This document shows positions 1-64,000 of a DNA stretch of 64,000 nt, one piece after another. Positions within the stretch are counted from its first letter, which is position 1. Each line of letters starts with the position of its first letter. A model generated the notes under the pieces. The model was given only the letters and a program-made list of their open reading frames with translations. It was not told the DNA's origin and did no database searches. Where the stretch lies: the NCBI RefSeq assembly GCF_039536245.1, contig NZ_BAAAYN010000006.1, positions 248,001 through 312,000 of the forward strand, written 5' to 3'. Position numbers and translations under genes: made by a program. The DNA comes from Cryptosporangium minutisporangium (GTDB lineage Bacteria > Actinomycetota > Actinomycetes > Mycobacteriales > Cryptosporangiaceae).

Positions 1-29
1 CGATGCTCACTTCGGAGGACGCCTCATGA
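1..29 (+). CDS. C-terminal tail of an upstream gene, possibly pqqB (partial)
   Basis: The frame ending in TGA at 27-29 is open from the window edge and overlaps the pqqC ATG as ATGA. This is the stop/start coupling used by the other genes of this operon. pqqB usually precedes pqqC, so this could be its end. Only about eight codons are visible and nothing in them identifies the protein. Confidence 0.3.
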
Positions 30-712
30 CCGCGACGCTCCAGAACGACTTCGTCGCGACGTTGCGGGCGCACTCGCAGCGCTACCACGACCAGCACCCG
101 TTCCACGTCCGGATGAACGCGGGGGAGTGCAGCCGTCGGCAGCTCCAGGGCTGGATCGCCAACCGCTTCTACTACCAGGAGAACATTCCCCGTAAGGACG
201 CGGCGATCCTCGCCAACTGCCCGGACGTCGAGGTCCGCCGCCGCTGGATCCGCCGCATCCTCGACCACGACGGCCGGACGGACGGCGAGGGCGGCATCGA
301 GGCGTGGTTGCGCCTCGGCGAAGCCGCCGGTCTGACCCGCGAGGAGATCGTCGACCACCGGCACCTGGTCCCCGGGGTGCGGTTCGCGGTCGACGCCTAC
401 GTGAACTTCGCCAGGACCCGTCCCTGGGTGGAGGCCGTCGCGTCGTCGCTCACCGAGCTGTTCGCCCCGGACCTGATGGCGGAGCGGCTGGTCGCGTTCG
501 AGCGGTGGTACGCCTGGATCGAGCCGGGGGGCCTCGCCTACTTCCGGGCCCGCCTCGAACAAGCGCCGCGCGACTGCGAGCACGCCCTCGAGGTCGTCAC
601 CGAGTACTGCCGATCCGCGGAGGACCGGTCCCGCGCGGTGGACGCGCTGTCGTTCAAGTGCGACGTCCTCTGGAGCCTGATGGACGCCATCGACAACGCG
701 TATCCGGAGTGA
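26..712 (+). CDS. pqqC: Pyrroloquinoline-quinone synthase PqqC
   Basis: PqqC is the cofactor-less oxidase that carries out the last ring closure and eight-electron oxidation giving PQQ, in the cytoplasm. The 228-residue product carries the family's helical TENA/THI-4-like pattern. It has the conserved block NRFYYQENIPRKDAAILANC near residues 47-66 and the FKCDVLWSLMDA helix near the C-terminus. It is slightly shorter than the roughly 240-250 residues usual for PqqC. The ATG at 26 follows a GGAGG at 15-19. pqqD begins four bases after its stop, so the genes form one transcript. The family call rests on motif recognition and on the pqqD and pqqE neighbours. Confidence 0.93.
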   Translation: MTATLQNDFVATLRAHSQRYHDQHPFHVRMNAGECSRRQLQGWIANRFYYQENIPRKDAAILANCPDVEVRRRWIRRILDHDGRTDGEGGIEAWLRLGEAAGLTREEIVDHRHLVPGVRFAVDAYVNFARTRPWVEAVASSLTELFAPDLMAERLVAFERWYAWIEPGGLAYFRARLEQAPRDCEHALEVVTEYCRSAEDRSRAVDALSFKCDVLWSLMDAIDNAYPE

Positions 713-716
713 TCCG

Positions 717-986
717 ATGGAGCCCGAGACCCGGCCCCGGTTGGCGCGCCATGCCCGGTTGACGTTCGACCGGACCCGGCAGCGGCCCGTCCTGCTGCTC
801 CCGGAGACGGTGGTGGTGCTCAACGGCAGCGGCGCGGCCATCCTCGAGCGCTGCGACGGGACGCACACGGTGGCCGAGATCGTCGCCGATCTGGGCGGGC
901 GGTACCACGCCGTCCCCGACGCCGACGTGCAGCGATTCCTGAGTGGGCTGGTCGCCCGCCGCTGCGTGGAGCTGGACCGTGACTAG
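717..986 (+). CDS. pqqD: PQQ biosynthesis peptide chaperone PqqD
   Basis: PqqD is a small RRE-type chaperone that binds the PqqA precursor peptide and presents it to the radical-SAM enzyme PqqE. The 89-residue product matches PqqD in length. Family landmarks visible are an RLARHARL segment, LLLPETVVVLNGSGAAIL, and the D-G-T-HTVAEIV helix. Its last eight bases overlap the GTG start of pqqE, so the chaperone and its enzyme are made together. No pqqA is visible; it would lie upstream of the window or elsewhere. Confidence 0.92.
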   Translation: MEPETRPRLARHARLTFDRTRQRPVLLLPETVVVLNGSGAAILERCDGTHTVAEIVADLGGRYHAVPDADVQRFLSGLVARRCVELDRD

Positions 987-2058
987 CGCGTTCGGGTTAC
1001 TCGCCGAGCTCACCTATCGCTGCCCGCTGTCCTGCGCGTACTGCTCCAACCCGCTGAACTTGGCGGACTACACCGACGAGCTCAACACCGACGAGTGGCG
1101 GCGGGTGTTCACCGAGGCTCGTGACCTGGGGGTGCTGCAGTGCCACCTGTCCGGAGGGGAGCCGCTGCTGCGGCGTGACCTGGTCGAGATCGTGGCGGCC
1201 GCCTCCGAACTCGGCCTCTACACCAACCTCGTGACCAGTGCGGTCGGGCTCTCCCGACCCAAGGCCGAGCAGCTGCGGGCCGCGGGCCTGGACCACGTGC
1301 AGGTCAGTGTCCAGTCCGACGAGCCGCTGCTGGCCGACCGGATCGCCGGGATCCCCTCGTTCCGGCGCAAAGTCGAGGCGATGGGCGTGGTCAAGGAACT
1401 GGGCTGGCCACTCACCGTGAACGTCGTGCTGCACCGGCAGAACATCGACCGCGTCGCCGAGGTGCTGGAGCTGGCCGAGCAGGTGGGCGCCGACCGGCTG
1501 GAGCTGGCCAACACCCAGTACTACGGCTGGGCCTGGCGGAACCGGAGCGCGCTGCTGCCGAGCCGGGCCCAGCTCGCGGCCGCCGAGGTCGTCGTCCGCG
1601 CCGCCCGCGAACGGCTGGCCGACCGCATGGACGTCATCTACGTCGTCCCCGACTACTACAGCCGGTATCCGAAGCCCTGCATGGGCGGCTGGGCCGCCCG
1701 GCAGCTGACCGTGACACCCAACGGCGACGTCCTGCCGTGCCCGGCCGCCCAGTCCCTGCCGCTGCCGCGGGCCAGCGTCCGCACCGACTCACTGGACTGG
1801 ATCTGGGCGGACGCTCCGGTGATGACCGCGTTCCGGGGCACGGACTGGATGCCGGATCCCTGCCGCAGCTGCGAGCGGCGGGAGCAGGACTTCGGCGGGT
1901 GCCGCTGCCAAGCCTTCCAGCTCACCGGTGACGCCGGGCGCACCGACCCGGTCTGCCACCTCTCGCCGGACCACGCCCTGGTGACCGACGTCGTGGCGGC
2001 GGCGAACACTGGGACGACGGACCTGCCGCTGGTTCCTCGCCCGCACCGGGGCCGCTGA
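979..2058 (+). CDS. pqqE: PqqA peptide cyclase PqqE (radical SAM)
   Basis: PqqE uses S-adenosylmethionine and Fe-S clusters to cross-link the Glu and Tyr of PqqA, the first committed step to PQQ. The radical-SAM motif CPLSCAYC (Cys15, 19, 22) follows an ELTYR strand. A Gly-rich SGGEPLL strand and a C-terminal SPASM-type cysteine set (KPCMGG, LPCPAAQ, PCRSCERR, GGCRCQAF, PVC) for auxiliary clusters are present. The GTG at 979 is chosen because it begins directly before the conserved N-terminus and overlaps the pqqD stop; upstream in-frame starts only add unrelated residues. The product is 359 residues, typical of the family. Its stop overlaps the next ATG as TGATG. Confidence 0.94.
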   Translation: MTSAFGLLAELTYRCPLSCAYCSNPLNLADYTDELNTDEWRRVFTEARDLGVLQCHLSGGEPLLRRDLVEIVAAASELGLYTNLVTSAVGLSRPKAEQLRAAGLDHVQVSVQSDEPLLADRIAGIPSFRRKVEAMGVVKELGWPLTVNVVLHRQNIDRVAEVLELAEQVGADRLELANTQYYGWAWRNRSALLPSRAQLAAAEVVVRAARERLADRMDVIYVVPDYYSRYPKPCMGGWAARQLTVTPNGDVLPCPAAQSLPLPRASVRTDSLDWIWADAPVMTAFRGTDWMPDPCRSCERREQDFGGCRCQAFQLTGDAGRTDPVCHLSPDHALVTDVVAAANTGTTDLPLVPRPHRGR

Positions 2059-3107
2059 TGACGTCGGTACTCCTCTTCGTGGCCGGCGCGGCCCTGCTGA
2101 TCTACTGCGCCGAGAAGCTGATCGTCTACGTCGTCGGTGCGGCCGCGGGCCTCCGCATTTCGGTGTTCCTGCTGGCGATCGTCTTCACCGGCATCGAGTT
2201 CGACGACGTGGCGCTCGGCGTCGCGCTGAACGTCGAGGACCTCGGTGGGGTGGCGCTCGGCACCGTGTTCGGAACGGCGATCTCGATGACCGGGATCGTG
2301 CTCGCGCTCGCCGCGATCATCAGCCCGACCAGGGTGAACATCCCCGGCAGCTACCTCGCGCTCTTCGCGGTCTCCCCGCTGGTGCTCGTCCCGTTCGTGC
2401 TGACCGCGCCGCTCACCGCGGGCGACGGCGTGGTGCTGCTGCTGCTGTTCGCGGCGTTCCTCGGTTACGTCGCCGCCACCGAACTCCGCAGTACGACGCC
2501 GGTGTTCCGGAACGCCGAGATCCTGGAGCGGGTCGGGGCGGGCGGGGACGCGCCCGCCGTCGTCGGTCCGCAGCGGCCGGCCGACGAGCCCCCGTTCCCG
2601 GTGACCGTGCCGTTCACCGACGGCAAGCCGCTCCCGAACTGGGCCGGGTTGGGGCTCGCGGTGGTAGCTCTCGCCGGCCTCGTCGTCGCCGCCGCGCTCA
2701 CGAGCGAGGGGATCCAGGGCATCCTCGACGACTACGCGATCCAGGGCACCCTGTTCGGCGCGACGATCGCCACCCTCGTGCTCTCGCTGGAGGACATCTT
2801 CCTGACCGTGGAACCCCACCGCCGGGGAGCGCCGGAGATTGGGATCGGGAACGTCATCGGCAGCGTGGTCTTCGGCGTCACCGCGAAGCTCGGCATCATC
2901 CTGCTCACCGGCGGAAGCATCGTCGTCGACGACGACGTCCTGTCCTGGCATCTCCCGGCCCTGACCGTCGTGACCGCTCTGTCCGCATACTTCGTCTTCA
3001 CCGGTCGGCTGCGTCGCTGGCATGGCTTTCTGCTGTTGGCGCTGTACATCACCTACTGGATCGTCAGCTTCGCGGTGTTCGGCGCGGCCCCGATCGAGTC
3101 GGACTGA
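2058..3107 (+). CDS. Sodium/calcium exchanger-family membrane protein
   Basis: This 349-residue protein has two groups of hydrophobic helices separated by a hydrophilic loop near residues 145-195, the two-fold repeat layout of CaCA antiporters. Each half carries a degenerate alpha-repeat: FTGIEFDDVALG with GTAISMTG in the first, and LSLEDIFLT with GNVIGSVVF in the second. The acidic residues expected for cation binding are kept, though the usual TSLPE wording is changed. The ATG overlaps the pqqE stop, so it is translationally coupled to PQQ synthesis. Many PQQ dehydrogenases need Ca2+, so a role in supplying or exchanging periplasmic cation is an attractive inference. The substrate cannot be read from the sequence. 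Confidence 0.8.
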   Translation: MTSVLLFVAGAALLIYCAEKLIVYVVGAAAGLRISVFLLAIVFTGIEFDDVALGVALNVEDLGGVALGTVFGTAISMTGIVLALAAIISPTRVNIPGSYLALFAVSPLVLVPFVLTAPLTAGDGVVLLLLFAAFLGYVAATELRSTTPVFRNAEILERVGAGGDAPAVVGPQRPADEPPFPVTVPFTDGKPLPNWAGLGLAVVALAGLVVAAALTSEGIQGILDDYAIQGTLFGATIATLVLSLEDIFLTVEPHRRGAPEIGIGNVIGSVVFGVTAKLGIILLTGGSIVVDDDVLSWHLPALTVVTALSAYFVFTGRLRRWHGFLLLALYITYWIVSFAVFGAAPIESD

Positions 3108-3116
3108 TCAGCTGCC

Positions 3117-3186
3117 CAATATCGGGACGGACGTAGCTCAGGGTAGTCAGCCCTCAACTCAGTGATTACCATCCGGCTCGATATTG
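3117..3186. repeat. 8-bp inverted repeat spanning the intergenic region
   Basis: CAATATCG at 3117-3124 is matched by CGATATTG at 3179-3186, 54 bases apart, in the 95-base gap between the exchanger and the phosphatase gene. It is unusually AT-rich for this window and may be part of the promoter or operator region of the downstream pair. No clear sigma70 -35/-10 pair was found here. Confidence 0.35.
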
Positions 3187-3202
3187 ATTCGCCTCCACAC
3201 GA

Positions 3203-4534
3203 ATGGCTTGGTCGATGTTCGAGGAGCCGACGGCACGGGGGAACCAAGGGCTGACGGCTACCGTCCGGCGTGCCCGGGGCTCGTTCACGGCCGGGGAGAT
3301 CGCTGTTCTCGCTGAAGTCACCAGGCACCTGCTGGGCGCGTTGGACGTGGACGCCGTGGTGCACCGTGGCCTCAGCGCGTGCGTTCCCCGGATCGCCCGG
3401 TGGGCGCAGTTGCTCGTGCCGGGCCGGTACGGCTACTGCTGCACGACGGCCGGCCCGCGCGGGGACCGGATCTCGACCCTCGAGGTCCCGCACCCGGCGG
3501 TGGGCGGCTCGCTGTCGGGCCACGCCCGGGTACTCGCCACTGGCCTGGCCGAAGTCGTCGCTCTCGATCCCGTCGCGCCCTGGATAGCGGGGGAGCAGAC
3601 GCGCCGCAGCCTGCACGCACTCGGTGCGGCGGAGCTCCTCGTCCTGCCGCTGGTCGCTCGCGGGGTCCCGTTCGGCACCTTGACCCTGGCCGACCTCGAC
3701 GCCGACCTCGCCGGCGACGACCAGGCGTTCGTCGGCGAGCTCGCCGGCCGGATGGCGGTCGCGATCGACGGCGCGCGGATACACGCCGAACAGACCAGAC
3801 TCGCCGACGCCTTCGCGGCCAGGCAAGGCGCGAGCTGGCCGGCGGAGACGGCGGGTCTGGTGCTCGCGCCACGGCTGCGCCGCGGAACCCGGCCGAGTGA
3901 GGACGGCGGCGACTTCCTCGACGTCGTCGGCGTCCCCGGGGACTGGGTGCTGGTCCTCGGCGACGTCGTCCCGTGCCGGGTCCCGGCGCCGTTGCTGAGC
4001 ATGCAGGCGCGCGACTTCCTCCGCGGTGCGTCCCGGTTCGAACGGCGCCCGGCCGAGCTGCTGCGGGCGCTCAACGCCGAGCTCGCCGAGCGGACGCGGC
4101 CCGGGGACGACGTGCGACTGCTCTCCGCGCTCTGCGTCCGGGCCCGGCGGGCGTCGGCCGACGCGCTGATCGTCAGCGTCTCCTCCGCCGGGCACCCACG
4201 CCCGCTGGTGATCCGCCGCGGCGGCCGCGTCGAGGAGGTGGCGGTCCAAGGCCTTCTCTGCGGTGCCTCGACGTCCACGACCTACGCCGAGACGCAGTTG
4301 GTGCTCGACCGCGACGACCTGTTGCTCCTCGTCAGCGACGGCGTGCCCGACGCCAAGGGCTACCCGGGACGCTTCGGCGTCGATCGGCTGGCTCGGCTCG
4401 CCGGTACCTACCGGGAATCCGCTCCCGCCGCGCTCGCCGAGGCCGTCGATCTCGCCGTCGCCGAGTTCACCGCCACCCGACCCGGCGCGCCCGTCGACGA
4501 CTTCGCCGTCGTCGTACTCGGATTGGAATCCTGA
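3203..4534 (+). CDS. GAF-SpoIIE (PP2C) phosphatase, partner-switching regulator
   Basis: The N-terminal half (about residues 30-190) is a GAF-like sensor; the C-terminal half (about 210-443) is a SpoIIE-type PP2C domain. Phosphatase landmarks are GGDFLDVV, VLGDVVPC, LLLVSDGVPDA and a terminal DDFAVVVLGL, which supply the metal-binding aspartates. Such proteins dephosphorylate STAS-domain anti-sigma antagonists. The usual GDVxGKG glycine loop is altered to GDVVPCRVPAP, so activity may be changed. The start is uncertain: no good ribosome binding site precedes 3203, and an ATG at 3215 is possible. The stop overlaps the start of the B12-binding protein (TGATG), so the two are probably one sensory unit. 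Confidence 0.82.
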   Translation: MAWSMFEEPTARGNQGLTATVRRARGSFTAGEIAVLAEVTRHLLGALDVDAVVHRGLSACVPRIARWAQLLVPGRYGYCCTTAGPRGDRISTLEVPHPAVGGSLSGHARVLATGLAEVVALDPVAPWIAGEQTRRSLHALGAAELLVLPLVARGVPFGTLTLADLDADLAGDDQAFVGELAGRMAVAIDGARIHAEQTRLADAFAARQGASWPAETAGLVLAPRLRRGTRPSEDGGDFLDVVGVPGDWVLVLGDVVPCRVPAPLLSMQARDFLRGASRFERRPAELLRALNAELAERTRPGDDVRLLSALCVRARRASADALIVSVSSAGHPRPLVIRRGGRVEEVAVQGLLCGASTSTTYAETQLVLDRDDLLLLVSDGVPDAKGYPGRFGVDRLARLAGTYRESAPAALAEAVDLAVAEFTATRPGAPVDDFAVVVLGLES

Positions 4535-5547
4535 TGCCGAGTGCTATCACCGACAGCACCCGGGCGGCATACCTCGCCGCCCTCGACGACACCGACCAGG
4601 ACGCCGCGTTGGCCGTCGTCCGGGGTCTGCTCGCGGCCGGGGCGGATCCGGTTGACGTGCTCGTCGACCTGGTGAGCGCCGCCCAGGCCATCGTGGGCGT
4701 GCGCTGGCAGCAGGCGGTGTGCACCGTTGCCGAAGAGCATGCCGCCACCACGATCGGGGAAGCCGCGGTCGCCGCGGTCGGCGCCACGATCCCCGAGCCC
4801 GCGCGACCGGCCGGGCGCGCGCTCGTCGCGTGCCCGGAGCGCGAGTGGCACGCGCTGCCCGCCCGCATCGTGGCCGAGTCGCTCCGTTACCACGGCTGGA
4901 CCACGCTCTTCCTCGGTGCCTCGACGCCGGCCCAGCACCTGGCCGACTACCTTCGCCGCCACCGGATCACGCTCGTCGCGCTGAGCTGCTCCGTGCCGGT
5001 GGCGCTCCCGGCCGCCCGGCGGATCGTCGAGGCCGCCACCGAGGCGCGCGTGCCCGTCCTCGCCGGTGGCCGCGCGTTCGGTTCCGACCCGGCGCGAGCC
5101 ACCGCCCTCGGCGCAGCCGCCTGGGCCGCTTCGCCGCAGGCCCTCCCCGGCGTCCTCGGCACCCTGCCGCCGGCTCCGGACACGCCGCCGGCCCTGACCC
5201 ACGATCGCCGGGCCGAGCTGGCGGAGCTGCATCTGCGCGCCCCCGAGTTCGCCGCCGCCACCGCCCGCGCCTGGGACGGGACCCTCGACACCCGCCGTCT
5301 GGAGGCCGACGGCACGCTGGACTCCCAGTACCTGGCCGAACACGCGGTGCACTCCCTCACCGCCGCGATCCTCACCGACGACCCGGCGATGATCAGCGAG
5401 TGCCGCACCTGGCTCACGCTTCTGCTGGCCGCCCACGGCCAACCACCCGGGGCCGCGGGCGCGTTGCTGGAGGTGCTCCGGCGCACGGTCGAAGCCCATC
5501 TGGTGATCGCACCACGCCTGCTCGAAGCCGCTGCGGACCGCCCGTAG
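4534..5547 (+). CDS. Cobalamin (B12)-binding sensor-like protein
   Basis: The 337-residue protein has a helical B12-binding-2 cap (about residues 10-90, including a Trp in VRWQQAVCTVAEEHAAT, as in CarH/LitR photoreceptors). A Rossmann-like B12-binding domain follows (about 95-215: ALVACPEREWHALPARIV, LGASTP, VALSCSV, VPVLAGGRAF). The EREWH block occupies the place of the base-off/His-on histidine loop. A further C-terminal helical region of about 110 residues follows. There is no DNA-binding domain, unlike CarH, so it probably works by protein contact. Coupling to the SpoIIE phosphatase suggests a B12-dependent, perhaps light-dependent, input to a partner switch. That function is inferred. 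Confidence 0.8.
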   Translation: MPSAITDSTRAAYLAALDDTDQDAALAVVRGLLAAGADPVDVLVDLVSAAQAIVGVRWQQAVCTVAEEHAATTIGEAAVAAVGATIPEPARPAGRALVACPEREWHALPARIVAESLRYHGWTTLFLGASTPAQHLADYLRRHRITLVALSCSVPVALPAARRIVEAATEARVPVLAGGRAFGSDPARATALGAAAWAASPQALPGVLGTLPPAPDTPPALTHDRRAELAELHLRAPEFAAATARAWDGTLDTRRLEADGTLDSQYLAEHAVHSLTAAILTDDPAMISECRTWLTLLLAAHGQPPGAAGALLEVLRRTVEAHLVIAPRLLEAAADRP

Positions 5548-5605
5548 CGCGTCTCGTTCGCGGGGCCCGTGACGGATCGGGTCGCTGCATGGCCGACAAT
5601 GGGTC

Positions 5606-6316
5606 GTGACCGAGAGTTTCACCGTGGACCACGGCCCCCTCAACCGCACCTACAAGCTGCGCCGCGGCCGCATCACGCCCGGCCAGCGGAGCGCTTTGGG
5701 GACGCTGGCCGACCGGTTCGCGCTTCCCGCCGGGGACGCGCCGCTCGACCTGGCGGAGCTGTTCGGCCAGAATGCGCCCGTCGTGCTGGAGATCGGCTTC
5801 GGGATGGGCGACGCCACGCTGGCGATGGCCGAGGCCGACCCGTCCACCTGCCTGATCGCCGCCGACGTGCACATCCCTGGCGTCGGGGCGCTGCTGCGCG
5901 GCCTGCACCGGCGGACGCTCGAGAACGTCCGGGTGCTCAACGGCGACGGTGCCGAGCTGCTGAAGCGGCGCATCCCGTCCGCGAGCCTCGCCGGGGTGCG
6001 CCTCTACTTCCCCGACCCCTGGCCCAAGGCGCGGCATCACAAGCGCCGTCTGGTCGACGCCGCGTTCGCCGCGCTGGTCGCCGACCGGCTGGCTCCGGGT
6101 GGGCGGCTGCACTGTGCCACCGACTGGGAGCCCTACGCCCGGCAGATGGTCGCGGTGCTCTCCGCCGAGCCCGGTCTGGAGCTCGAGTTCGGCGGTCCGG
6201 TGGAGCGCCCGGAGTGGCGGCCGGTGACCAAGTACGAGACCCGTGGCCGGGCGAGGGGGCACGTCGTCGCGGACATTTTCGCGCGCCGGAAGCCGGGGTC
6301 GGTCAGCGGCCGATAG
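5606..6316 (+). CDS. trmB: tRNA (guanine-N7-)-methyltransferase TrmB
   Basis: TrmB methylates G46 in the variable loop of tRNAs using S-adenosylmethionine. The 236-residue protein has the SAM-binding LEIGFGMGD motif near residue 60, the acidic AADVHIPG strand, NGDGAELL, and the family signature YFPDPWPKARHHKRR. The GTG at 5606 gives an N-terminus (RTYKLRRGRITPGQ) typical of the family. It sits alone between the B12-binding protein and the cholesterol oxidase and shows no coupling to either. Confidence 0.93.
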   Translation: MTESFTVDHGPLNRTYKLRRGRITPGQRSALGTLADRFALPAGDAPLDLAELFGQNAPVVLEIGFGMGDATLAMAEADPSTCLIAADVHIPGVGALLRGLHRRTLENVRVLNGDGAELLKRRIPSASLAGVRLYFPDPWPKARHHKRRLVDAAFAALVADRLAPGGRLHCATDWEPYARQMVAVLSAEPGLELEFGGPVERPEWRPVTKYETRGRARGHVVADIFARRKPGSVSGR

Positions 6317-6450
6317 CGCCATCAGGTTTCCGCTTCGGCCCCCTGGACGGGCACGGACCCCAGGAGTATCTTCTGCGCACCGAGCAATTGCTTGGTTGGC
6401 GGTCGCGGCTCACGCGAGCGCGTCCGGGAACTCGACGAGGAGGACCGGCG

Positions 6451-8172
6451 ATGACTGCTCCACGCTCCGAATCCCCGCAGGTAGGCCGACGGTCGCTGCT
6501 GAAGGGCGCCGCGGCGCTCGTCGGCGCCGGCCTACTGAGCGAGGCGTTCACCCTCCCCGTCGGGGCCGCGACGATCGCGGCCCCGCCGAGCTTCCCGGCG
6601 GGGATCGAGCTCTACCAGCAGGCGTACGAGAACTGGTCCGGCGAGATCGAGCTCGCCGACGTCTGGACCTGCGCGCCCGCGAGCCCGGCGGACATCCTGA
6701 CGGTCGTGAACTGGGCGCGGGCCCACAATTTCCGCGTCCGCCCGAAGGGCATGAGCCACGGCTGGGCACCCACCTTGCTCCCGGCCGGCGCGGACGTCAG
6801 CGCGGTGATCCTCGTCGATCTGACGAAGCACCTCCGCGCGATCACCGTCGGCAGTGGCCGCGTCACCGTCCAGGCGGGCGCAACCGTCGACCAGCTGACC
6901 GTCGCGCTGGAGAACGCCGGCTACGGGCTGACCGCGCTGACCGCGCCGGGCAACCTCACGATCGGCGGCGTCCTCGCGATCGACGCGCACGGGTCCGGGG
7001 TGCCGGCGAACGGCGAGACCCGGATCCCCGGAACCAGCTACGGGACGCTGAGCAACCTCGTGCTGTCCCTCACGGTCGTCGCCTGGGACGCCGGGGCGGG
7101 CGCGTACGTGCTGAAGACCTACACCCGGTCCCAGCCGCAGATCGCCGCGTTCCTCGTCCACCTCGGCCGCGCGTTCGTGGTGAGCGCGACGCTCCAGGTC
7201 GGCGCGAACACGCGGCTGCGCTGCCAGAGCTTCTACGACATCCCGACCGCGACGTTGTTCGGCGCGCCGGGCACCAGCGGCCGGACCATCGAGAGTTACC
7301 TGCGCTCCAGCGGTCGGATCGAGGCCATCTGGTTCCCGTTCACCGACCGGCCGTGGCTGAAGGTCTGGACGGTCGCCCGGTCCAAGCCGCTGCTCTCCCG
7401 CACCGTCAACGCGCCCTACGCGTACACGTTCGCCAACTTCCTCTCCGAGGAGCAGAGCGACTTCCTCTCCCAGGTCGTCGCGGGCAATACCAGCGGGACG
7501 CCTGCGTTCCAGAACTTCCAGATCTCGGTGGTCGGCTCCGGGCTGATCGTCACCGGCACCTGGGACATCTGGGGCTGGTCGAAGAACCTCCTGCTCTACG
7601 TCCAGCCGACGACGTTGCGGATCGTCGAGGCGGGCTACGCCGTCCTGACCTCGCGGGCGAACGTCCAGCGGGTGATCCACGAGTTCTACGTCCGGTACCA
7701 GGCCCGGATCACCGCCTACCAGGCGCAGGGCAAGTTCCCGATGAACGGGCCGGTGGAGATCCGGGTCACCGGCGTCGACGATCCGGCCGAGGCCGGTGGC
7801 GGGGTCAGTCCGCAGCTCTCGGCCGCCCGGCCCCGGCCGGACCACCCGGAGTGGAACACGGTGGTCTGGCTCGACATGGGCACGATCCCCGGCACGCCGG
7901 ACAGCAACGCGTTCTACGCCGAGATGGAGGAGTGGATCGTCGCGAACTACAGCGGCAGCTACGCCACCGTGCGGCCGGAGTGGTCGAAGGCCTGGGCGGT
8001 CACGCCCCGGGGCGCCTGGACCGACACCGCCGCTCTCACCGGACGCATCCCGGCCTCGCTGCGGGCGGGCCAGCCAGCCGGCGACAACTGGGACACTGCA
8101 CGGGCGACGCTCAACGCCGCGGACCCCCACCGCGTCTTCAGTAATACGTTCCTGGACGTGCTTCTGCCATAG
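6451..8172 (+). CDS. Cholesterol oxidase, covalent-FAD type (Brevibacterium class II)
   Basis: The enzyme oxidises and isomerises 3-beta-hydroxysterols to 3-keto-4-ene steroids with H2O2 production, outside the membrane. A Tat signal is present (VGRRSLLKGAAAL, residues 11-23). The FAD-binding VAO-fold domain follows, with KGMSHGWAP carrying His103, the position of the flavin-linking histidine, then APGNLTIGG and the GSG segment. The C-terminal part matches the cholesterol-oxidase substrate-binding domain: WDIWGWSKN, GPVEIRVTG, RPRPDHPEW, RPEWSKAWA, DPHRVFSNTF. Similarity to the B. sterolicum enzyme runs nearly end to end as I recall it. The ATG at 6451 follows GAGGAGG at 6437-6443. It relates to the KstR2/FadD3 pair at the far end of the window. 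Confidence 0.9.
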   Translation: MTAPRSESPQVGRRSLLKGAAALVGAGLLSEAFTLPVGAATIAAPPSFPAGIELYQQAYENWSGEIELADVWTCAPASPADILTVVNWARAHNFRVRPKGMSHGWAPTLLPAGADVSAVILVDLTKHLRAITVGSGRVTVQAGATVDQLTVALENAGYGLTALTAPGNLTIGGVLAIDAHGSGVPANGETRIPGTSYGTLSNLVLSLTVVAWDAGAGAYVLKTYTRSQPQIAAFLVHLGRAFVVSATLQVGANTRLRCQSFYDIPTATLFGAPGTSGRTIESYLRSSGRIEAIWFPFTDRPWLKVWTVARSKPLLSRTVNAPYAYTFANFLSEEQSDFLSQVVAGNTSGTPAFQNFQISVVGSGLIVTGTWDIWGWSKNLLLYVQPTTLRIVEAGYAVLTSRANVQRVIHEFYVRYQARITAYQAQGKFPMNGPVEIRVTGVDDPAEAGGGVSPQLSAARPRPDHPEWNTVVWLDMGTIPGTPDSNAFYAEMEEWIVANYSGSYATVRPEWSKAWAVTPRGAWTDTAALTGRIPASLRAGQPAGDNWDTARATLNAADPHRVFSNTFLDVLLP

Positions 8173-8262
8173 GGGCCGACCCGGCAGTGGGGAATACGAG
8201 TCACCCCACTGCCGGCTCCTATGATCGCCGTCCACACGGACCCTCACCGAGAGCGAGCGATC

Positions 8263-8712
8263 ATGGAGCCGATCAACGCCTGGGAACCGACCGCCGCCGG
8301 AGTCCTCCGCCTGCCGTCGGGACGGCTGGTGCGCGGCCGCGGCCTGCGGCGTCCGCTGCCGCCCGGATCGCCGCCGACCTTTGGGGTGTACCTGCTGGGA
8401 CGTGCAGCGCCGCCGGTCGACTGGGAGAGCCGGTGGCTGCGCTGGCCCGACTTCTGGCTTCCCAGCGACCGGGAACAGGCAGCCCGCACGCTGCGGGAGG
8501 TCTGGGAGCGCACCCCCGGCGAGCGTGTCGAGGTGGCCTGCGGAGGCGGCCGCGGCCGCACCGGCACCGCTCTGGCCGGCCTCGCGGTGCTCGACGGGGT
8601 GCCGCCGGCCGATGCGGTCGCGTTCGTCCGGCGGCACTACGACAAGCACGCCGTCGAGACACCCTGGCAGCGGCGGTACGTCGAGCGCTTCGCGGTCTCC
8701 ACCGTAGGGTGA
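8263..8712 (+). CDS. Small protein-tyrosine/dual-specificity phosphatase-like protein
   Basis: A 149-residue protein with the C-x5-R signature as CGGGRGR (Cys93 to Arg99). A WPD loop (Trp61-Pro62-Asp63) lies upstream to supply the general acid. The order and spacing are those of cysteine-based phosphatases of the actinomycete kinase/phosphatase-associated type. The ATG at 8263 is preferred because GAGAGCGAG lies just upstream; an ATG at 8221 would add 14 residues. The substrate is unknown. It is not coupled to the cholesterol oxidase upstream or the sigma-factor operon downstream. Confidence 0.72.
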   Translation: MEPINAWEPTAAGVLRLPSGRLVRGRGLRRPLPPGSPPTFGVYLLGRAAPPVDWESRWLRWPDFWLPSDREQAARTLREVWERTPGERVEVACGGGRGRTGTALAGLAVLDGVPPADAVAFVRRHYDKHAVETPWQRRYVERFAVSTVG

Positions 8713-8768
8713 GCTGGATCACACCCGAGGGGAGAACCGCGGCCGGGGCCTCGGTCGCCTAACCCGAT

Positions 8769-9320
8769 GTGAGACGAAGCCTGGACACGCTCGACGAGGG
8801 CGAGCTGCTGCGCCGTACCGGGCGCGGTGACCGGCGCGCCTTCGACGAGCTGTATCGGCGGACCGCGCCGTGGCTCCTCGTGCGGTTGCGGCGCCGCTGC
8901 TCCGACGAGGACCTGGTGGCCGAGGTCCTCCAGGACACCTACTTGGCGGTGTGGCGCTCGGCCGGGAGTCAGCGCCACGCCGCGGCCTCTGGCAGCGCGG
9001 TCGGATGGCTCTGGACGATCGCCGCGCACCGGCTGATCGACGCGTTCCGCCGCCGGGAGCGCCAGACGCGGCTCCCCACGGTGGCGACCGTCGAGACCGT
9101 GGAGCCGGCCGCCGAGGACCGCGCGCTCGCCGGCGATCTGGACGCCGACCTCGAGCAGGCGCTGCTCGCGCTGCCGGACGAGCTGCGCCAGGTGCTGCGC
9201 GCGCTGGTCCTGGACGGGCTCACCGTGCGGGAGACTTCACTGCTGCTGGGCATGCCCGAAGGCACCGTCAAGACCCGCGCGCGGCGGGCCCGGATCGCGC
9301 TGCGGGAGGCGCTGTCATGA
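8769..9320 (+). CDS. ECF-family RNA polymerase sigma factor
   Basis: The 183-residue product has region 2 (DLVAEVLQDTYLAVWR, about residues 43-58, and the VGWLWTIAAHRLID helix). Region 4 (LPDELRQVLRALVLDGLTVRETSLLLGMPEG, then TVKTRARRARIAL) lies at about 136-180. No extra C-terminal domain is present. The GTG start at 8769 gives the shortest complete form. The stop overlaps the ATG of a zinc-finger anti-sigma factor (ATGA). The sigma factor probably directs its own operon, which continues into an ABC exporter; no promoter motif could be assigned. Confidence 0.9.
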   Translation: MRRSLDTLDEGELLRRTGRGDRRAFDELYRRTAPWLLVRLRRRCSDEDLVAEVLQDTYLAVWRSAGSQRHAAASGSAVGWLWTIAAHRLIDAFRRRERQTRLPTVATVETVEPAAEDRALAGDLDADLEQALLALPDELRQVLRALVLDGLTVRETSLLLGMPEGTVKTRARRARIALREALS

Positions 9321-10111
9321 CCACCCACCCGAATTCTGCGCTGATCGCGCGGTACGCCACCGGCGGCGACGCCCTGGACGAGGCCACCGTCTGGGCGCTG
9401 GAAGCACACCTCGAGTCGTGTCCGGGGTGCCGGGAGGCGCTCGGGGGTGCGGTCGGCGCCGACACCCGCACCCTGCTCGACCGGATCGCCGGGGAGATCG
9501 CGGACGGAATCACCTCCGGCCCGGTACCGGTGCGCCGGCGCCGGGTTTTTGTCCGGCGCACCGGCGTCACCGCTCGGGTTCTGCCGTGGCTCGCAACGGC
9601 GGCCGCGTTGATGCTCGCCGCGGTGGCGTTGGAACGGGCGTTCACCAGCCTGCCGTCGCTGGTGCTGCTCCTCGCACCGGTCACCCCGCTGCTGCCGGTG
9701 GCCGCCGCGTGGAGCCGGCGCTCCGATCCGGCGTGGGAACTGCTCGCCGCCTCGCCCCGGGCCGGGCTGGGGCTGCTGCTGCGTCGCACGCTCACCGTGC
9801 TCGCCGCGGTCCTTCCGGTGCTGGCGGTCGCGGGGTGGTGGACCGGGCACGCCCCGGCGCTGTGGCTGCTGCCGTGCGTGGCCTTCACCGCGGGCAGCCT
9901 CGCCCTGGGCGGCGTCACCGGAGTGGATCGGGCCGCCCTGGCCCTGGCCGGGCTGTGGTCGGTCGCGGTCGTGGCCCCGAGCCTGATCGCCGCCCGGCTG
10001 CCCGCGGTGCTGGAAACCGACAGCTGGCCGGTCTGGACCGTGCTCACCGCGGCGCTGCTGCTCGTGGTCGGCGTCCGCTCCGACGGTTACCGCCGCCTCG
10101 GCCGGAACTGA
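9317..10111 (+). CDS. Membrane-anchored zinc-finger (zf-HC2) anti-sigma factor
   Basis: The N-terminal 50 residues carry the H-x3-C-x2-C of the anti-sigma zinc finger (HLESCPGC, about residues 31-38). A basic linker follows (PVPVRRRRVFVRRTG), then roughly six hydrophobic helices to residue 264. This is the usual plan for a membrane protein that holds its cognate ECF sigma factor inactive. The start overlaps the sigma-factor stop by ATGA. Many helices rather than one, and the ABC genes behind it, suggest the module senses a membrane or envelope state. The signal is unknown. Confidence 0.85.
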   Translation: MTTHPNSALIARYATGGDALDEATVWALEAHLESCPGCREALGGAVGADTRTLLDRIAGEIADGITSGPVPVRRRRVFVRRTGVTARVLPWLATAAALMLAAVALERAFTSLPSLVLLLAPVTPLLPVAAAWSRRSDPAWELLAASPRAGLGLLLRRTLTVLAAVLPVLAVAGWWTGHAPALWLLPCVAFTAGSLALGGVTGVDRAALALAGLWSVAVVAPSLIAARLPAVLETDSWPVWTVLTAALLLVVGVRSDGYRRLGRN

Positions 10112-10171
10112 CACCTCCGGCCGCTCGTCGGCCGACGAACCCGAACCCCGAACGACGAACGGAGAATCCGC

Positions 10172-10972
10172 ATGCGCGCCTTCAGCGCGGCCGAGACCGC
10201 ACCGACCACGTATCCGTGGGTGGTGCAGGCCGAAGGACTGCGGGTCCGGACCGGACGGCACCTCGCCGTCGACGGACTCGACCTCACGCTCGACCGCGGC
10301 GTGCACGGCCTGCTCGGGCCCAACGGTGCCGGGAAAACCACGCTGATGCGCGCGCTGGCCACCGTGCTCCCGCCGGCCGGCGGGACGCTGACGCTGCTCG
10401 GCCGGGACGCGAATGCCCGCGGCGCGCTGCGCGAGGTGCGTCGCTCCCTGGGCTACCTCCCGCAGCACTTCGGCTACTACCCGCGGTTCACCGTGCGCGA
10501 GTTCGTCGAGTACATGGCGTGGCTCAAGGAGATGCCGAAGCGCGACGTCGCCGCGGCCGTCCAGCGGGCCATCGACCGGGTCGGTCTCACCGACCGCGCC
10601 GACACCCGCCTCAAGACACTCTCCGGCGGAATGCTGCGGCGCGCGGGCATCGCGCAGGCCATCGTCAACGATCCGCAGATCCTGCTCCTCGACGAACCCA
10701 CCGTCGGGCTCGACCCCGAGCAGCGCCTGGACTTCCGGGTCCTGCTGCGGGAGCTCGGCGCGGACAGCTGCGTGCTCGTCTCGACCCACCTGGTCGAGGA
10801 CGTCGCGGTGGCCTGCAGCGACGTCGTGCTCCTCGATCGCGGACGGCTGGTCTGGCAGGGCACCCCGGCGCAGCTGGCCGACCAGGGCTCGGCCGCCGAC
10901 GCCGGCGACAGCGCCACCGAGCGCGGCTACGCGGCGCTGCTGCGCGTCCACCGCGGGCAGGTGCCGGCGTGA
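10172..10972 (+). CDS. ABC transporter ATP-binding protein
   Basis: The 266-residue ATPase has Walker A GPNGAGKTT near residue 49, the signature LSGGMLRRAGIAQ near 150, Walker B ILLLDEPTVGLD near 170, and an H-loop in STHLVED. This subfamily pairs with ABC-2-like exporter membrane proteins. It lies 60 bases after the anti-sigma gene and its stop overlaps the GTG of the next gene (GTGA). It therefore probably energises the two membrane proteins that follow. The cargo cannot be deduced. Confidence 0.92.
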   Translation: MRAFSAAETAPTTYPWVVQAEGLRVRTGRHLAVDGLDLTLDRGVHGLLGPNGAGKTTLMRALATVLPPAGGTLTLLGRDANARGALREVRRSLGYLPQHFGYYPRFTVREFVEYMAWLKEMPKRDVAAAVQRAIDRVGLTDRADTRLKTLSGGMLRRAGIAQAIVNDPQILLLDEPTVGLDPEQRLDFRVLLRELGADSCVLVSTHLVEDVAVACSDVVLLDRGRLVWQGTPAQLADQGSAADAGDSATERGYAALLRVHRGQVPA

Positions 10973-12321
10973 CCGGCCGGATCCTGCGTCTCGAACTGCG
11001 CCGCTCGGCGGCGGTGGGGATCGGCGCGCTGTCGCTGCTGGTCGGCGGTGGGCTGCTGCTCTCGTTCCCGGAGGGGTTCGCCGGGCGATGGATGCAGCTG
11101 GCCGTCTTCGCCCGGTCGCTGCTGCTGGTGACCTGGCCGTTGGCGCTGGCCGGTGGCGCCTGGCTCGGCCGCCGGGAGGCCCGCAGCCGGGTGGGGGAGC
11201 TGTTCGCCAGCACACCCCGGCCGCGCGCACAGCGGATCCTGCCGACCGCCGCGGCGCTGGCGATCACGGTCGTCGTCGCCTACCTGCTGGTGTTCGTGAG
11301 CGGAATCCCCTGGGTCGTGCCGACCGCCGCGTACTTCCCGGCCGGCACGCTGCTGGTCGCCGGGGTCGGCGCCGTCGCGATGGTCACCGCCGCCTGGCTC
11401 GGCCTGGCCGCGGGACGGGCCCTGCCGTGGCTCGTCACCGCACCGGCGCTCGCCGTGGTCGGCGTGGCCGTCGCCGGGCTGCTGCCGGACTGGCTGTCGG
11501 TCGACGCGGAGATCAACGGAGGAGAGGCCCCGAAGGCGCTACTGCTGTCCCCGGTCTACTCGGGCGGAGCCGACGACTTCGAGGTTCTGCTGCCGCGGGT
11601 CAGTCTGATCCAGACGCTGTGGCTCGTGGCGGTGGCGGTCACCGGGCTGCTGCTGTTCGCGGCCGTCCGACGCCGGAGCCTGGTGCTCGCGACGCTGCCT
11701 GCGGTGCTCGCCGCCGCCGTCGCGCTGCCGCTGCTGCCCAGCGGCGGCTACCCCGCTGCCGCCAAAGTCGACCCGGACGCCGTCGCGCTGGTCTGCGACG
11801 ACGACGGCCCGCAGGTCTGCGTCACCCGGGTGCACGCCGCGACGCTTCCCGACATCGTCGGCCCGGGCCGGCAGGTGCTCGGGCTGCTCGCCGCGAAGCT
11901 GCCCGATGCCCCCACCCGCGCCGTCGAGAGCTGGCGCGGGCCGCAGGAGCCGGCGGTGCGCCACTCCCGCGACACGATCCTGTTCTACCCACCGTCGATC
12001 ACCAGTGCCGGCCGGGCCGAGCCGGACGACTACCTCCGCACGTACCTGGCCGAAGCGGCGTGGCGGCAGGAGTGCACCGAGCGATCTGGCCCGGTCGAGC
12101 CCGATCTCGGCCGCGCCGTGGCCGCGGCCTGGCTGACCGGCCAGCCACCCGCGTCTCAGGACTGGTGGTCCGACGACGACCGCACCCGCGCGAACGCGCT
12201 ATACCGCACCCTCACCGCGTTGCCACCGGCCGAGCAGCGACGGCGGATGAGCGCCGCCCGGGAGGCGGCTCTGGACTGCCGGGACGACGCGCTGCTGCCG
12301 ATCCTCTCGGGTGCCCGATGA
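10969..12321 (+). CDS. ABC exporter membrane protein with large extracytoplasmic C-terminal region
   Basis: The first 255 or so residues hold about seven hydrophobic helices (LLVGGGLLLSFPEGF, ALAITVVVAYLLVFV, LWLVAVAVTGLLLF). A hydrophilic domain of about 190 residues follows, with one CDDDGPQVC cysteine pair. The GTG at 10969 overlaps the ATPase stop, and the protein's own stop overlaps the next ATG. Placement after the ATPase makes it the likely permease. The hydrophilic tail is unusual for a plain permease and resembles nothing I can name. Confidence 0.75.
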   Translation: MTGRILRLELRRSAAVGIGALSLLVGGGLLLSFPEGFAGRWMQLAVFARSLLLVTWPLALAGGAWLGRREARSRVGELFASTPRPRAQRILPTAAALAITVVVAYLLVFVSGIPWVVPTAAYFPAGTLLVAGVGAVAMVTAAWLGLAAGRALPWLVTAPALAVVGVAVAGLLPDWLSVDAEINGGEAPKALLLSPVYSGGADDFEVLLPRVSLIQTLWLVAVAVTGLLLFAAVRRRSLVLATLPAVLAAAVALPLLPSGGYPAAAKVDPDAVALVCDDDGPQVCVTRVHAATLPDIVGPGRQVLGLLAAKLPDAPTRAVESWRGPQEPAVRHSRDTILFYPPSITSAGRAEPDDYLRTYLAEAAWRQECTERSGPVEPDLGRAVAAAWLTGQPPASQDWWSDDDRTRANALYRTLTALPPAEQRRRMSAAREAALDCRDDALLPILSGAR

Positions 12322-12908
12322 GGTGGCTCCGTCTCTACCTGCGCTCCCGGCGGGTGCCGCTCGCGCTGGCCGTCGCCGTGACGACCGTCGCGCTCGTCGG
12401 GGTTCTCACCGCACGGTTCTCCGACGCCCGGCTGATCGACGTCCGCCCGCTGAGCCTCACGGTGGTGCTCGCGGTGTCGGCGTTCGCCGCAACGCTCGGC
12501 GCTGCCGACGAGGCGCTGGAGCGCACCGCGTCGGTGCGCTGGCCGCTGCGGCGGCTGGGGCACCTGGCGCTCGTGGGTGCGCTCGTCGTCGGATTGGTGC
12601 TGCTGCTCCCGGTCGAGGCGGGGGTGGTCGTGCGCAACACCGCCGGGCTGCTCGGCCTCACGGCGCTCGGGGCCGCGGTGTTCGGCGCGGCCCGGTCGTG
12701 GATCGCGCCGTTGATCTGGACGCTGGTCGCGGCGACGCCGTTCGTCCAGGTGGGGCCGGGGACCGGGTCGCAGCTCGTCGCCTGGCTGGTGCAGCCGCCC
12801 GGCGCCGGGATCGCGACCGTCTGCGCGGGTGTGCTGGCGGTGAGCGGAGCACTCGCGTACGCGCTGCGCGGCTGTCCTCCGCGCCCGACCGCCGAGCCGG
12901 GGAGCTGA
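12318..12908 (+). CDS. Membrane protein, probable second subunit of the ABC exporter
   Basis: A 196-residue, mostly hydrophobic protein with about five predicted helices (LALAVAVTTVALVGVL, LTVVLAVSAFAATLG, LVGALVVGLVLLLPV, and others). It is the last gene of the sigma/anti-sigma/ABC operon and begins inside the stop of the previous gene. No domain was recognised. Its position and topology suggest a partner permease. Confidence 0.7.
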   Translation: MRWLRLYLRSRRVPLALAVAVTTVALVGVLTARFSDARLIDVRPLSLTVVLAVSAFAATLGAADEALERTASVRWPLRRLGHLALVGALVVGLVLLLPVEAGVVVRNTAGLLGLTALGAAVFGAARSWIAPLIWTLVAATPFVQVGPGTGSQLVAWLVQPPGAGIATVCAGVLAVSGALAYALRGCPPRPTAEPGS

Positions 12909-12935
12909 GTTCCGCCCCCGGCGCAGCGGTGTGTT

Positions 12936-13069
12936 GACCAGCGCGGCGACCTCACTGCGGCGCAGGCCGGGTACCCGGCGTCGTCCGGCCGCGGGGAAGC
13001 CGACCTGTTCCGGGGTGATCTCGCGCGGCGCGACGACAGGAACTCCCGCACCTCGACTCGGTTGTCCAC
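12936..13069 (-). pseudogene. Remnant of an XRE/MmyB-type helix-turn-helix regulator
   Basis: Reading the minus strand from 13069, one frame gives VDNRVEVREFLSSRRAR. A neighbouring frame continues ITPEQVGFPAAGRRRVPG and LRRSEVAALV. Joined, these match the N-terminus of actinobacterial XRE regulators that normally continue into a ligand-binding domain. A single-base indel separates the two frames near 13020 and homology stops at about 12936, so only about 45 codons survive. Such regulators usually sit divergently beside an oxidoreductase, exactly as this fragment sits beside the alcohol dehydrogenase at 13273. Confidence 0.65.
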
Positions 13070-13105
13070 GACATCGACGGTACGGCGCGTCCCGTGCATC
13101 TGGGA

Positions 13106-13120
13106 TGTACTGGTAGTACA
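13106..13120. promoter_or_regulatory. Operator-like inverted repeat upstream of the alcohol dehydrogenase
   Basis: TGTACT and AGTACA flank a three-base centre, a perfect 6-bp inverted repeat. A related copy, TGTACTGGGTGCAC, lies at 13159-13172, both preceded by GGA. Two similar sites 53 bp apart between a decayed regulator and an oxidoreductase gene look like binding sites for the lost regulator or a paralogue. Confidence 0.45.
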
Positions 13121-13158
13121 CCGATCAGCAGTGCCTTCCGCGCGCCGCGACGCCCGGA

Positions 13159-13172
13159 TGTACTGGGTGCAC
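13159..13172. promoter_or_regulatory. Second, imperfect copy of the operator-like repeat
   Basis: It shares GGATGTACTGG with the site at 13106-13120 but its right arm is degenerate (TGCAC in place of AGTACA). It lies about 100 bases upstream of the alcohol dehydrogenase ATG. The call rests only on the similarity of the two sites. Confidence 0.35.
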
Positions 13173-13272
13173 GCTTCCGAGCAGCCCGGCCGAGCGGGCA
13201 GGCGCCACCCGCGCGGTCACCCTCGCCGGGCAGGTCGCCGCCCCGCCGGCACCTCGATCAAGGAGATCAGTT

Positions 13273-14295
13273 ATGCGTGGTGTAGTCCTGTACGCCCCCG
13301 GCCGCGTCGGAGTGGAGAACCGGGACGATCCGCGGATCGAGCAGCCCACGGACGCCGTGATCCGTTTGTCGGCGACGTGCGTCTGCGGCTCGGATCTGTG
13401 GCCGTACCGCGGCATCGAAAAGGTCCAGGGCCCGGCCCCGATGGGACACGAGTACGTCGGCGTCGTCGAGGAGGTCGGGAGTGCGGTGACCAGCGTGCGG
13501 CCCGGCCAGTTCGTGGTCGGCTCGTTCTTCGCCTCGGACAACACGTGCGAGATCTGCCGATCGGGCTACCAGAGCTCGTGCGTGCACCGGGAGCCGATGG
13601 GTGCGCTCGGAGCGCAGGCGGAGTACCTGCGGGTTCCGCTCGCCGACGGCACGCTGGTCGCCACCCCCGACGTTCCGCCCGCCGACCTGGTGCCCAGTTA
13701 CCTCGCCGCGTCCGACGTACTGGGGACCGGCTGGTTCGCCGCGGTCGCCGCCGAAGCCGGTCCGGGCAGGACCGTCGCGGTGGTCGGGGACGGCGCGGTC
13801 GGGCTGCTCGGCGTGCTCGCCGCCCGGCAGTTGGGCGCCGAGCGGATCATCGCGATGAGCAGGCACGAGTCCCGGCAGAAGCTGGCGCTGGACTTCGGCG
13901 CCACCGACATCGTCACCGAACGCGGTGACGAGGGCGTCGCCCGGATCAAGGAACTCACCGGCGGCCTCGGTGCCCACTCGGTGATCGAGGCGGTCGGCAC
14001 GCAGGAGTCGATGATGCAGGCGATCGGCTCCACCCGCCCGGGTGGACACGTCGGCTTCGTCGGCGTGACCCACGACGTCGCGCTGCCCGGCATGCCGCTG
14101 TTCTTCTCCCACGTCCACCTGCACGGTGGCCCCGCCCCGGTCCGGCGCTTCCTGCCCGAGCTGCTCGCGCTGATCGGCGACCGCACGATCGACCCGGGCC
14201 GGGTCTTCGACCTCGAGCTGCCGCTGGACGAGGCCGCCGAGGGCTACCGCGCGATGGACGAGCGCCGCGCGATCAAGACGCTGCTGCGCCCGTAG
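13273..14295 (+). CDS. Zinc-dependent alcohol dehydrogenase (MDR family)
   Basis: A 340-residue medium-chain dehydrogenase/reductase. The GroES-like domain has the catalytic-zinc motif CVCGSDLWPYRG and GHEYVGVVEEVG. The Rossmann domain has VAVVGDGAVGLLGVLAA. Of the usual structural-zinc cysteines only a partial set is seen (NTCEICRSGYQSSC), so that lobe may bind zinc weakly or not at all. The ATG at 13273 follows AAGGAG at 13261-13266. The substrate is unknown. Upstream are a relic XRE regulator and two operator-like repeats. Confidence 0.88.
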   Translation: MRGVVLYAPGRVGVENRDDPRIEQPTDAVIRLSATCVCGSDLWPYRGIEKVQGPAPMGHEYVGVVEEVGSAVTSVRPGQFVVGSFFASDNTCEICRSGYQSSCVHREPMGALGAQAEYLRVPLADGTLVATPDVPPADLVPSYLAASDVLGTGWFAAVAAEAGPGRTVAVVGDGAVGLLGVLAARQLGAERIIAMSRHESRQKLALDFGATDIVTERGDEGVARIKELTGGLGAHSVIEAVGTQESMMQAIGSTRPGGHVGFVGVTHDVALPGMPLFFSHVHLHGGPAPVRRFLPELLALIGDRTIDPGRVFDLELPLDEAAEGYRAMDERRAIKTLLRP

Positions 14296-14308
14296 CGTCG
14301 GCCTCACC

Positions 14309-14334
14309 GACCCGGCCTTTGCGGAGGCCGGGTC
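14309..14334. terminator. Bidirectional stem-loop between convergent genes
   Basis: GACCCGGCCT and AGGCCGGGTC form a perfect 10-bp stem with a six-base loop. It lies just after the alcohol dehydrogenase stop and before the convergent MFS gene. There is no T-run, which is common for actinomycete terminators. Confidence 0.7.
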
Positions 14335-14361
14335 GCTCCGATGCGGTCCGGAGCGGCCGTG

Positions 14362-15804
14362 CTATCGGGCTCCGCGAACCTGGAAGATGGCGAGCGCGGC
14401 GACCGCGGTCAGGACGGCGGCGATCGCCCAGACCCCGCGATAGCCGCCCGTGAGCGCCACGATCTGTCCGGCCAGCACCGGGCCCAGGGCCTGGCCGAGG
14501 TTGGAGCCGAGCCCGGCGATGCCCAGGTCACGCCCGGCGCTCTCCTTGTCCGGCAGTACGTCGATGAAGAGTGCCTGGTCGACCGGAAGGTAGATCCCGA
14601 ACGCGACGCCCGCGACGACGCTCTGCAGGAACAGCGCGGGCAGGGCGGGCCAGAGCAGCGGAATCAGCATCGAGGCCGCCATCAGCGCGGAAGACGCGAT
14701 GACCAGCGGCTTGCGGCGGCCGATTCGGTCGGAGATCCGTCCGGCGAGCAGCAGCGCCACGATCGTGCCCGGCACCGAGACCAGGATCAGTAACGGCGCC
14801 AGCCGGGTGGCCTGGGTGACGCTGAGCGCCGGGGTGATGTAGCTCTGCATCATGAACAGGCCGAACGCGGTGGACGCGGCGTAGCCGAAGGCGAGCAGGA
14901 TCCGGGCCAGCCACACCCAGCGGAAGTCGTGGTCCCGTAGCGGCACGAGGAACCCGCGGAGGAACGGTCCCCAGCGGTGGGCCGGCACGACGAGGTCGGT
15001 GGACGGACGATCGCGCAGCAGCAGGACGAACCCGGCCACGCCGACGAGGACCAGCGCGGCGTAGAGGTAGAGGACGTCCAGGCCGACGGAGGAGAGCAAC
15101 ACTCCCGCGCCGACCCCGCCGGCGAGGCCACCGGCGAAGTTGCCGAGTCCACCGATTCCCGAGGCGGTGCCCACTTTCGACTCCGGCACGCGATCGGCGA
15201 CCGTCGCCTGCAACGGCCCGGCGACGCAGTTGAGGACGGCTTGAGCGCAGGCCCAGAGCAGGGCCAGCACCGCGATCGTGGGGGCGAACCGCACCGCGAC
15301 GAGGAAGCCGGAGCCGACGACTGCGCCGAACACCATCCACGGGGCGCGGCGGCCGTAGCGACTGCGGGTGCGGTCGGAGAGCACCCCGACGACCGGCTGG
15401 ACGATCATCGTCGCGACCATCGCGATCGAGGTGACCAGCGCCAGTGACTGGGCCCGGGCGGCATCGAAGCCGGCCAGCAGGTCGAGCAGTCGCTGCTGCT
15501 CGGCGGTGGCCACCGCGGTGCCCGCGTCGATCGCCGCCTTCAAGTCGTTCAGCGCGGTCAGGTCGACGTCCGAGTCGGCCCCGGTGAACCAGTGGCCGAA
15601 TTCGATCATCTGCACCTGATTGGGCAGGACGACGCCGAGTACGCCGCCCCAGACCGCGGTGGTCGCGGCGAACGCGAGCGTGTACCAGACCAGGTAGCGG
15701 CGGAACGGCGGGCCGCCCAGGTAGGTCATGGAGGTACCGGGAGCGGTGGGTTCCGCGACGTCGGCCGCTGTTGCTCCGCCGGGTACTGCCTGATCACTGG
15801 TCAC
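14362..15804 (-). CDS. MFS transporter
   Basis: The 480-residue product has about twelve hydrophobic helices and the MFS loop motif GVLSDRTRSRYGRRAPW between helices 2 and 3, with GRISDRIGRRKP as the second-half equivalent. A non-conserved insertion (about residues 60-100) sits between the first two helices, as in sugar/glycoside cation symporter relatives. The GTG at 15804 is chosen because GAGGGG lies upstream and the N-terminus then fits. It is divergent from the TetR gene at 15957 and is probably repressed by that protein. Confidence 0.85.
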   Translation of the reverse strand: MTSDQAVPGGATAADVAEPTAPGTSMTYLGGPPFRRYLVWYTLAFAATTAVWGGVLGVVLPNQVQMIEFGHWFTGADSDVDLTALNDLKAAIDAGTAVATAEQQRLLDLLAGFDAARAQSLALVTSIAMVATMIVQPVVGVLSDRTRSRYGRRAPWMVFGAVVGSGFLVAVRFAPTIAVLALLWACAQAVLNCVAGPLQATVADRVPESKVGTASGIGGLGNFAGGLAGGVGAGVLLSSVGLDVLYLYAALVLVGVAGFVLLLRDRPSTDLVVPAHRWGPFLRGFLVPLRDHDFRWVWLARILLAFGYAASTAFGLFMMQSYITPALSVTQATRLAPLLILVSVPGTIVALLLAGRISDRIGRRKPLVIASSALMAASMLIPLLWPALPALFLQSVVAGVAFGIYLPVDQALFIDVLPDKESAGRDLGIAGLGSNLGQALGPVLAGQIVALTGGYRGVWAIAAVLTAVAALAIFQVRGAR

Positions 15805-15956
15805 GGGGTCCCCTCGCGGCGGCCGAGCCTGCACTGGCTCACTGAAAACCGAGTAAAGGACTGTTTCGGCGAAGCTGTCAAGGGCGAGGCCGAGTTCTCT
15901 AGCCATCGCTGCGGCTCATTGCTATGGTTCGCTCGGGATTCGCGCCGGAGGTAACC

Positions 15957-16604
15957 ATGAACACTGCCCCGTCCCGCAAACGAGGCTCGTACCAGCGGGG
16001 CCGTGAACGCCGCGAGCAGATCGCGCTCGCCGTCGTCGACCTGGTCGATGAAGTCGGCCACGACGGCGTCACCACGGCCCAGGTGGCCGCACGCTGCGGC
16101 TTCGCCGAGACGAGCGTGCTGTACCACTACCCGACGAAGGACCACCTGCTCGTCGCGGCGCTCGAGCGCATCGACGACTTCGAGGCAGAGCTGGTGCGCC
16201 TCGACGAGCAGCAGATGCTCGACCTGGATGCGCTCCGGGCGGTCGCCGACCCCATCCAGTCGTCGGGGGACCACCGGCTGCGGCTGTTCGTCATGCTCAA
16301 GGGGCAGGCGGCCACCCCCGGCCACCCGGCCGCCGAGTACTTCGCGCAGCGCACGGAGCGCCAGGTCACGATCTTCGGTCGCCTGATCGCGGGCCGTCAA
16401 CAGGCGGGTCTGGCTCACCCCGGTCTGGACCCGCGGGCGACGGCACGGCAGGTCGTGGCCCTGTGGGAGGGCCTCACGTTCATGCGACTGGTCGATTCGG
16501 ACTTCGACATCGGCCGGGCCCTGATCGACGGGGTGCGCCGTCTGACCGGTGAGAACTGGATGCGCGCACTCGCCGCGCTGAACGACCCGACCACCGGAAT
16601 CTAA
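15957..16604 (+). CDS. TetR-family transcriptional regulator
   Basis: A 215-residue repressor-like protein. The helix-turn-helix is near residues 38-58 (GVTTAQVAARCGFAETSVLYHY) and a variable effector domain follows. The ATG at 15957 follows GGAGG at 15946-15950; a start at 15924 would add 11 residues without a ribosome binding site. It sits between a divergent MFS gene and, eight bases downstream, a large hydrolase. It likely controls both. Confidence 0.88.
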   Translation: MNTAPSRKRGSYQRGRERREQIALAVVDLVDEVGHDGVTTAQVAARCGFAETSVLYHYPTKDHLLVAALERIDDFEAELVRLDEQQMLDLDALRAVADPIQSSGDHRLRLFVMLKGQAATPGHPAAEYFAQRTERQVTIFGRLIAGRQQAGLAHPGLDPRATARQVVALWEGLTFMRLVDSDFDIGRALIDGVRRLTGENWMRALAALNDPTTGI

Positions 16605-16612
16605 GGATCGCG

Positions 16613-18586
16613 ATGACTTTCGAGCAGCCGTACGTCGACGTCGACGAGTGGCGCGAGACGCCGCACCCGCACCGCTACGTGCACGGGGGCTTCACCGGCA
16701 CCGACACCCGCTTCTCGATCTACATCCCGCCCGCCGAGCACTACCAGGGCCGCTTCTTCCAGCACATCACCCCGGTGCCGGAGAGCGAGCATCTCGCCCA
16801 GAGCTCCACCGGCCAGGAGGACAAGATCGGGTTCGCGTTCCGCGCCGGCGCGTACTTCCTGGAGACCAACGGGGGCGGCAAGTCCGGTGGGCCCGGCAGC
16901 GGCGTCGACGCCACGATCGCCGGATACCGTGCGAACGCCGCCTGCGCCGAGCACTCCAAGGCCGTCGCCCGGCAGATCTACGGCGAGCACCGCGTCTACG
17001 GCTACGCCTACGGCGGCAGCGGCGGGGCGTACCGGACGATCGGCGGTGCCGAGAACACCACCGGCGTCTGGGACGGCTTCGTTCCGTACGTGCCGGGCAG
17101 CCCGATGGCCGCGCCCAACGTGTTCGCGGTGCGCATGCACGCACAGCGCGTACTGCGCGACACACTGGACCGGATCGCCGACGCCTTCGACGCGGGCGGT
17201 GACGAGAACCCCGACGGCGACCTCACGGCGGCGGAGCGGGAGGCGTTCGCCGAGGTCACGAAGATGGGTTTCCCGGTCCGGTCCTGGTTCGGGCACCGCA
17301 CGATGGGCTCACACGCGTTCGGCGCGATCTACCCGGGCATCGTCGCGGTGGACCCCGGGTACTTCGAGGACTTCTGGACGACTCCCGGGTACCTCGGCGC
17401 CGACCCGGACTCGTCGGTCCATCGTGATCGGATCCGCTTCACCGGCGTGGTCGCCGCGACCGTGACCCGCGCCGAGGGCGTCGACCTGGGCCCGTACGAC
17501 AAGGCCATCGACGCGCCGCAGGGAGGGGTGGACGAGGCGTTCAAGGGCGCGGCGGCCGCCCGCACGGTGGTGGCCGTCCGCCTCGCCGACACCCCGGAGG
17601 CCGTGACGCAGGGCGCCGAGCTGATCGTCCGCTCCGGCGCCGCCGTAGGCGCACGGCTGCGCCTGAAGGGCCTGCACGGGAACCTCGCGGTGATCGACCT
17701 GCCCGATCTCGACGGCTCGCTGGCCGAACTCGTGCCCGGCGACACCGTCGAGATCGACAACAGCAACTTCCTCGCGGCGCAGACCTACCACCGCCACCAG
17801 GTTCCGGACCCGGAATTCACGGTGTGGGACCAGTTCCGCGCCGCCGACGGCACGCCGCTGCACCCGCAGCGCCCGTTCCTGCTCGCTCCGCTGTTCGCCG
17901 CCGGCGCCGCGGGCACCGTGCAGAGCGGAAAGATCACCGGCAAGATGATCCTCGTCGCCGGCCTGCTCGACCGGGAGGCGTTCCCCTGGCAGGCCGTCTG
18001 GTACCGGGACAAGGTCGCCGAGCACGCGCCCGGCGATGTACGGCTCTGGTTCGTCGACCATGCCCTGCACGCCGACGCCGAAGTGCAGGAACACCCGACG
18101 CGCTCGGTGAGCTACCTCGGGGTGCTGCACGAGGCGCTGCGCAGCCTCGCCGCCTGGGTCGAGAACGGAACCCCGCCCGCCGCGGACACCGGCTACACGG
18201 TCACCGACGGCCAGGTCACCGTCCCCGAGACGGCCGCCGAGCGCGGCGGAGTCCAGCCGGTCGTCACTCTCACCGCCGACGGGGCCCGGCGTGCGGAGAT
18301 CACGGCGGGGGACGAGGTGCTGGTGCGGGTGGTCGCCGAGGCGCCGCTGGGTGCACCGCCGATCGTGCGGGTGCAGTGGGATCTCGACGGTGACGGGGTG
18401 TACGAGATCGACGACGTCGTCGAGCCCGCTGCCCGGGTGGTGCTGGAGCGTCGGCACGTCTACACCGACGCCGGAACCCGGTTCGCCACCGTGCGCGTCA
18501 GTGCGCAGCGGAACGGCGACCCGCACAGCCCGCTCGGCCGGATCGACAATCTCGCCCGCGCTCGGGTCGTCGCCGGACCGAACTGA
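16613..18586 (+). CDS. Large alpha/beta-hydrolase-like protein with C-terminal PKD-type domain
   Basis: A 657-residue protein. The N-terminal half has a possible nucleophile elbow YAYGGSGGAYR near residue 140. A late DHALHAD block near residue 485 could supply the histidine of a Ser-His-Asp triad, a plan reminiscent of tannase/feruloyl-esterase relatives. The last 95 residues look like a PKD/Ig-like fold (VQWDLDGDGVYEID). PKD domains are normally extracytoplasmic, yet no signal peptide is visible at this start. The TetR gene ends eight bases upstream, so the two are co-transcribed. Annotation beyond hydrolase-like is uncertain, and the substrate is unknown. Confidence 0.65.
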   Translation: MTFEQPYVDVDEWRETPHPHRYVHGGFTGTDTRFSIYIPPAEHYQGRFFQHITPVPESEHLAQSSTGQEDKIGFAFRAGAYFLETNGGGKSGGPGSGVDATIAGYRANAACAEHSKAVARQIYGEHRVYGYAYGGSGGAYRTIGGAENTTGVWDGFVPYVPGSPMAAPNVFAVRMHAQRVLRDTLDRIADAFDAGGDENPDGDLTAAEREAFAEVTKMGFPVRSWFGHRTMGSHAFGAIYPGIVAVDPGYFEDFWTTPGYLGADPDSSVHRDRIRFTGVVAATVTRAEGVDLGPYDKAIDAPQGGVDEAFKGAAAARTVVAVRLADTPEAVTQGAELIVRSGAAVGARLRLKGLHGNLAVIDLPDLDGSLAELVPGDTVEIDNSNFLAAQTYHRHQVPDPEFTVWDQFRAADGTPLHPQRPFLLAPLFAAGAAGTVQSGKITGKMILVAGLLDREAFPWQAVWYRDKVAEHAPGDVRLWFVDHALHADAEVQEHPTRSVSYLGVLHEALRSLAAWVENGTPPAADTGYTVTDGQVTVPETAAERGGVQPVVTLTADGARRAEITAGDEVLVRVVAEAPLGAPPIVRVQWDLDGDGVYEIDDVVEPAARVVLERRHVYTDAGTRFATVRVSAQRNGDPHSPLGRIDNLARARVVAGPN

Positions 18587-18697
18587 AGATCGATTCGTCC
18601 ACCTGCCGGTCCGACGCATTCCACGACCGCGGTTGGGTAACACCTCGGCCGAGCCGTGCCCGCACCACGTGGGCGCTACCGCTGGAAGGGGACCGGC

Positions 18698-19768
18698 ATG
18701 AAACTGGGCCGCCGCGCCGATGACGAATCCACAGAGAAGGTTGACGTCGATCGGGCCGAAAGCACCCGCACGGGTTCCGACGCGCCCAACGACCTGTCCA
18801 CGGTTCCCCCCGACGCGGGTCCGGACAATCCCGCGGGGCTGAAGCCCAAGGGCATTTTCGCGGCGCTCAGACGTACGTTCAAGGAGTTCTCCAGCGACAA
18901 CATCTCCGACTGGGCCGCGGCGCTGACCTACTACGGTGTGCTGTCGATCTTCCCGGGGCTTCTCGTCATCGTCTCCCTGCTGGGCATGCTCAGCAGCGAC
19001 GGGCAGAAGGAGGTGCGGGACGCGGTCAACGAGATCGCCCCGAACGAGCAGCTCCAGGGCCTGGTCAACACCGTTCTCACCCAGGTCAAGGATCCCGGCA
19101 CCGCGGGCATCGCCGCGATCGTCGGTATCATCCTCGCGTTCTGGTCGGCCTCCGGGTACGTGGCGGCGTTCATGCGGGCGTCGAACGCCGTTTACGACGT
19201 GCCGGAAGGCCGTCCGATCTGGAAGACGTTGCCGGTCCGGGTCGGCGTCACCGCAGTCGTCGGGATCATGCTCATCCTCTCGGCCGCGATCGTCGTCTTC
19301 ACCGGTGGCCTCGCCGAGGTGGTCGGCGAGAAGATCGGCCTCGACTCCGCCGTCGTCACCGCCTGGAGCATCGCGAAGTGGCCGGTGCTGGTCGTCCTGG
19401 TCAGCCTGATGTTCGCGATCCTCTACTGGGCGTCTCCGAACGCCAAGACCGGTGGCTTCCGGTGGGTGAGCCCCGGCGGTCTGTTCGCGGTTCTGCTGTG
19501 GATCCTGGCGTCGGCGGCGTTCGCGATCTACCTGGCGAACTTCGCGAGCTACAACAAGACCTACGGCTCCCTCGCCGGGGTGATCGCGTTCCTCGTCTGG
19601 ATGTGGATCACGAACATCGCGATCCTGCTCGGCGCGGAGCTCGACTCCGAGCTCCAGCGCGGCCGGGCCGTGGCCGCCGGCCACGACCCGACGGACGAAC
19701 CGTTCCTGGAGCTGCGGGACGACCGCAAGATCAAAAAAGGCACCGAACGAGGGTTGAGTAGCGAGTAG
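18698..19768 (+). CDS. YihY/BrkB-family inner-membrane protein
   Basis: The 356-residue product has a hydrophilic, acidic N-terminal tail of about 65 residues. Six hydrophobic helices follow, with family motifs WAAALTYYGVLSIFPGLL, FWSASGYVAAFMRASNAVY, LYWASPNAK and YGSLAGVIAFLVWMW. The ATG at 18698 follows GGAAGGGG. The family was once called ribonuclease BN by mistake and its role is still unclear. The gene stands alone. Confidence 0.9.
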   Translation: MKLGRRADDESTEKVDVDRAESTRTGSDAPNDLSTVPPDAGPDNPAGLKPKGIFAALRRTFKEFSSDNISDWAAALTYYGVLSIFPGLLVIVSLLGMLSSDGQKEVRDAVNEIAPNEQLQGLVNTVLTQVKDPGTAGIAAIVGIILAFWSASGYVAAFMRASNAVYDVPEGRPIWKTLPVRVGVTAVVGIMLILSAAIVVFTGGLAEVVGEKIGLDSAVVTAWSIAKWPVLVVLVSLMFAILYWASPNAKTGGFRWVSPGGLFAVLLWILASAAFAIYLANFASYNKTYGSLAGVIAFLVWMWITNIAILLGAELDSELQRGRAVAAGHDPTDEPFLELRDDRKIKKGTERGLSSE

Positions 19769-19786
19769 CGGGCGCCGTCGTACGAG

Positions 19787-19832
19787 CCGCGGCTCGGGGT
19801 GGGAAGCTACCGGCTCTCGCCCCGAGCCGCGG
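19787..19832. terminator. 13-bp inverted repeat between convergent genes
   Basis: CCGCGGCTCGGGG at 19787-19799 pairs perfectly with CCCCGAGCCGCGG at 19820-19832 around a 20-base loop. The right arm lies inside the last codons of the minus-strand CGNR gene. It probably stops transcription from both sides. Confidence 0.6.
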
Positions 19833-20355
19833 TCGTCTTCCGGGTGTAGTGGCGGCGGGCTTTCGCGCGGTTGCCGCAGGCTTCCATCGAGCACCAGCGG
19901 CGCGCGTTGCGCGCGGTGGCGTCGACGAAGTGCAGGACGCACTCCGGGTTGGCGCACTTGCGGACCCGTCCGCCCTGCTCGTCGACCAGTTCGAGGTAGG
20001 CGTGGAGTGCCGTCCACGCCGGCAACCAGGCCGGATCCTGCACGACCGCTTCGCGGACCGGCCCGTTCGGGCCGAGCCGCAGCCGGAGGTGGCCGGCGGC
20101 GAGCAGGTCGTTGACCGCCCCGGCGGACGCTCCCTCGCCGGGCGCGGCGATGTGCGCGGCGATCGCGTCGCGGGCTCGCTTCAGCCGGTCGATCACCGCG
20201 CGGGCGTCGCCGGGGGTACTCGGGAGACCCCACGACGTCAACCACCCCGCGGCCTCGACCGGGTCGTCGAGCAGATCGTGACGGTGGCCGGCGGCGATCC
20301 ACCGGGTGTTGAGCAGGTCGATCGGCAAGGGCTCACCGAGCAGCGGACGTTGCAC
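19807..20355 (-). CDS. CGNR zinc-finger (ABATE-domain) protein
   Basis: A 182-residue protein with an N-terminal ABATE-like helical domain (about 1-125: LLNTRW and DAIAAHIA segments). The C-terminal CGNR zinc finger is present: RKCANPECVLHFVD, then RWCSMEACGNRAKARRHY, giving four cysteines. These proteins are presumed transcriptional regulators of stress or detoxification genes. The gene is monocistronic here. Confidence 0.88.
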   Translation of the reverse strand: MQRPLLGEPLPIDLLNTRWIAAGHRHDLLDDPVEAAGWLTSWGLPSTPGDARAVIDRLKRARDAIAAHIAAPGEGASAGAVNDLLAAGHLRLRLGPNGPVREAVVQDPAWLPAWTALHAYLELVDEQGGRVRKCANPECVLHFVDATARNARRWCSMEACGNRAKARRHYTRKTTAARGESR

Positions 20356-20403
20356 GGTTCCAGTGTCCCTCTGCCGGTCGGCGACCGCCGCGCGGCCGGG
20401 CCG

Positions 20404-21360
20404 TCAGGTCGTCGCGGCCACACCGACCGGCGGGTTGAATCGGCTGTACTCCGGGCGGCTCCAGCGCAGCGGGCTCGCGGCCGGCCGCTCGACGACGGCC
20501 TCGACCGTGAAGTCCACGAGCCGGCTGGCCCCGGGTACGGTCGCGGCGCGCTCGGCGTCCCAGTCGACCCGGGCGACGCCGGAGAGGTGCAGCAGCGTGC
20601 CGGTGGACCAGTTCGGAACGAGCAGGCCGGCGCGCGGATCGACCTGCAGGTTGCCGAACGTCAGGTACATGCTGTTACCGGCGTAATCCGGCCACCGCAG
20701 GTGGTTGCCGTCGAGGACCTCCACGAAGCCCGGCGCCCCGCCGCGGTGGCTGGCGTCGGTGTCGCCCCCGGGGTGGCGGGTCGCGACGAAGAACGTGTCC
20801 GCCCGGCGGACCGCCGCGATCTGCGCGTCGTCCAGGCTCCGGCCGCGGCGGGCCGGGCCCGGTGGCTCGGCGTCCGCGCGCCGGTAGCCACGGGCCTGGA
20901 TGTACTTCGGACAATTCGAGACCACCTGGTCCAGCGAGAGCCGCAGCCCGCCGTCGAGCGGGGTAGAGGTGCCGTTGAGCCGGACCCGGCGCCGAGACGC
21001 CGGCTCAATCGCGATGCTGCCGACGACCGCCGGGCGGCGCAGCACGGCGGCGAGCGGGTCGTCCGCGCCCGGCGACGCATGCACGTCGAGCGTCTGCTCG
21101 TCGACGGCGCGCAGGAACCTCGGGTGGCCGGTGAGCATGCTCGCCCACACCGCACCGGCGTCGTCCGTGCCGCCGACGACGAGCAACGGTTGCTCGGCGA
21201 GGAACGCCGCGGCGACCGGCGGCAGCAGCGCCCGCACGGCTCGACCGCTGCGGTCGGCTCGCTCGACCTCGCCCGCCAGTTGCTGGGCGACCAGTTCCCC
21301 CTCGTGGTAGGGCGACCCGGCGGAACGTCGCGAGCCCGCGTCGTGGGGGGCCGTCGACAT
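20404..21360 (-). CDS. Pyridoxamine-phosphate-oxidase-fold (flavin/FMN-like) protein
   Basis: The 318-residue product belongs to the larger split-barrel family often annotated as pyridoxamine 5'-phosphate oxidase-related. It has a long N-terminal barrel (LLVVGGTDDAGAVWASML), an internal NCPKYIQARGY block, and a C-terminal barrel with FFVATRHPGG, MYLTFGNLQVDPRAGLL and TLLHLSGVARVDWD. It likely binds a flavin, but the substrate is unknown. Its ATG overlaps the stop of the glyoxalase-type gene (ATGA), so the two are co-expressed. Confidence 0.8.
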   Translation of the reverse strand: MSTAPHDAGSRRSAGSPYHEGELVAQQLAGEVERADRSGRAVRALLPPVAAAFLAEQPLLVVGGTDDAGAVWASMLTGHPRFLRAVDEQTLDVHASPGADDPLAAVLRRPAVVGSIAIEPASRRRVRLNGTSTPLDGGLRLSLDQVVSNCPKYIQARGYRRADAEPPGPARRGRSLDDAQIAAVRRADTFFVATRHPGGDTDASHRGGAPGFVEVLDGNHLRWPDYAGNSMYLTFGNLQVDPRAGLLVPNWSTGTLLHLSGVARVDWDAERAATVPGASRLVDFTVEAVVERPAASPLRWSRPEYSRFNPPVGVAATT

Positions 21361-21845
21361 CAGAAGAAGCCGCAGGTCGGGGCGTCCTCGGTGGGCGCGG
21401 GCGCGTTCTCGGCGCCGGTGGGCGCGAACACCTCCAGCCGGGTGCCGTCGGGGTCGAGGAAGAAGATCCCGCCGCTGCGCGCGCCTTCGCCGTGCGCGAC
21501 GACGCCGTCGTGCACGAACTCGGCGCCACAGGCGCGGACCCGGGCTTCCGCCGTCGCGACCGCGGCTGCGTCGGCGACCTGGAACGACAGGTGGTGCAGG
21601 CCCGGCCGCCGGGGGTCGAACCGGCCGTCGCTCTGCTGCCAGAGCGTGAGCACGAGTGCGCCGTCGACGCCGAGGAACGCGTACTCGCGCCCGGGGTCGG
21701 TCGACGTGCCCAGGACGTCGAGTCCCAGGACGTCGGCGTAGAAGTTCCGGGACCTGACGAGGTCGGTGACGTTCAGTCCGACGTGGCCGGTGGTGAGGCC
21801 GGTCAGCGGTGCGGTCCGCTCGGGTGCGGGGGGTGCCGAAGACAT
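21360..21845 (-). CDS. VOC/glyoxalase-family protein
   Basis: A 161-residue protein with the paired beta-alpha-beta-beta-beta units of the vicinal-oxygen-chelate fold. HVGLNVTDLVRSRNFYADVLGLDVL starts the first and HHLSFQVADAAAV the second, with metal-ligand-like His and Glu positions. The ATG at 21845 has GAGGA upstream and sits just after an operator-like palindrome. It may be a dioxygenase or a lyase; the family does not fix the substrate. The downstream flavin-type gene overlaps it. Confidence 0.8.
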   Translation of the reverse strand: MSSAPPAPERTAPLTGLTTGHVGLNVTDLVRSRNFYADVLGLDVLGTSTDPGREYAFLGVDGALVLTLWQQSDGRFDPRRPGLHHLSFQVADAAAVATAEARVRACGAEFVHDGVVAHGEGARSGGIFFLDPDGTRLEVFAPTGAENAPAPTEDAPTCGFF

Positions 21846-21859
21846 GGGATCCTCAATCT

Positions 21860-21871
21860 CTAACCAGTTAG
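21860..21871. promoter_or_regulatory. Operator-like palindrome before the glyoxalase/flavin operon
   Basis: CTAAC-CA-GTTAG is a perfect 5-bp inverted repeat 15 bases upstream of the glyoxalase start. A further half-site GGTTAG lies at about 21885-21890. The location suits a repressor such as MarR or PadR, but no regulator gene is adjacent. Confidence 0.45.
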
Positions 21872-21938
21872 ATGGCTTCAACAGGTTAGGAAATGAGGGC
21901 GCGCGCGTCAAGGGAGGGGTCGTGCCAGTGGGAACCTG

Positions 21939-22421
21939 CTACTGGTTCTCGGCGAGCGCGCGGATGCGCTCGAGGGACTGCTCGAGGTTCTGCTGCAGAT
22001 CCGTGCGGCGGTCGCGGACGCGCAGCATCAGGCGCTCGTACCAGAGCACGGCTCGGGGAAGCGGCATGCGCATCCGGAACGTCTCGGTGAGCTGCGTCGT
22101 GTCCGGCTCCGGGCCGGGGTCGGTGCGGTAGGTCCACTCGGTGAACTCGCGCCACCCGAGCCTGACGACGAACGAGAACTCGCGGTCCGGCTCACGGTTC
22201 ACCACGGTCGCCACCGTGGACCAGCGGGCCAGCGCGCGGCGGTTCCAGCCCTTGAAGCGATGCTCGTCCAGCCACTCGCAGCGGACGCACTCGGGGCTCC
22301 ACTCCGGGATTCGGGTGACGTCCGTGACGAGCGCGTACACCTCCTCGGGTGCGCGCCGGACGACGGTCGACGCGGTGATCGTCTCGCCGTCCTGCAGGGG
22401 GAGCGGCGCCGAAGTCGACAT
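21939..22421 (-). CDS. SRPBCC (START-like) family protein
   Basis: A 160-residue helix-grip protein. TASTVVRRAPEEVYALVTDV with IPEWSPEC is the usual SRPBCC N-terminal block, followed by beta strands and a long C-terminal helix. Such proteins bind hydrophobic ligands or act as polyketide cyclase-like enzymes. The ligand is unknown. It lies 93 bases upstream of the glyoxalase gene on the same strand. Confidence 0.8.
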   Translation of the reverse strand: MSTSAPLPLQDGETITASTVVRRAPEEVYALVTDVTRIPEWSPECVRCEWLDEHRFKGWNRRALARWSTVATVVNREPDREFSFVVRLGWREFTEWTYRTDPGPEPDTTQLTETFRMRMPLPRAVLWYERLMLRVRDRRTDLQQNLEQSLERIRALAENQ

Positions 22422-22487
22422 GGGTCCCTCTCCGTCCTCGTGAGCGGTGACCCGACCCTACGGGTGGCCGGTGCTCGGCGGAGGCGA

Positions 22488-23396
22488 TCAGTTGCTCGTG
22501 GCCTCGCGCCCGGGGAGTAGCTCGAGGAAGCGCGCCAGCACCGGTGACGTGTCGTCCGCGCGCCACATGGCGGCCGACACGACGGTGCGATCGGCGTCCG
22601 CCAGCGGTACGTAGGCGAGCCCGTCCGAGCGCAGCAGCCGGGTGGACTCCTGGACCAGCGCGATCCCGAGCCCGGCCGCCACCAGCGTGAGCTGCGTCCC
22701 GAGTTCCCCGGTGTAGCGCACCGCACCGGGCGCGTAGCCGCCCCGCCCGCACATCGCGACGAGGTCGTCGTGCCAGTACTCGCACACCGTGCGCTCGAGG
22801 AGGACGAGCGTGCGCTCCCCGAGCGCGGCGAGCGCCACGTCGGATCCGGACGCCAGCGCGTCCCCGGCGGGCGTGGCGACGACGAACGGCTCGGTCGAGA
22901 GCGTTCGCATGCGCAGCTCCGTCGGGCCGCAGTCGACGGCGCCGAGCGTGCTGAGGAACGCGACGTCGACGACGTCGTCACGCAGTGGCTGGCCGAGCAC
23001 GCCCATCGGTAGTTCGCGCAGGGACAGTTCGACGTCCGGCGCCTCGCGCTCGAACGCGGCCAGCGCGGTGAGGAACGGCTGCGAGGAGGCGGTCGGGTGG
23101 TATCCGACGCGGAGCCGGCCCACGTGCCCCCGCCGGGCGCGTTCGGCGATCACCTCGGTCGCCCGCGCCTGCTCCAGCGTCCGCCGGGCCTCCACGAGGA
23201 ACAGCTCCCCGACCGGGCTCAGCGCGGTCCGGCGTCGCTCCCGGACGAGCAGGTCGACGCCGAGGGCGGCCTCCAGGCGCAGGATCTGCTGCGACAGCGC
23301 GGGCTGGGCGATACGGAGGCGAGCGGCGGCCCGCCCGAAGTGCAGCTCGTCGGCGACGGCGACGAACGCTTCCAGGTGGCGCAGGTCGAACTTCAT
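22488..23396 (-). CDS. LysR-family transcriptional regulator
   Basis: A 302-residue regulator. The winged helix is at residues 3-62 (LRHLEAFVAVADELHFGRAA, LSQQILRLEAALG) and a LysR substrate-binding domain follows. It is divergent from an SDR/MFS operon with a 71-base gap, the usual place from which LysR proteins activate. The gap is AT-rich, but no T-N11-A box could be chosen with confidence. Confidence 0.92.
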   Translation of the reverse strand: MKFDLRHLEAFVAVADELHFGRAAARLRIAQPALSQQILRLEAALGVDLLVRERRRTALSPVGELFLVEARRTLEQARATEVIAERARRGHVGRLRVGYHPTASSQPFLTALAAFEREAPDVELSLRELPMGVLGQPLRDDVVDVAFLSTLGAVDCGPTELRMRTLSTEPFVVATPAGDALASGSDVALAALGERTLVLLERTVCEYWHDDLVAMCGRGGYAPGAVRYTGELGTQLTLVAAGLGIALVQESTRLLRSDGLAYVPLADADRTVVSAAMWRADDTSPVLARFLELLPGREATSN

Positions 23397-23467
23397 GCAT
23401 TCAACTTATCAACCTGTCGAAGATCAGTCTTTGACGTTACGAACTTCGGATACCTAGCGTCGGTCCC

Positions 23468-24211
23468 ATGACCACATCCCTGGACGGCAAGGTTGCTCTC
23501 GTCACCGGCGCGACCGGTGGCATCGGCGCGGAGATCGCCCGCACTCTCGCCGCGGCGGGCGCCGCCGTCACCGTCGTCGGCCGGAACGCGGAGGCCGGCG
23601 CGACCGTCGTCAAAGAACTGAACCGAGGTCTGTTCGTCGCGGCCGATCTCACCCGCCGGGAGACCCACCAGTCGATCCTCGACGCCACCCTCGCCCTCTT
23701 CGGCCGGCTCGACATCCTCGTCAACAACGCGGCCGCGCACGCCGCCGGCCCGGCGCTGGAGGGCGCGGAGGAAGACTTCGACCGGATCGTCGCGCTCAAC
23801 TACAAGGCCGCGTTCTTCCTCACCCAGGCCGCACTGCCGTCCCTGATCGCGTCCGGCGCCGGCCGGATCGTCAACATCAGCTCGATCGGAACGGTCAAGT
23901 CGTATGCCGGTGCGGCGATCTACAACTCCTCCAAGGCCGCACTGGACAACCTGACCAAATCCTGGGCGCTCGAACACGGTCCGGACGGCGTCCGGGCCAA
24001 CGCGGTCAATCCGGGCATCGTCGTCGACGGCCCGATGTCCGCGCCGGTCCAGGAGTTCCTCGACATCGAGCACGCCGTGCTCCCGACGATTCCCGCGCGG
24101 CGGCTGGCGACAGCGGCCGACGTCGCCGCGGTCGTCACCTTCCTGGCCGGACCCGGCGCGGACTACCTCAACGGGGTCATCGTGCCGCTCGACGGCGGGC
24201 TGACCGCGTGA
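23468..24211 (+). CDS. Short-chain dehydrogenase/reductase
   Basis: A 247-residue classical SDR: TGATGGIG nucleotide-binding loop, NNAA near residue 87, a catalytic serine in ISSIG and YNSSK as the Y-x3-K pair, with NPGIV after it. It is the first gene of a two-gene operon under the divergent LysR gene. Its stop overlaps the GTG of the MFS gene. It probably reduces or oxidises a small carbonyl compound handled by the same pathway as the pump. Confidence 0.92.
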   Translation: MTTSLDGKVALVTGATGGIGAEIARTLAAAGAAVTVVGRNAEAGATVVKELNRGLFVAADLTRRETHQSILDATLALFGRLDILVNNAAAHAAGPALEGAEEDFDRIVALNYKAAFFLTQAALPSLIASGAGRIVNISSIGTVKSYAGAAIYNSSKAALDNLTKSWALEHGPDGVRANAVNPGIVVDGPMSAPVQEFLDIEHAVLPTIPARRLATAADVAAVVTFLAGPGADYLNGVIVPLDGGLTA

Positions 24212-25626
24212 CCGAGGCGCGCAGGCGGGCCGCCCTCGCCCTCCTCGCCTCGGTGCAGTTCATCGTCATTCTGGACAGCACGATCACCACCGTGGCACTC
24301 GACGACGTCCGTGCCGACCTCGGCGGGGACGAGCGCACCCTTCAGTACGTCGTCACGCTGTACGCGGTGACGTTCGGCGGGCTGCTCCTCCTAGCCGGCC
24401 GGATCGGGGATCTGGTGGGTCGCCGCCAGACGTTCGCCGCCGGTGCCGCGACGTTCACGGCGGCGTCGGCGGTGTGCGCGATCGCGCCGACGATGCCCTG
24501 GCTCCTGGCGGGCCGGGCCGCGCAGGGGGTCGGTGCCGCATTCGTCTCCGCAGCCGCGTTCGCGCTGGTGCTCGATCTCTACGGCGAAGGTCCCGGCCGC
24601 AACCGGGCACTGGGGCTGTGGAGCGCGATGGGGGCGTCCGGGGCCGCGGCCGGGCTGATCGCCGGGGGTGTCCTCACCGACCTCGCCGGCTGGGGTGCGG
24701 TTTTCGCGGTCAACGTGCCGCCGGGTGTGCTCGCGGTCGCGCTCGCCGGCCGGTTACTGCCGGCCGGACGCCGATCCAGGGCGCGGGGCACGGCTCGCCC
24801 GGACGTCCTGGGCGCCGTTACGGTGACGCTCGGCACCGCAGCGCTCGTCCTCGCGCTGGCGCGCGGCCCGGCTGACGGGTGGACGGGCGGAGGGACGCTC
24901 GCCCTGTTCACCGCCGCTGCCGTCCTGATCGGGGGGTTCGTTCTCGTCGAGCGCCGCGCCCGCGACCCGCTGATCCCGCTGTCGGCTCTCACCACGGGTC
25001 CGGTGCCGCTCGCAGCGGTGACGCTGGGATGCCTGCTGGCCGTCGTCAGCAGCCAGTGCTTCTTCCTCGTCCTGTACCTGCAGCGAGTCCTCGACCTCGG
25101 CGCCACCGCCACCGGGGCGGCGATCGCGCCGAGTGCGGCGATGGCGTTCGCGGGCAGCACTATCGCCGCGCGGCTGGCCGGCCGGATTCGGCCGGGCGGG
25201 CTGACCGTCGGGGGCCTGCTTTTCGTCGCGGCCGCCCAACTCCTGCTGAGCCGCCTTCCGGTCGACGGCTGGTACCCCGGTGACCTGCTGCCCGGCCTGC
25301 TGCTGTTCGGGTTCGGGCTCGGCGTCGCGTTCGTCGGCGCGACGATCGACGGCGCGGCGGGCCTCGCGACGGCCGACCAAGGGCTGGCGTCGGGCCTCCT
25401 CAACACCGGGCAGCAGCTCGGAACCGCCGTCGGTGTCGCCGCGCTCGTCGGTGTCACGGCGGCGAGTGCGAGCCGACCGGACGCCTTGGCCGCGGCCTAC
25501 GGTGACGGACTGCGGCTCGGAGCGCTCGTCGCGATGGGAGGCGCGGCCGTCGTGGTCGTCACCGGTCTGACGACGACGCTGAGACGGCCGAGAGGGGCCT
25601 CGCGGGAGGCTGTTGACGCGCGTTAA
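24208..25626 (+). CDS. MFS drug-exporter-like transporter (DHA2, 14 helices)
   Basis: The 472-residue product has about fourteen hydrophobic helices, the motif FIVILDSTITTVALDDV in helix 1 and GRIGDLVGRRQTF in the 2-3 loop, as in EmrB/QacA-type pumps. GTG at 24208 overlaps the SDR stop. The last codons and TAA lie inside a LacI-type operator that belongs to the next gene. The substrate is unknown. Confidence 0.88.
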   Translation: MTEARRRAALALLASVQFIVILDSTITTVALDDVRADLGGDERTLQYVVTLYAVTFGGLLLLAGRIGDLVGRRQTFAAGAATFTAASAVCAIAPTMPWLLAGRAAQGVGAAFVSAAAFALVLDLYGEGPGRNRALGLWSAMGASGAAAGLIAGGVLTDLAGWGAVFAVNVPPGVLAVALAGRLLPAGRRSRARGTARPDVLGAVTVTLGTAALVLALARGPADGWTGGGTLALFTAAAVLIGGFVLVERRARDPLIPLSALTTGPVPLAAVTLGCLLAVVSSQCFFLVLYLQRVLDLGATATGAAIAPSAAMAFAGSTIAARLAGRIRPGGLTVGGLLFVAAAQLLLSRLPVDGWYPGDLLPGLLLFGFGLGVAFVGATIDGAAGLATADQGLASGLLNTGQQLGTAVGVAALVGVTAASASRPDALAAAYGDGLRLGALVAMGGAAVVVVTGLTTTLRRPRGASREAVDAR

Positions 25627-25627
25627 C
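25612..25627. promoter_or_regulatory. LacI-type operator upstream of the GH2 gene
   Basis: GTTGACGCGCGTTAAC, near-palindromic around the central CG as LacI-family operators are. The identical 16 bases occur at 39493-39508 in front of the LacI-family gene. The site overlaps the end of the MFS gene and lies about 75 bases before the beta-galactosidase start. Confidence 0.72.
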
Positions 25628-25656
25628 ACGTATGGCACCGTGGCGCTCACCCTCAC

Positions 25657-25670
25657 GTAACGCGCGTAAC
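25657..25670. promoter_or_regulatory. Second, related LacI-type site
   Basis: GTAACGCGCGTAAC is palindromic except at two positions and shares the ACGCGCGT core with the site 44 bp upstream. Two spaced sites would allow co-operative or looping repression of the GH2 gene. Confidence 0.5.
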
Positions 25671-25702
25671 CGCGCCGCTGAGCGCCGCCCCTCACGGACT
25701 GG

Positions 25703-28147
25703 ATGCCACCTCGGATGATTCGTACCTCGTTCAACAGCGGCTGGGAGACCCGGCCGAAGAGCAACCCGTTCGCCGAGCTGGGCGGACGCACCGCGGCCTG
25801 GCGGCCGGTGACACTGCCGCACGACGCGATGCTGGAACAGGATCGCGACGGCAGTGACCCCGAGCGCGGGGCGACCGCCTACTTCCCGGGCGGGGTGTTC
25901 GAGTACCGCAAGACGTTTTCGGTCCCGGAAGCCGACCGCGGCAAGCGGGTGCTCGTCGAGTTCGAGGGCGTCTACCGCTCGGCGATGGTGTACGTCAACG
26001 GCGCCTACGCCGGACAGCGTCCGTACGGGTACTCGCAGTTCGTTCTCGACGTCGGCCAGTTCCTGCGTTACGGGCAGGAGAACGAGATTCGGGTCGAGGC
26101 GCGCGCCGGACAGGACTCGCGCTGGTACTCGGGGATCGGTATCTACCGCGACGCCTGGCTGGTCGTCGGCGATCCGGTCCACATCGCCCTGGACGGCGTC
26201 CGCGTCACCACCCCGGACATCGACGCCGACGCGGCCGTCGTCGAGGTGGCGGTGGTCGTGGAGAACGACACCCGAGAGCTGCGCACGGTCACGCTCTCGG
26301 TTGACCTGTCCGGGCCGGACGGGCGCTCGGTCGCGTCGGGCACGACGCCGGTCACGGTCGGCCCCGGCGGTTCGGCGGTCGCCCGGCACCGGCTCCTCGT
26401 CCACCGGCCGGCGCTCTGGAGCCCGGAGTCGCCGACGCTCCACACCTGCCTCACCACGCTGGACGGTGGGGACGCGCAGACGACGACGTTCGGGATCCGG
26501 TCGCTGCAGCTGGACCCCGAGCGAGGGCTGCGGATCAACGGTCAGCCCGTGAAGCTGCGGGGTGCCTGCGTGCACCACGACAACGGGGTGCTGGGCGCGG
26601 CGACGATCGGCCGGGCCGAGGAGCGTCGGGTGCAGATCCTCCGGGCGGCCGGGTTCAACGCGGTCCGCAGCTCCCACCATCCGCTGAGCCGGGCGATGCT
26701 CGAAGCCTGTGACCGGTTCGGGATGCTGGTGATGGACGAGACGTTCGACATGTGGACGTCGAACAAGAACCCGTACGACTACGCGCTGGACTTCCCGGAG
26801 TGGTGGGAGCGCGACGTCGAGGCGATGGTGGCCAAGGACTACAACCACCCCAGCGTCATCCTGTACTCGATCGGCAACGAGATCCCGGAGAACGGATCCC
26901 CGACCGGGGCGCTGCTCGGTCGGCAGATCGCGGAGAAGGTCCGCGCGCTGGACCCGACGCGGTACGTCACGAACGGCGTCAACGGCATGCTCGCGGTGAT
27001 GGACGAGGTCCGGGCCATGATGCAGAGCGGGGCGGAGAACACCGACAGCGCCGGGGGCGGCATCAACACGATGATGACGCAGCTCGGCGACATCATGAAC
27101 ATGCTCGGCGGCTCCGACCTCGTCACGTCCAAGACCGCGGAGGCGTTCGGCGTGCTCGACGTCGCCGGAATGAACTACATGGACGGCCGCTACGCGTCCG
27201 ACCAGGAACTGTTCCCGAACCGGATCATCGTCGGCACCGAGACGTTCCCGACCCGGATCGACACCAACTGGCGCCTCGTGACCGATCACGCCCACGTGCT
27301 CGGCGACTTCACCTGGACCGGGTGGGACTACCTCGGTGAGGTCGGGATCGGCCGACCCCAGTACACGACGCCGGACGCCGTCGCGCCCGCCTCGCTGGCC
27401 GCCCCCTACCCGTGGCTCACCGCCGACGCCGGGGACATCGACATCACCGGCCACCGGCGTCCGGTGTCGTACTACCGGGAGATCGTGTTCGGCCTGCGCG
27501 CCGAGCCGTACCTCGCCGTCCAGCGTCCCGAGCACCACGGCACGACGTTCGCCGGTACGCCCTGGGCGTGGAGCGACAGCATCCCGTCGTGGACGTGGCC
27601 CGGCGCCGAGGGCAAGCCGGTCGTCGTCGAGGTCTACAGCGACGCCGAGCAGGTCGAGCTGCAGCTCAACGGCCGCTCGCTCGGCCGGGTACCGGTGGGG
27701 GAGAAGAACCGGTTCCGGGCCGAGTTCGAGACGACCTACGAGCCCGGTGACCTGGTCGCGGTCGCGTACCGCGGCGGGGAGGAGACCGGTCGTTGCGCGC
27801 TGTCCTCGGCGACCGGCGCGGTGGTACTCCGGGCCGCGGCCGACCGCGCGTCCGTCCGCGCGGACCACCGGGACCTCGCGTACGTCGACCTCACGCTCAC
27901 CGACGCGCACGGCACCCCGTACACCGGCGCCGACCGCACCGTGCGGATCACCGTGGACGGCCCGGCGGTGCTGCAGGGCCTGGGCAGCGCCGATCCGCGC
28001 GTCGAGCGCCCGTTCCGGTCGCCGGAGACGCGCACCTACGACGGTCGCGCGCTCGCGATCGTCCGTCCCACCGCACCGGGGGAGATCACGATCCGCGTCA
28101 GCGCCGAGGGCTGCGCCGACGTCGTCGTCCCGCTCGTCGCCGAGTGA
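25703..28147 (+). CDS. Glycoside hydrolase family 2 (beta-galactosidase-type)
   Basis: An 814-residue enzyme with the GH2 order. The sugar-binding jelly roll is at about 1-165 (FNSGWETRP, TLPHDAMLEQ, PGGVFEYRKTF), an Ig-like domain at about 175-265, and the TIM barrel from about 270. The acid/base is Glu393 in SIGNEIPE and the nucleophile Glu513 in GTETFP. C-terminal Ig-like/DUF4982-like domains follow. There is no signal peptide, so it acts on imported oligosaccharides. The linkage cleaved is not certain; beta-galactosidase is the nearest label. Two LacI-type operators precede it. An ATG at 25715 is an alternative start. Confidence 0.88.
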   Translation: MPPRMIRTSFNSGWETRPKSNPFAELGGRTAAWRPVTLPHDAMLEQDRDGSDPERGATAYFPGGVFEYRKTFSVPEADRGKRVLVEFEGVYRSAMVYVNGAYAGQRPYGYSQFVLDVGQFLRYGQENEIRVEARAGQDSRWYSGIGIYRDAWLVVGDPVHIALDGVRVTTPDIDADAAVVEVAVVVENDTRELRTVTLSVDLSGPDGRSVASGTTPVTVGPGGSAVARHRLLVHRPALWSPESPTLHTCLTTLDGGDAQTTTFGIRSLQLDPERGLRINGQPVKLRGACVHHDNGVLGAATIGRAEERRVQILRAAGFNAVRSSHHPLSRAMLEACDRFGMLVMDETFDMWTSNKNPYDYALDFPEWWERDVEAMVAKDYNHPSVILYSIGNEIPENGSPTGALLGRQIAEKVRALDPTRYVTNGVNGMLAVMDEVRAMMQSGAENTDSAGGGINTMMTQLGDIMNMLGGSDLVTSKTAEAFGVLDVAGMNYMDGRYASDQELFPNRIIVGTETFPTRIDTNWRLVTDHAHVLGDFTWTGWDYLGEVGIGRPQYTTPDAVAPASLAAPYPWLTADAGDIDITGHRRPVSYYREIVFGLRAEPYLAVQRPEHHGTTFAGTPWAWSDSIPSWTWPGAEGKPVVVEVYSDAEQVELQLNGRSLGRVPVGEKNRFRAEFETTYEPGDLVAVAYRGGEETGRCALSSATGAVVLRAAADRASVRADHRDLAYVDLTLTDAHGTPYTGADRTVRITVDGPAVLQGLGSADPRVERPFRSPETRTYDGRALAIVRPTAPGEITIRVSAEGCADVVVPLVAE

Positions 28148-28230
28148 CCGCGAGGGCCGCCTCACCCGTCCGGCAGGATCGGGGGAACGCGCGCTGCGGA
28201 CGCCGGGCGGCGCACGACGAGAGGTGAGGG

Positions 28231-29010
28231 ATGTCGTACCGACACGTGGTCGCGCTGGGCAGTTCGTTCGCGGCGGGGCCGGGGATCCCGCCGGTCGTCG
28301 ACGCGGCGGCGGGCCGCTCCGGGAACAACTACGCCCACCTCCTCGCGGAGGCGCTCGGTGCGCGGCTCACGGATCTCACGGTCTCCGGTGCCACGACCGC
28401 GACGATCCTCGACCAGCCGCAGCGTGCTTACCGGACGACGTTCCCGCCGCAGCTCTCCGGTGTCCCGGACGACGCCGACCTGGTGACGGTCACCGCCGGC
28501 GGTAACGACCTGCAGTACCTCGGGACGATGCTCCGGCTGGCGTGGGCGAACACGCTGCGGGGCCGGTGGTGGACGCGTCCGCTCGGGAACGTGCTGGGGC
28601 GGCGTCCGGTGCCGGTGCTCGACCCGGACCTGGCCGTCGACGGGCTGCGCCGGGTGGTGGAGGCGGTCCGCACCCGGGCACCGGGCGCCCGGGTCGTCCT
28701 GGTGGACTACCTCACGGTGCTGGAGGAGAAGACGCCGCTCGGATCGGACGCGCCGTTCAGCGACGCCGAGCGCAAAGCCCTGCGTGCGCTGGGCCGCCGC
28801 GTGGACGGCGCGTTCGCGGTCGCGGCCCAGGCCACCGGCGCGGACCTCGTCAAAGCGTCCGTGCTCAGCGCCGGGCACGGGGTGGGGTCGCCGGAGCCCT
28901 GGGTCAACGGCTTCGTCGCGGGCCGGCGGGGCGCGACGTCGTCCTTCCATCCGAACGCCGCCGGAATGCGGGCGATCGCCGACGAACTGCTCAGGTTCGT
29001 CGGGCCGTGA
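28231..29010 (+). CDS. SGNH/GDSL-family hydrolase
   Basis: A 259-residue esterase-like protein. Block I ALGSSFAAGPG carries the probable nucleophile Ser12. The glycine block is in the TVSGATTATIL region, block III is TAGGNDLQYL, and block V is SSFHPNAAGMRAIA with the catalytic Asp/His pair region. It has no signal peptide. The ATG at 28231 follows GAGAGGTGAGGG. Its start lies 83 bases after the GH2 stop, so co-transcription is possible and it might deacetylate the same glycans; that is inference. Confidence 0.85.
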   Translation: MSYRHVVALGSSFAAGPGIPPVVDAAAGRSGNNYAHLLAEALGARLTDLTVSGATTATILDQPQRAYRTTFPPQLSGVPDDADLVTVTAGGNDLQYLGTMLRLAWANTLRGRWWTRPLGNVLGRRPVPVLDPDLAVDGLRRVVEAVRTRAPGARVVLVDYLTVLEEKTPLGSDAPFSDAERKALRALGRRVDGAFAVAAQATGADLVKASVLSAGHGVGSPEPWVNGFVAGRRGATSSFHPNAAGMRAIADELLRFVGP

Positions 29011-29070
29011 CCGATGGCGAGGTGAGGTCCGCCGTCGACAGGCGCGGACCACATCTGTGCTGGGGGAGCA

Positions 29071-30669
29071 ATGGGCGCTGGGTTGGCGAATCTACGGGTG
29101 GGCACGAAGATCGTCCTCACGGTGACCGTGGTCGCGGTCGTCATGCTGATCATCGGCGGGCTGGCGTGGACGCGGCTGGGGAGCCTCGACGACCGCATCC
29201 AGCACATCAAGAACAGCAACATCTCCAGGCTGAACAACCTGGTCGAGGTCCGGGGCGGGCTCTCGGACTCCTACCGCGGGTTGTTCGTTCACCGGGTCAG
29301 TCCCGCCGCCGCCCAGCCGGGCGCGGAGACCCAAGCGAAGGCCGGTCAAGCGGCGGTGGACGAGGCGTGGTCCGCGTACATGGCCACACCCGACCCGTCT
29401 TCGGTGTGGAAGACCCGGACGCAGACGTTCAGCGAGTCGTGGACGCAGTACAAGGCGCTGGTCAACCTGTTGATCTTCCAGGACCAGCCGCCGGCCGACG
29501 TCACCGTGCCCACCGGGATCCAGGCGCAGAGCGCGGCCTGGACCGCTGCCGAGGAGACGATGAACGCGGCGCTGGACCAGCTCACCGAGTTGGAGCGCAC
29601 CCAGGCGTCGGACGCGGGTAGCTCGGCGCACACCGAGGCCAACGGCGCGAAGACGCTGATCGGTGTGCTGATCGTGCTCGGCCTGGTGGTCGCGCTCGCC
29701 GTCGCCTTCGCGGTCGGCCGCAGCGTCGCCCGGCGGCTCTCCGGCGTCCAGCAGGTCCTGGACGCGGTCGCCGACGGTGACCTCACCCGGCACGCCGACG
29801 AGACCGGCACGGACGAGGTCGGGACGATGGCCCGAGCGGTGAACCGCGCGACCGCGTCGATCCGCTCCACGGTGACCGCGCTGGCCGACTCCGCCCGCGC
29901 GCTGGCCGACAGCTCCCAGCAGCTCTCCGGCTCGGCGGAGGCGATCGCGTCCAACGCCGAGGAGACCTCCGCCCAGACCGGCGTGCTGACCGCCGCGTCC
30001 GAAGAGGTCTCCCGGAACGTGCAGACGGCCGCGGCCGGCACGGACGAGATGGGGTCGGCGATCCGGGAGATCTCCCAGTCGGCCAACGACGCCGCCGGGG
30101 TCGCCTCGCGGGCGGTCACCGCCGCGGCCGCGACCAACGCCACGGTCGCCAAGCTCGGCGAGTCCTCCGCCGAGATCGGCAACGTCGTCAAGGTCATCAC
30201 GTCGATCGCCGAGCAGACGAACCTGCTGGCGCTGAACGCGACGATCGAGGCGGCGCGCGCCGGCGAAGCGGGCAAGGGCTTCGCCGTCGTCGCCAACGAG
30301 GTCAAAGACCTGGCACAGGAGACCGCGGCGGCGACCGAGAACATCTCCAAGCGCGTCGAGGCGATCCAGGCCGACACCGACTCCGCCGTCGCGGCGATCG
30401 AACAGATCTCCGGGATCATCGCCCAGATCAACGACTACCAGATGACGATCGCCAGCGCCGTCGAGGAGCAGACGGCCACCACGCAGGAGATGAGCCGGAG
30501 CATCGCCGAGGCGTCCACCGGAGCCGTCAGCATCGCCGACAACATCGGTGGGGTCGCGGCCGCGGCCCGGACCACCAGCATCACGGTCGCGGACACCCGG
30601 CGCTCCGCGGAGGAGCTCGCCCGGATGTCCCACGACCTCCAGGGCATCGTCGCTCGGTTCCGCGTGTGA
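29071..30669 (+). CDS. Methyl-accepting chemotaxis protein
   Basis: A 532-residue chemoreceptor. There is a short cytoplasmic start, TM1 at about 12-32, and an extracytoplasmic four-helix-bundle sensor to about 190. TM2 is at about 192-214 and a HAMP domain at about 215-270. The signalling domain has the conserved hairpin tip [24 protein letters not shown] split around residues 385-408. No che or flagellar genes lie nearby, so it must use a remote pathway. The ligand is unknown. Confidence 0.93.
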
Positions 30670-30679
30670 GCGAACGAGG

Positions 30680-32449
30680 TCAGCGCGCGCCGCGGAGCAG
30701 GCGTCCGGGGCGGGCGCCCGTGTCCGCACCGTCCCGGCGGGTCAGCACCCCGTTGACCATCGTGGCGACGTAACCCGACGCAGCCTGGATCAGCCGCCGA
30801 CCGCCGGCCGGCAGGTCGTAGGCCATCTGCGGCATCTGCAGGGTCAGCCGCTCCAGGTCGATCACGTTGACGTCGGCCCGCTTGCCCGGCGCGAGCACAC
30901 CGCGGTCACCGAGCCCGAACAACGCCGCGGTGTCCGCGGTCTGCTTCTTGACGACGTACTCGAGTGGCAGCCGCTGGCCGCGGGTGCGGTCGCGGGTCCA
31001 GTGCGTCAGCAGGAACGTCGGGTAGGACGCGTCGCAGATCAGCCCGCAGTGGGCGCCGCCGTCGGAGAGCCCGGAGACGCCGGCCGGGTGGGTCAGCATC
31101 TCGTAGATCGCGTCGTGATTGCTGTGCGAGTAGTTGAAGAACGGGAAGAACAACATCGACGTCGCGGGCTCTCCGTCGACGCTCTCCAGCATCAGGTCGT
31201 AGAGGGCCTCGAGACCGCCGACACCGCGCTGCTCCGCGATCGCCGCCACGGTGCGCTCCGCGGTCGGTTCGTAGTCGGGCGGGTTGCCCAGCCGATAGAT
31301 CCGGCTGAGTGAGCCCTGCACCAGGTCCTTCATCCCGTCGAACTGTTTCGACGGGTCGAGGGGCAGGTCGTCCTCGGTGAGGATCGCGCGCCGCACGGCG
31401 GGTTCCGCCAGTTCGTGACCGCGCTCGGCCGGCGAGAGGTGCGCGAGGCCGCGGAACGTCGGGCGGTGGGTGAAAGCGTGGTGTCCGGCGAACCCGATCA
31501 GCATTCCGAACGGGCGCGCCGCGATCTGGGGGTAGAGCGCGGCGCCCGCCTCGAACGCCGCCGCCGAGGCCTCCATCAGCTCGCGCCACTGGTCCGGGGC
31601 GGCGTCGACCTGCACCAAGGCGAAGGAGACCGGCCGATCGATCTCGGTGGCCAGCCGGCGCATCCAGTCCAGCTCCCGTAGCGGAGCGACGATGTCCTCG
31701 CCGGCGGCGCCGGTGGGAGCGAGCTCGAACACGGCCTGTCCGCCGCGGGCCATCGCTCGGCCGAGCCCGAACAGTTCGTCCTCGGCGGCGAACGTACCGG
31801 GCACCGGCTCGCCGTCCATCGCGCGGTGCGCGACCGTGCGCGACGTCGAGAATCCGAGCGCGCCGGCTTGGACCGCCTCCTCCACCAGGCGCCCCATCGC
31901 CGCGATCTCGTCCGGGGTCGCGGGCTCGTTGCGGGCGCCGCGCTCGCCCATCACGTACGCCCGGAGCGGGCCGTGGGCGATCTGCACGCCGAAGTCGACG
32001 GCCAGCTCCCGGTCGGCGAGCGTGTCGAGGTACTCGGGGAACGATTCCCAGCCCCAGGTCATGCCCTCGGTGAGCGCGGAGCCGGGGATGTCTTCGACAC
32101 CCTCCATCAGCGCGATCAGCCACTCTTCCCGACCGGGCCGGACGGGCGCGAAGCCGACTCCGCAGTTGCCCGACACGACGGTCGTGACGCCGTGGCAGCT
32201 CGACGGTTCGAGCGTCGCGTCCCAGGTGACCTGGCCGTCGTAGTGGGTGTGGATGTCGACGAAGCCGGGCGTCACCACCATCCCGGTGGCGTCGATCGTG
32301 GTGGCGGCTTCGGTCTCCAGCCCGGGGGAGTCACCCTCGACGCGCCGTACCTCGACGATGCGGCCGTCTTTGATCGCGAGGTCCGCGCGGAACGGTGCGG
32401 TGCCGGTCCCGTCCACCACCGTTCCGCCGACGATCGTCGAATCGAGCAT
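30680..32449 (-). CDS. N-acyl-D-amino-acid deacylase-type amidohydrolase
   Basis: A 589-residue amidohydrolase. The metal site begins with GFVDIHTHYDGQ, followed by GVTTVVSGNCG. GFSTSRT and a late SDGGAHCG are family blocks of D-aminoacylases and related enzymes. The C-terminal LGDRGVLAPGKRADVNVID strand closes the beta-sandwich. The ATG at 32449 follows GGGAGGAC. A good minus-strand promoter lies about 95 bases upstream. The exact substrate (N-acyl-D-amino acid or another amide) is not determined by sequence. Confidence 0.87.
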   Translation of the reverse strand: MLDSTIVGGTVVDGTGTAPFRADLAIKDGRIVEVRRVEGDSPGLETEAATTIDATGMVVTPGFVDIHTHYDGQVTWDATLEPSSCHGVTTVVSGNCGVGFAPVRPGREEWLIALMEGVEDIPGSALTEGMTWGWESFPEYLDTLADRELAVDFGVQIAHGPLRAYVMGERGARNEPATPDEIAAMGRLVEEAVQAGALGFSTSRTVAHRAMDGEPVPGTFAAEDELFGLGRAMARGGQAVFELAPTGAAGEDIVAPLRELDWMRRLATEIDRPVSFALVQVDAAPDQWRELMEASAAAFEAGAALYPQIAARPFGMLIGFAGHHAFTHRPTFRGLAHLSPAERGHELAEPAVRRAILTEDDLPLDPSKQFDGMKDLVQGSLSRIYRLGNPPDYEPTAERTVAAIAEQRGVGGLEALYDLMLESVDGEPATSMLFFPFFNYSHSNHDAIYEMLTHPAGVSGLSDGGAHCGLICDASYPTFLLTHWTRDRTRGQRLPLEYVVKKQTADTAALFGLGDRGVLAPGKRADVNVIDLERLTLQMPQMAYDLPAGGRRLIQAASGYVATMVNGVLTRRDGADTGARPGRLLRGAR

Positions 32450-32544
32450 GTCGTCCTCCCGGTTGCGTCGTTGAACTCCGGTGTGGCGAAGTGCCTCGCG
32501 GTGGGGCGAGCGCAGTGCCCGGCGTCGCCCGGCGCAGAGCGCCG

Positions 32545-32574
32545 ATTATGAAAGGCGATTCTAGTTCTTGTCAA
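32545..32574 (-). promoter_or_regulatory. Sigma70-type promoter for the amidohydrolase
   Basis: On the minus strand TTGACA (32574-32569) and CATAAT (32550-32545) are separated by 18 bases, a near-consensus vegetative promoter. The start site would be near 32538, leaving about 90 bases of leader before the ATG at 32449. Confidence 0.65.
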
Positions 32575-32622
32575 CGGGGCGGGTGTGTGCGCGCGACGGA
32601 GGCGGATAGCGGGAAATGGCTG

Positions 32623-32651
32623 TTGTTCAGCGTGTCGTCCGTCCGCATAAT
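32623..32651 (+). promoter_or_regulatory. Sigma70-type promoter for the small ORF at 32725
   Basis: TTGTTC (32623-32628) and CATAAT (32646-32651) are 17 bases apart on the plus strand. The start site would fall near 32658, about 65 bases before the small ORF. It is back to back with the amidohydrolase promoter. Confidence 0.6.
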
Positions 32652-32724
32652 TGAGTTGGCGGCGGAGAAATCTGCCCCTACGGTGAACACCAACGAAGCA
32701 CCGACACGGAATCCGGAGGCCGAC

Positions 32725-32853
32725 ATGTTGCGACACACCTCGCGCGCACCGCGGCGCTCCCTGCCGCGCGGCGAGGGTGCCTCATGCGTCGAGCGACCCT
32801 CCGACCAGGTCATTTTCGAGAACGATGCCCGCCGGGGACGGTGGCGACGCTAG
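32725..32853 (+). CDS. Small basic hypothetical protein (42 aa)
   Basis: The ATG follows GGAGG at 32715-32719 with good spacing. The 42-residue product is Arg-rich (starts MLRHTSRAPRRSL, ends RRGRWRR) with a central VIFEND segment. It has its own promoter and a factor-independent terminator 22 bases after the stop, so this is a complete transcription unit of about 250 bases directly ahead of the tRNA array. The alternative is a small noncoding RNA with the ORF as coincidence. No homologue is recognised. Confidence 0.5.
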   Translation: MLRHTSRAPRRSLPRGEGASCVERPSDQVIFENDARRGRWRR

Positions 32854-32874
32854 CGCGACCAGCGCCTCGCTTTC

Positions 32875-32907
32875 GCCGCCCTCCCAGTCGGGAAAGGGCG
32901 GCTTTTT
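32875..32907 (+). terminator. Intrinsic terminator with T-run
   Basis: GCCGCCCT (32875-32882) pairs perfectly with AGGGCGGC (32895-32902), followed by five T's. It is rare in this window for a hairpin to have a T-run. It ends the small plus-strand unit and insulates it from the tRNA array. Confidence 0.85.
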
Positions 32908-33016
32908 GTTTCCGCCAATTGCTTCTCTGTGCTGCCCGGACAATTCTTCGTCGTGTAGTGCCCCCGGGTATTCGGGGCGGTCGTGATCATTGAGAACTTC
33001 ACAGTGGATGGCACAT

Positions 33017-33092
33017 CTGGAGCGAGGGAGACGGCAACCCGTCCGCTTTGGAAGCGGAAGACCACCCGGTTCGACTCCGGGGCTCCAGACCA
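33017..33092 (+). tRNA. tRNA-Pro(TGG), first gene of the array
   Basis: Acceptor CTGGAGC/GCTCCAG is fully paired, the anticodon loop TTTGGAA gives UGG, and the T-arm is CCCGG-TTCGACT-CCGGG. C1:G72 and A73 are proline identity features. It is the only gene of the array with an encoded CCA (33090-33092). The D-stem is three base pairs (GGG/CCC). Confidence 0.88.
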
Positions 33093-33096
33093 TCCC

Positions 33097-33169
33097 GGGC
33101 TTGTGGCGCAGCAGGTAGCGCGCCGGTGTGGCACACCGGAGGTCGACGGTTCGAATCCGTCCAGGTCCA
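33097..33169 (+). tRNA. tRNA-Ala(GGC)
   Basis: Acceptor GGGCTTG/CAGGTCC pairs with a G3:U70 wobble, the alanine identity element. D-stem GCGC/GCGC, anticodon stem CCGGT/ACCGG with loop GTGGCAC (anticodon GGC), T-arm GACGG-TTCGAAT-CCGTC, A73. CCA is not encoded. It starts four bases after the tRNA-Pro CCA. Confidence 0.88.
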
Positions 33170-33201
33170 CGGCGGGAGCACTGTCATGGCTCCCGCACCC
33201 T

Positions 33202-33274
33202 GTTCCTGTAGCTCAGCGGAGAGAGCACCGGACTACGAATCCGGGGGTCGGCGGTTCGAATCCGTCCAGGGACA
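33202..33274 (+). tRNA. tRNA-Arg(ACG)
   Basis: Acceptor GTTCCTG/CAGGGAC, D-stem GCTC/GAGC, anticodon stem CCGGA/TCCGG with loop CTACGAA (anticodon ACG, presumably modified to inosine). T-arm GGCGG-TTCGAAT-CCGTC, A73, no CCA. The D-loop AGCGGAGA keeps A20, an arginine identity base. Confidence 0.87.
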
Positions 33275-33280
33275 CTTCTC

Positions 33281-33352
33281 GCCTTCCAAGCTCAGGTGGT
33301 AGAGCACGCGGTTGAAGCCCGCGAGGTGTCGGTTCGACTCCGGCGGAAGGCA
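33281..33352 (+). tRNA. tRNA-Phe(GAA)
   Basis: Perfect acceptor GCCTTCC/GGAAGGC, D-stem GCTC/GAGC, anticodon stem CGCGG/CCGCG with loop TTGAAGC (anticodon GAA). Short four-base variable loop, T-arm GTCGG-TTCGACT-CCGGC, A73, no CCA. It starts six bases after the tRNA-Arg. Confidence 0.87.
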
Positions 33353-33358
33353 CGACGC

Positions 33359-33432
33359 ACCCTGGTAGCCCAATCGGCAGAGGCGGCCCGCTCAAACCGG
33401 GTCCAGTGCGGGCTCGAATCCCGCCCGGGGTA
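33359..33432 (+). tRNA. tRNA with Leu anticodon CAA and a short variable loop
   Basis: Acceptor ACCCTGG/CCGGGGT (one T:G), D-stem GCC/GGC with loop CAATCGGCAGA, anticodon stem GCCCG/CGGGT with loop CTCAAAC (anticodon CAA, Leu UUG). T-arm GCGGG-CTCGAAT-CCCGC, A73, no CCA. Bacterial tRNA-Leu normally has a long class-II variable arm; here it is only five bases (CCAGT). It may be charged poorly, or by another synthetase. Confidence 0.8.
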
Positions 33433-33441
33433 CGCAGCAAG

Positions 33442-33515
33442 GTCGTCGTAGCTCAGTAGGTGAGAGCGCCGAGCTGATACCTCGGAGGCCGTAGGTTCAA
33501 TTCCTGCCGACGACA
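33442..33515 (+). tRNA. tRNA-Ile(GAT)
   Basis: Perfect acceptor GTCGTCG/CGACGAC, D-stem GCTC/GAGC, anticodon stem CCGAG/CTCGG with loop CTGATAC (anticodon GAT). T-arm GTAGG-TTCAATT-CCTGC with one T:G pair, A73, no CCA. Confidence 0.88.
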
Positions 33516-33554
33516 CGCAAGCAGGCTCGCCGCCCGTGTGCGCCCGCCAGTACC

Positions 33555-33627
33555 GCCCCCGTAGCTCAGCGGAGAGAGCGCCAGGTTCCGAACCTGGAGG
33601 TCGCTGGTTCGAATCCAGCCGAGGGCA
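33555..33627 (+). tRNA. tRNA-Arg(CCG), last gene of the array
   Basis: Acceptor GCCCCCG/CGAGGGC has one C-A mismatch at pair 5. D-stem GCTC/GAGC, anticodon stem CCAGG/CCTGG with loop TTCCGAA (anticodon CCG), T-arm GCTGG-TTCGAAT-CCAGC, A73, no CCA. A20 is kept. The acceptor mismatch could lower stability. The next gene starts 66 bases downstream. Confidence 0.85.
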
Positions 33628-33693
33628 CTCAGGAACCGACGGTCTCACGCGCGCCATCCACCGTGGAGTTCCCACCAGGGATAAGGTCGCTCG

Positions 33694-34656
33694 ATGGTGA
33701 GCGGGACGCTGCTGTCGTGGCTGCTCGACGCGGATCCGGCCCTGCGCTGGCAGGTCGAGCGTGACCTTGCGCAGGAACCGCCGTCGGTGTGGCGGGCGAC
33801 CCGGGCGCGAGTCGCGACCGAGGGTTTCGGTGCGCGCCTGCTGACGCTCCAGGACCCGGATGGGCAGTGGGCGGGCGGTGCGTACTTCCCCGCGGGCTTC
33901 GACTTCGCCGACGTCGAGCGCGTCGGGCAACCGTGGACGGCGACGACGTGGTCGCTCACCGCGCTCCGGGAGTGGGGCCTGGACGCCGCCGTCCTCCGCG
34001 AGCGCCGCACGGCCGAACTGCTCGCGCAGAACAGCCGCTGGGAGTACGACGATCTGCCGTACTGGGGCGGCGAGGTGGACTGCTGCATCAACGCCTGGAC
34101 CCTCGCGAACGGCGTCTGGCTGGGCGTGGACGTCAACGGCGTCGCCGACTGGTTCGTTGAGCACCGGCTACCCGACGGCGGCTGGAACTGCCAGTGGGTC
34201 GAGGGATCAACGCGGTCGTCGTTCCACTCGACGCTCAACTCCCTGAAGGGGCTGCTCGCCTACGACACCGCGACCGGTGGCACGGACGCGACGCGCGCGG
34301 CCCGGCGCAGCGGCGAGGAGTACCTGCTCCAGCGGCAACTGTTCCGCCGGCTGTCGACGGGCGAGCCGGTGGCTCCGTGGGTCGCCAACTTCGCGTACCC
34401 GTTCCGCTGGCTCTACAGCGCGCTGAACGCGGCGGAGTACCTCCGGGAGGCGGCGCTGCTCGACGGCACGCCGCCGGATCGGCGGATGGCGGACGCGATC
34501 GACCTGGTCCGGGCCGCCCGCCGGCCGGACGGCACCTGGCTCCAGGGGCGTCGTCTGCCGGGGCAGGTGTGGTTCGACGTCGACGTGGCGGACGGGGCGG
34601 CGTCGAAGTGGTTAACGCTGTTCGGTGCACGGGTGCTCACCTGGTGGGACTCATAA
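33694..34656 (+). CDS. Terpenoid-cyclase-fold (squalene-cyclase-like) protein
   Basis: A 320-residue soluble protein with QW-like repeats of the alpha/alpha-barrel cyclase superfamily: LQDPDGQWAGG, LPDGGWNCQW and RRPDGTWLQG. No DxDD catalytic motif is seen, and it is half the length of a squalene-hopene cyclase, so a cyclase reaction is doubtful. The fold may serve binding, or a prenyl or polysaccharide-lyase-like role. The start at 33694 has only AAGG upstream. It follows the tRNA array directly and could be read from the same transcript. Confidence 0.7.
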   Translation: MVSGTLLSWLLDADPALRWQVERDLAQEPPSVWRATRARVATEGFGARLLTLQDPDGQWAGGAYFPAGFDFADVERVGQPWTATTWSLTALREWGLDAAVLRERRTAELLAQNSRWEYDDLPYWGGEVDCCINAWTLANGVWLGVDVNGVADWFVEHRLPDGGWNCQWVEGSTRSSFHSTLNSLKGLLAYDTATGGTDATRAARRSGEEYLLQRQLFRRLSTGEPVAPWVANFAYPFRWLYSALNAAEYLREAALLDGTPPDRRMADAIDLVRAARRPDGTWLQGRRLPGQVWFDVDVADGAASKWLTLFGARVLTWWDS

Positions 34657-34685
34657 GCTCGGTGGGGCCGATCACCCGGAGAAAC

Positions 34686-34714
34686 TTGATCTGTTCCAGA
34701 AAAGTGCACTATGT
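34686..34714 (+). promoter_or_regulatory. fur-katG promoter, probably leaderless
   Basis: TTGATC (34686-34691) and CTATGT (34709-34714) are 17 bases apart. The fur GTG at 34722 lies eight bases after the -10, where transcription would begin, and no ribosome binding site precedes it. This fits a leaderless mRNA, as known for mycobacterial furA. Confidence 0.6.
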
Positions 34715-34721
34715 TTAGCGG

Positions 34722-37447
<2,726 letters not shown>

Positions 37448-37459
37448 TTTCGATACCGA

Positions 37460-37504
37460 CGGACGAGCCCGCTCGATCGCCCAGCCGGCCACCGGCCTCG
37501 TCCG
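37460..37504. terminator. Inverted repeat between katG and a convergent gene
   Basis: CGGACGAG (37460-37467) is complementary to CTCGTCCG (37497-37504) across a 29-base loop that can fold further (GCCGG/CCGGC). It lies between the convergent katG and SRPBCC genes. There is no T-run. Confidence 0.4.
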
Positions 37505-37990
37505 CTACTCGGGTGCCTCGACGAGACGCTGCAGGTTGTCGAGCGACGTCTCCAGCGCGCTGAGCGGAACGACCGGCCAGGTCAGCCGCTCCAGCAACTT
37601 GGGGTGGACGCCGCTCCAGTCGCAGTACGACGTCACCTCGGTCGCGGTCGCGCTGACCGGCGCGAGCAGGTAACCGTAGGTGTGGCCGAGCGGGGACCGA
37701 TCCACCGAGCCCGGCTGCCAGGCGAGCTCCACGTCCGGGACGAAGCGGAGAACGGTGTTCTTCACCGTGTACTTGCCCAGCGGCAAGTCGCCGAGCGGCT
37801 CCCGGTCCATGTTCATGATGAACGTGTCGCCGACCGCGCGGAGCCGCTGCGAGTCGGGGGAGACCATCAGCATCCCGGACCCGTCGATCGCGACGTGACC
37901 GTCGGGATCGCTGATCACCGCGAAGATCCGGTCCGCCGGTGCGGCGATCCGGCGCGTGGTGGCGATGCGCTGTTCCACTGATTCGGGCAC
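37505..37990 (-). CDS. SRPBCC-family (polyketide cyclase/dehydrase-like) protein
   Basis: A 161-residue helix-grip protein. TTRRIAAPADRIFAVISDPDGHVAIDGSG is the N-terminal block (residues about 11-39), TEVTSYCDWSG is a core strand, and LETSLDNLQRLVE is the C-terminal helix. The GTG at 37990 follows AAGGAG with a rather long spacer. The ligand is unknown. It is convergent with katG and shows no operon partner. Confidence 0.8.
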   Translation of the reverse strand: MPESVEQRIATTRRIAAPADRIFAVISDPDGHVAIDGSGMLMVSPDSQRLRAVGDTFIMNMDREPLGDLPLGKYTVKNTVLRFVPDVELAWQPGSVDRSPLGHTYGYLLAPVSATATEVTSYCDWSGVHPKLLERLTWPVVPLSALETSLDNLQRLVEAPE

Positions 37991-38159
37991 GGCAGGCCGC
38001 TCCTTTGCGGTCGGGACCCCCGGTACCGGTCATCGTGGCGCGGCGGACGAATCCGCCGCAGGCAACGTGATCCAGTTAACGCCGCGGACAACCCTGCCGG
38101 GTCATCAAAATAACAAGCCCATACCCGCCTACGGAGACCCGAGGGCCGGAACAAGCAGC

Positions 38160-38188
38160 GGCCCGGAGTGCGGTGTGCACTCCGGGCC
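38160..38188 (-). terminator. Strong stem-loop after the small peptide gene
   Basis: GGCCCGGAGTGC pairs perfectly over 12 bp with GCACTCCGGGCC around a five-base loop. On the minus strand GCTGCTTGTT follows, moderately T-rich. It lies 28 bases after the stop of the 44-residue peptide, so the peptide has its own transcript end. Confidence 0.75.
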
Positions 38189-38216
38189 GGTGCGGCGCTG
38201 TGACTGGGGGTGGGGC

Positions 38217-38351
38217 TCAGTAGCGGTTGTAGTCCCAGCAGTCGTTGTAGCGCTTCTTGTGGTGGCGGCGACGGCGGCGCGGCTTGTAGCAGTCGTTGTA
38301 GTCCCAGTCGTTGCAGTGGTTGTTGTAGTCGTAGTCGTAGCAGCCGCTCAT
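38217..38351 (-). CDS. 44-residue Cys/Tyr/Asp/Asn-rich peptide with basic core (novel)
   Basis: The minus-strand ATG at 38351 follows AGGAGG with an eight- to nine-base spacer. The product begins MSGCYDYDYNNHC, has a central KPRRRRRHHKKR, and ends YNDCWDYNRY. It contains 4 Cys, 8 Tyr, 7 Asp, 6 Asn and 2 Trp, and no Ala, Val, Leu, Ile, Phe, Thr, Glu or Gln. NDWDYNDCY and YNDCWDYN are near-copies flanking the basic core. Nearly every codon ends in C or G, as in real genes here. A 12-bp terminator follows. It could bind metal, RNA or polyanion, or be a precursor peptide; no family is recognised. Antisense chance repeats are the alternative. Confidence 0.65.
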   Translation of the reverse strand: MSGCYDYDYNNHCNDWDYNDCYKPRRRRRHHKKRYNDCWDYNRY

Positions 38352-38454
38352 GTCGTCCAGCCTCCTGAAGTTGTGGTCCGGGGCGTGTTCCCCGTGTGTC
38401 AGTAGCTTCGCGCTGAGCGGGCGGCGGTTCGATCGGCCCGCAAACGGCCGCAGC

Positions 38455-38468
38455 GTTCGCTTCCGAAC
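38455..38468. promoter_or_regulatory. Palindrome upstream of the 44-residue peptide gene
   Basis: GTTCG-CTTC-CGAAC is a perfect 5-bp inverted repeat about 105 bases upstream of the peptide ATG, in the 169-base gap after the LacI gene. A second small hairpin (CGGGG/CCCCG) lies at 38379-38394. No convincing -35/-10 pair was found. Confidence 0.35.
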
Positions 38469-38520
38469 ACTCGCGCGCTGGGGCGGCGTCCGGCGCGGGC
38501 GGACGGTAGCCAGCGGCGGC

Positions 38521-39480
38521 TCAGGTGGTGGCGCGCTCGACGACCCGCAGCGGCACCTGCTCGTCGGAGTCGTCCTCGGTGGTGCCGCCGGTCACCGAGC
38601 GGACGATCATCTGCGCCATACGTAGCCCGGCGCCGCGGATGTCCGTCTCGATCGTCGTCAGACGCGGGCTCACCAGGTTGCTGATCGGGGTGTTGTCCAT
38701 CCCGATCAGCGCGAGGTCCTCCGGCACCCGCAGACCCGCCTCCCGGGCCGCGCTGAGCAGCGCGATCGCGACGTCGTCGTTGTAACAGGCGATCGCGTAG
38801 CGGGGCAGGTCCAGCCGGTTCAGCTCGCGGCGCGCCTCGTCCGCGTCGATCCCCAGGTTCAGGATGGGGGTCGCGGGCAGACCCGCTTGCCGGCAGGCGT
38901 CGCGGACGCCGTCCGCACGTGCCGGGCCGAACGGGTCCTCGCGCCGGTCGCGCAGGTGGGCGTAGGCCAGCCGGGTGTAACCCCGGCTGACGAGGTGCTC
39001 GGCCTGCATCCGGCCGATCCGGTGGTCGACCGGTTCGCGCGCGTCGAGGTGGGGCTCGACCAGCCGGATGCCGAGCTCGGTGAGGAGGCTCCGGTCGGAG
39101 TCGCGGAGCCGGGTGATGCTGACGACGGCCAGCGGCCGCATCGTCTGGACCAGCCGCTCGAAGGAGTGCGACGAGGAGTCGGAGAATCGCAGGACCAGCG
39201 TCAGTCCGGCCGCGGACAGCTCGTCGGTCAGGGTGTCGACGACGTCCTGCAGGTGACCGCCGAACGTGGTGTGCGGGAGGAGCCCGACGACCAGCTCGCT
39301 CGCGCCCCGGGCGAGGGTGCGGGCCGCCGCGGACGGCTGGTAGTTGAGCTCCCGTGCGATCTGCTGGACGCGGTCTCGGGTGGCCGGGGCGAAACGCTCG
39401 CCGCGTCCGTTCAGGATCTGGCTCACGGCGGCCCGAGAGACGCCGGCGGCCTTCGCGACGTCGGTGCTCGTCACAGTCAC
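38521..39480 (-). CDS. LacI-family transcriptional regulator
   Basis: A 319-residue repressor. The helix-turn-helix and hinge occupy residues 4-60 (TDVAKAAGVSRAAVSQILNG, LNYQPSAAARTLARG) and a periplasmic-binding-type sugar domain follows (LVVGLLPHTT, AIACYNDDVAIALL, LALIGMDNTPIS). The GTG at 39480 is chosen because the next upstream starts would place the operator inside the gene; GTG at 39474 is also possible. The operator at 39493 suggests autoregulation, and its identical copy before the GH2 gene suggests that gene is the main target. Confidence 0.9.
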   Translation of the reverse strand: MTVTSTDVAKAAGVSRAAVSQILNGRGERFAPATRDRVQQIARELNYQPSAAARTLARGASELVVGLLPHTTFGGHLQDVVDTLTDELSAAGLTLVLRFSDSSSHSFERLVQTMRPLAVVSITRLRDSDRSLLTELGIRLVEPHLDAREPVDHRIGRMQAEHLVSRGYTRLAYAHLRDRREDPFGPARADGVRDACRQAGLPATPILNLGIDADEARRELNRLDLPRYAIACYNDDVAIALLSAAREAGLRVPEDLALIGMDNTPISNLVSPRLTTIETDIRGAGLRMAQMIVRSVTGGTTEDDSDEQVPLRVVERATT

Positions 39481-39492
39481 GAACACAGCGTA

Positions 39493-39508
39493 GTTGACGC
39501 GCGTTAAC
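39493..39508. promoter_or_regulatory. LacI-type operator before its regulator gene
   Basis: GTTGACGCGCGTTAAC, identical over 16 bases to 25612-25627. It lies 12 bases from the lacI-type start and between that gene and a divergent SGNH relic, so it probably controls the regulator itself. Confidence 0.72.
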
Positions 39509-39515
39509 GACTGCG

Positions 39516-39706
39516 GTGGCCTGCGCGCTGCCACCGGCGCCCGGAGCGATCGTCTTCCACGGTGACAGCATCACTGGCCGCTCCTCGCCACCCCGGACGG
39601 TGAACTCAGCGGTGAGTGCACCGTGGACCTGCTGCACCTCAACGGTGCCGGCTACCGGGCGTGGGCGGACGTCCTACGCCCCTGCCTCGACGAACTCGCC
39701 CACTGA
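39516..39706 (+). pseudogene. Relic of an SGNH hydrolase gene
   Basis: One plus-strand frame gives APGAIVFHGDSIT, the first catalytic block of GDSL-type hydrolases. About 15 codons later another frame gives LLATPDGELSGECT then VDLLHLNGAGYRAW, the last block (Asp/His) and C-terminus, ending at TGA 39704-39706. The centre, about 150 codons, is missing and the two ends are out of frame. It was probably the divergent target of the LacI regulator before decay. Confidence 0.62.
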
Positions 39707-39711
39707 CCGCG

Positions 39712-40941
39712 TCAGGGCGCGGTCCCCGTGGTGGGTTCGGGCAGGGCGAAGCAGCCGGCGAACGGATCCGGGAGCGCGCTCCACGCGTCCCAACCGTCGG
39801 CGAGTTCGTCGTCGGTCAGCAGGCACTCGGCCAGGATCGTGGTGAGCGCGTCCGGGGCGGAATCGAGGCCGACGAACGCGAGTTGGGTGCGCCGGTCGCC
39901 GTAGTAGGGGTCCCAGGTGGCGTCGGCGGTCAGCCGGCGGCTGGGTGAGGCGTCGTCCCACTCGCGCGGCGGGAGAGCCGCCAGCCAGTAGCCGAGGCTG
40001 CCCAGGCCGATCCCGCCGCCGGCGGCCTCGAAGCCGAGCGCGGTGTCTGGCTGACTGGCGATCCACAGCTGACCGCGGGCCCGGAGCGTGCGGCCGGCGA
40101 GTTCTTCGAGGGCGTCGTGGAGCCGCTGCGGGTGGAACGGCCGACGGGCCTCGAAGAGCATCGCGGTCACACCCCAGTCGGGGGTGGGGTCGTGCTCGCC
40201 GATCGGGTAACCCTCCTGCCCGCGGCCGAGCGTTCCCGGCTTCTGCGGGTCGTGCCGGCCGGTGCGCCGGAGCGCGGCCGGGACGTCCGGCGCGTCCGCG
40301 TCCAGCTGCACGGCCCACGGCGCGAGGCGTCGCAGCAGGGTGGCGACGCGCACCCGCTCGAGCGGATCGGACTCGGGGCGCGCCCAGCTGACGAGCGTGT
40401 CGGCGTACTCGATCTGGCGCGCGACGACGTCGGCGACGGCGCGGTGGTCGTCGGGCGCGGCGTGCAAGCCCCGATCGCGGAGGTCGTCGGTGGTGTCGAG
40501 GCCGTCCAGAACGGTATCGACGTCGACGACGGTGACGTACGAGTCGAAGCGCACCGCGTCGGTGACCGGTCGCCCGTCCAGCAGCGTATGGGCGCAGGCC
40601 GAGGCCACCGCCTCCGGCTCGACGGCGCGGGGCAGGGCGAGCAACTGGTCGCTCTGCGGGTGGGTCCGGGCGAGGCGGACGAGCGTCGGGAGGACGTCCT
40701 CGCGCAGGGTGCAGGAGACGCAGCCGTGGACGAGTTCCACGGTGACGTCTTCGACGACGCCGGCGGCGGTGCGCACCAGGCGCCGGACGCGGCCGTCGGC
40801 GAGGTCGTCGAGGGTGTGAACGACCAACAGCAGGTTCGGATCCTCGCTGAGCAGGCGGTGGGCGACCGCGCTGGTCGCGGTCGGGGAGAAACCGCTGAGC
40901 ACGGTGACGGCGGGTCGGTGGTCGGGTGGGGAGTGGGTCAT
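39712..40941 (-). CDS. CobW-like GTPase of the MRF (ribosome-hibernation recruiting) type
   Basis: A 409-residue protein with the COG0523/CobW C-terminal domain (FEARRPFHPQRLHDAL, RARGQLWIASQPD) and a GCVSC motif (Cys74, Cys77) at the place of the usual CxCC metal site. The P-loop is degenerate (LSGFSPTATSAV, no GKT), as in actinobacterial MRF proteins that recruit a hibernation factor to zinc-depleted ribosomes. The ATG at 40941 is 25 bases after the ferredoxin-like gene, so they form an operon running from the Zur-type site. Confidence 0.78.
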   Translation of the reverse strand: MTHSPPDHRPAVTVLSGFSPTATSAVAHRLLSEDPNLLLVVHTLDDLADGRVRRLVRTAAGVVEDVTVELVHGCVSCTLREDVLPTLVRLARTHPQSDQLLALPRAVEPEAVASACAHTLLDGRPVTDAVRFDSYVTVVDVDTVLDGLDTTDDLRDRGLHAAPDDHRAVADVVARQIEYADTLVSWARPESDPLERVRVATLLRRLAPWAVQLDADAPDVPAALRRTGRHDPQKPGTLGRGQEGYPIGEHDPTPDWGVTAMLFEARRPFHPQRLHDALEELAGRTLRARGQLWIASQPDTALGFEAAGGGIGLGSLGYWLAALPPREWDDASPSRRLTADATWDPYYGDRRTQLAFVGLDSAPDALTTILAECLLTDDELADGWDAWSALPDPFAGCFALPEPTTGTAP

Positions 40942-40966
40942 CGTGAGTGCTTCCCGGATCGGAGTG

Positions 40967-41326
40967 TCAGCCGAGTTCGTGTCGGACGAGCGCGCGGAGG
41001 TCGGGCGGCACCGGGGTGGTGTCCGGACCGCCCTGGCGAACCCAGTCGGCGAGGGAGCCGACGTCGGCGGGGCGGTGCAGCGGGCCGAGCAGTGTCGCGG
41101 CGAGGAGTGGGCCACCGGCTCCCTGCCGGGGTGCGACGAGCGCGACCGGGGCCCAGACGCACGGGCCGAGACAGCCCTGACTGCGGATCAGCACCGCGCC
41201 GGCGGTGTTCCGGACCGCCGCGCGCAGCGTCTCGGGGCTGCCGCCGCTCAGTGCTTGGCAACGGCGGCCGCCGCAGGTGACCACCACCGCGCCGGTCGTC
41301 GTCCGAGTCCGTTCGCTCGATGGCAT
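40967..41326 (-). CDS. Thioredoxin-like [2Fe-2S] ferredoxin-type protein
   Basis: A 119-residue protein with TCGGRRC (Cys18, Cys23) and [12 protein letters not shown] (Cys52, Cys56), the four-cysteine pattern of the (2Fe-2S) thioredoxin-like ferredoxins. The ATG at 41326 has AAAGGA upstream; longer starts lack it. It lies between the Zur-type site and the MRF GTPase. A role in redox supply or metal handling during zinc limitation is inferred from position only. Confidence 0.75.
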
Positions 41327-41396
41327 CGGCTCTGTCCTTTCGCCGGGATGGGGGTGTGTCGCGCCTTCGCGGTGCTGTGCCCTACCGTAGAGCACA

Positions 41397-41411
41397 TGAA
41401 AACCATTATCG
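41397..41411. promoter_or_regulatory. Zur box-like operator in the divergent promoter region
   Basis: TGAAAACCATTATCG agrees with the actinobacterial Zur consensus TGAAAATCATTTTCA, as I remember it, at 12 of 15 positions. It stands out as AT-rich in GC-rich DNA. It lies 71 bases from the leftward ferredoxin start and 26 bases before the rightward rpmB. Its CATTAT could double as the -10 of the rightward promoter. Confidence 0.72.
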
Positions 41412-41436
41412 AGTACGGCCGTCGGGGGGATCGCCG

Positions 41437-41673
41437 GTGAGCGCCCGCTGCCAGGTGACCGGGCGGACGCCGGGATTCGGGAACGCGGTGTCGCACTCGC
41501 ATCGCCGGACCAAGCGGCGGTGGGAGCCGAACCTGCAGCGCAAGCGGTTCTGGCTGGGGTCGGAGAACCGCTGGGTGACGCTGCGGGTCAGTGCGAAGGG
41601 CATCAAGACCGTCGACCGGCGCGGAATCGAGTCGGTGGTCGCCGAGCTCCGGGCGAAGGGGGAGAAGGTCTGA
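41437..41673 (+). CDS. rpmB: Zinc-independent ribosomal protein L28 paralogue
   Basis: A 78-residue L28: [22 protein letters not shown] is the family N-terminus and [11 protein letters not shown] the C-terminal part. Zinc-binding L28 has a CxxC pair near the N-terminus; here it is CQVT, with one Cys only, so it is the zinc-free (C-) form that replaces the normal L28 when zinc is short. The GTG at 41437 follows GGGGGGA. Its stop overlaps the rpsN ATG. Confidence 0.92.
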
Positions 41674-41978
41674 TGGCCAAGAAGAGCAAGATCGCCCGGG
41701 ACGCACAGCGGCGGGTCGTCGTCGCCCGCTACGCCGAGCGGCGCGCGGAGCTCAAGCGCGTGATCGCCAATCCGCGGAGCACGTCCGACGAGCGAGCGGC
41801 GGCGATGGCCGAGCTGGCGCGTCAGCCGCGGGACGCCAGCCGCACGCGGGTCCGCAACCGCGACGCCGTCGACGGGCGCCCGCGCGGGCACCTCCGCAGG
41901 TTCGGATTGTCCCGGGTGCGGTTCCGGCAGATGGCCCACGCCGGCGAGCTGCCCGGCATCAGCAAGTCCAGCTGGTGA
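41673..41978 (+). CDS. rpsN: Zinc-independent ribosomal protein S14 paralogue
   Basis: A 101-residue long-form S14 ([53 protein letters not shown]) with no cysteines, hence the zinc-free form. Start and stop both overlap the neighbours (TGATG, GTGA). The L33 and S18 paralogues that usually share such operons are absent between L28 and S14. Confidence 0.94.
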
Positions 41979-43123
41979 GCGACTCCGGTCGCCGGATCGG
42001 ACGCTCTGCACCCGAGGTGACACGAGCGGTGCGAAAGCGCGGGACCACCGTGGCGGTGGGCACCGGGAGCCGCGGCCCCGTTCGGCACCGGCCGCCGTTC
42101 GCGGATCGACGCCGGTTCGCGGGGCTCTGCGCCGGGCTCGCGGGCGGCGTCGTCGCGGTGGGTGTCGTCGGCATCGCGATCGGCGCGGTGCCGATCTCAC
42201 CCGGCACGGTCGTGGCCGCCCTCGCCGACCACGCCGGTCTTCCGGTGTCGGCAGTGGACCCGGTGGCCGACCAGATCATCTGGACCTCGCGCGTACCCCG
42301 GGTGCTGCTCGCCGTCCTAGTGGGCGCGGGCCTGGCCGTCGCGGGCGCGGTGATCCAGGCGATCGTCCGGAACCCGCTGGGCGACCCGTATCTGATCGGG
42401 ATCGTCCCCGGCGCGAGCCTGGGCGCGGTCACGGTGATCGTGGCGGGCGCGTCGGTGACCGGAGCGCTCTCCTTATCGGTGGCGGCGTTCTTGGGCGGGC
42501 TGCTCGCCTTCGCCGCGACGTTCGTCCTCGGCCGGCAGGACGGCCACTGGCCGCCGACGCGGCTGGTCCTCGCCGGGGTCGCCGTGGGATACCTCGTCTC
42601 GTCGTTCACGTACTTCCTACAGACGATCGCCACGCCCAACCAGGTCACCCGGGTCCTGTTCTGGAGCCTGGGCAGCGTCGCCAGCGCGCGCTGGGGTGAC
42701 CTCGCATTACCCGCGATCGTGGTCTCCCTCGCCACGGTTTGGCTCCTGCTCCACGGGAGGCGGCTGAACGCGCTCGTCAACGGCGTCGACGTGGCTTCGG
42801 CGCTCGGGATCCAGGTCGGCCGGTTCCAGTTCCAGCTGATGGTCGTCGTCGCGCTGCTCACCGGGACCTTGGTCGCCGTCTCCGGCGGCATCCTCTTCGT
42901 CGGCCTGGTCGTTCCGCACGTGGCGCGGCTGCTGGTCGGTGCGGAGAACCGCCGGGTGCTCGTCGCGTCGGTGCTGCTGGGCGCGGTGTTCCTTCCGCTC
43001 GCCGATCTGCTGGCGCGCACGGTCCGCGCGCCGGTGGAGCTGCCGGTCGGGATCGTCACCGCGGCGATCGGCGCCCCGTTCTTCCTGTGGCTGTTGCGCA
43101 CCTCCGGCAGGAGGGCCCGGTGA
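41975..43123 (+). CDS. FecCD/BtuC-type ABC importer permease
   Basis: A 382-residue protein with a hydrophilic N-terminal stretch of about 45 residues and about ten helices. FecCD motifs are present: [46 protein letters not shown] at 41975 overlaps the S14 stop, an intimate link to the alternative ribosomal proteins. The family imports iron-siderophores, cobalamin or haem. In this Zur context a zinc-chelator complex (zincophore) is the likely cargo. Confidence 0.9.
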
Positions 43124-43917
43124 TGCGGGTACACGCGGACGGGGTGGCCGTCGAGATCGCCGGCACGACCATCGTCGCCGACGCGGTGCTCTCCGCGGAG
43201 CCGGGAACGCTCGTCGGGCTCCTGGGTCCGAACGGCTCCGGCAAGACGACGTTGCTGCGCACCGTCTACCGGGCGCTCCGTCCGAACGCCGGGAGCGTGC
43301 ACGTCGGGGACGACGACGTCTGGCATCTCAACGCCCGGGACGCGGCCCGGCGGACGGCGGTCGTGGTGCAGGACGACCCGACGGACTTCGAGTTCACCGT
43401 CCGCGAGGTGGTCGAGCTCGGGCGGGTCCCGCACCAGGGTCTCCTGGACCGGCACACATCGGTCGACGACGAGATCGTCGACTCGGCGCTGACGACCGCC
43501 GGGGTGGTGCACTTCGCCGACCGGCTGGTGAGCACGCTCTCCGGCGGCGAGCGGCAACGGGTCTTCGTCGCGCGGGCGCTGGCCCAGCAGACCCCGGTCC
43601 TGGTGCTCGACGAGCCGACGAACCACCTCGACATCCGCGCCCAGATCGAGCTGCTGGAGCTGCTGCGCGGGCTGGGCGTCACCGTGGTGGCCGCCCTGCA
43701 CGACCTCAACCTGGCCGCGACCTACTGCGACACGCTCTACGTCCTGAAATCCGGCCGGGTGGTCGCCTCCGGCCCGGTGGCCGACGTGCTGGTACCCGAC
43801 CTCGTGCGCGACGTCTACGGCGTCAGCGCCGTCGTCCTCCCCAACCCGATCACCGGGCGGCCCACCCTCGGGTTCGGCCCGCTCGTCCCGACCTCTTCCG
43901 AGAAGGAGCTCACATGA
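43123..43917 (+). CDS. FecE-type ABC importer ATPase
   Basis: A 264-residue ATPase: Walker A GPNGSGKTT near residue 41, Q-loop VVVQDDP, signature LSGGERQRV near 141, Walker B LVLDEPTNHLD, and H-loop ALHDLN. Its start overlaps the permease stop, and its stop overlaps the binding-protein ATG. Confidence 0.93.
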   Translation: MRVHADGVAVEIAGTTIVADAVLSAEPGTLVGLLGPNGSGKTTLLRTVYRALRPNAGSVHVGDDDVWHLNARDAARRTAVVVQDDPTDFEFTVREVVELGRVPHQGLLDRHTSVDDEIVDSALTTAGVVHFADRLVSTLSGGERQRVFVARALAQQTPVLVLDEPTNHLDIRAQIELLELLRGLGVTVVAALHDLNLAATYCDTLYVLKSGRVVASGPVADVLVPDLVRDVYGVSAVVLPNPITGRPTLGFGPLVPTSSEKELT

Positions 43918-44891
43918 GCAGATCGTTCCGGCCGCGCGTCGTCCGCCTGGCCGCCGGCCTCGCCGCGCTCGCGCTCGTCGCGGCCTGCGGCAGCGGCGAG
44001 GACCCGGACACCACCGCCGCCGCGGCCACCGCGCCGGCCGGAGGCTTCCCGGTGACCGTGGAGAGCTGCGGGCACGAGGCGACGTTCGACAAGGCGCCCG
44101 GGCGGGTCGTCCTCGGCTGGGGTACCTCGATTCGCACGCTGGAGGCGCTGGGCGTCGCCGACCGGGTCACCGGCTACGTCAGCGGCAGCAACGTCGGCCT
44201 GCCGGACGGGTTCACCGCCAAGGAGGTCTCGCCCGACTTCCAGCCCGCGCGGGAGGCGGTCCTCGCTGCCGCGCCCGACCTCTTCCTCGCCAACGACGAG
44301 AACCAGGTCTCCGGCGAGGAGGGAACCGCCACCGTCGCCGACCTCGACGGCCGCGCGTACGTGCTCGGCAACTACTGCCTGAAGAACCCGGCCCCGGCCA
44401 CGATCGACGTCGTCTACCAGGACGTGCGCAACCTCGGCGCGATCTTCGGCGTCCCCGACAAGGCCGACGCCGTGGTGGCCGACCTGACCCGCCGGGTCAC
44501 CGCCGCGGCTGCCCGGCGCCGCTCCGCGCCGCAGGCTAAGGTCGCTCTGGTCCAGATCTACGACGGCAAGGTCTACGCGCTCTCCGGGTCCTACTACAAC
44601 GCCATCCTGCAGGGCGCCGGGATGACGAACGTCTTCGCCGGCATCGGCGAGAACTTCGCCGAGGTCAGCGCCGAACAGGTGCTCACCTCGGCCCCCGACG
44701 GCTTGTTCGTCGCCTACGACGAGCCGAACGGCGACGCCGCGGCGGTGCAGGCCGCCCGGTCCGCGTTCGCCGCCACGCCCGCCGTGCGCAACGGCACGGT
44801 GTTCGGCATCAACAACGCCGAGATCAGCGGTGGGGGCGTCAACATCGTCGCGCTGATCGAGCAGACCGCCGGCCAGCTGTACGGCAGCTGA
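43914..44891 (+). CDS. FecB-type metal-chelate-binding lipoprotein
   Basis: A 325-residue substrate-binding protein. The signal peptide ends with the lipobox ALVAACGSG (Cys near residue 26), so it is anchored outside the membrane. The TroA/FecB fold is seen as FDKAPGRVVLGWGTSIRTLEALGV, then AAPDLFLAN, and a C-terminal VFGINNAEISGGG. Cys and His residues near the core (ESCGHE, NYCL) could contact metal. It is the capture subunit of the coupled importer. Confidence 0.9.
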   Translation: MSRSFRPRVVRLAAGLAALALVAACGSGEDPDTTAAAATAPAGGFPVTVESCGHEATFDKAPGRVVLGWGTSIRTLEALGVADRVTGYVSGSNVGLPDGFTAKEVSPDFQPAREAVLAAAPDLFLANDENQVSGEEGTATVADLDGRAYVLGNYCLKNPAPATIDVVYQDVRNLGAIFGVPDKADAVVADLTRRVTAAAARRRSAPQAKVALVQIYDGKVYALSGSYYNAILQGAGMTNVFAGIGENFAEVSAEQVLTSAPDGLFVAYDEPNGDAAAVQAARSAFAATPAVRNGTVFGINNAEISGGGVNIVALIEQTAGQLYGS

Positions 44892-44893
44892 CC

Positions 44894-46132
44894 GTGCGCG
44901 GCCGCGGGTTCGGCGGCTTCCTGGTCGCCCGCACGGTCTCCTGGGCCGGGTCGGCGCTCACCCTGGTGGCGTTGCCGGTGTTGCTCTACGAGCGGACCGG
45001 CAACGCCGCGCTGACCGGCTTGGCCGCGGCGCTGGAGGCCCTGCCGTATCTCCTGTTGGGACTGCCCGCCGGCGCGGTGGCCGACCGGTGGGACCGGCGC
45101 CGCACGCTGGTGGTCACCGCCGCGCTGAGCGCGGGGCTGCTGGCGAGCGTGCCGATCGCGGACGCGGCCGGGCTGCTCACCACCGGGCACCTGCTCGCGG
45201 TCGCCGCCGGTGGCGCGACGCTGTTCGTCTTCTCCGACGCGGCGACGTTCGGGACGTTGCCGGCCCTGGTCGGCCGGGAACGGATCGCGGTGGCGACCGG
45301 CCAGCTCAACACCGCGAACACGATCGTCACGGTCGGTGGTCCCGCGCTCGGCGGCGTGAGCATGGCCACGATCGGTCCGGCCTGGACGCTCGGCCTGGAC
45401 GCCGCCTCGTTCGCGCTCGCCGCGTGGCTGCTGCGGCGCCTCGATCTCCCCGCGATCGCGGGGACGGGCGGGCGTCGGCGGATGCGGGCCGAGATTGCCG
45501 AAGGGCTCCACTTCCTCTGGGGCCATCGGACGATTCGCTGGCTGACGCTGCTCGGCGTCGGCAACAGCCTCACCGGCGGCGCGGTGCTGGGCCTCGTCGT
45601 GGTCGCCGCCGTGCGCAGCCTGGGCCTTCCGGAGGACGACGGCCGGATCGGGCTGCTCTACGCCGCGGCCGGGGCCGGTAGCCTCGCCGCCGGGCTGCTC
45701 CTGCCCCCGCTCCGCGCCCGGCTGAGCGTCGGCCGGATCACTCTCGGGGGGCTGCTGGGCGGCTGGCTGGCGGTGTCCGCCTGGGCGCTCAGCGATCGGC
45801 TCGCGGTCGGGCTCGTCACGCTGGCCGCGTGGTACGCCGCCCACATGCTGGTGAACCTCAACGGCATCGTCGTTCGTCAGGAGTCCACCCCGGATGCGCT
45901 GCAGGGCCGGGTGAACACGACCGCCCGGATGATCGCCTGGGGTGGCCAGCCGCTCGGCGCCGCGCTCGGAGGGCTGCTGGCCGAGACGCTCGACGTCCGG
46001 ATCGCGCTGCTGCTCGCGGGTGGCGGGGTGGCCGCGTCGGCGTGCGCCGCAACGCTCGGTCGTCTGTGGCGCCTGGACCGACCTGCGGAACGCCGACGCC
46101 CGCGGACGCGGCCCAGTAGGTGGCTGGGCTGA
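44894..46132 (+). CDS. MFS exporter (EntS/MFS_3-like)
   Basis: A 412-residue protein with about twelve helices and the motif GAVADRWDRRRTLV in the 2-3 loop, typical of EntS-type siderophore exporters. It begins two bases after the lipoprotein stop, so it is the last gene of the Zur-type operon. Export of a zincophore whose complex is then taken back by the ABC importer is the simplest reading. No chelator biosynthesis genes are in the window. Confidence 0.85.
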   Translation: MRGRGFGGFLVARTVSWAGSALTLVALPVLLYERTGNAALTGLAAALEALPYLLLGLPAGAVADRWDRRRTLVVTAALSAGLLASVPIADAAGLLTTGHLLAVAAGGATLFVFSDAATFGTLPALVGRERIAVATGQLNTANTIVTVGGPALGGVSMATIGPAWTLGLDAASFALAAWLLRRLDLPAIAGTGGRRRMRAEIAEGLHFLWGHRTIRWLTLLGVGNSLTGGAVLGLVVVAAVRSLGLPEDDGRIGLLYAAAGAGSLAAGLLLPPLRARLSVGRITLGGLLGGWLAVSAWALSDRLAVGLVTLAAWYAAHMLVNLNGIVVRQESTPDALQGRVNTTARMIAWGGQPLGAALGGLLAETLDVRIALLLAGGGVAASACAATLGRLWRLDRPAERRRPRTRPSRWLG

Positions 46133-46293
46133 TGGGCGGTGGCCAGGCGCGCCGGTGAATCCGGAGCCGGTGTGCGAGCGAGCGGGGATACCTCGACGTA
46201 TGCTGCTCAACGCTGTAGAGCAGTAGTGAGGTGTGGTGTGGTGTGGTCAAACGAGAGGACACCTCGTTGGTCGGGCTGTCGACGACCGTGGAA

Positions 46294-47137
46294 ATGGCGA
46301 ACCTCGGTCCACACCATCACGCGTGCTGGGTGTCGCCGCCCGACGAAGCCGGGCGGGATGATTAGCTCCTTCGCTACCTCACTGCCGGCCTGTCCCGGCA
46401 GGAGCGAGTCGCGTTCCTGGGCTCACCGGAACACCGCGTCGAGACGGTCGCGGCGGTCCTGAGGGAGGCCGGAGTCGACGTCACCGCACTCGTCGCGAAC
46501 CGGCAGCTGGTTCCCGGCTCAGCCGAGGCCGCCTATCTCGGTGGCGGGCTCTTCGACCCGAAGCTGCGGCTGCGGGAGTACGCAGAGGTGGTGGGCGCCG
46601 CCGTCGACGAGGGGTTCCAGGGTTACCGGGTGGCCGCCGAGGTGGACTGGGCGGCGAGCCGGCCGGACGCGGGGACGTCATGGGCCGGCTACGAACTCGG
46701 TGCGGGCCTGCTGGCGGCGAGCCTGCCGTTCACCGCGTTGTGCGTCTACGACCCCCGGCGCTGGTGCCCCACCGATCTCGCCGTGCTGGAGTCGGTGCAC
46801 TCGCACCGCATTCGGCGGGTGGTCGGCGACGTGGACACCGGCTTCCAGGTGCACGCCGGTCCGGACGGCAGTCTCCGGCTCAGCGGTGAGGTCGACATGG
46901 CGTTCGCCGGACGGCTCGGCGAGATCCTCACGGCGGCGCTCCGGTACAGCGCCCCGCCCGTGCTGGACGGCAGCGATCTGACCTTCGCCGGCCGGCCTGC
47001 GGGCGATAGCCCTGGCCGGTCGGGCGGTCGCCCAGGGCGGGCGAACCGCGGCCATTCGCGGCGCTTCGGCCACGTTCCGGCGGCACTGGCAACTAGCGGC
47101 CTTCGACCAGACGTACCCCGCTATCGTGGTGAGTTGA
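46294..47137 (+). pseudogene. MEDS-STAS anti-sigma antagonist gene with amber codon and frameshift
   Basis: From ATG 46294 the frame reads MANLGPHHHACWVSPPDEAG, then TAG at 46363-46365, then continues as LLRYLTAGLSRQERVAFLG and the rest of a MEDS domain. A STAS domain begins at about 46850 (GSLRLSGEVDMAFAGRLGE). Near 46998 the frame shifts by +1; the other frame completes the STAS helix LRAIALAGRAVAQGG and ends at TGA 47135-47137, two bases before the next gene. Two lesions indicate a pseudogene, or sequencing errors; amber readthrough plus frameshifting is possible but unlikely. Confidence 0.75.
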
Positions 47138-47139
47138 CG

Positions 47140-48087
47140 ATGACTACCTCCATCCACCTCAGCCATGAGGCCCTGTTCTACGGCGACGACGACGAACTGG
47201 TCGCCGGCGTCCTCCCATTCGTCCGGGCGGGCCTGGCGCAGGACCAGGCGGTCGCCGCCGCGGTGACCATGGACAACATGACGCTGCTGCGGGGCGCCCT
47301 CGGTGGCGACGCGGCTGCCGTCTCCTTCATCGATCGGGACGAGTGGTATCAGCGCCCGGCGACGACGATCGCCGGCTGGCAGCGGATACTCGCCGAGGCG
47401 AACAAACGCGGACACCGCGAGGTCCGCCTCATCGGCGAGGTGGGGTTCGGCACCGTCGACAGGCACCCGACATGGACCCGGTACGAGTCGGCGCTCAACA
47501 GCGTGTTCGCCGACGCTCCGGCGTCCATCCTGTGTCCCTACGACACTCGTGCCCTCCCCGCGGCGGTCCTGGCCGACGCGCGACGTACGCATCCCGTCGT
47601 GAGCGACCCGAACCGGCGGGACAGCGACGCCTACGTCGCGGCCGACCGGCTCCTCCGGGAGGTCAGGGAATCGGTGCCGACCGCCGTCGGCGAGCCGGTA
47701 CTCGTCATGCCGGTCGGTGCTAGCGCCTCGCCGGCACGCCGCGCCGTGCTGGGCCTGCTAACCGGTCACGACTGGGCCGACCAGCACCGCCTCGACGATC
47801 TGCGTCTCGTCGTCAGTGAGATCGTCTGCAACAGCATCCTGCACGGCGGCGGGCACCGCGAGCTGCGGGTCTGGATCTCCGACCAGGTCGTGGTGTGCGA
47901 GGTCAGCGACGACGGCCCGGGGTTGCCCGATCCGCTGATCGGCTACCGGCCGCCGGTCCGGACCCTCACCGGCGGCCGTGGGCTGTGGCTGGCGCGGCAA
48001 TTGTGCGACGCGCTGTCCGTCGAGACGGCCGACGGCCAGACCCGCGTGCGCTTCGCCGTCCGTTTGAACTCGGCTGGTCGGCCGTAG
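47140..48087 (+). CDS. MEDS-domain anti-sigma/histidine-kinase-like ATPase
   Basis: A 315-residue protein. The N-terminal MEDS domain (HLSHEALFYGDDDELVAGVLPFV, about residues 5-185) is followed by a GHKL ATPase of the RsbW/anti-sigma class: RLVVSEIVCNSILHG (N-box), VSDDGPGLP (G1) and GGRGLWLARQL (G2). There is no phospho-acceptor histidine, so it is a serine-kinase-type anti-sigma factor. Its expected antagonist is the broken MEDS-STAS gene just upstream. MEDS domains are presumed to bind small metabolites. Confidence 0.88.
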   Translation: MTTSIHLSHEALFYGDDDELVAGVLPFVRAGLAQDQAVAAAVTMDNMTLLRGALGGDAAAVSFIDRDEWYQRPATTIAGWQRILAEANKRGHREVRLIGEVGFGTVDRHPTWTRYESALNSVFADAPASILCPYDTRALPAAVLADARRTHPVVSDPNRRDSDAYVAADRLLREVRESVPTAVGEPVLVMPVGASASPARRAVLGLLTGHDWADQHRLDDLRLVVSEIVCNSILHGGGHRELRVWISDQVVVCEVSDDGPGLPDPLIGYRPPVRTLTGGRGLWLARQLCDALSVETADGQTRVRFAVRLNSAGRP

Positions 48088-48108
48088 CCGGGCGGCACGG
48101 GGTGCGTG

Positions 48109-49167
48109 TCACGTCTCCGCGTCGGCGAACGTGTCCCGGAGCGCCTCGATGCCGGTGTACTCGGGAGCCCAGCCGAGCAGCTTCTTGGCGCGTGAGGTGT
48201 CCATGATCGCCGGTCGGCTCGCCGCTTCGGCCCACTCGGCGAACGGGGGCAGGAAGGGCACCGCGCTGACCGCGCGCGCCATCGCCCTGACCGGCCCCGG
48301 CGGGAGGGGCACCGGCCACGCGCCGAACTCCCGGGCCACGTCGACAGCGGTCACGACGCCGTCGCCGGCGATGTTGTAGGCGCCCGGCGGCCCGTCGCCG
48401 ACCGCGCAGCGCAGCAGGGCCTGGCCGACGTCCGCCTCGTGCACGAGCTGCAGCGTGAGCGCGGGCACCGCCACGACGACCGGCACCGGCAGCCGGCGGG
48501 GACGGCTGGGCAGCAGCTGGCCGAGCGGCCGCAGCACGCCGGGCAGATCGGCCTTGCCCCCCACCACGTTCGGCCCCACCACGATCGAGGGCCGGAGGAA
48601 GTACAGCTCGACCTCGGGATGCAGCTCCGACTCGGCGGTCAGCAGCCGCTCGAGCTCCGCCTTCTCCTGGGCGTAGAACAGCCGGGCGGCGGGCCGGACC
48701 GGCCAATCCTCGGTCAGCCGGTCGGGGTTGTCCGAGTGGAACCCGTACGCGGCGACGGACGAGGCGTACACGAAGCGGCGAACGCCGCTCTCGCACGCCG
48801 CCCGGAACGCGTTGAGCGTGCCGTCGACGTTGATGCTGCGGATCGTCTCGCGATCGGCGGTGCCGGTGATCAGGAAGGCGAGGTGGACGACGACGTCCGC
48901 GCCGGCGAACGCGGAGCGCAGCACGTCCGGCTCGCGCACGTCACCGCGCCGGTAGGTCATCTTGCTCCAGCCGCGCGCCGACGGGTCGAACGGCCGCCGT
49001 GCGATCCCGACCACCTGGCGCACCCGGTCGTCCGCCTCCAGCAGCGGAAGGAGGCCGGAGCCGAAGGTGCCGGTCGGCCCGGTGACCGCGACCGTGAGGT
49101 TCTGCCGCCGCTTCGGCCGGCCGGCGGACCGGCCCGTTTTCGACGGTGTCGTTCTCGACGTGGCCAC
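48109..49167 (-). CDS. NAD-dependent epimerase/dehydratase (extended SDR)
   Basis: A 352-residue protein. The nucleotide loop TGPTGTFGSGLL lies after a basic 25-residue N-tail. DVVVHLAF, YASSVAAYG and YAQEK (catalytic Tyr-Lys) follow in order. The C-terminal half is typical of extended SDRs that act on sugars or lipids. It begins nine bases after the WS/DGAT stop and is probably in one operon with it. Confidence 0.85.
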   Translation of the reverse strand: MATSRTTPSKTGRSAGRPKRRQNLTVAVTGPTGTFGSGLLPLLEADDRVRQVVGIARRPFDPSARGWSKMTYRRGDVREPDVLRSAFAGADVVVHLAFLITGTADRETIRSINVDGTLNAFRAACESGVRRFVYASSVAAYGFHSDNPDRLTEDWPVRPAARLFYAQEKAELERLLTAESELHPEVELYFLRPSIVVGPNVVGGKADLPGVLRPLGQLLPSRPRRLPVPVVVAVPALTLQLVHEADVGQALLRCAVGDGPPGAYNIAGDGVVTAVDVAREFGAWPVPLPPGPVRAMARAVSAVPFLPPFAEWAEAASRPAIMDTSRAKKLLGWAPEYTGIEALRDTFADAET

Positions 49168-49176
49168 CCGAGCCCC

Positions 49177-50676
49177 CTACCGAGTTGGTTTCGACGAGTT
49201 CAGCGGCGCGGACGATCGCGTGCGTGGCGGGCCGCTGCGGGTCTTCCGGACCGGTCGTTGCCGGTTGGGTGACCCGCTGCCGTCGGCGACAGCGTCCGCC
49301 CGTTCGGCCGCCTTCACCAGATCCTCCATCCCGCGACAGATGCCGTCCGCGAGCACGTCCACCTCCGGGACGGCGTCGAAGTCCACGTTGATCCCGAAGC
49401 TGATCGTGTCGCGGTAGGAGAAGATCCCGATCGAGGTCCGCACTCCGCCGCCGATCGGCACGTAGGCGTAGAGCGACTCCATCCGGCGGCCCAGCACGTA
49501 CAGCGGCACCGGGGGGCCGGGCACGTTGGTGGTGATGGCTTGCAGCCACGGCTGGTCCGCCCGGAGCAGCGTCCGGACGCCGGCGGCGAGCAAGCCTGCC
49601 GGCACCAGATCGACCAGCCCGGGAACCGAGCGCGGATCGTACGCCGAGAGCGTCCGTTTGTGCGCGTCCATCTGCGCCCGCACGGAGTCCAGCCGGGCCT
49701 TCGCCTTCGGCTCGCTCACCGGCAGGTCGACGAAGACCGCGGACACCTGGTTGTTCAACGCGCCGCGCTCGGCCTGCCGCCGGATCGACACCGGGACCAT
49801 CGTCCGCACCACCCGGCCGGGTGCGAGTTGACCGCGAGCGGCGAGCAGGTCCCGGAAGCCGCCGGTGATCGCGGCGAGGACGACGTCGTTCATCGACCCG
49901 CCGAACGCCTTGCGGACCCGGCGGACGTCCTCGACCGTGGTCTGGGTCCAGGCCCAGCGACGGTGCGGGCCGATCGCTCCGTTGAGGGTCGGGGCCACCG
50001 GGGTGAGCATCTGCCGTCCCGCGGCGAGCATCGCACCACCGAGGACCCCGCCGCGGCGCAGCAGATTCTGCGGCGAGCGGAGGCCGGCGATCGCGCTCGG
50101 CGCCGCCAACGCCTGCCGCATCGGCCAGGCCACCGCGTCGGCCACGGTCTCGAACACCATCGACGCCGCCGACGGTGGCCGGCGGGGCACCCAGGCCTTC
50201 GGCTCCGGCTGCCGCGCGTCCGGGGTCAGGTCGAAAATCAGCTGCATCAGGTCGGTGCCCGCGACGCCGTCGACCATCGCGTGGTGCACCTTGTTGATCA
50301 TCGCCCAGCGACCGTCCGCCAACCCCTCCACCAGCCACAACTCCCAGAGCGGCTTGGAGAGGTCGAGTCGCTGCCCGAGCACGCGGCCGGCGAGGTTGCG
50401 CACCTGCTCCTCGCTGCCCGGTTTGGGCACCGCCGTGTGCCGGATGTGGTACAGGATCTGGAAGTGCGGATCGTCGACCCACAGGGGACGCCCGAGGTTC
50501 ATCGGCATCCGCACCGGCCGCTGGCGGTACCGGGGAACCTCCGAGAGCTTCCCGAGAAGGAGTCGCACGACGTCGCCGTAGGACGGGGCGGGGCCCTCGA
50601 ACACCGCGACGGATCCGACGTGCATCGGGGTGTTCTCGCCCTCGGCGTAGTAGAAGCCGGCATCCGTGCCGCTCAT
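49177..50676 (-). CDS. Wax ester synthase/diacylglycerol acyltransferase (WS/DGAT)
   Basis: A 499-residue acyltransferase with the catalytic HHxxxDG as KVHHAMVDGVAGTD near residue 140. The N-terminal DAGFYYAEGENTPMHVGSV, the PLWELWLVEGL block, and the C-terminal NVPGPPVPLYVLGRR are also present. It makes wax esters or triacylglycerol from acyl-CoA. It ends with an odd basic tail of about 30 residues. The ATG at 50676 begins at the family N-terminus. In a rubber-degrading locus it may store the carbon released. Confidence 0.9.
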   Translation of the reverse strand: MSGTDAGFYYAEGENTPMHVGSVAVFEGPAPSYGDVVRLLLGKLSEVPRYRQRPVRMPMNLGRPLWVDDPHFQILYHIRHTAVPKPGSEEQVRNLAGRVLGQRLDLSKPLWELWLVEGLADGRWAMINKVHHAMVDGVAGTDLMQLIFDLTPDARQPEPKAWVPRRPPSAASMVFETVADAVAWPMRQALAAPSAIAGLRSPQNLLRRGGVLGGAMLAAGRQMLTPVAPTLNGAIGPHRRWAWTQTTVEDVRRVRKAFGGSMNDVVLAAITGGFRDLLAARGQLAPGRVVRTMVPVSIRRQAERGALNNQVSAVFVDLPVSEPKAKARLDSVRAQMDAHKRTLSAYDPRSVPGLVDLVPAGLLAAGVRTLLRADQPWLQAITTNVPGPPVPLYVLGRRMESLYAYVPIGGGVRTSIGIFSYRDTISFGINVDFDAVPEVDVLADGICRGMEDLVKAAERADAVADGSGSPNRQRPVRKTRSGPPRTRSSAPLNSSKPTR

Positions 50677-50711
50677 CCGATCCACGGGGTCCTCCTCGTC
50701 GTCGAGTCTGG

Positions 50712-51530
50712 TCAGCCGCCCGCGTCGGCGGACGGACTGGCCGCCGCGAACAGCAAGCGAAGCGCGCGCTGGTCCGGAGTCCGGAACGGCTGCCACCCGT
50801 CCGCCGGTCGGGCGAGGCGGTCCGCGACGATCCAGAGCACCGCCGGGTGGTGCCCCAGTCCAAGGTGGCTGGCCCGGACCTCGATGTTCTCGCTGCGTGG
50901 CCCGGCCGGCAGCAGGCAGGAACGCCAGTCGACGATGCCGTCCCAGCGCGAGTACACCGACGTGCTGGGCACCGCCGGGGGGTGCGCGCCCGCCGCGTCG
51001 TCCGGATGGATGCGGTCGGCCACGTGCCGCCGGGCGTAGCGACGATAGGCCCGCTCGCCCGGTGTGTCGCCGTTCCCCGCGTCGCTCGCGAACGGGGAGC
51101 CCAGCGTGATCACCTGGCGGATCTGCTCGGGCATCCGCGAGGCCAGGCGTCGGGCGAAGATGCCACCCATGCTCCACCCGACCACGCTGACCGGCTGGCC
51201 GTACCGGTCGGCCAGGCGCTCGACCGCCCGCGGCAGGCCGTCGACCACCCGGCGGGTGGGTCCACGGTTGCGGCCGAGGTCCCACCCGACGACGGGGTAC
51301 CCGAGCCGGTCGATCCACCGGCGCAGCACCGCGGTGGACGAATCGGTGGCCAGGAGGCCGGGCAGGACCAGAACCGGGTGCGCCTGGCCGCGGGGCGCCA
51401 GCCGCAGCAGCGGGTAGGCCGCCGCGAGCACGCTGGCGTCGGCCATCGCCCGGGCCGGTTCGGTGAGGTACAGCAGTTGGCGGGAGACGACGCGCTGGAG
51501 GAGACGGTCGGTCGTCGGTGCCCGGGTCAC
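50712..51530 (-). CDS. Alpha/beta-hydrolase (lipase-like)
   Basis: A 272-residue hydrolase. The oxyanion strand is VLVLPGLLATD and the nucleophile elbow GWSMGG. A late acidic residue lies in SRWDGIVDW and the catalytic His in ASHLGLGHHPAVL. The GTG at 51530 is preferred because GAGGAGG lies six bases upstream. The next gene on this strand, WS/DGAT, starts 35 bases after its stop, so they are co-transcribed. Confidence 0.85.
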   Translation of the reverse strand: MTRAPTTDRLLQRVVSRQLLYLTEPARAMADASVLAAAYPLLRLAPRGQAHPVLVLPGLLATDSSTAVLRRWIDRLGYPVVGWDLGRNRGPTRRVVDGLPRAVERLADRYGQPVSVVGWSMGGIFARRLASRMPEQIRQVITLGSPFASDAGNGDTPGERAYRRYARRHVADRIHPDDAAGAHPPAVPSTSVYSRWDGIVDWRSCLLPAGPRSENIEVRASHLGLGHHPAVLWIVADRLARPADGWQPFRTPDQRALRLLFAAASPSADAGG

Positions 51531-51630
51531 CTCGCCTCCTCGATCCGGTGGGGTCGATTCGTCGGTCCGCATCGAGCGACGTACCCGGCGCGATTCGATC
51601 CAATCACCGGTATCCGGCCGAAACCAGCTT

Positions 51631-52332
51631 CTACTGTGGATTCCCGGGCGGATTCAGCATGGGGACGAGGAACTGCCGGGCGACTCCGGCCAGCTCTTCG
51701 TCGTCGTCGAGGTCGATGAGGTGGCTGGGGAACGCCAGGAACGAGGCGGAGACCCGGACCATCATCTCGGCGACGAGGTCGGCGTCCACGTCGCTCCGGA
51801 CGTTGCCCGCGCCTTGCTCACGGCGCAGCTGACCGGCGACGAACTGCCGGACGGTGGCGAGGGTCTGCCCTCCGTCGCTGATCATCGACGGCACCAGGAA
51901 GTCCGGTTCGGTCTCCATGATGCCGCCGATCAGCGGGTTGCCCCGAATGGCCCGCAGTGAACTCACGAAGCCCAGCACCACCCGGTCGGCGGCGGTATCG
52001 GCGTGCTCGATCTCGACGAGGAACTGCTCGAAGTAGCGGCGGAACTCACGGCGCACCAGGTGCTCGACCAGCGCGTCCTTGGTGGCGAACCGCCGGTAGA
52101 CCGTGATCCGGGAGACGCCGGCCCGCCTGGCCACGTCCTCCATCGTCGAGCGCTGGATTCCGGTGCGGCAGAACTGCTCGTACGCGGCGTCGAGGATGCC
52201 CGCTCGCATCTCGTCCACGTCGTCCTCGACGCGTTCGACGGCGTCGATGTACGCGCGCTCCAGCAACGACTCGTGGCCCGACGGCGGAGCCCCCAACACG
52301 ACCTCCCACAAACGCGTCCACCCCTCCGTCAC
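51631..52332 (-). CDS. TetR-family regulator of the rubber-degradation genes (LcpR-like)
   Basis: A 233-residue TetR protein with the helix-turn-helix STMEDVARRAGVSRITVYRRF near residues 64-84, preceded by an extra acidic N-terminal region of about 40 residues. It is divergent from lcp1 with a 127-base gap. TetR regulators beside lcp genes are known to repress them in other actinobacteria. That role here is inferred from position. Confidence 0.85.
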   Translation of the reverse strand: MTEGWTRLWEVVLGAPPSGHESLLERAYIDAVERVEDDVDEMRAGILDAAYEQFCRTGIQRSTMEDVARRAGVSRITVYRRFATKDALVEHLVRREFRRYFEQFLVEIEHADTAADRVVLGFVSSLRAIRGNPLIGGIMETEPDFLVPSMISDGGQTLATVRQFVAGQLRREQGAGNVRSDVDADLVAEMMVRVSASFLAFPSHLIDLDDDEELAGVARQFLVPMLNPPGNPQ

Positions 52333-52459
52333 TCAACGTTACCCACCGTCGAGTCTTGTCGACGACGATTCGGTGTGCTTTATTGCTGAAACACAGATGC
52401 GGCTCGCGTATCACCGTATCAGGAATGGTACTCGCGACTCAAGGAGGAGGAGCGAAGAC
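52333..52459. promoter_or_regulatory. lcpR-lcp1 divergent control region
   Basis: The gap has an inverted repeat GTCGA-N6-TCGAC at 52348-52363 and a direct repeat GTATCA-CC-GTATCA at 52408-52421. It also has an AT-rich stretch (GTGCTTTATTGCTGAAACACAG) around 52375-52396. GGAGGAGGAG at 52443-52452 is the lcp1 ribosome binding site. One of the repeats is a candidate TetR operator; no promoter hexamers were assigned. Confidence 0.5.
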
Positions 52460-53683
52460 ATGGACAAACTCAGTAGGCGAAACATGCTGAAAGCGGGCGG
52501 AGCGTTAGGGGCGCTCGGCGCAATGGCTGTTGCGGCGCCCGCACAGGGCCGAGTGCCCTGGACGTGGTCGGCCGCCGGATCGGTGGCGGGAAGGGGCGCG
52601 GGCACCGACCCGCGGTATGTGTGGGACGACGAGGCCGATCCGCTGGTGGCCGCGTTGCTCGACCGCGGCGACGTACCCCGGGTCAACCAACTCCTCGCCG
52701 GCTGGACGAAGAACGGGCAGCCGCTGCCTGCCGGCCTGCCGACGGACCTGCGGGACTTCATGGAGCGGGCGCGACAGCTCCCGTCCTGGGCCGACCAGCG
52801 GAAGCTCGCCACCGCGGTGGAGTTCAACGAGAAGCGCGGTCTCTATCTCGGCGTCCTCTACGGGCTGGCCAGCGGAATGATGAGCACGGTCATTCCGAAG
52901 GAAGCGCGCGCGGTCTACTACTCCCAGGGCGGCGCGGACATGAAGGACCGCATCTCCAAGACCGCCAAGCTCGGGTACGACATCGGCGCCCGCAACGCGT
53001 ACCAGCCCGACGGGGAAATGGTCGTGACCTGCGTCAAGACCCGGCTGGTGCACGCGGCGGTGCGGCACCTGCTGCCCAAGTCACCGCAGTGGACGCAGGC
53101 CGCGGACGAGGAGATCCCGATCAGCCAGCGCGACATGATGGTCACCTGGCACAGCCTGCCGACGACCGTCATGCAGAAGCTCGTCGCCTGGAAGATCCCG
53201 ATGCCGGCCGCCGAGTCCACGGCGTTCCTGCACTCCTGGCAGGTCGGTGCGCACCTGCTGGGCATCCGGGACGAGTACATCCCCGCGTCGTGGAGTGAGG
53301 CCAACGCGCAGGCCGCGCAGGTCCTCACCCCGGTGCTGGCGGCGACGCCGGAGGGCATCAAACTCGCCGACATCCTGCTCAACCTCGGCTCGTCGGTGGA
53401 CGGCGGAGTGCTGAGCAAGCCGATCCTCGGTGCCTTCACCCGGTTCCTGCTCGGCGACGAGATCGCTGGATGGGTGAAGATCCCGCGGGAGCCCGTCTGG
53501 GACCCGCTGCTGCGGACGGCGTGGGGCCCGTTCATCGCCGTGCGCGAAGGCCTGCTCCCCCTTCCCGGCGCACCGGAGAGCTACTGGCTCTTCGACGAAT
53601 TCCTGCGGAAGGCAGCGCTGCTTTTCCTGTCCGAGGCGAAACCGATCAACATCACGATCCCGGAGACCAACCGGCCGTCCTGA
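52460..53683 (+). CDS. lcp: Latex clearing protein Lcp, first copy
   Basis: Lcp is an exported b-type haem dioxygenase that cleaves poly(cis-1,4-isoprene) into oligo-isoprenoid aldehyde-ketones. The 407-residue protein has a Tat signal (SRRNMLK at 5-11). The catalytic core residues known from Streptomyces K30 Lcp occur at the same numbers: Glu148 (IPKEARA), Arg164, Lys167 and Thr168 (DRISKT), Arg195, His198 (axial haem ligand) and Arg202 in TRLVHAAVRHLL. It heads an operon with a second lcp and a molybdenum hydroxylase. ATG 52460 follows GGAGGAGGAG. Confidence 0.95.
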   Translation: MDKLSRRNMLKAGGALGALGAMAVAAPAQGRVPWTWSAAGSVAGRGAGTDPRYVWDDEADPLVAALLDRGDVPRVNQLLAGWTKNGQPLPAGLPTDLRDFMERARQLPSWADQRKLATAVEFNEKRGLYLGVLYGLASGMMSTVIPKEARAVYYSQGGADMKDRISKTAKLGYDIGARNAYQPDGEMVVTCVKTRLVHAAVRHLLPKSPQWTQAADEEIPISQRDMMVTWHSLPTTVMQKLVAWKIPMPAAESTAFLHSWQVGAHLLGIRDEYIPASWSEANAQAAQVLTPVLAATPEGIKLADILLNLGSSVDGGVLSKPILGAFTRFLLGDEIAGWVKIPREPVWDPLLRTAWGPFIAVREGLLPLPGAPESYWLFDEFLRKAALLFLSEAKPINITIPETNRPS

Positions 53684-53728
53684 TTTCTTTTCCTGTCCCG
53701 TAGTGAATTCGAGGAGGAGTCGAGGACC

Positions 53729-54946
53729 GTGGAATTGAGCCGACGCAAGATGTTGCTCTCGAGTGGCGCGCTCGGGGCGTTCGGGGCGCTGAGCGCGATG
53801 TCGCAAGTGCAGGCGCGCGTAGCGGACTGGACCTGGGCGCCGAGCGGCTCGGTCGCGGGCACCGGTGCGGGTGTGGATCCGCGCTGGGTCTGGGACGCCG
53901 AAGCCGACCCGGTGGCCGCCGCACTGCTCGACCGCGGCGACGTGCCCGAGGTCAACCGGCTGCTGTGGGACTGGAACCACAACGATCAGCCGCTGCCTGC
54001 CGGCCTGCCGACGGACCTGCGGGACTTCATGGAGCGGGCGCGGCAGCTCCCGTCCTGGGCCGACCAGGGCAAGTTGAACGCCGCGGCGGAGTTCAACAAG
54101 TCCAGAGGCCTCTACCTCAACCTGCTCAACGGCATCGGCGGTGGCATGCTCAGCACCGCGATCCCCAAGGAGGCGCTCTCGGTCTACTACTCCAAGGGCG
54201 GGGCGGACATGGAGGACCGCGTCGCGAAGACCAGCATCCTCGGGTTCGCCGTCGGCGCCTTGGACGCGTACCAGCCCAAGGGCAACTGTGTGGTCAACGC
54301 GGTGAAGACCCGGCTGGTGCACGCGGCCGTGCGGCACCTGTTGCCGCAGTCGCCGCACTGGAAGGGCGCCGTCCCGATCAGCCAGGAGGACATGCTCGTC
54401 ACCTGGCACACGCTCCCCACCTTCGCGATGCGCAAGATGCTCGAGTGGAAGGTGCCGATCAAGCCCGCCGAGTCGGTGGCGTACCTGCACGTCTGGCAGG
54501 TGACCGCCCACTTGCTCGGCATCCGCGACGAGTACATCCCGGCGACCTGGGCGGACGCCAACGCCCAGTCCGATCAGGTCTTGCCGCCCAACATGGGGCC
54601 GACCCGGGAAGGCGTCGAGCTGACCGACATCCTGCTCGACCAGCTGGCCGAGCAGACCAGCCTGGGCACCAAGATCAGTCGCCCGCTCTGCAACGCGCTC
54701 GGACGCTACCTCGCCGGTGACCAGGTCGCCGACTGGGACGGCATCCCCCGGGAGCCGGTGTGGGATCCGGCGATCAAGACCGCCTGGCCGACGCTGGTGA
54801 AGTTCCGCGAAGGGCTCATCCCGAAGCCGCTCGTCCCGGAGGTCGCCTGGGTCATCGACGAAGCCGCCCGGCAGTACATCCTCTTCTACCTGACGAAGGG
54901 CAAAGAAACGAAGATCGACATCCCGACGATCAACCGTCCGAGCTGA
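53729..54946 (+). CDS. lcp: Latex clearing protein Lcp, second copy
   Basis: A 405-residue paralogue of the preceding protein, with Tat motif SRRKMLL and the same core residues in the same positions (Glu148, Arg164, Lys167, Thr168, Arg195, His198, Arg202). The GTG at 53729 follows GAGGAGGAG. The two copies share an 81-base block with one mismatch (52718-52798 and 53987-54067), while flanking sequence is clearly diverged. Local gene conversion or strong constraint is implied. The copies may differ in cleavage mode or oxygen supply. Confidence 0.94.
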   Translation: MELSRRKMLLSSGALGAFGALSAMSQVQARVADWTWAPSGSVAGTGAGVDPRWVWDAEADPVAAALLDRGDVPEVNRLLWDWNHNDQPLPAGLPTDLRDFMERARQLPSWADQGKLNAAAEFNKSRGLYLNLLNGIGGGMLSTAIPKEALSVYYSKGGADMEDRVAKTSILGFAVGALDAYQPKGNCVVNAVKTRLVHAAVRHLLPQSPHWKGAVPISQEDMLVTWHTLPTFAMRKMLEWKVPIKPAESVAYLHVWQVTAHLLGIRDEYIPATWADANAQSDQVLPPNMGPTREGVELTDILLDQLAEQTSLGTKISRPLCNALGRYLAGDQVADWDGIPREPVWDPAIKTAWPTLVKFREGLIPKPLVPEVAWVIDEAARQYILFYLTKGKETKIDIPTINRPS

Positions 54947-54956
54947 GGACTCGCGG

Positions 54957-57266
54957 ATGGCTGAGGATCACCGGATGGGCGGCCCGGTCGGGCGGCGACG
55001 ATTTCTCGGGTACGTGCTGGCGGCGCCGACCCTCGCGGCGGCCGCGCAGCTCGCCCCGCCATCGTCGGCCGCGGCGGCCTCGCCGTCGTCGGCCGCGGCT
55101 GCGCTGCCGACGCAGGACATCACCGACGTCGTCGACCTCAACGATCTGATGACGCTGGCCGCGGCGCCGACGTCGGGCCTGATCACGGTCGTGGTGAACA
55201 CGGACGGCACGGTGTCGTTCGCGCTTCCCCGGGCGGAGGTGGGTCAGGGCATCACCACCTCGACGGCCATGCTGATCGCCGAGGAGTTGTCCGTACCGCT
55301 GGACAAGGTACGGGTGACGCTGGCCGACGCGCGGCCGGAGCTGCTGTTCAACCAGCTCACCGGTGGGTCGAACACGACGTTCGCGACCTACACGCCGATC
55401 CGGACCGCCGCCGCGATCGCCCGGCATCGGCTGCTGGACGCCGCGGCGGCCCACCTCGGCTCACCGGTCGGCGAGCTGACGCTGACCGCCGGAACCGTCA
55501 AGAACCGCTCCGGCGGGAGCGTCCCGATCGGGACGCTCGCGGAGAAGGCCGCGAGCTCGCGGACGAAGGCGGTGACCGTCGAACTCGCTCCACGGACGAA
55601 GTTCACGGTCATCGGCGAACCGCACGGCCGGACCGATGCCCTGGCCGCGGTGACCGGGCGCAAGAAGTTCGCGATGGACCTCGACGTGCCGGACGCCAAG
55701 CCGACGATGGTCTGCCGTGCGCCGACGATCAACGGCACGGTCGGTGCGGTCGCCAACCTCGACGACGTCCGCCGGATGCCGGGCGTCACGGACGTCGTCG
55801 TGATCTCGACCGGGGTCGCGGTGCGTGCCGACACGTTCGGCCAGTGCATCGACGCCGTCCGCGCGCTGCGGGTCACGTGGAAGCCGGGGACCGCCGCCGG
55901 CAAGTCCGACGAGAGTGTCCTCCGGGAACTCGCCGGGGCCGAGCTGCCGCTGGGGCCGAAGCCACCGGCTCCCACCGTCGAGGGCAAGTTCACGTTCTAC
56001 TTCCGCGGTAACAGCGCGCTGGAGCCCAACTGCGCGGTCGCCGACGTCCGGCCCGACCGGGCAGAGATCTGGGCGTCGCTGAAGTCGCCGATCGTCGCCC
56101 AGCAGACGATCGCGGCGAAGCTCCGCCTCCCGGTGGGCAAGGTCGCGGTGCACGTGGTCGAGGGCGGTGGGTCGTTCGGGCGCAAGCTGTTCTTCGACGC
56201 CGCGCTGGAGGCCGCCGAGGTGTCCCAGAAGATCGGCAAGCCGGTCAAGCTGATGTGGCACCGCGCCGACGACGCCCGGCAGGGTCGCGCGCATCCGATG
56301 GCGACCTCCCGGGTGCGGATCGCCTACGCCGGCGACGCCGTGCTGAGCTACACGCAGCGGCACACCAGCGTCTCCACCGACCTCGGCCACGGGCTCGGCG
56401 AGATCATCACGTCGCTGGCCGCCAAGATCCCGGTGGGCGACAAGGCGTTCTCGGAGGTCTTCTTCCTGCTCAGCCAGACCATGCCCTACCGCGTCGGGGC
56501 GGAGAGCCGGCTGCTCAGCGAGGTCGACAAGGGCTTCAACACCGGCAGCATGCGGAACGTCTACTCGCCGGACGTGACGTGCGCCCGGGAGCTGATGCTG
56601 GATCAGCTGGGCACGAAGATCGGCAAGGACCCCCTGCAGGTCCGGCGCCAGCTCCTGCGGGACGGCCGGGCCCGCGCGGTGCTGGACACGGTCGCCGAGG
56701 CCGGGAACTGGGGTCGCGCCATGCCGGCGGGCACGGCGCAGGGCATCGCCGTGCACACCGAGTACAAGTCGGTCAGCGCCGCGCTGGTCGAGATCGACAA
56801 CCGGCCGGCGACCGTCAACCGCCCGATCCGCGAGGGCGTGACCGGGCCGCGCGTCACGAAGGTGGTGTTCGCCGTCGACGTCGGCCTGACCGTGAACCCG
56901 CGCGGGCTGGAAGCGCAGATGATGGGCGGCATCATGGACGGCATCGCCCAGGCCTTGACGGCCAGCCTGCACCTGCGCGACGGGTACTTCCTCGAGGCCA
57001 GCTGGGACAACTACTTCTACACCCGGCAGTGGAACGTCCCGCCGGACCTGAAGATCATCATCATGCCGGACACCTCCGACCGTCCGGGCGGTGCCGGTGA
57101 GCTGGCCGTGGCGGCGTCGATGGCCGCGGTCGCCGGTGCCTACGGTCGCGCGACGGGGACGATGCCGACCAGCTTCCCGATCAACCACGCCACGCTCTCC
57201 TTCGAGGTCAAGCCGACGGTCCCACCGATCCCGCCTTCGCCGACGGACGGACTGAGTAATGCCTGA
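54957..57266 (+). CDS. Molybdenum hydroxylase large subunit (xanthine-dehydrogenase family; OxiAB-type)
   Basis: A 769-residue molybdopterin subunit of the isoquinoline-oxidoreductase-beta type, with a Tat-like signal (GRRRFLGYVLAAPTLAAAA). Moco-domain motifs are GGGSFGRK near residue 402, the GSMRNVYSPD block near 520, and the catalytic Glu715 in GAGELA. In Streptomyces K30 a two-subunit Mo hydroxylase (OxiAB) follows lcp and oxidises the aldehyde ends of rubber fragments; this gene fits that role. It begins ten bases after lcp copy 2 and overlaps the [2Fe-2S] gene by eight bases. Confidence 0.9.
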   Translation: MAEDHRMGGPVGRRRFLGYVLAAPTLAAAAQLAPPSSAAAASPSSAAAALPTQDITDVVDLNDLMTLAAAPTSGLITVVVNTDGTVSFALPRAEVGQGITTSTAMLIAEELSVPLDKVRVTLADARPELLFNQLTGGSNTTFATYTPIRTAAAIARHRLLDAAAAHLGSPVGELTLTAGTVKNRSGGSVPIGTLAEKAASSRTKAVTVELAPRTKFTVIGEPHGRTDALAAVTGRKKFAMDLDVPDAKPTMVCRAPTINGTVGAVANLDDVRRMPGVTDVVVISTGVAVRADTFGQCIDAVRALRVTWKPGTAAGKSDESVLRELAGAELPLGPKPPAPTVEGKFTFYFRGNSALEPNCAVADVRPDRAEIWASLKSPIVAQQTIAAKLRLPVGKVAVHVVEGGGSFGRKLFFDAALEAAEVSQKIGKPVKLMWHRADDARQGRAHPMATSRVRIAYAGDAVLSYTQRHTSVSTDLGHGLGEIITSLAAKIPVGDKAFSEVFFLLSQTMPYRVGAESRLLSEVDKGFNTGSMRNVYSPDVTCARELMLDQLGTKIGKDPLQVRRQLLRDGRARAVLDTVAEAGNWGRAMPAGTAQGIAVHTEYKSVSAALVEIDNRPATVNRPIREGVTGPRVTKVVFAVDVGLTVNPRGLEAQMMGGIMDGIAQALTASLHLRDGYFLEASWDNYFYTRQWNVPPDLKIIIMPDTSDRPGGAGELAVAASMAAVAGAYGRATGTMPTSFPINHATLSFEVKPTVPPIPPSPTDGLSNA

Positions 57267-57738
57267 ACACACGTTCCGGGTCAACGGTAAGCAAGTCACC
57301 GTCGACGTCCCCGACGACGTGCGCCTGCTCTGGGTGCTGCGTGACGTGCTCGGTCTCACCGGGCCGAAGTACGGCTGCGGGATCAACGTCTGCAAGGCCT
57401 GCACCAGCCACGTCAACGGCAAAGCGGTCAACCCCTGCGCGATTCCGGTGAAGGACCTCGAGCCGGCCGACGAGGTGACGACGATCGAGGGCCTGCCGGC
57501 CACGGCCGGGGACGATCCGTTGCACCCGATGCAGCAGGCCTGGATCGACCACGACGTCGCCCAGTGCGGCTACTGCCAGCCCGGCCAGATCATGGCCGCG
57601 GTGGCGCTGGTCAAGAGGGTGGCGGCCGACGGGCGGGAGATCACCGAGGCGGACCTCGACGGGATCCGCAACATCTGCCGCTGCGGCACCTACCCCCGTA
57701 TCCGTGCGGCGATCCGGACGGGGGCGGCGAAGATGTAG
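57259..57738 (+). CDS. Molybdenum hydroxylase [2Fe-2S] small subunit (OxiAB-type)
   Basis: A 159-residue electron-transfer subunit with both clusters. The plant-type site is Cys40, 45, 48 and 60 (GCGINVCKAC and a later Cys); the hydroxylase-type site is Cys103, 106, 140 and 142 (CGYC, CRCG). It lacks a signal peptide, so it would be carried out in complex with the Tat-exported large subunit. No FAD subunit is present, as in IorAB-type enzymes, so electrons probably pass to a cytochrome or quinone. Confidence 0.93.
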   Translation: MPEHTFRVNGKQVTVDVPDDVRLLWVLRDVLGLTGPKYGCGINVCKACTSHVNGKAVNPCAIPVKDLEPADEVTTIEGLPATAGDDPLHPMQQAWIDHDVAQCGYCQPGQIMAAVALVKRVAADGREITEADLDGIRNICRCGTYPRIRAAIRTGAAKM

Positions 57739-57745
57739 CCGGGTC

Positions 57746-58411
57746 TCAGCCGCCGGCGGCGTGGACGGCGACCACCAGCCCGGCCCGGTCCCGCGCCCCG
57801 ATCTTCGACATCGCCCGGTTGACGTGCGTCTTCGCGGTGAACGGGGAGATCACCAGACGGCGGGCGATCTGGTCGTTGGTGAGCCCCTGCGCCACCAGTA
57901 GCGCGACCTCACGTTCCCGCTCGGTGAGCGAGTCCAGGGCCGACGGAGAGGTCGCGGGCGGAGCAGGTGGCGTGACCCCGGCGCTGAGTGCGGCCATGGC
58001 ACGGGGGGAGAGCAGCGTCTGTCCGCGGGCGACGACCCGGACGGCGTCGAGAAGGGACTCCGGATCGGCGTCCTTGCCGAGGTAACCGCGGGCGCCCGCG
58101 GCGACGGCGGCGAGGACGTCGTGCTCGCCTTCGAACGTGGTGAGGACGAGGACGGCGACGCCGGGGGAGTCGCCGGGATCGGCGGTCAGTTGCCGGGTGG
58201 CTTCGATCCCGTCGACGCCGGGCATGCGCAGGTCCATCAGCACGACGTCGACGCCGCCCGCGCGGGCCGCGGTCACCGCCTCGGCGCCGTCCGCGGCTTC
58301 GCCGACCACGGAGATGTCCGGCTGGGACTCCAGCACGCCCCGGAGGCCGGCGCGGATGAGCGGCTGGTCGTCGGCGACGAGTACCCGCACCGGCGGGTTC
58401 GGCTCGGCCAT
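57746..58411 (-). CDS. NarL/FixJ-family response regulator
   Basis: A 221-residue regulator. The receiver domain has VADDQP acidic residues, phospho-acceptor Asp in [10 protein letters not shown], and a Lys in GKDAD. The C-terminal LuxR-type helix-turn-helix is [23 protein letters not shown] near residues 160-182. The histidine kinase gene ends two bases upstream of its start, so they form a pair. The MMPL transporter upstream on the same strand is a candidate target. Confidence 0.94.
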
Positions 58412-58413
58412 GG

Positions 58414-59565
58414 TCAGGCATCCTTCCGGGCGAGGTCAGCCCCGACATCGAGCGGCAGCTCGGCGACGACCCGGAACCGGCCGTCGGCGCGGGTGACGTC
58501 GAGGTGGCCGCCGACGGCGCGGACGCGTTCGCGCATGCCGATCAGACCGTAACCGCCGCCGGCGGCCGGCACGTCGCGGGCCGGGTTGGCGGCGGTGATC
58601 GTCATCGTGGTGGCGTCGGTGTGCATCGTAAGGTGCAGGGGGCCGGTGGCGTGCCGGCGGGCGTTGGTCAGGCACTCCTGCACCACGCGGTAGGTGGTGA
58701 CCGCGGTCAGGTCGGGCACGCGCTGCGGATCGACGTCGCGCTCGACGGTGACGTCCAGGCCGCCGCGGCGGACGGTCTCGATCAGCGGGTCGAGGTCCGC
58801 GAGGCCGGGCGCCGGGGCCGGGGGTGTCTCCTGCTCGTCCTCGCGGAGCAGGCGGAGGATGCCGCTCATCTCCCGGAGGACGGCCTGCGCGGCGGCCTCG
58901 GTCTCCGACAACGCGGCGGCGGCCTTGGACGGGGCGGAGGTCAGCGTGCGGCGGGCGAGACCGGCGTGCACCCGGATCACCGCGACGTGGTGGCCGAGGA
59001 CGTCGTGGAGCTCGCGGGCGATGCGCAGCCGTTCCTCGGCGACCAGGCGGCGCCCCTCGGCGGTGCGGGTCTCCACGGCCCACCGGGCGCGTTCCTCGAT
59101 CGCGGCGACGTAGTCGAAGTGGGAGCGGATCGCCAGGCCGGTCGCGGCGGCGCTCGCGGTCCAGAGCAGCAGGACCACACCGCCGTTGCCGATCAGCTCG
59201 AACCCGTGCACCCGGTTGTTGGCGGCGCAGAGCGTCACCACCGCGACGGCGGCGGCCACCATCGTCACCCGGCGCTGGGCGACCAGCGCGACGTGCGCCA
59301 GCAGCACCTGGCTGACCCCGACGCAGACCAGCCACACGGCGTCGTCGGCCGGGATCGACAGCACGCAGAGCAGGCTCACGGCCCACGCGGTCAACGGGGC
59401 GCGGAGCCGGAACACCACCATGGCGCCCTGGACGGCGATCGCCACGGCGAGGAGGACGATCGTGCCGCCGTCGCGCTCGTCGGCGCTGCGGACGAGGCTT
59501 GCAGAGGCGAGACCGACGACCGCCAGGCCGAGGAGTGTGAGCCCGATCCGGCCCCGTCCGCGCAT
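58414..59565 (-). CDS. Sensor histidine kinase (HPK7/NarX type)
   Basis: A 383-residue kinase with about five N-terminal helices (to residue 145) and no large external sensor. The HisKA_3 dimerisation domain has [17 protein letters not shown] (phospho-His) near residue 190, and a HATPase_c domain has [13 protein letters not shown] and [11 protein letters not shown]. The ATG at 59565 begins at a short basic start before helix 1. Small membrane-embedded sensors like this often detect cell-envelope stress. Confidence 0.93.
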
Positions 59566-59678
59566 CCGGTCCTCCCTGTGTGTGCGCTCTCCCGAGTCTC
59601 CCCGAGGGCGGACTCGGCTCCGCAGCGGGCCGCTCTCCCGGGGAGAGGAGCGGCCCGCCGCGGAGCCCGCCCTGCGGA

Positions 59679-61874
59679 TCAGCGCACGGTGGCCAGGTCC
59701 TGGGTGGCGTCCGGGTCGGTCTGCTCCAGCGCGCTGCCCTCGGCGTCGATGTGGGGCAGGACACGGTCCAGCCAGCGGGGCATCCACCAGGCCGACTCGC
59801 CGAAGACCGTGAGCAGCGCCGGGACGATGATCATCCGCACGACGAACGCGTCGGCGAGAACGCCCACCGCGAGGGCCAGCCCGATCGGCGCCACGAACGC
59901 GGACTCGGCGAAAGCGAACCCGGCGAACACCGACGTCATGATCAGGGCGGCGGCCACGACGACGGCGGCGGTGCGTCCGAAGCCGTCGAGCACGGCCTCG
60001 ACGGGGCTCAGGCCGTGGCGGTGGGCTTCGTGCATCCGGGACACCAGGAAGACCTGGTAGTCCATCGCGAGCCCGAACAGGATGCCCACCAGCAGGATCG
60101 GCAGCAGGCTCAGCAGCGGGTTCCCGGCGGGGGCCGGAAACAGCGGGTCGAGCCAGCCCCACTGGAAGACCGCGACCGTGACACCGATGGCGGTGCCGAG
60201 CGAGAGCAGGAACCCGAGGGTGCCCAGCAGCGGCACGAGCAGCGAGCGGAACAGCACGATCATCAGCAGCAGCGAGAGACCGACAACAAGCACGAGGTAG
60301 ACGATGAGCGCGTTGCTGAGCATCTGGTTGGTGTCGATGTCGACGGCCGTCGAGCCGGTCACCGCCAGCTCGACACCGTCGGCGTCCAAGGCGCGGATGT
60401 CGTGCACGAGCTCACGGGTCGCGTCGTCGATCGGCCCGCTCTTCGGCACGACCTGGAGCAGTGCGGCGTCACCGGCCTCGGAGACCCCGGCCGGGTTGAC
60501 CGCGGCGACGTGGTCGAGCCCGGTGATCGCCTCGGTGATCGCCGGCAGTTTCGTGGCGACGTCGGAGCCCTGCACCAGGACGAGCAGGGGGTTCTGCGAG
60601 CCCTCGCCGAACTTCGTGGCGATCTGCTCGTAGGCGGCGCGCTGGGTGCTGTCGGGGTCCTCGCCGCCGGGGGAGCTCAGCGCGGTGGTCAGGGACAGCA
60701 CCGGGATCGAGGCGACCAGCAGTGCGGCGATCGCCGTCCCGCCGACCACCAGCGGGCGCTTGACGACCAGCCGGATCCACCGCTCGAGGAACGTCAGGCC
60801 CTCCCGCTCGGCCGCGGGCTGCACCGGCGGGCGGCCAGCGCGCTCCTTGCGGGGCAGGGCGCGGCGGCCCATGACGCGCATCAGCGCGGGCAGGAACGTC
60901 AGGGCCATCAGAACGGCCACGGCGACGGTGACGGCGGCGGCCAGGCCCATCTCGGTGATGAACGAGATCCGGACGACCGAGAGCCCGACCAGCGCGATGA
61001 TGACCGTGATGCCGGCGAAGACGACCGCGGAGCCGGCGGTACCGATCGAGCGGGCGATCGCGTCGTCGATCGAGCGGCCTTCGCGCAGCTCGGTGCGGAA
61101 GCGGGCGAGGATGAAGAGGCCGTAGTCGATGCCGACGGCCAGACCGATCATCGCGGCCAGCGTCGGGGTGGTGGCGCCGATCGGGTGGATCGCGGAGAAC
61201 GCGAAGACGCCGAGCAGGCCGACGGCCAGGCCGAGGAGCGCGCCGAGCATGTTCGCACCGGCGGCCACCAGGGATCCGAACGTCAGGATCAGGATCGCGA
61301 ACGCGATGATGGCGCCGACGGCCTCGGCGGGACTCTGCTCCGCCCCGGCGACCTCCACCGTTCCGCCGACCTCGGCGATCAGCCCGTTGTCGCGGGCGTG
61401 CTCGGCGACCGCGACGACGTCCTCGTGGACGGTCTCCCGGTTGTCGTCGCGCAGACCGGTCAGCGTCAGCGTGGCCACGGCGGTGGTCTGGTCGGCGGAG
61501 ACGTAGGGCCGATTCGCGTCGAACGGGTTGCTCACCGACTCCACGTGCGCGACGCGGCCGGCCTCGGCCAGCGCGTCGGCGACGAGGGTCCGGTTGGCGG
61601 TGCTGGTGATCTGCTCACCGGCCGGCACGGTCAGCACGAGCTGGAGCGTGCCCGCGTCGTCCGTGTCGTCGGACTCCGCGGCGGGGAACTTCTCCTCCAT
61701 CGTCGCCAGGGCTCGGCCCGACTCGGTGCTTCCCAGCGTGAAGCCGCCGTCGCTGAACTTGAGGCCGGTTGCCCCGCCGACGACGACGGCGAGCAGCACC
61801 GCCCCCCAGACCGCGAAGACGAGCCTCCTGCGCCGGGCGCTGAACGCGCCCAGCCGGGCCAGGAATAGTGCCAT
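59679..61874 (-). CDS. MMPL/RND-family transporter
   Basis: A 731-residue membrane protein. TM1 follows the start. A periplasmic loop lies at about 40-180, then a five-helix block (SPAEAVGAIIAFAILILTFGSL, AMIGLAVGIDYGLFIL). A second loop and a second five-helix block follow (LFGLAMDYQVFLVSRMHE). The GxxxDYG/MDY motifs of proton relay are kept. ATG 61874 has GAGGAGA upstream. Actinobacterial MMPL proteins export lipids or drugs; the kinase pair next door may control it. A nested inverted repeat lies in the upstream leader. Confidence 0.92.
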   Translation of the reverse strand: MALFLARLGAFSARRRRLVFAVWGAVLLAVVVGGATGLKFSDGGFTLGSTESGRALATMEEKFPAAESDDTDDAGTLQLVLTVPAGEQITSTANRTLVADALAEAGRVAHVESVSNPFDANRPYVSADQTTAVATLTLTGLRDDNRETVHEDVVAVAEHARDNGLIAEVGGTVEVAGAEQSPAEAVGAIIAFAILILTFGSLVAAGANMLGALLGLAVGLLGVFAFSAIHPIGATTPTLAAMIGLAVGIDYGLFILARFRTELREGRSIDDAIARSIGTAGSAVVFAGITVIIALVGLSVVRISFITEMGLAAAVTVAVAVLMALTFLPALMRVMGRRALPRKERAGRPPVQPAAEREGLTFLERWIRLVVKRPLVVGGTAIAALLVASIPVLSLTTALSSPGGEDPDSTQRAAYEQIATKFGEGSQNPLLVLVQGSDVATKLPAITEAITGLDHVAAVNPAGVSEAGDAALLQVVPKSGPIDDATRELVHDIRALDADGVELAVTGSTAVDIDTNQMLSNALIVYLVLVVGLSLLLMIVLFRSLLVPLLGTLGFLLSLGTAIGVTVAVFQWGWLDPLFPAPAGNPLLSLLPILLVGILFGLAMDYQVFLVSRMHEAHRHGLSPVEAVLDGFGRTAAVVVAAALIMTSVFAGFAFAESAFVAPIGLALAVGVLADAFVVRMIIVPALLTVFGESAWWMPRWLDRVLPHIDAEGSALEQTDPDATQDLATVR

Positions 61875-61894
61875 GGTGAGAGGTCTCCTCGGAG

Positions 61895-61949
61895 CGCTTG
61901 GGCGCGAGTGCGACGGACTTGTCCGCACTCGACATCGACGTCCCAAGCG
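61895..61949. repeat. Nested inverted repeats upstream of the MMPL gene
   Basis: Outer arms CGCTTGGG (61895-61902) and CCCAAGCG (61942-61949) enclose inner arms CGAGTGCG (61905-61912) and CGCACTCG (61924-61931). All pairs are perfect. The structure ends about 20 bases upstream of the minus-strand MMPL start, so it would be a long hairpin in the mRNA leader, or two stacked operator sites. The rest of the 196-base gap to the fadD3 stop shows nothing else. Confidence 0.5.
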
Positions 61950-62070
61950 TGCTGTCTGAGACCTTTGCGCTGCGTCGTCCAGGCGGGGCATCTTCGCCTA
62001 CCGCCGTGGCAGCACCGGCACCGCTTCTACTGCGCCCGCAGTACGACGGGGTACGCCGGGCGCAGGACGC

Positions 62071-63669
62071 TCACGCCCCGCCGGCCAGGACGCGCTTGAG
62101 GATCTTGCCGCTGGCGTTGCGCGGCAACTCGTCCAGCACGACGACCTCGCGGGGAGCCTTGAAGTTCGCCAGCCGCTCCCGGCAGTACGCGAGTAGCTCC
62201 GCGTCGTCGAGGGCCGCACCGGGCCGCAGCGTGACGTACGCGCGCCCGACCGAGCCGAGCCGGTCGTCCGGAACACCGATCACCGCGGCCTCCGCGATCG
62301 CGGGGTGACCGGCGACGACGTTCTCCACCTCGGCCGGGTAGACGTTGAACCCGCCGACCGTGAACATGTCCTTGAGCCGGCCGGTGATCGTGACGCAGCC
62401 GTGCTCGTCCAGACGGCCCTGATCGCCGGTGTGCAGCCAGCCGTCGCGGTCGATCGTGGCCGCGGTGGCCTCCGGGTCCTCGAAGTAGCCGAGCATCACG
62501 TTGTTCCCGCGGATCAGGATCTCCCCGTCGGCGCCGGTCGGCTGCGCGGTGCCGTCGGCGTCGACGATGCGGATCTCCAGGCCGTCGACGGCCGGGCCGG
62601 TGGTCTCGGCGACGTGCCGGGGGTCCTCGTTCGGGCGGGACTGCGTGGCGACCACGCACTCGGTCAGCCCGTAGGCCTGGGCGACCTGGTCGAAGCCGAG
62701 TACGTCGAGCATCTGCACGAACAGGTTCTCCGGCACGGTGGCGGCCCCGGCGATCGCGAACCGCAGCGACGAGAGGTCGTAGTCCACGCGCTCGGGGTGG
62801 TTGATCAGCGTCGTGAAGATCGTCGGCGCGCCCGGGAGCACGGTGATCCGTTCCTGCTGGATCAGACTCATCAGCGCTTCGGGGTCGAACGTGCGTACCG
62901 GGTAGACCGTGGTGCCCGCGGTGAACGACGTGACGAAGCCGGCCTTGTAGCCGAAGCTGTGGAAGAACGGGTTGACGACCGCGTACCGGTCCGCCTCGCT
63001 GAGTAACGCACCACGCGCCCAGACGTCGGCCACGCCGATCGTCTGCCGGTGGGCGCTCATCACCCCCTTCGGCAGGCCGGTCGTGCCGGAGGTGTAGAGG
63101 ATGTCGCAGATGGTGTCCGGCGTGACGGCGTCCGCGGCGGCGGCGGCCTCGGCGGGGTCCACCTGGGCGGCCCGGTCCAGGAAGTCGGCCCAGGTCACCG
63201 CGTCCGGGTGGGTCCCGGCACCCAGGTCGACGATCGTGTGCAGGTGTGGCGGTCCGGTGCCGTCGGCGGGTCCGGTGCCGTCGGTCTCCGGGGCGCCGGC
63301 GCGTGCCAGCATCGCCAGGTAGTCCTGGCCGAGGAAGCCGTCGGAGACGACGAGCGCCGAGGCCCGCGACCGCTCCAGGATCATCCGCGCCTCGGCGCCG
63401 CGGAAGCGGGTGTTGAGGGGCACCACCGCGGCGCCGAGGTACGCGGCGCCGCAGAGTGCGACGATGAACTCCGCCTGGTTCGGTGCCCAGATCGCGACCC
63501 GATCACCGGGCCGGATGCCCGACGCCAGATACGCTCGGCTCGCGGTCTCGACCTCGCGGAGCAGATCGGCGTAGGTCAGCCGCAGCGAACCGTCGACGAT
63601 CGCCGGATGGTCGGTATGGCGCTCGGCCGCTTCGCGCAGTAGCCCGGGCATCGTCCGTGCGGTGGACAT
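62071..63669 (-). CDS. fadD3: FadD3-type acyl-CoA ligase
   Basis: A 532-residue ANL-superfamily ligase: P-loop YTSGTTGLPKGVM near residue 185, AYGLTECV, and the hinge/TGD block HTGDQGRLDEHGCV. The C-terminal Lys lies in NASGKILKRVL. The N-terminal half resembles FadD3, which activates the C/D-ring fragment HIP in cholesterol breakdown. That call is strengthened by the divergent KstR2-like gene and the KstR2-type operator 14 bases before its start. The ATG at 63669 begins at the family N-terminus; earlier frames would run through the operator. Confidence 0.82.
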   Translation of the reverse strand: MSTARTMPGLLREAAERHTDHPAIVDGSLRLTYADLLREVETASRAYLASGIRPGDRVAIWAPNQAEFIVALCGAAYLGAAVVPLNTRFRGAEARMILERSRASALVVSDGFLGQDYLAMLARAGAPETDGTGPADGTGPPHLHTIVDLGAGTHPDAVTWADFLDRAAQVDPAEAAAAADAVTPDTICDILYTSGTTGLPKGVMSAHRQTIGVADVWARGALLSEADRYAVVNPFFHSFGYKAGFVTSFTAGTTVYPVRTFDPEALMSLIQQERITVLPGAPTIFTTLINHPERVDYDLSSLRFAIAGAATVPENLFVQMLDVLGFDQVAQAYGLTECVVATQSRPNEDPRHVAETTGPAVDGLEIRIVDADGTAQPTGADGEILIRGNNVMLGYFEDPEATAATIDRDGWLHTGDQGRLDEHGCVTITGRLKDMFTVGGFNVYPAEVENVVAGHPAIAEAAVIGVPDDRLGSVGRAYVTLRPGAALDDAELLAYCRERLANFKAPREVVVLDELPRNASGKILKRVLAGGA

Positions 63670-63682
63670 GGCTGCCTCCCTG

Positions 63683-63696
63683 AGCAAGTGCTTGTT
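63683..63696. promoter_or_regulatory. KstR2-type operator
   Basis: AGCAAGTGCTTGTT fits the KstR2 palindrome AnCAAGnnCTTGnT at every fixed position. It lies in the 42-base gap between fadD3 and the TetR gene, so one bound repressor would block both promoters. Confidence 0.85.
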
Positions 63697-63711
63697 CGGT
63701 AAACTAGGTGC

Positions 63712-64000
63712 ATGGTGTCGATGGAGTCCGTGCCGCGCTCGAAGCGCCGCGCCACGTCCCAGAAGTCGCTCGGACGTCGGAGCGAGCTCCTCGGCATCGC
63801 TGCGGAGATGTTCGCGGACCGTGGCTACACCCAGACGACCGTGCGGGACATCGGGGATGCGGCGGGCATCCTCTCCGGCAGCCTCTATCACCACTTCGAC
63901 TCCAAAGAGGCGATGCTCGACGAAATCCTCCGGGACTTCATGGGCAGCCTCCACGCGGCGTTCGCGGAGATCGTCGCCGAGGGCGAAGGGCCGCGGCAGG
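63712..64000 (+). CDS. kstR2: KstR2-like TetR repressor (partial, runs off the window)
   Basis: The first 96 codons are present. The helix-turn-helix region RGYTQTTVRDIGDAAGILSG then SLYHHFDSKEAMLDEILR closely resembles mycobacterial KstR2. KstR2 represses the cholesterol C/D-ring genes and is released by HIP-CoA, the product of FadD3. The start at 63712 lacks a clear ribosome binding site. It is divergent from fadD3 across a KstR2-type operator. Confidence 0.83.
   Translation, partial: MVSMESVPRSKRRATSQKSLGRRSELLGIAAEMFADRGYTQTTVRDIGDAAGILSGSLYHHFDSKEAMLDEILRDFMGSLHAAFAEIVAEGEGPRQ

Follow-up and report, generated by a model that had tools for sequence, protein, structure and literature searches.

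Seven tRNA genes in the window (33017–33628, + strand; by the window we mean the whole stretch of 64,000 nucleotides that was analysed) are, as far as sequence can tell, one part of a tRNA array that is split over two loci of the genome. The reading that we consider probable is that the locus belongs to a phage-type array kept in two complementary copies behind a leader-peptide attenuator, from which replacement tRNAs would be released when translation or the cell's own tRNAs fail. More tentatively, with doubt slightly outweighing belief, we propose a tRNA-loss regulon common to temperate actinophages and their hosts, in which a cis-acting upstream open reading frame (uORF) attenuator sampling nearly every amino acid would release tRNAs, RtcB, and an HNH nuclease, and selection would keep split arrays complementary. 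If true, phages and hosts share one regulatory RNA for the same stress. The first-pass annotation came close in proposing that the array is domesticated and serves in stress or in translation reprogramming: phage copies, unrelated flanks, and an attenuator-like leader agree with it, and the stress function is something we infer. It had missed that the array is only part of a two-locus split and that the leader upstream tells more than any other element.

ARAGORN calls the same seven genes as had been annotated, all on the + strand: tRNA-Pro(TGG) (33017–33092), Ala(GGC) (33097–33170), Arg(ACG) (33202–33275), Phe(GAA) (33281–33353), Leu(CAA) (33359–33433), Ile(GAT) (33442–33516), and Arg(CCG) (33555–33628). 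The gaps between them measure 4, 31, 5, 5, 8, and 38 bases, all seven genes have A73, and only Pro encodes CCA. With the Rfam tRNA model, six of them score 48–74 bits in a search of the window, and Pro(TGG) scores 43 bits in a whole-genome search. Position 8 of this Pro tRNA is G instead of the usual U, seemingly also in the copy on contig C8. Bacterial tRNA-Leu normally bears a long variable arm. The window Leu(CAA) is 75 nt long and lacks it, as do two array Leu tRNAs at locus L031 (11514–11588 and 11689–11763). An annotation error was considered and dropped, as short Leu tRNAs recur in the C8 array and in related and phage arrays, and most of the phage Leu tRNAs examined are also short. These short array tRNAs may not be charged with leucine. 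The neighbours of the array encode a methyl-accepting chemotaxis protein (MCP), a GDSL hydrolase, an amidohydrolase, a 320-residue protein with no Pfam match, Fur, and KatG. No integrase or phage gene was found among the neighbours inspected, as the first-pass annotation had noted, and a prophage in place was rejected since metabolic genes, Fur, and KatG, and no structural or integrase genes, lie beside the array.

Elsewhere in the draft genome of the window (9.23 Mb, 152 contigs) lies a canonical gene for every anticodon of the window array: Pro(TGG) on C43, Ala(GGC) on C28, Arg(ACG) on C17, Phe and Ile on C44, Leu(CAA) on C26, and Arg(CCG) on C27. The window genes are thus not the only ones for essential isoacceptors, and they show the isotype redundancy usual for tRNA array units. 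Array and canonical genes with the same anticodon are only 55–78% identical. All seven window tRNAs depart from their canonical counterparts in the anticodon loop at position 32, 37, or 38; G37 is replaced by A in Pro and in both Arg tRNAs, and Phe carries G37. Changes in the anticodon loop relative to host tRNAs have likewise been reported for phage tRNAs (PMC10264068); the window array differs in lying on a bacterial genome, and resistance of its tRNAs to cleavage is putative. Half of the C8 tRNAs retain the canonical anticodon loop, which counts against the replacement-tRNA explanation.

The leader (32623–33008) precedes the tRNA genes, and its homology with other arrays reaches up to about 32638. 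A putative sigma-70-type promoter, TTGTTC-N17-CATAAT (32623–32651, +), was read directly from the sequence and is not picked up by a stricter consensus scan; its –10 element GCATAATTG is common to G002a and G002b, and ATAAT also occurs in G003. It is followed by a 42-codon uORF with a Shine-Dalgarno site (32725–32853, +; MLRHTSRAPRRSLPRGEGASCVERPSDQVIFENDARRGRWRR, then a stop codon). The attenuator (32824–32906, +) matches our covariance model R1 with 71.7 bits, its sequence belonging to the training set of the model. Region 1 (32833–32846, +) comprises the final uORF codons and forms the 5′ arm of the antiterminator, region 2 (32874–32887, +) is common to antiterminator and terminator, and region 3 with its T run (32890–32907, +) is the 3′ arm of an intrinsic terminator. 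A boxA of the rRNA-operon type (TTGAGAACTTCACAGTGGA, 32990–33008, +) forms the last part of the leader. When the window leader is folded, the antiterminator reaches –32.2 kcal/mol as long as region 3 is not yet transcribed, and the terminator –22.1 kcal/mol with region 1 masked. A short ORF with a ribosome-binding site thus stands before a terminator, and antiterminator and terminator are mutually exclusive by computation. The leader looks like a translation-sensing attenuator; it matches no Rfam family, the best score being 23.1 bits against a gathering cut-off of 127.

In the mechanism that we propose, transcription would start near 32658. During healthy translation a ribosome would read the 42-codon uORF to its stop and cover region 1, so that region 2 would pair with region 3 and the intrinsic terminator would halt transcription. 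Were aminoacylated tRNAs to run short, through cleavage by an anticodon nuclease or inhibited translation, ribosomes would stall or fail upstream, region 1 would be free to capture region 2 as an antiterminator, and RNA polymerase would read through. As the transcript is long and untranslated, the boxA may then recruit NusB/S10 to it for antitermination; the sequence-divergent array tRNAs would replace the missing ones.

R1 was run on 397 genomes of the same order, and 105 of the 107 matches examined precede tRNA genes, an RtcB gene, or an HNH nuclease gene (in overlapping classes, 55 before tRNAs, 43 before rtcB, 40 before HNH, and 2 before none of these). The identity of RtcB is given by Pfam PF01139 (2.8e-126). 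Leaders of rtcB carry the same type of uORF, though they were absent from the training set of R1; those of HNH genes have uORFs that are shorter or lack a Shine-Dalgarno site. In a class-wide sample of 395 genomes (E 1e-4), R1 matches only the window's own genome and two Micromonospora. The finding of the leader elsewhere before the gene for a tRNA-repair enzyme suggests that replacement tRNAs and repair may be turned on when a cell's own tRNAs fail, in bacteria and phages. The rtcB genes in the window's own genus lack this leader, and the short ORF upstream of them (L304, L303, L310), which also has a Shine-Dalgarno site, is a different one. In Micromonospora, a lone HNH gene follows the leader (L226, L228, L230, L232); this arrangement occupies one place in several genomes, adjoining a kinase-like gene. 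A further R1 leader in the genome of the window (C47:116271–116359, L218; 42.9 bits) is followed by a doubtful tRNA-like sequence and, downstream, by a gene for a glycosyltransferase with EryCIII-like domains.

The targets of the leader also bear on its signal. It is possible, if rather unlikely, that the same attenuator senses ribosome-targeting antibiotics in general and not tRNA loss: one regulatory uORF is reported to respond to more than one class of antibiotic (PMC12121999), and the L218 copy does precede the glycosyltransferase gene. Damage to tRNA nevertheless accounts better than drug resistance for the main partners of the leader, tRNA genes and the gene for the RNA ligase RtcB, and the amino-acid range of the uORFs is unusually wide. 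They hold 17.5 distinct amino acids per 40 residues, compared to 15.1 in proteome windows and 12.8 in other frames, and are rich in Cys, Trp, and Gln. We prefer loss of charged tRNAs as the probable signal.

The second array (contig C8, 80326–82944) holds 21 further tRNAs and an internal HNH gene. The isoacceptors missing from it are precisely Arg(ACG), Phe, Leu(CAA), Ile, and Arg(CCG), all of which the window array supplies, and jointly the two cover all 20 amino acids. Relatives give the ancestral order as Trp Pro Ala Arg Phe Glu Gly Gln Leu ... Ile ... Tyr Arg Cys; the genome G003 keeps an array of this order at one place, and the window array holds a part of these genes in the same sequence. 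G002, of the same genus, has two arrays that are divided differently, with only Val(CAC) and His common to both, and the two arrays of Rugosimonospora africana (L130, L147) have no isoacceptor in common. With slots derived from the very arrays tested, the hypergeometric P for complementarity is.004 in the window's own genome, 4e-5 in G002, and 6e-7 to 4e-4 in R. africana, depending on the number of slots; in Asanoa iriomotensis it is not significant (P.16). Duplication with reciprocal loss fits as the origin of the split arrays, and selection for a complete set may keep them complementary. The homologous unit defined by blastn (32638–33628, +) comprises leader and tRNAs and is common to the C8, G002, and G003 arrays, and the flanking DNA of the five arrays of the genus is unrelated. 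The array is not conserved in place in all relatives, being absent from G001 and located elsewhere in G002 and G003.

This distribution also bears on whether the array is a decaying relic, a drifting phage leftover with no present function. Its presence in the genus is patchy, a Pro(CGG) remnant lies within a gap of the C8 array, and there is a decayed third copy on C18 (186243–186709, L219) with a short uORF, a terminator, a Pro(CGG) tRNA, and a broken HNH gene. Against such drift stand the complementary retention in three genomes, the boxA and leader kept on both parts, and the intact cloverleaves, so we regard a relic as improbable and a maintained two-part array as the better reading.

A Shine-Dalgarno uORF of 39–44 codons that ends 14–25 nt before region 2 is present in 32 of 38 leaders (expected 0.35), and no uORF of that type was found in the other six. 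With a dN/dS of about 0.78 the uORF evolves nearly neutrally, so that only its position argues that translation matters; such neutrality would also be expected of a uORF that acts by being translated and not through its peptide. In 36 leaders region 1 is able to pair with region 2, and the terminator is 97% paired and nearly invariant across leaders. Covariation in the antiterminator amounts to 29 double-changed cells compared to 16.1 ± 3.2 after shuffling (0/500) and at most 11 when slid, and the own region 1:2 pairing is better than that with swapped partners (0/20000), the relatedness of the sequences inflating the shuffle tests. In 83 matches, mostly rtcB and HNH leaders, the count is 71 compared to 40.8 ± 4.8, in an alignment (A2) that leans to the model and includes weak R1 matches (~20–24 bits) inside rtcB loci. 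A very improbable reading takes the leader for a small protein gene that has nothing to do with the array and ends in a terminator of its own, the region 1:2 pairing being incidental: the conserved ORF length and start favour it, but the near-neutral dN/dS, the compensatory changes spanning the uORF end and a terminator arm, and the constant association with three target types speak against it.

The boxA has the sequence found in the rRNA operons of the genus. In four genomes of the genus, the string with at most one mismatch occurs only in 16S–23S spacers and in tRNA-array leaders; the rRNA operon of the window's own genome is absent from the matches, presumably because it is unassembled, and the G003 array has a more diverged form. 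Three mycobacterial plasmid arrays carry an exact boxA directly before the first tRNA (L076 3526, L182 1432, L183 1415), and a search of three phage loci of different kinds found none. When GTDB contigs were scanned with a 19-nt pattern derived from boxA, 50 loci matched. Arrays are present at about 36 of them, all Micromonosporaceae by name; the remaining fourteen or so, from unrelated taxa, hold none. Such arrays, which the first-pass annotation placed mainly in phages, plasmids, and a few actinobacterial islands, are also common on Micromonosporaceae genomes. IMG/VR matches to the 19-nt pattern alone (L171–L181) have no arrays and were taken as chance. Least probable of all is a constitutive extra supply of tRNAs for codon compensation or growth, a known hypothesis for phage tRNAs (PMC10264068) that strong transcription, which boxA would favour, would suit, as the anticodons are redundant with host genes and a conserved terminator precedes the array.

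Seven IMG/VR contigs of 40–166 kb were reached via the C8 HNH protein. Their fetched stretches hold 13 to 36 tRNAs each, all with a near-cognate boxA, and include full arrays that keep the same gene order, have up to 36 tRNAs, and are accompanied by HNH gene and boxA. R1 matches five of the seven contigs (41–70 bits), and in four of these a uORF stands where it should and has the size expected. Pieces of three contigs were sampled, and these are tailed phages, one of them at least carrying an integrase: PHROGs assigns head, tail, and integrase genes to one, terminase, portal, and neck genes to a second, and a tail tape-measure-like gene to the third. A terminase search with PF03354 gave nothing convincing. 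The comparison with phage arrays that had been suggested shows that phage contigs have the array complete, together with HNH gene and boxA and in most cases with the leader. For five of the seven window tRNAs, phage tRNAs are clearly nearer than any canonical gene in the genome of the window; for Arg(CCG) they are slightly nearer and for Arg(ACG) less near.

Arrays of this kind are already known as tRNA array units, defined by at least two tRNA genes per kb and at least 20 in all (PMC5966550); at 7 genes in 612 bases the window array has the density and falls short of the number, which the C8 array reaches with 21. The window array works like, and descends from, such a unit. Those known from mycobacteria and from mycobacterial plasmids and phages (PMC5966550, PMC12803027) are likewise dense, on one strand, mobile, redundant with chromosomal anticodons, and cover about 20 amino acids; they also have an embedded HNH gene, 46% identical to that of C8. 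In contrast, the window system is split into complementary loci with a uORF attenuator in front, and R1 has no match in the mycobacterial plasmid arrays examined.

In trp-type leader-peptide attenuators, the end of a short ORF overlaps one arm of mutually exclusive hairpins. The window leader shares this arrangement with them and with E. coli toiL, whose uORF senses ribosome drugs (PMC12121999), whereas its own uORF has no codon run for one amino acid and a wide amino-acid range, and its targets are tRNA genes, rtcB, and HNH. The trn operon of Anabaena, also a long tRNA operon beside housekeeping tRNAs, is reported to be kept repressed by TrcR under standard culture conditions and to be switched on by translational stress (PMC10272220); there a DNA-binding repressor acts, whereas for the window array we propose a cis RNA attenuator and its induction. 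In the Salmonella rtcBA RNA repair operon, RtcB expression is reportedly tied to tRNA damage through the RtcR activator, which binds tRNA fragments (PMC7790460), whereas here an attenuator is common to rtcB and tRNA arrays. None of these precedents is this system. Provisionally, four features appear new: the attenuator, its presence before rtcB as well, the occurrence of boxA in the leaders of arrays, and the splitting of arrays into complementary parts. In a literature search that covered mostly papers outside subscription journals and preprint servers, published work on actinobacterial arrays gave no regulatory element, and no paper was found that connects antitermination to tRNA arrays or a uORF and terminator to RtcB.

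Deletion of one bacterial tRNA array gave no apparent phenotype, as cited in PMC5966550, which counts against the replacement-tRNA explanation. The leader makes the purpose of bacterial and phage arrays directly testable, as it predicts when the array would switch on and ties it to RtcB, and R1 provides a motif for finding further members. On contig C22 of the same genome (57793–57865), ARAGORN also calls a tRNA-SeC(TCA) of only 73 nt.

Follow-up and report, generated by a model that had tools for sequence, protein, structure and literature searches.

A dispersed multicopy micro-protein family restricted to the actinobacterial genus Cryptosporangium

Results

Architecture of the locus

The window, a stretch of 64,000 nucleotides from the genome of Cryptosporangium minutisporangium, carries on its reverse strand a gene for a 44-residue peptide, MSGCYDYDYNNHCNDWDYNDCYKPRRRRRHHKKRYNDCWDYNRY, which is preceded by a ribosome-binding site and three upstream blocks and followed by a hairpin. 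The features of the locus and the parts of the peptide are as follows.

38217..38351 (−): gene of the 44-residue micro-protein; ATG 38349-38351, stop codon TGA 38217-38219
38361-38366 (−): AGGAGG ribosome-binding site, 9 nt 5' of the ATG
38384..38412 (−): block C, CGCGAAGCTACTGACACACGGGGAACACG, delineated by alignment of upstream regions
38429..38437 (−): block B, GCCGATCGA, delineated by alignment of upstream regions
38451..38469 (−): block A, TGTTCGGAAGCGAACGCTG, an imperfect inverted repeat; family consensus TGTTSnnAnnCGAACGTTC
38160..38188 (−): hairpin with a perfect 12-bp stem and a 5-nt loop (arms 38160-38171 and 38177-38188), which closes the unit
Residues 1-21: N-arm, acidic, aromatic and Cys-containing
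Residues 23-34: polybasic centre, KPRRRRRHHKKR
Residues 35-44: C-arm, YNDCWDYNRY

The peptide is devoid of Ala, Val, Leu and Ile, and Tyr, Asp, Asn and Cys account for 57% of its residues versus 11% in neighbouring genes; at the composition of those genes, 43 residues free of A/V/L/I/M would be expected with p ~2e-9. Charge is segregated along the chain, with −5 for the N-arm, +9 for the centre and −1 for the C-arm; each arm contains Tyr and Trp, and the centre contains Arg. The window copy contains four Cys and three His residues, and no signal peptide is recognisable in it. The hairpin resembles an intrinsic terminator and begins 28 nt past the stop codon, with no clear or strong T-run after it.

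These data reproduce exactly the reading frame, composition and ribosome-binding site given in the initial annotation, as well as the 12-bp hairpin after the stop codon and an imperfect palindrome upstream of the frame (GTTCGGAAGCGAAC). The two near-copies of an N-D-C-aromatic-D-Y-N motif described there reduce to a single exact occurrence, NDCWDYN at residues 36-42, the first being the rearranged NDWDYNDCY.

Copy number and taxonomic range

Searched at the DNA level, the source genome of the window (G000; 9.23 Mb in 152 contigs) yielded ten genes of this type, and a peptide search recovered the same ten. We found ~20 copies in the congener G001, 10 in G002 and 17 in G003, the last a single contig of 9,195,993 bp, and extracted 57 members in all (10 from the window's own genome and 47 from the three congeners). 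Some of the counts from draft assemblies are lower bounds because several G000, G001 and G002 contigs stop at or near a copy.

The gene is absent from G004, the only genome of the sister genus in the same taxonomic family, and a survey of ~790 genomes, 395 from the class and 399 from the order, brought up nothing else convincing outside the genus. The order also gave weak matches in four other genera (E 0.004-0.024); these span 16-25 low-complexity columns only, two lying within far longer frames and one running across a stop codon, and we read them as chance. An alignment search of genome_contigs (84,980 species, from which records near the source genome may be omitted) returned no match. A degenerate DNA pattern for NDCWDY hit one Chitinophaga genome in genome_contigs, which we also attribute to chance, and had no match in viral_contigs or among phages and plasmids. 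Three family members gave 0 matches in Pfam and NCBIfam (E up to 1) and 0 among PDB chains (E up to 10), and a literature search yielded no description of such a micro-protein. In this sampling, the previously undescribed family is confined to one genus of spore-forming soil actinobacteria, Cryptosporangium, each genome carrying 10 to 20 copies at scattered sites.

Evidence for a real coding gene

The frame from ATG to stop codon is intact in 48 copies from four species, all with a readable ATG, and the start, ribosome site and terminator are retained in nearly all copies. Length differences amount to whole codons and include an in-frame 30-residue version (L103, MSGCYDNSYDYDCRPRRHHKNDCWDYSYCN). 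Residues M1, S2, P24, R25, R29, R34, C38 and W39 are conserved and Y18, C21, R26, D40 and Y41 nearly so; in other words, the N-terminal MS, the polybasic centre and CWDY are kept, whereas the N-arm and the last residues vary between copies. The median dN/dS within genomes is 0.39, a value resting on ~19 synonymous sites per copy that codon selection alone could hold uniform, and reaches ~0.8 between genomes on poorly alignable, uncertain alignments.

Codon use is extreme. C or G is the last base of 99-100% of two-fold codons, in agreement with the GC-ending codons noted initially: Tyr is encoded by TAC in 100% of cases, and GAC, AAC, TGC and CAC each exceed 99%. Among Arg codons, CGT reaches 40% versus 10% in neighbouring genes and CGA, AGG and AGA do not occur; CGC and CGT together make up 90% of those in the family, whereas the neighbours are CGG-rich. 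Such codon bias is typical of highly expressed genes.

A long Val-rich frame runs antisense to the peptide gene (37956-38405, + strand), which a gene finder could miscall. None of the 48 copies interrupts this poly-Val frame, since the codon choice of the peptide gene gives no reverse stops. We rejected the antisense reading because it is the strand of the peptide that has a conserved start, ribosome-binding site and terminator.

The 44-residue peptide is, by these signatures, the product of a real gene. The proposal that length cut-offs had missed it is strongly supported, and the relatives mostly lack the frameshifts, or the loss of start codon and ribosome site, that would have spoken against it, 48 intact copies being set against a few that are decayed or truncated. 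Selection keeps this short-ORF family in all four sampled species of the genus.

A self-contained ~310-bp unit

Each copy forms a self-contained unit of ~310 bp that comprises the upstream element, the ribosome site, the peptide gene of ~40 codons and the hairpin terminator. Alignment of 48 upstream regions revealed three blocks (TGTTSnnAnnCGAACGTTC-nnGnCGT; GCCGATCGAGC; GATCCGCGCGAAGCT..TGGCA), followed by a 5' untranslated region of variable length and by GGAGGCTGGACGAC-ATG, the ribosome-site stretch GGAGGCTGGACGAC being conserved in most of the family. Block A is probably a regulator site, and block C is presumed to hold the core promoter and the start of the 5' untranslated region. Allowing up to three mismatches, the block A pattern occurs at 66 places in the four genomes of the genus, most of them at family copies, compared with one match for the reversed pattern and none in G004. 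For a FliA/WhiG-like reading of block B (GCCGATCGA), neither the spacing nor the second half of the box presumably fits. The upstream element matched none of the regulator motifs with which we compared it and is unlike the Actinoplanes sigma-SsdA motif, GnTT-n14-CGGGTA (PMC10733313).

A hairpin with z < −2 follows the stop codon in 51 of the 57 copies, and the 57 hairpin sequences are all distinct. With the ATG as reference, homology between copies at different sites usually stops around −130 and +195, reaching somewhat further in a few G001 and G003 pairs.

The element also precedes other genes. In G003, G000 and G002 (L097, L100 and L121), it lies ~106 nt before another short open reading frame, of the type M-I-S/T-L-D/E...RRCPCDR...GGCVGR, and in G001 it precedes a truncated version of the same type (L106). 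An exported trypsin-like protein (Trypsin_2, E 8.5e-13) is encoded downstream of this short frame in G003, G000 and G001, the genomes examined. At L120 in G002 (G002:C1:329254), the element stands 102 nt before the ATG of a 37-residue Tyr-rich peptide, MSYGTETYEESGSAGTDYFCYENGYYYRATARPRDDR, a possible second class of micro-protein. The presence of the element upstream of other short open reading frames therefore points to a regulon of short peptides.

Evolution of the copies

The coding part and 48 nt of leader are 79% identical within genomes and 61% between them, and for 44 of 47 copies the nearest coding-part neighbour lies in the same genome. Promoter blocks depart from this pattern, with 56% identity within and 52% between genomes, as do the 3' ends (49% and 42%). 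Nine pairs combine coding parts at least 95% identical with promoters only 57-67% identical, and eight G003 copies encode one identical peptide with 1.5 silent differences per pair. The copies on G000:C43 and G000:C8 are 99% identical, over the unit only.

Three sites are common to G000 and G002. Two of them pair G000:C44 with G002:C10 and G000:C11 (298.6 kb) with G002:C1 (969.2 kb); the third, judged by matching spacing and terminator, pairs G000:C11 (291.1 kb) with G002:C1 (976.3 kb), where the promoter and terminator are kept and the coding part is missing. Decayed sites that retain promoter and terminator with the coding part missing include L122 and L101 (G000:C78), the promoter of L101 being joined to the terminator. 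L104, L096, L098 and L119 are further decayed, truncated or incomplete units.

The coding parts look much younger than the promoters and terminators around them, a sign of old loci that were homogenised later. The simplest reading of these patterns would be that the copies occupy old dispersed loci at which gene conversion and selection have made the coding parts uniform, and that a whole unit has now and then been duplicated recently (G000:C43/C8). Given the strength of codon selection, gene conversion is a likely rather than a proven homogenising process. In-frame length variation, extreme codon choice and homogeneity of the coding parts within genomes together indicate selection for a high dose of one product.

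Genomic surroundings

No neighbour gene recurs around the copies. The downstream gene differs from site to site, on the same strand in 25 cases and on the opposite strand in 27, and the few recurrent neighbour families among those that Pfam could identify, which are only part of the neighbours, are all large and generic (ECF sigma factors, HxlR, ABC, IS transposases and ADH). The window neighbours, katG, an SRPBCC protein and a LacI regulator, are not kept together in the congeners, and genomic context therefore gives no clue to function.

Discussion

A disordered block polyampholyte as the leading reading

Tyr-Arg and Asp-Arg contacts drive the condensation of disordered proteins with polyanions. 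Our leading reading, which we hold tentatively and at somewhat less than an even chance, its cellular role included, is that the micro-protein would be an abundant disordered block polyampholyte, with a polyanion-binding basic centre and self-associating arms that are acidic, aromatic and Cys-bearing. AlphaFold2 returned a mean pLDDT of 52.6 and no secondary structure from 23 related rows, which is weak evidence of disorder, and the peptide is accordingly only predicted to be disordered and charge-segregated.

In this model, the many copies would yield an abundant product, whose Arg/His/Lys centre could bind DNA, RNA, polyphosphate or a wall polyanion. The acidic Tyr/Trp arms could pair with Arg residues of other copies through cation-pi and Asp-Arg contacts, so that copies would condense together, and the kept cysteines C21 and C38 could lock the assembly under oxidising conditions. 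The shared upstream element would switch the copies on together, plausibly during spore or sporangium formation or under stress, the link to sporulation being drawn from the identity of the genus and from analogy. As it has no recognisable signal peptide, the micro-protein would be expected to remain and act in the cytoplasm, except where lysis sets it free. Among the functions suggested in the initial annotation, we infer polyanion binding to be the best.

A broader proposal, which we regard as possible and rather doubtful, is that of a new micro-protein system: a regulon of dispersed self-contained units with homogenised coding parts and diverging promoters and terminators, encoding a disordered Tyr/Arg/Asp coacervate former, and controlled by a genus-specific element under which other short peptides rich in Tyr or Cys are also expressed. 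Gene finders tend to lose such genes through their length cut-offs, yet this family persists at up to ~20 copies per genome. It offers an example, readily open to test, of a lineage-specific small-protein regulon, of concerted evolution among dispersed genes of very small size, and of a minimal Tyr/Arg/Asp block polyampholyte occurring in nature.

Alternative readings

Small acid-soluble proteins (SASP) of Firmicutes are encoded by many dispersed monocistronic small-protein genes with features like those of highly expressed genes. A spore nucleoid or structural protein of this kind, many copies of which would coat spore DNA or the sporangium interior, is a specific version of the polyampholyte model and, by analogy, a minority possibility. 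It agrees with the dispersed single-gene units present in several copies, which would set dose by copy number, with the codon use and with a genus that probably forms sporangia; nucleic-acid binding is plausibly common to both. The micro-protein differs from SASP in belonging to another phylum, in being shorter, predicted disordered and rich in Tyr, Asp and Cys, and in its polybasic centre; it has no sequence relation to SASP or to any other Pfam or NCBIfam family, and none of the genomes sampled outside the genus has it. Were it to condense spore nucleic acid or matrix, it would perform a function already known of SASP in a new and non-homologous way. The spore-wall protein SspA of Actinoplanes missouriensis, a putative intrinsically disordered protein required for sturdy sporangia, lends this reading some support, being likewise a disordered protein of a sporangium-forming actinomycete as far as the descriptions compare; SspA is exported and sortase-anchored, whereas the micro-protein has no export signal (PMC13293333).

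A RiPP-type precursor, modified in trans by one distant enzyme to give bioactive or matrix peptides, is unlikely. Scattered precursors with arms rich in Tyr, Trp, Cys, Asp and Asn and a varying N-arm beside a kept remainder would suit it, as would the prochlorosin-type precursors, which are reported to be handled by one solitary promiscuous enzyme, an arrangement that would fit the scattered copies (PMC10783134). However, no neighbour recurs, and no modification enzyme was recognised beside the copies checked, at which Pfam identified some of the neighbours; the part that is kept is the polybasic centre and the C-terminal CWDY, with no split into leader and core, no Gly-Gly-type cleavage site and no signal peptide. 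The sequences are also homogeneous and not hypervariable, with none of the conserved-leader, variable-core layout of prochlorosins. The same points tell against the initial suggestion of a precursor modified on Tyr, Cys or Asp.

The units might instead be a spreading, gene-bearing interspersed repeat, the peptide being kept for the sake of the element. Units of ~310 bp at unrelated sites whose homology mostly breaks off around −130 and +195, the near-identical pair on G000:C43 and C8 and the decayed remnants are what such a selfish element would leave. Comparison of unit edges by eye, however, recognised no terminal inverted repeats or target-site duplications, and beside the tRNA array of G000:C8 homology with G002 ends before the copy, leaving no clean empty site. 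Together with promoters and terminators that look older than the coding parts, and with three sites common to G000 and G002, one of which has no coding part in G002, this makes a mobile unit seem improbable.

Metal or redox sensing through cysteines and histidines, also raised initially, is weakened to the point of being very doubtful. Although the window copy has four Cys and three His residues and C21 and C38 are nearly invariant, the other cysteines and their spacing come and go, and the conserved parts, the polybasic centre and CWDY, form no metal-ligand pattern.

A leader peptide for attenuation, or an upstream frame regulating the next gene, would account for the hairpin that comes after runs of similar codons, yet is hardly credible given downstream genes that differ at every site and split almost evenly between the strands (25 and 27). 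Enterobacterial Ldr, Ibs and Hok are likewise small self-contained units for small peptides, repeated around the chromosome, and resemble the present units in size and distribution. We rejected a type I toxin since the peptide has no A/V/L/I and no hydrophobic stretch, whereas these toxins are, as a rule, short hydrophobic peptides of the membrane under the control of repressing RNA antitoxins (PMC8309996, PMC6563280). The defining features of a leader peptide and a type I toxin are missing here, as are those of a RiPP precursor at the copies checked, and comparison by eye recognised none of a classical transposon.

Additional observations

An array of 21 tRNA genes directly adjoins one family copy (L014:8827-11445, on G000:C8), and we found no family copy at the related array of 16 tRNA genes on G002:C2 (L129). 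The window also encodes a katG-like peroxidase (35102-37447, + strand) with three related places in G002, which indicates that this genus has several catalase-peroxidase paralogues.
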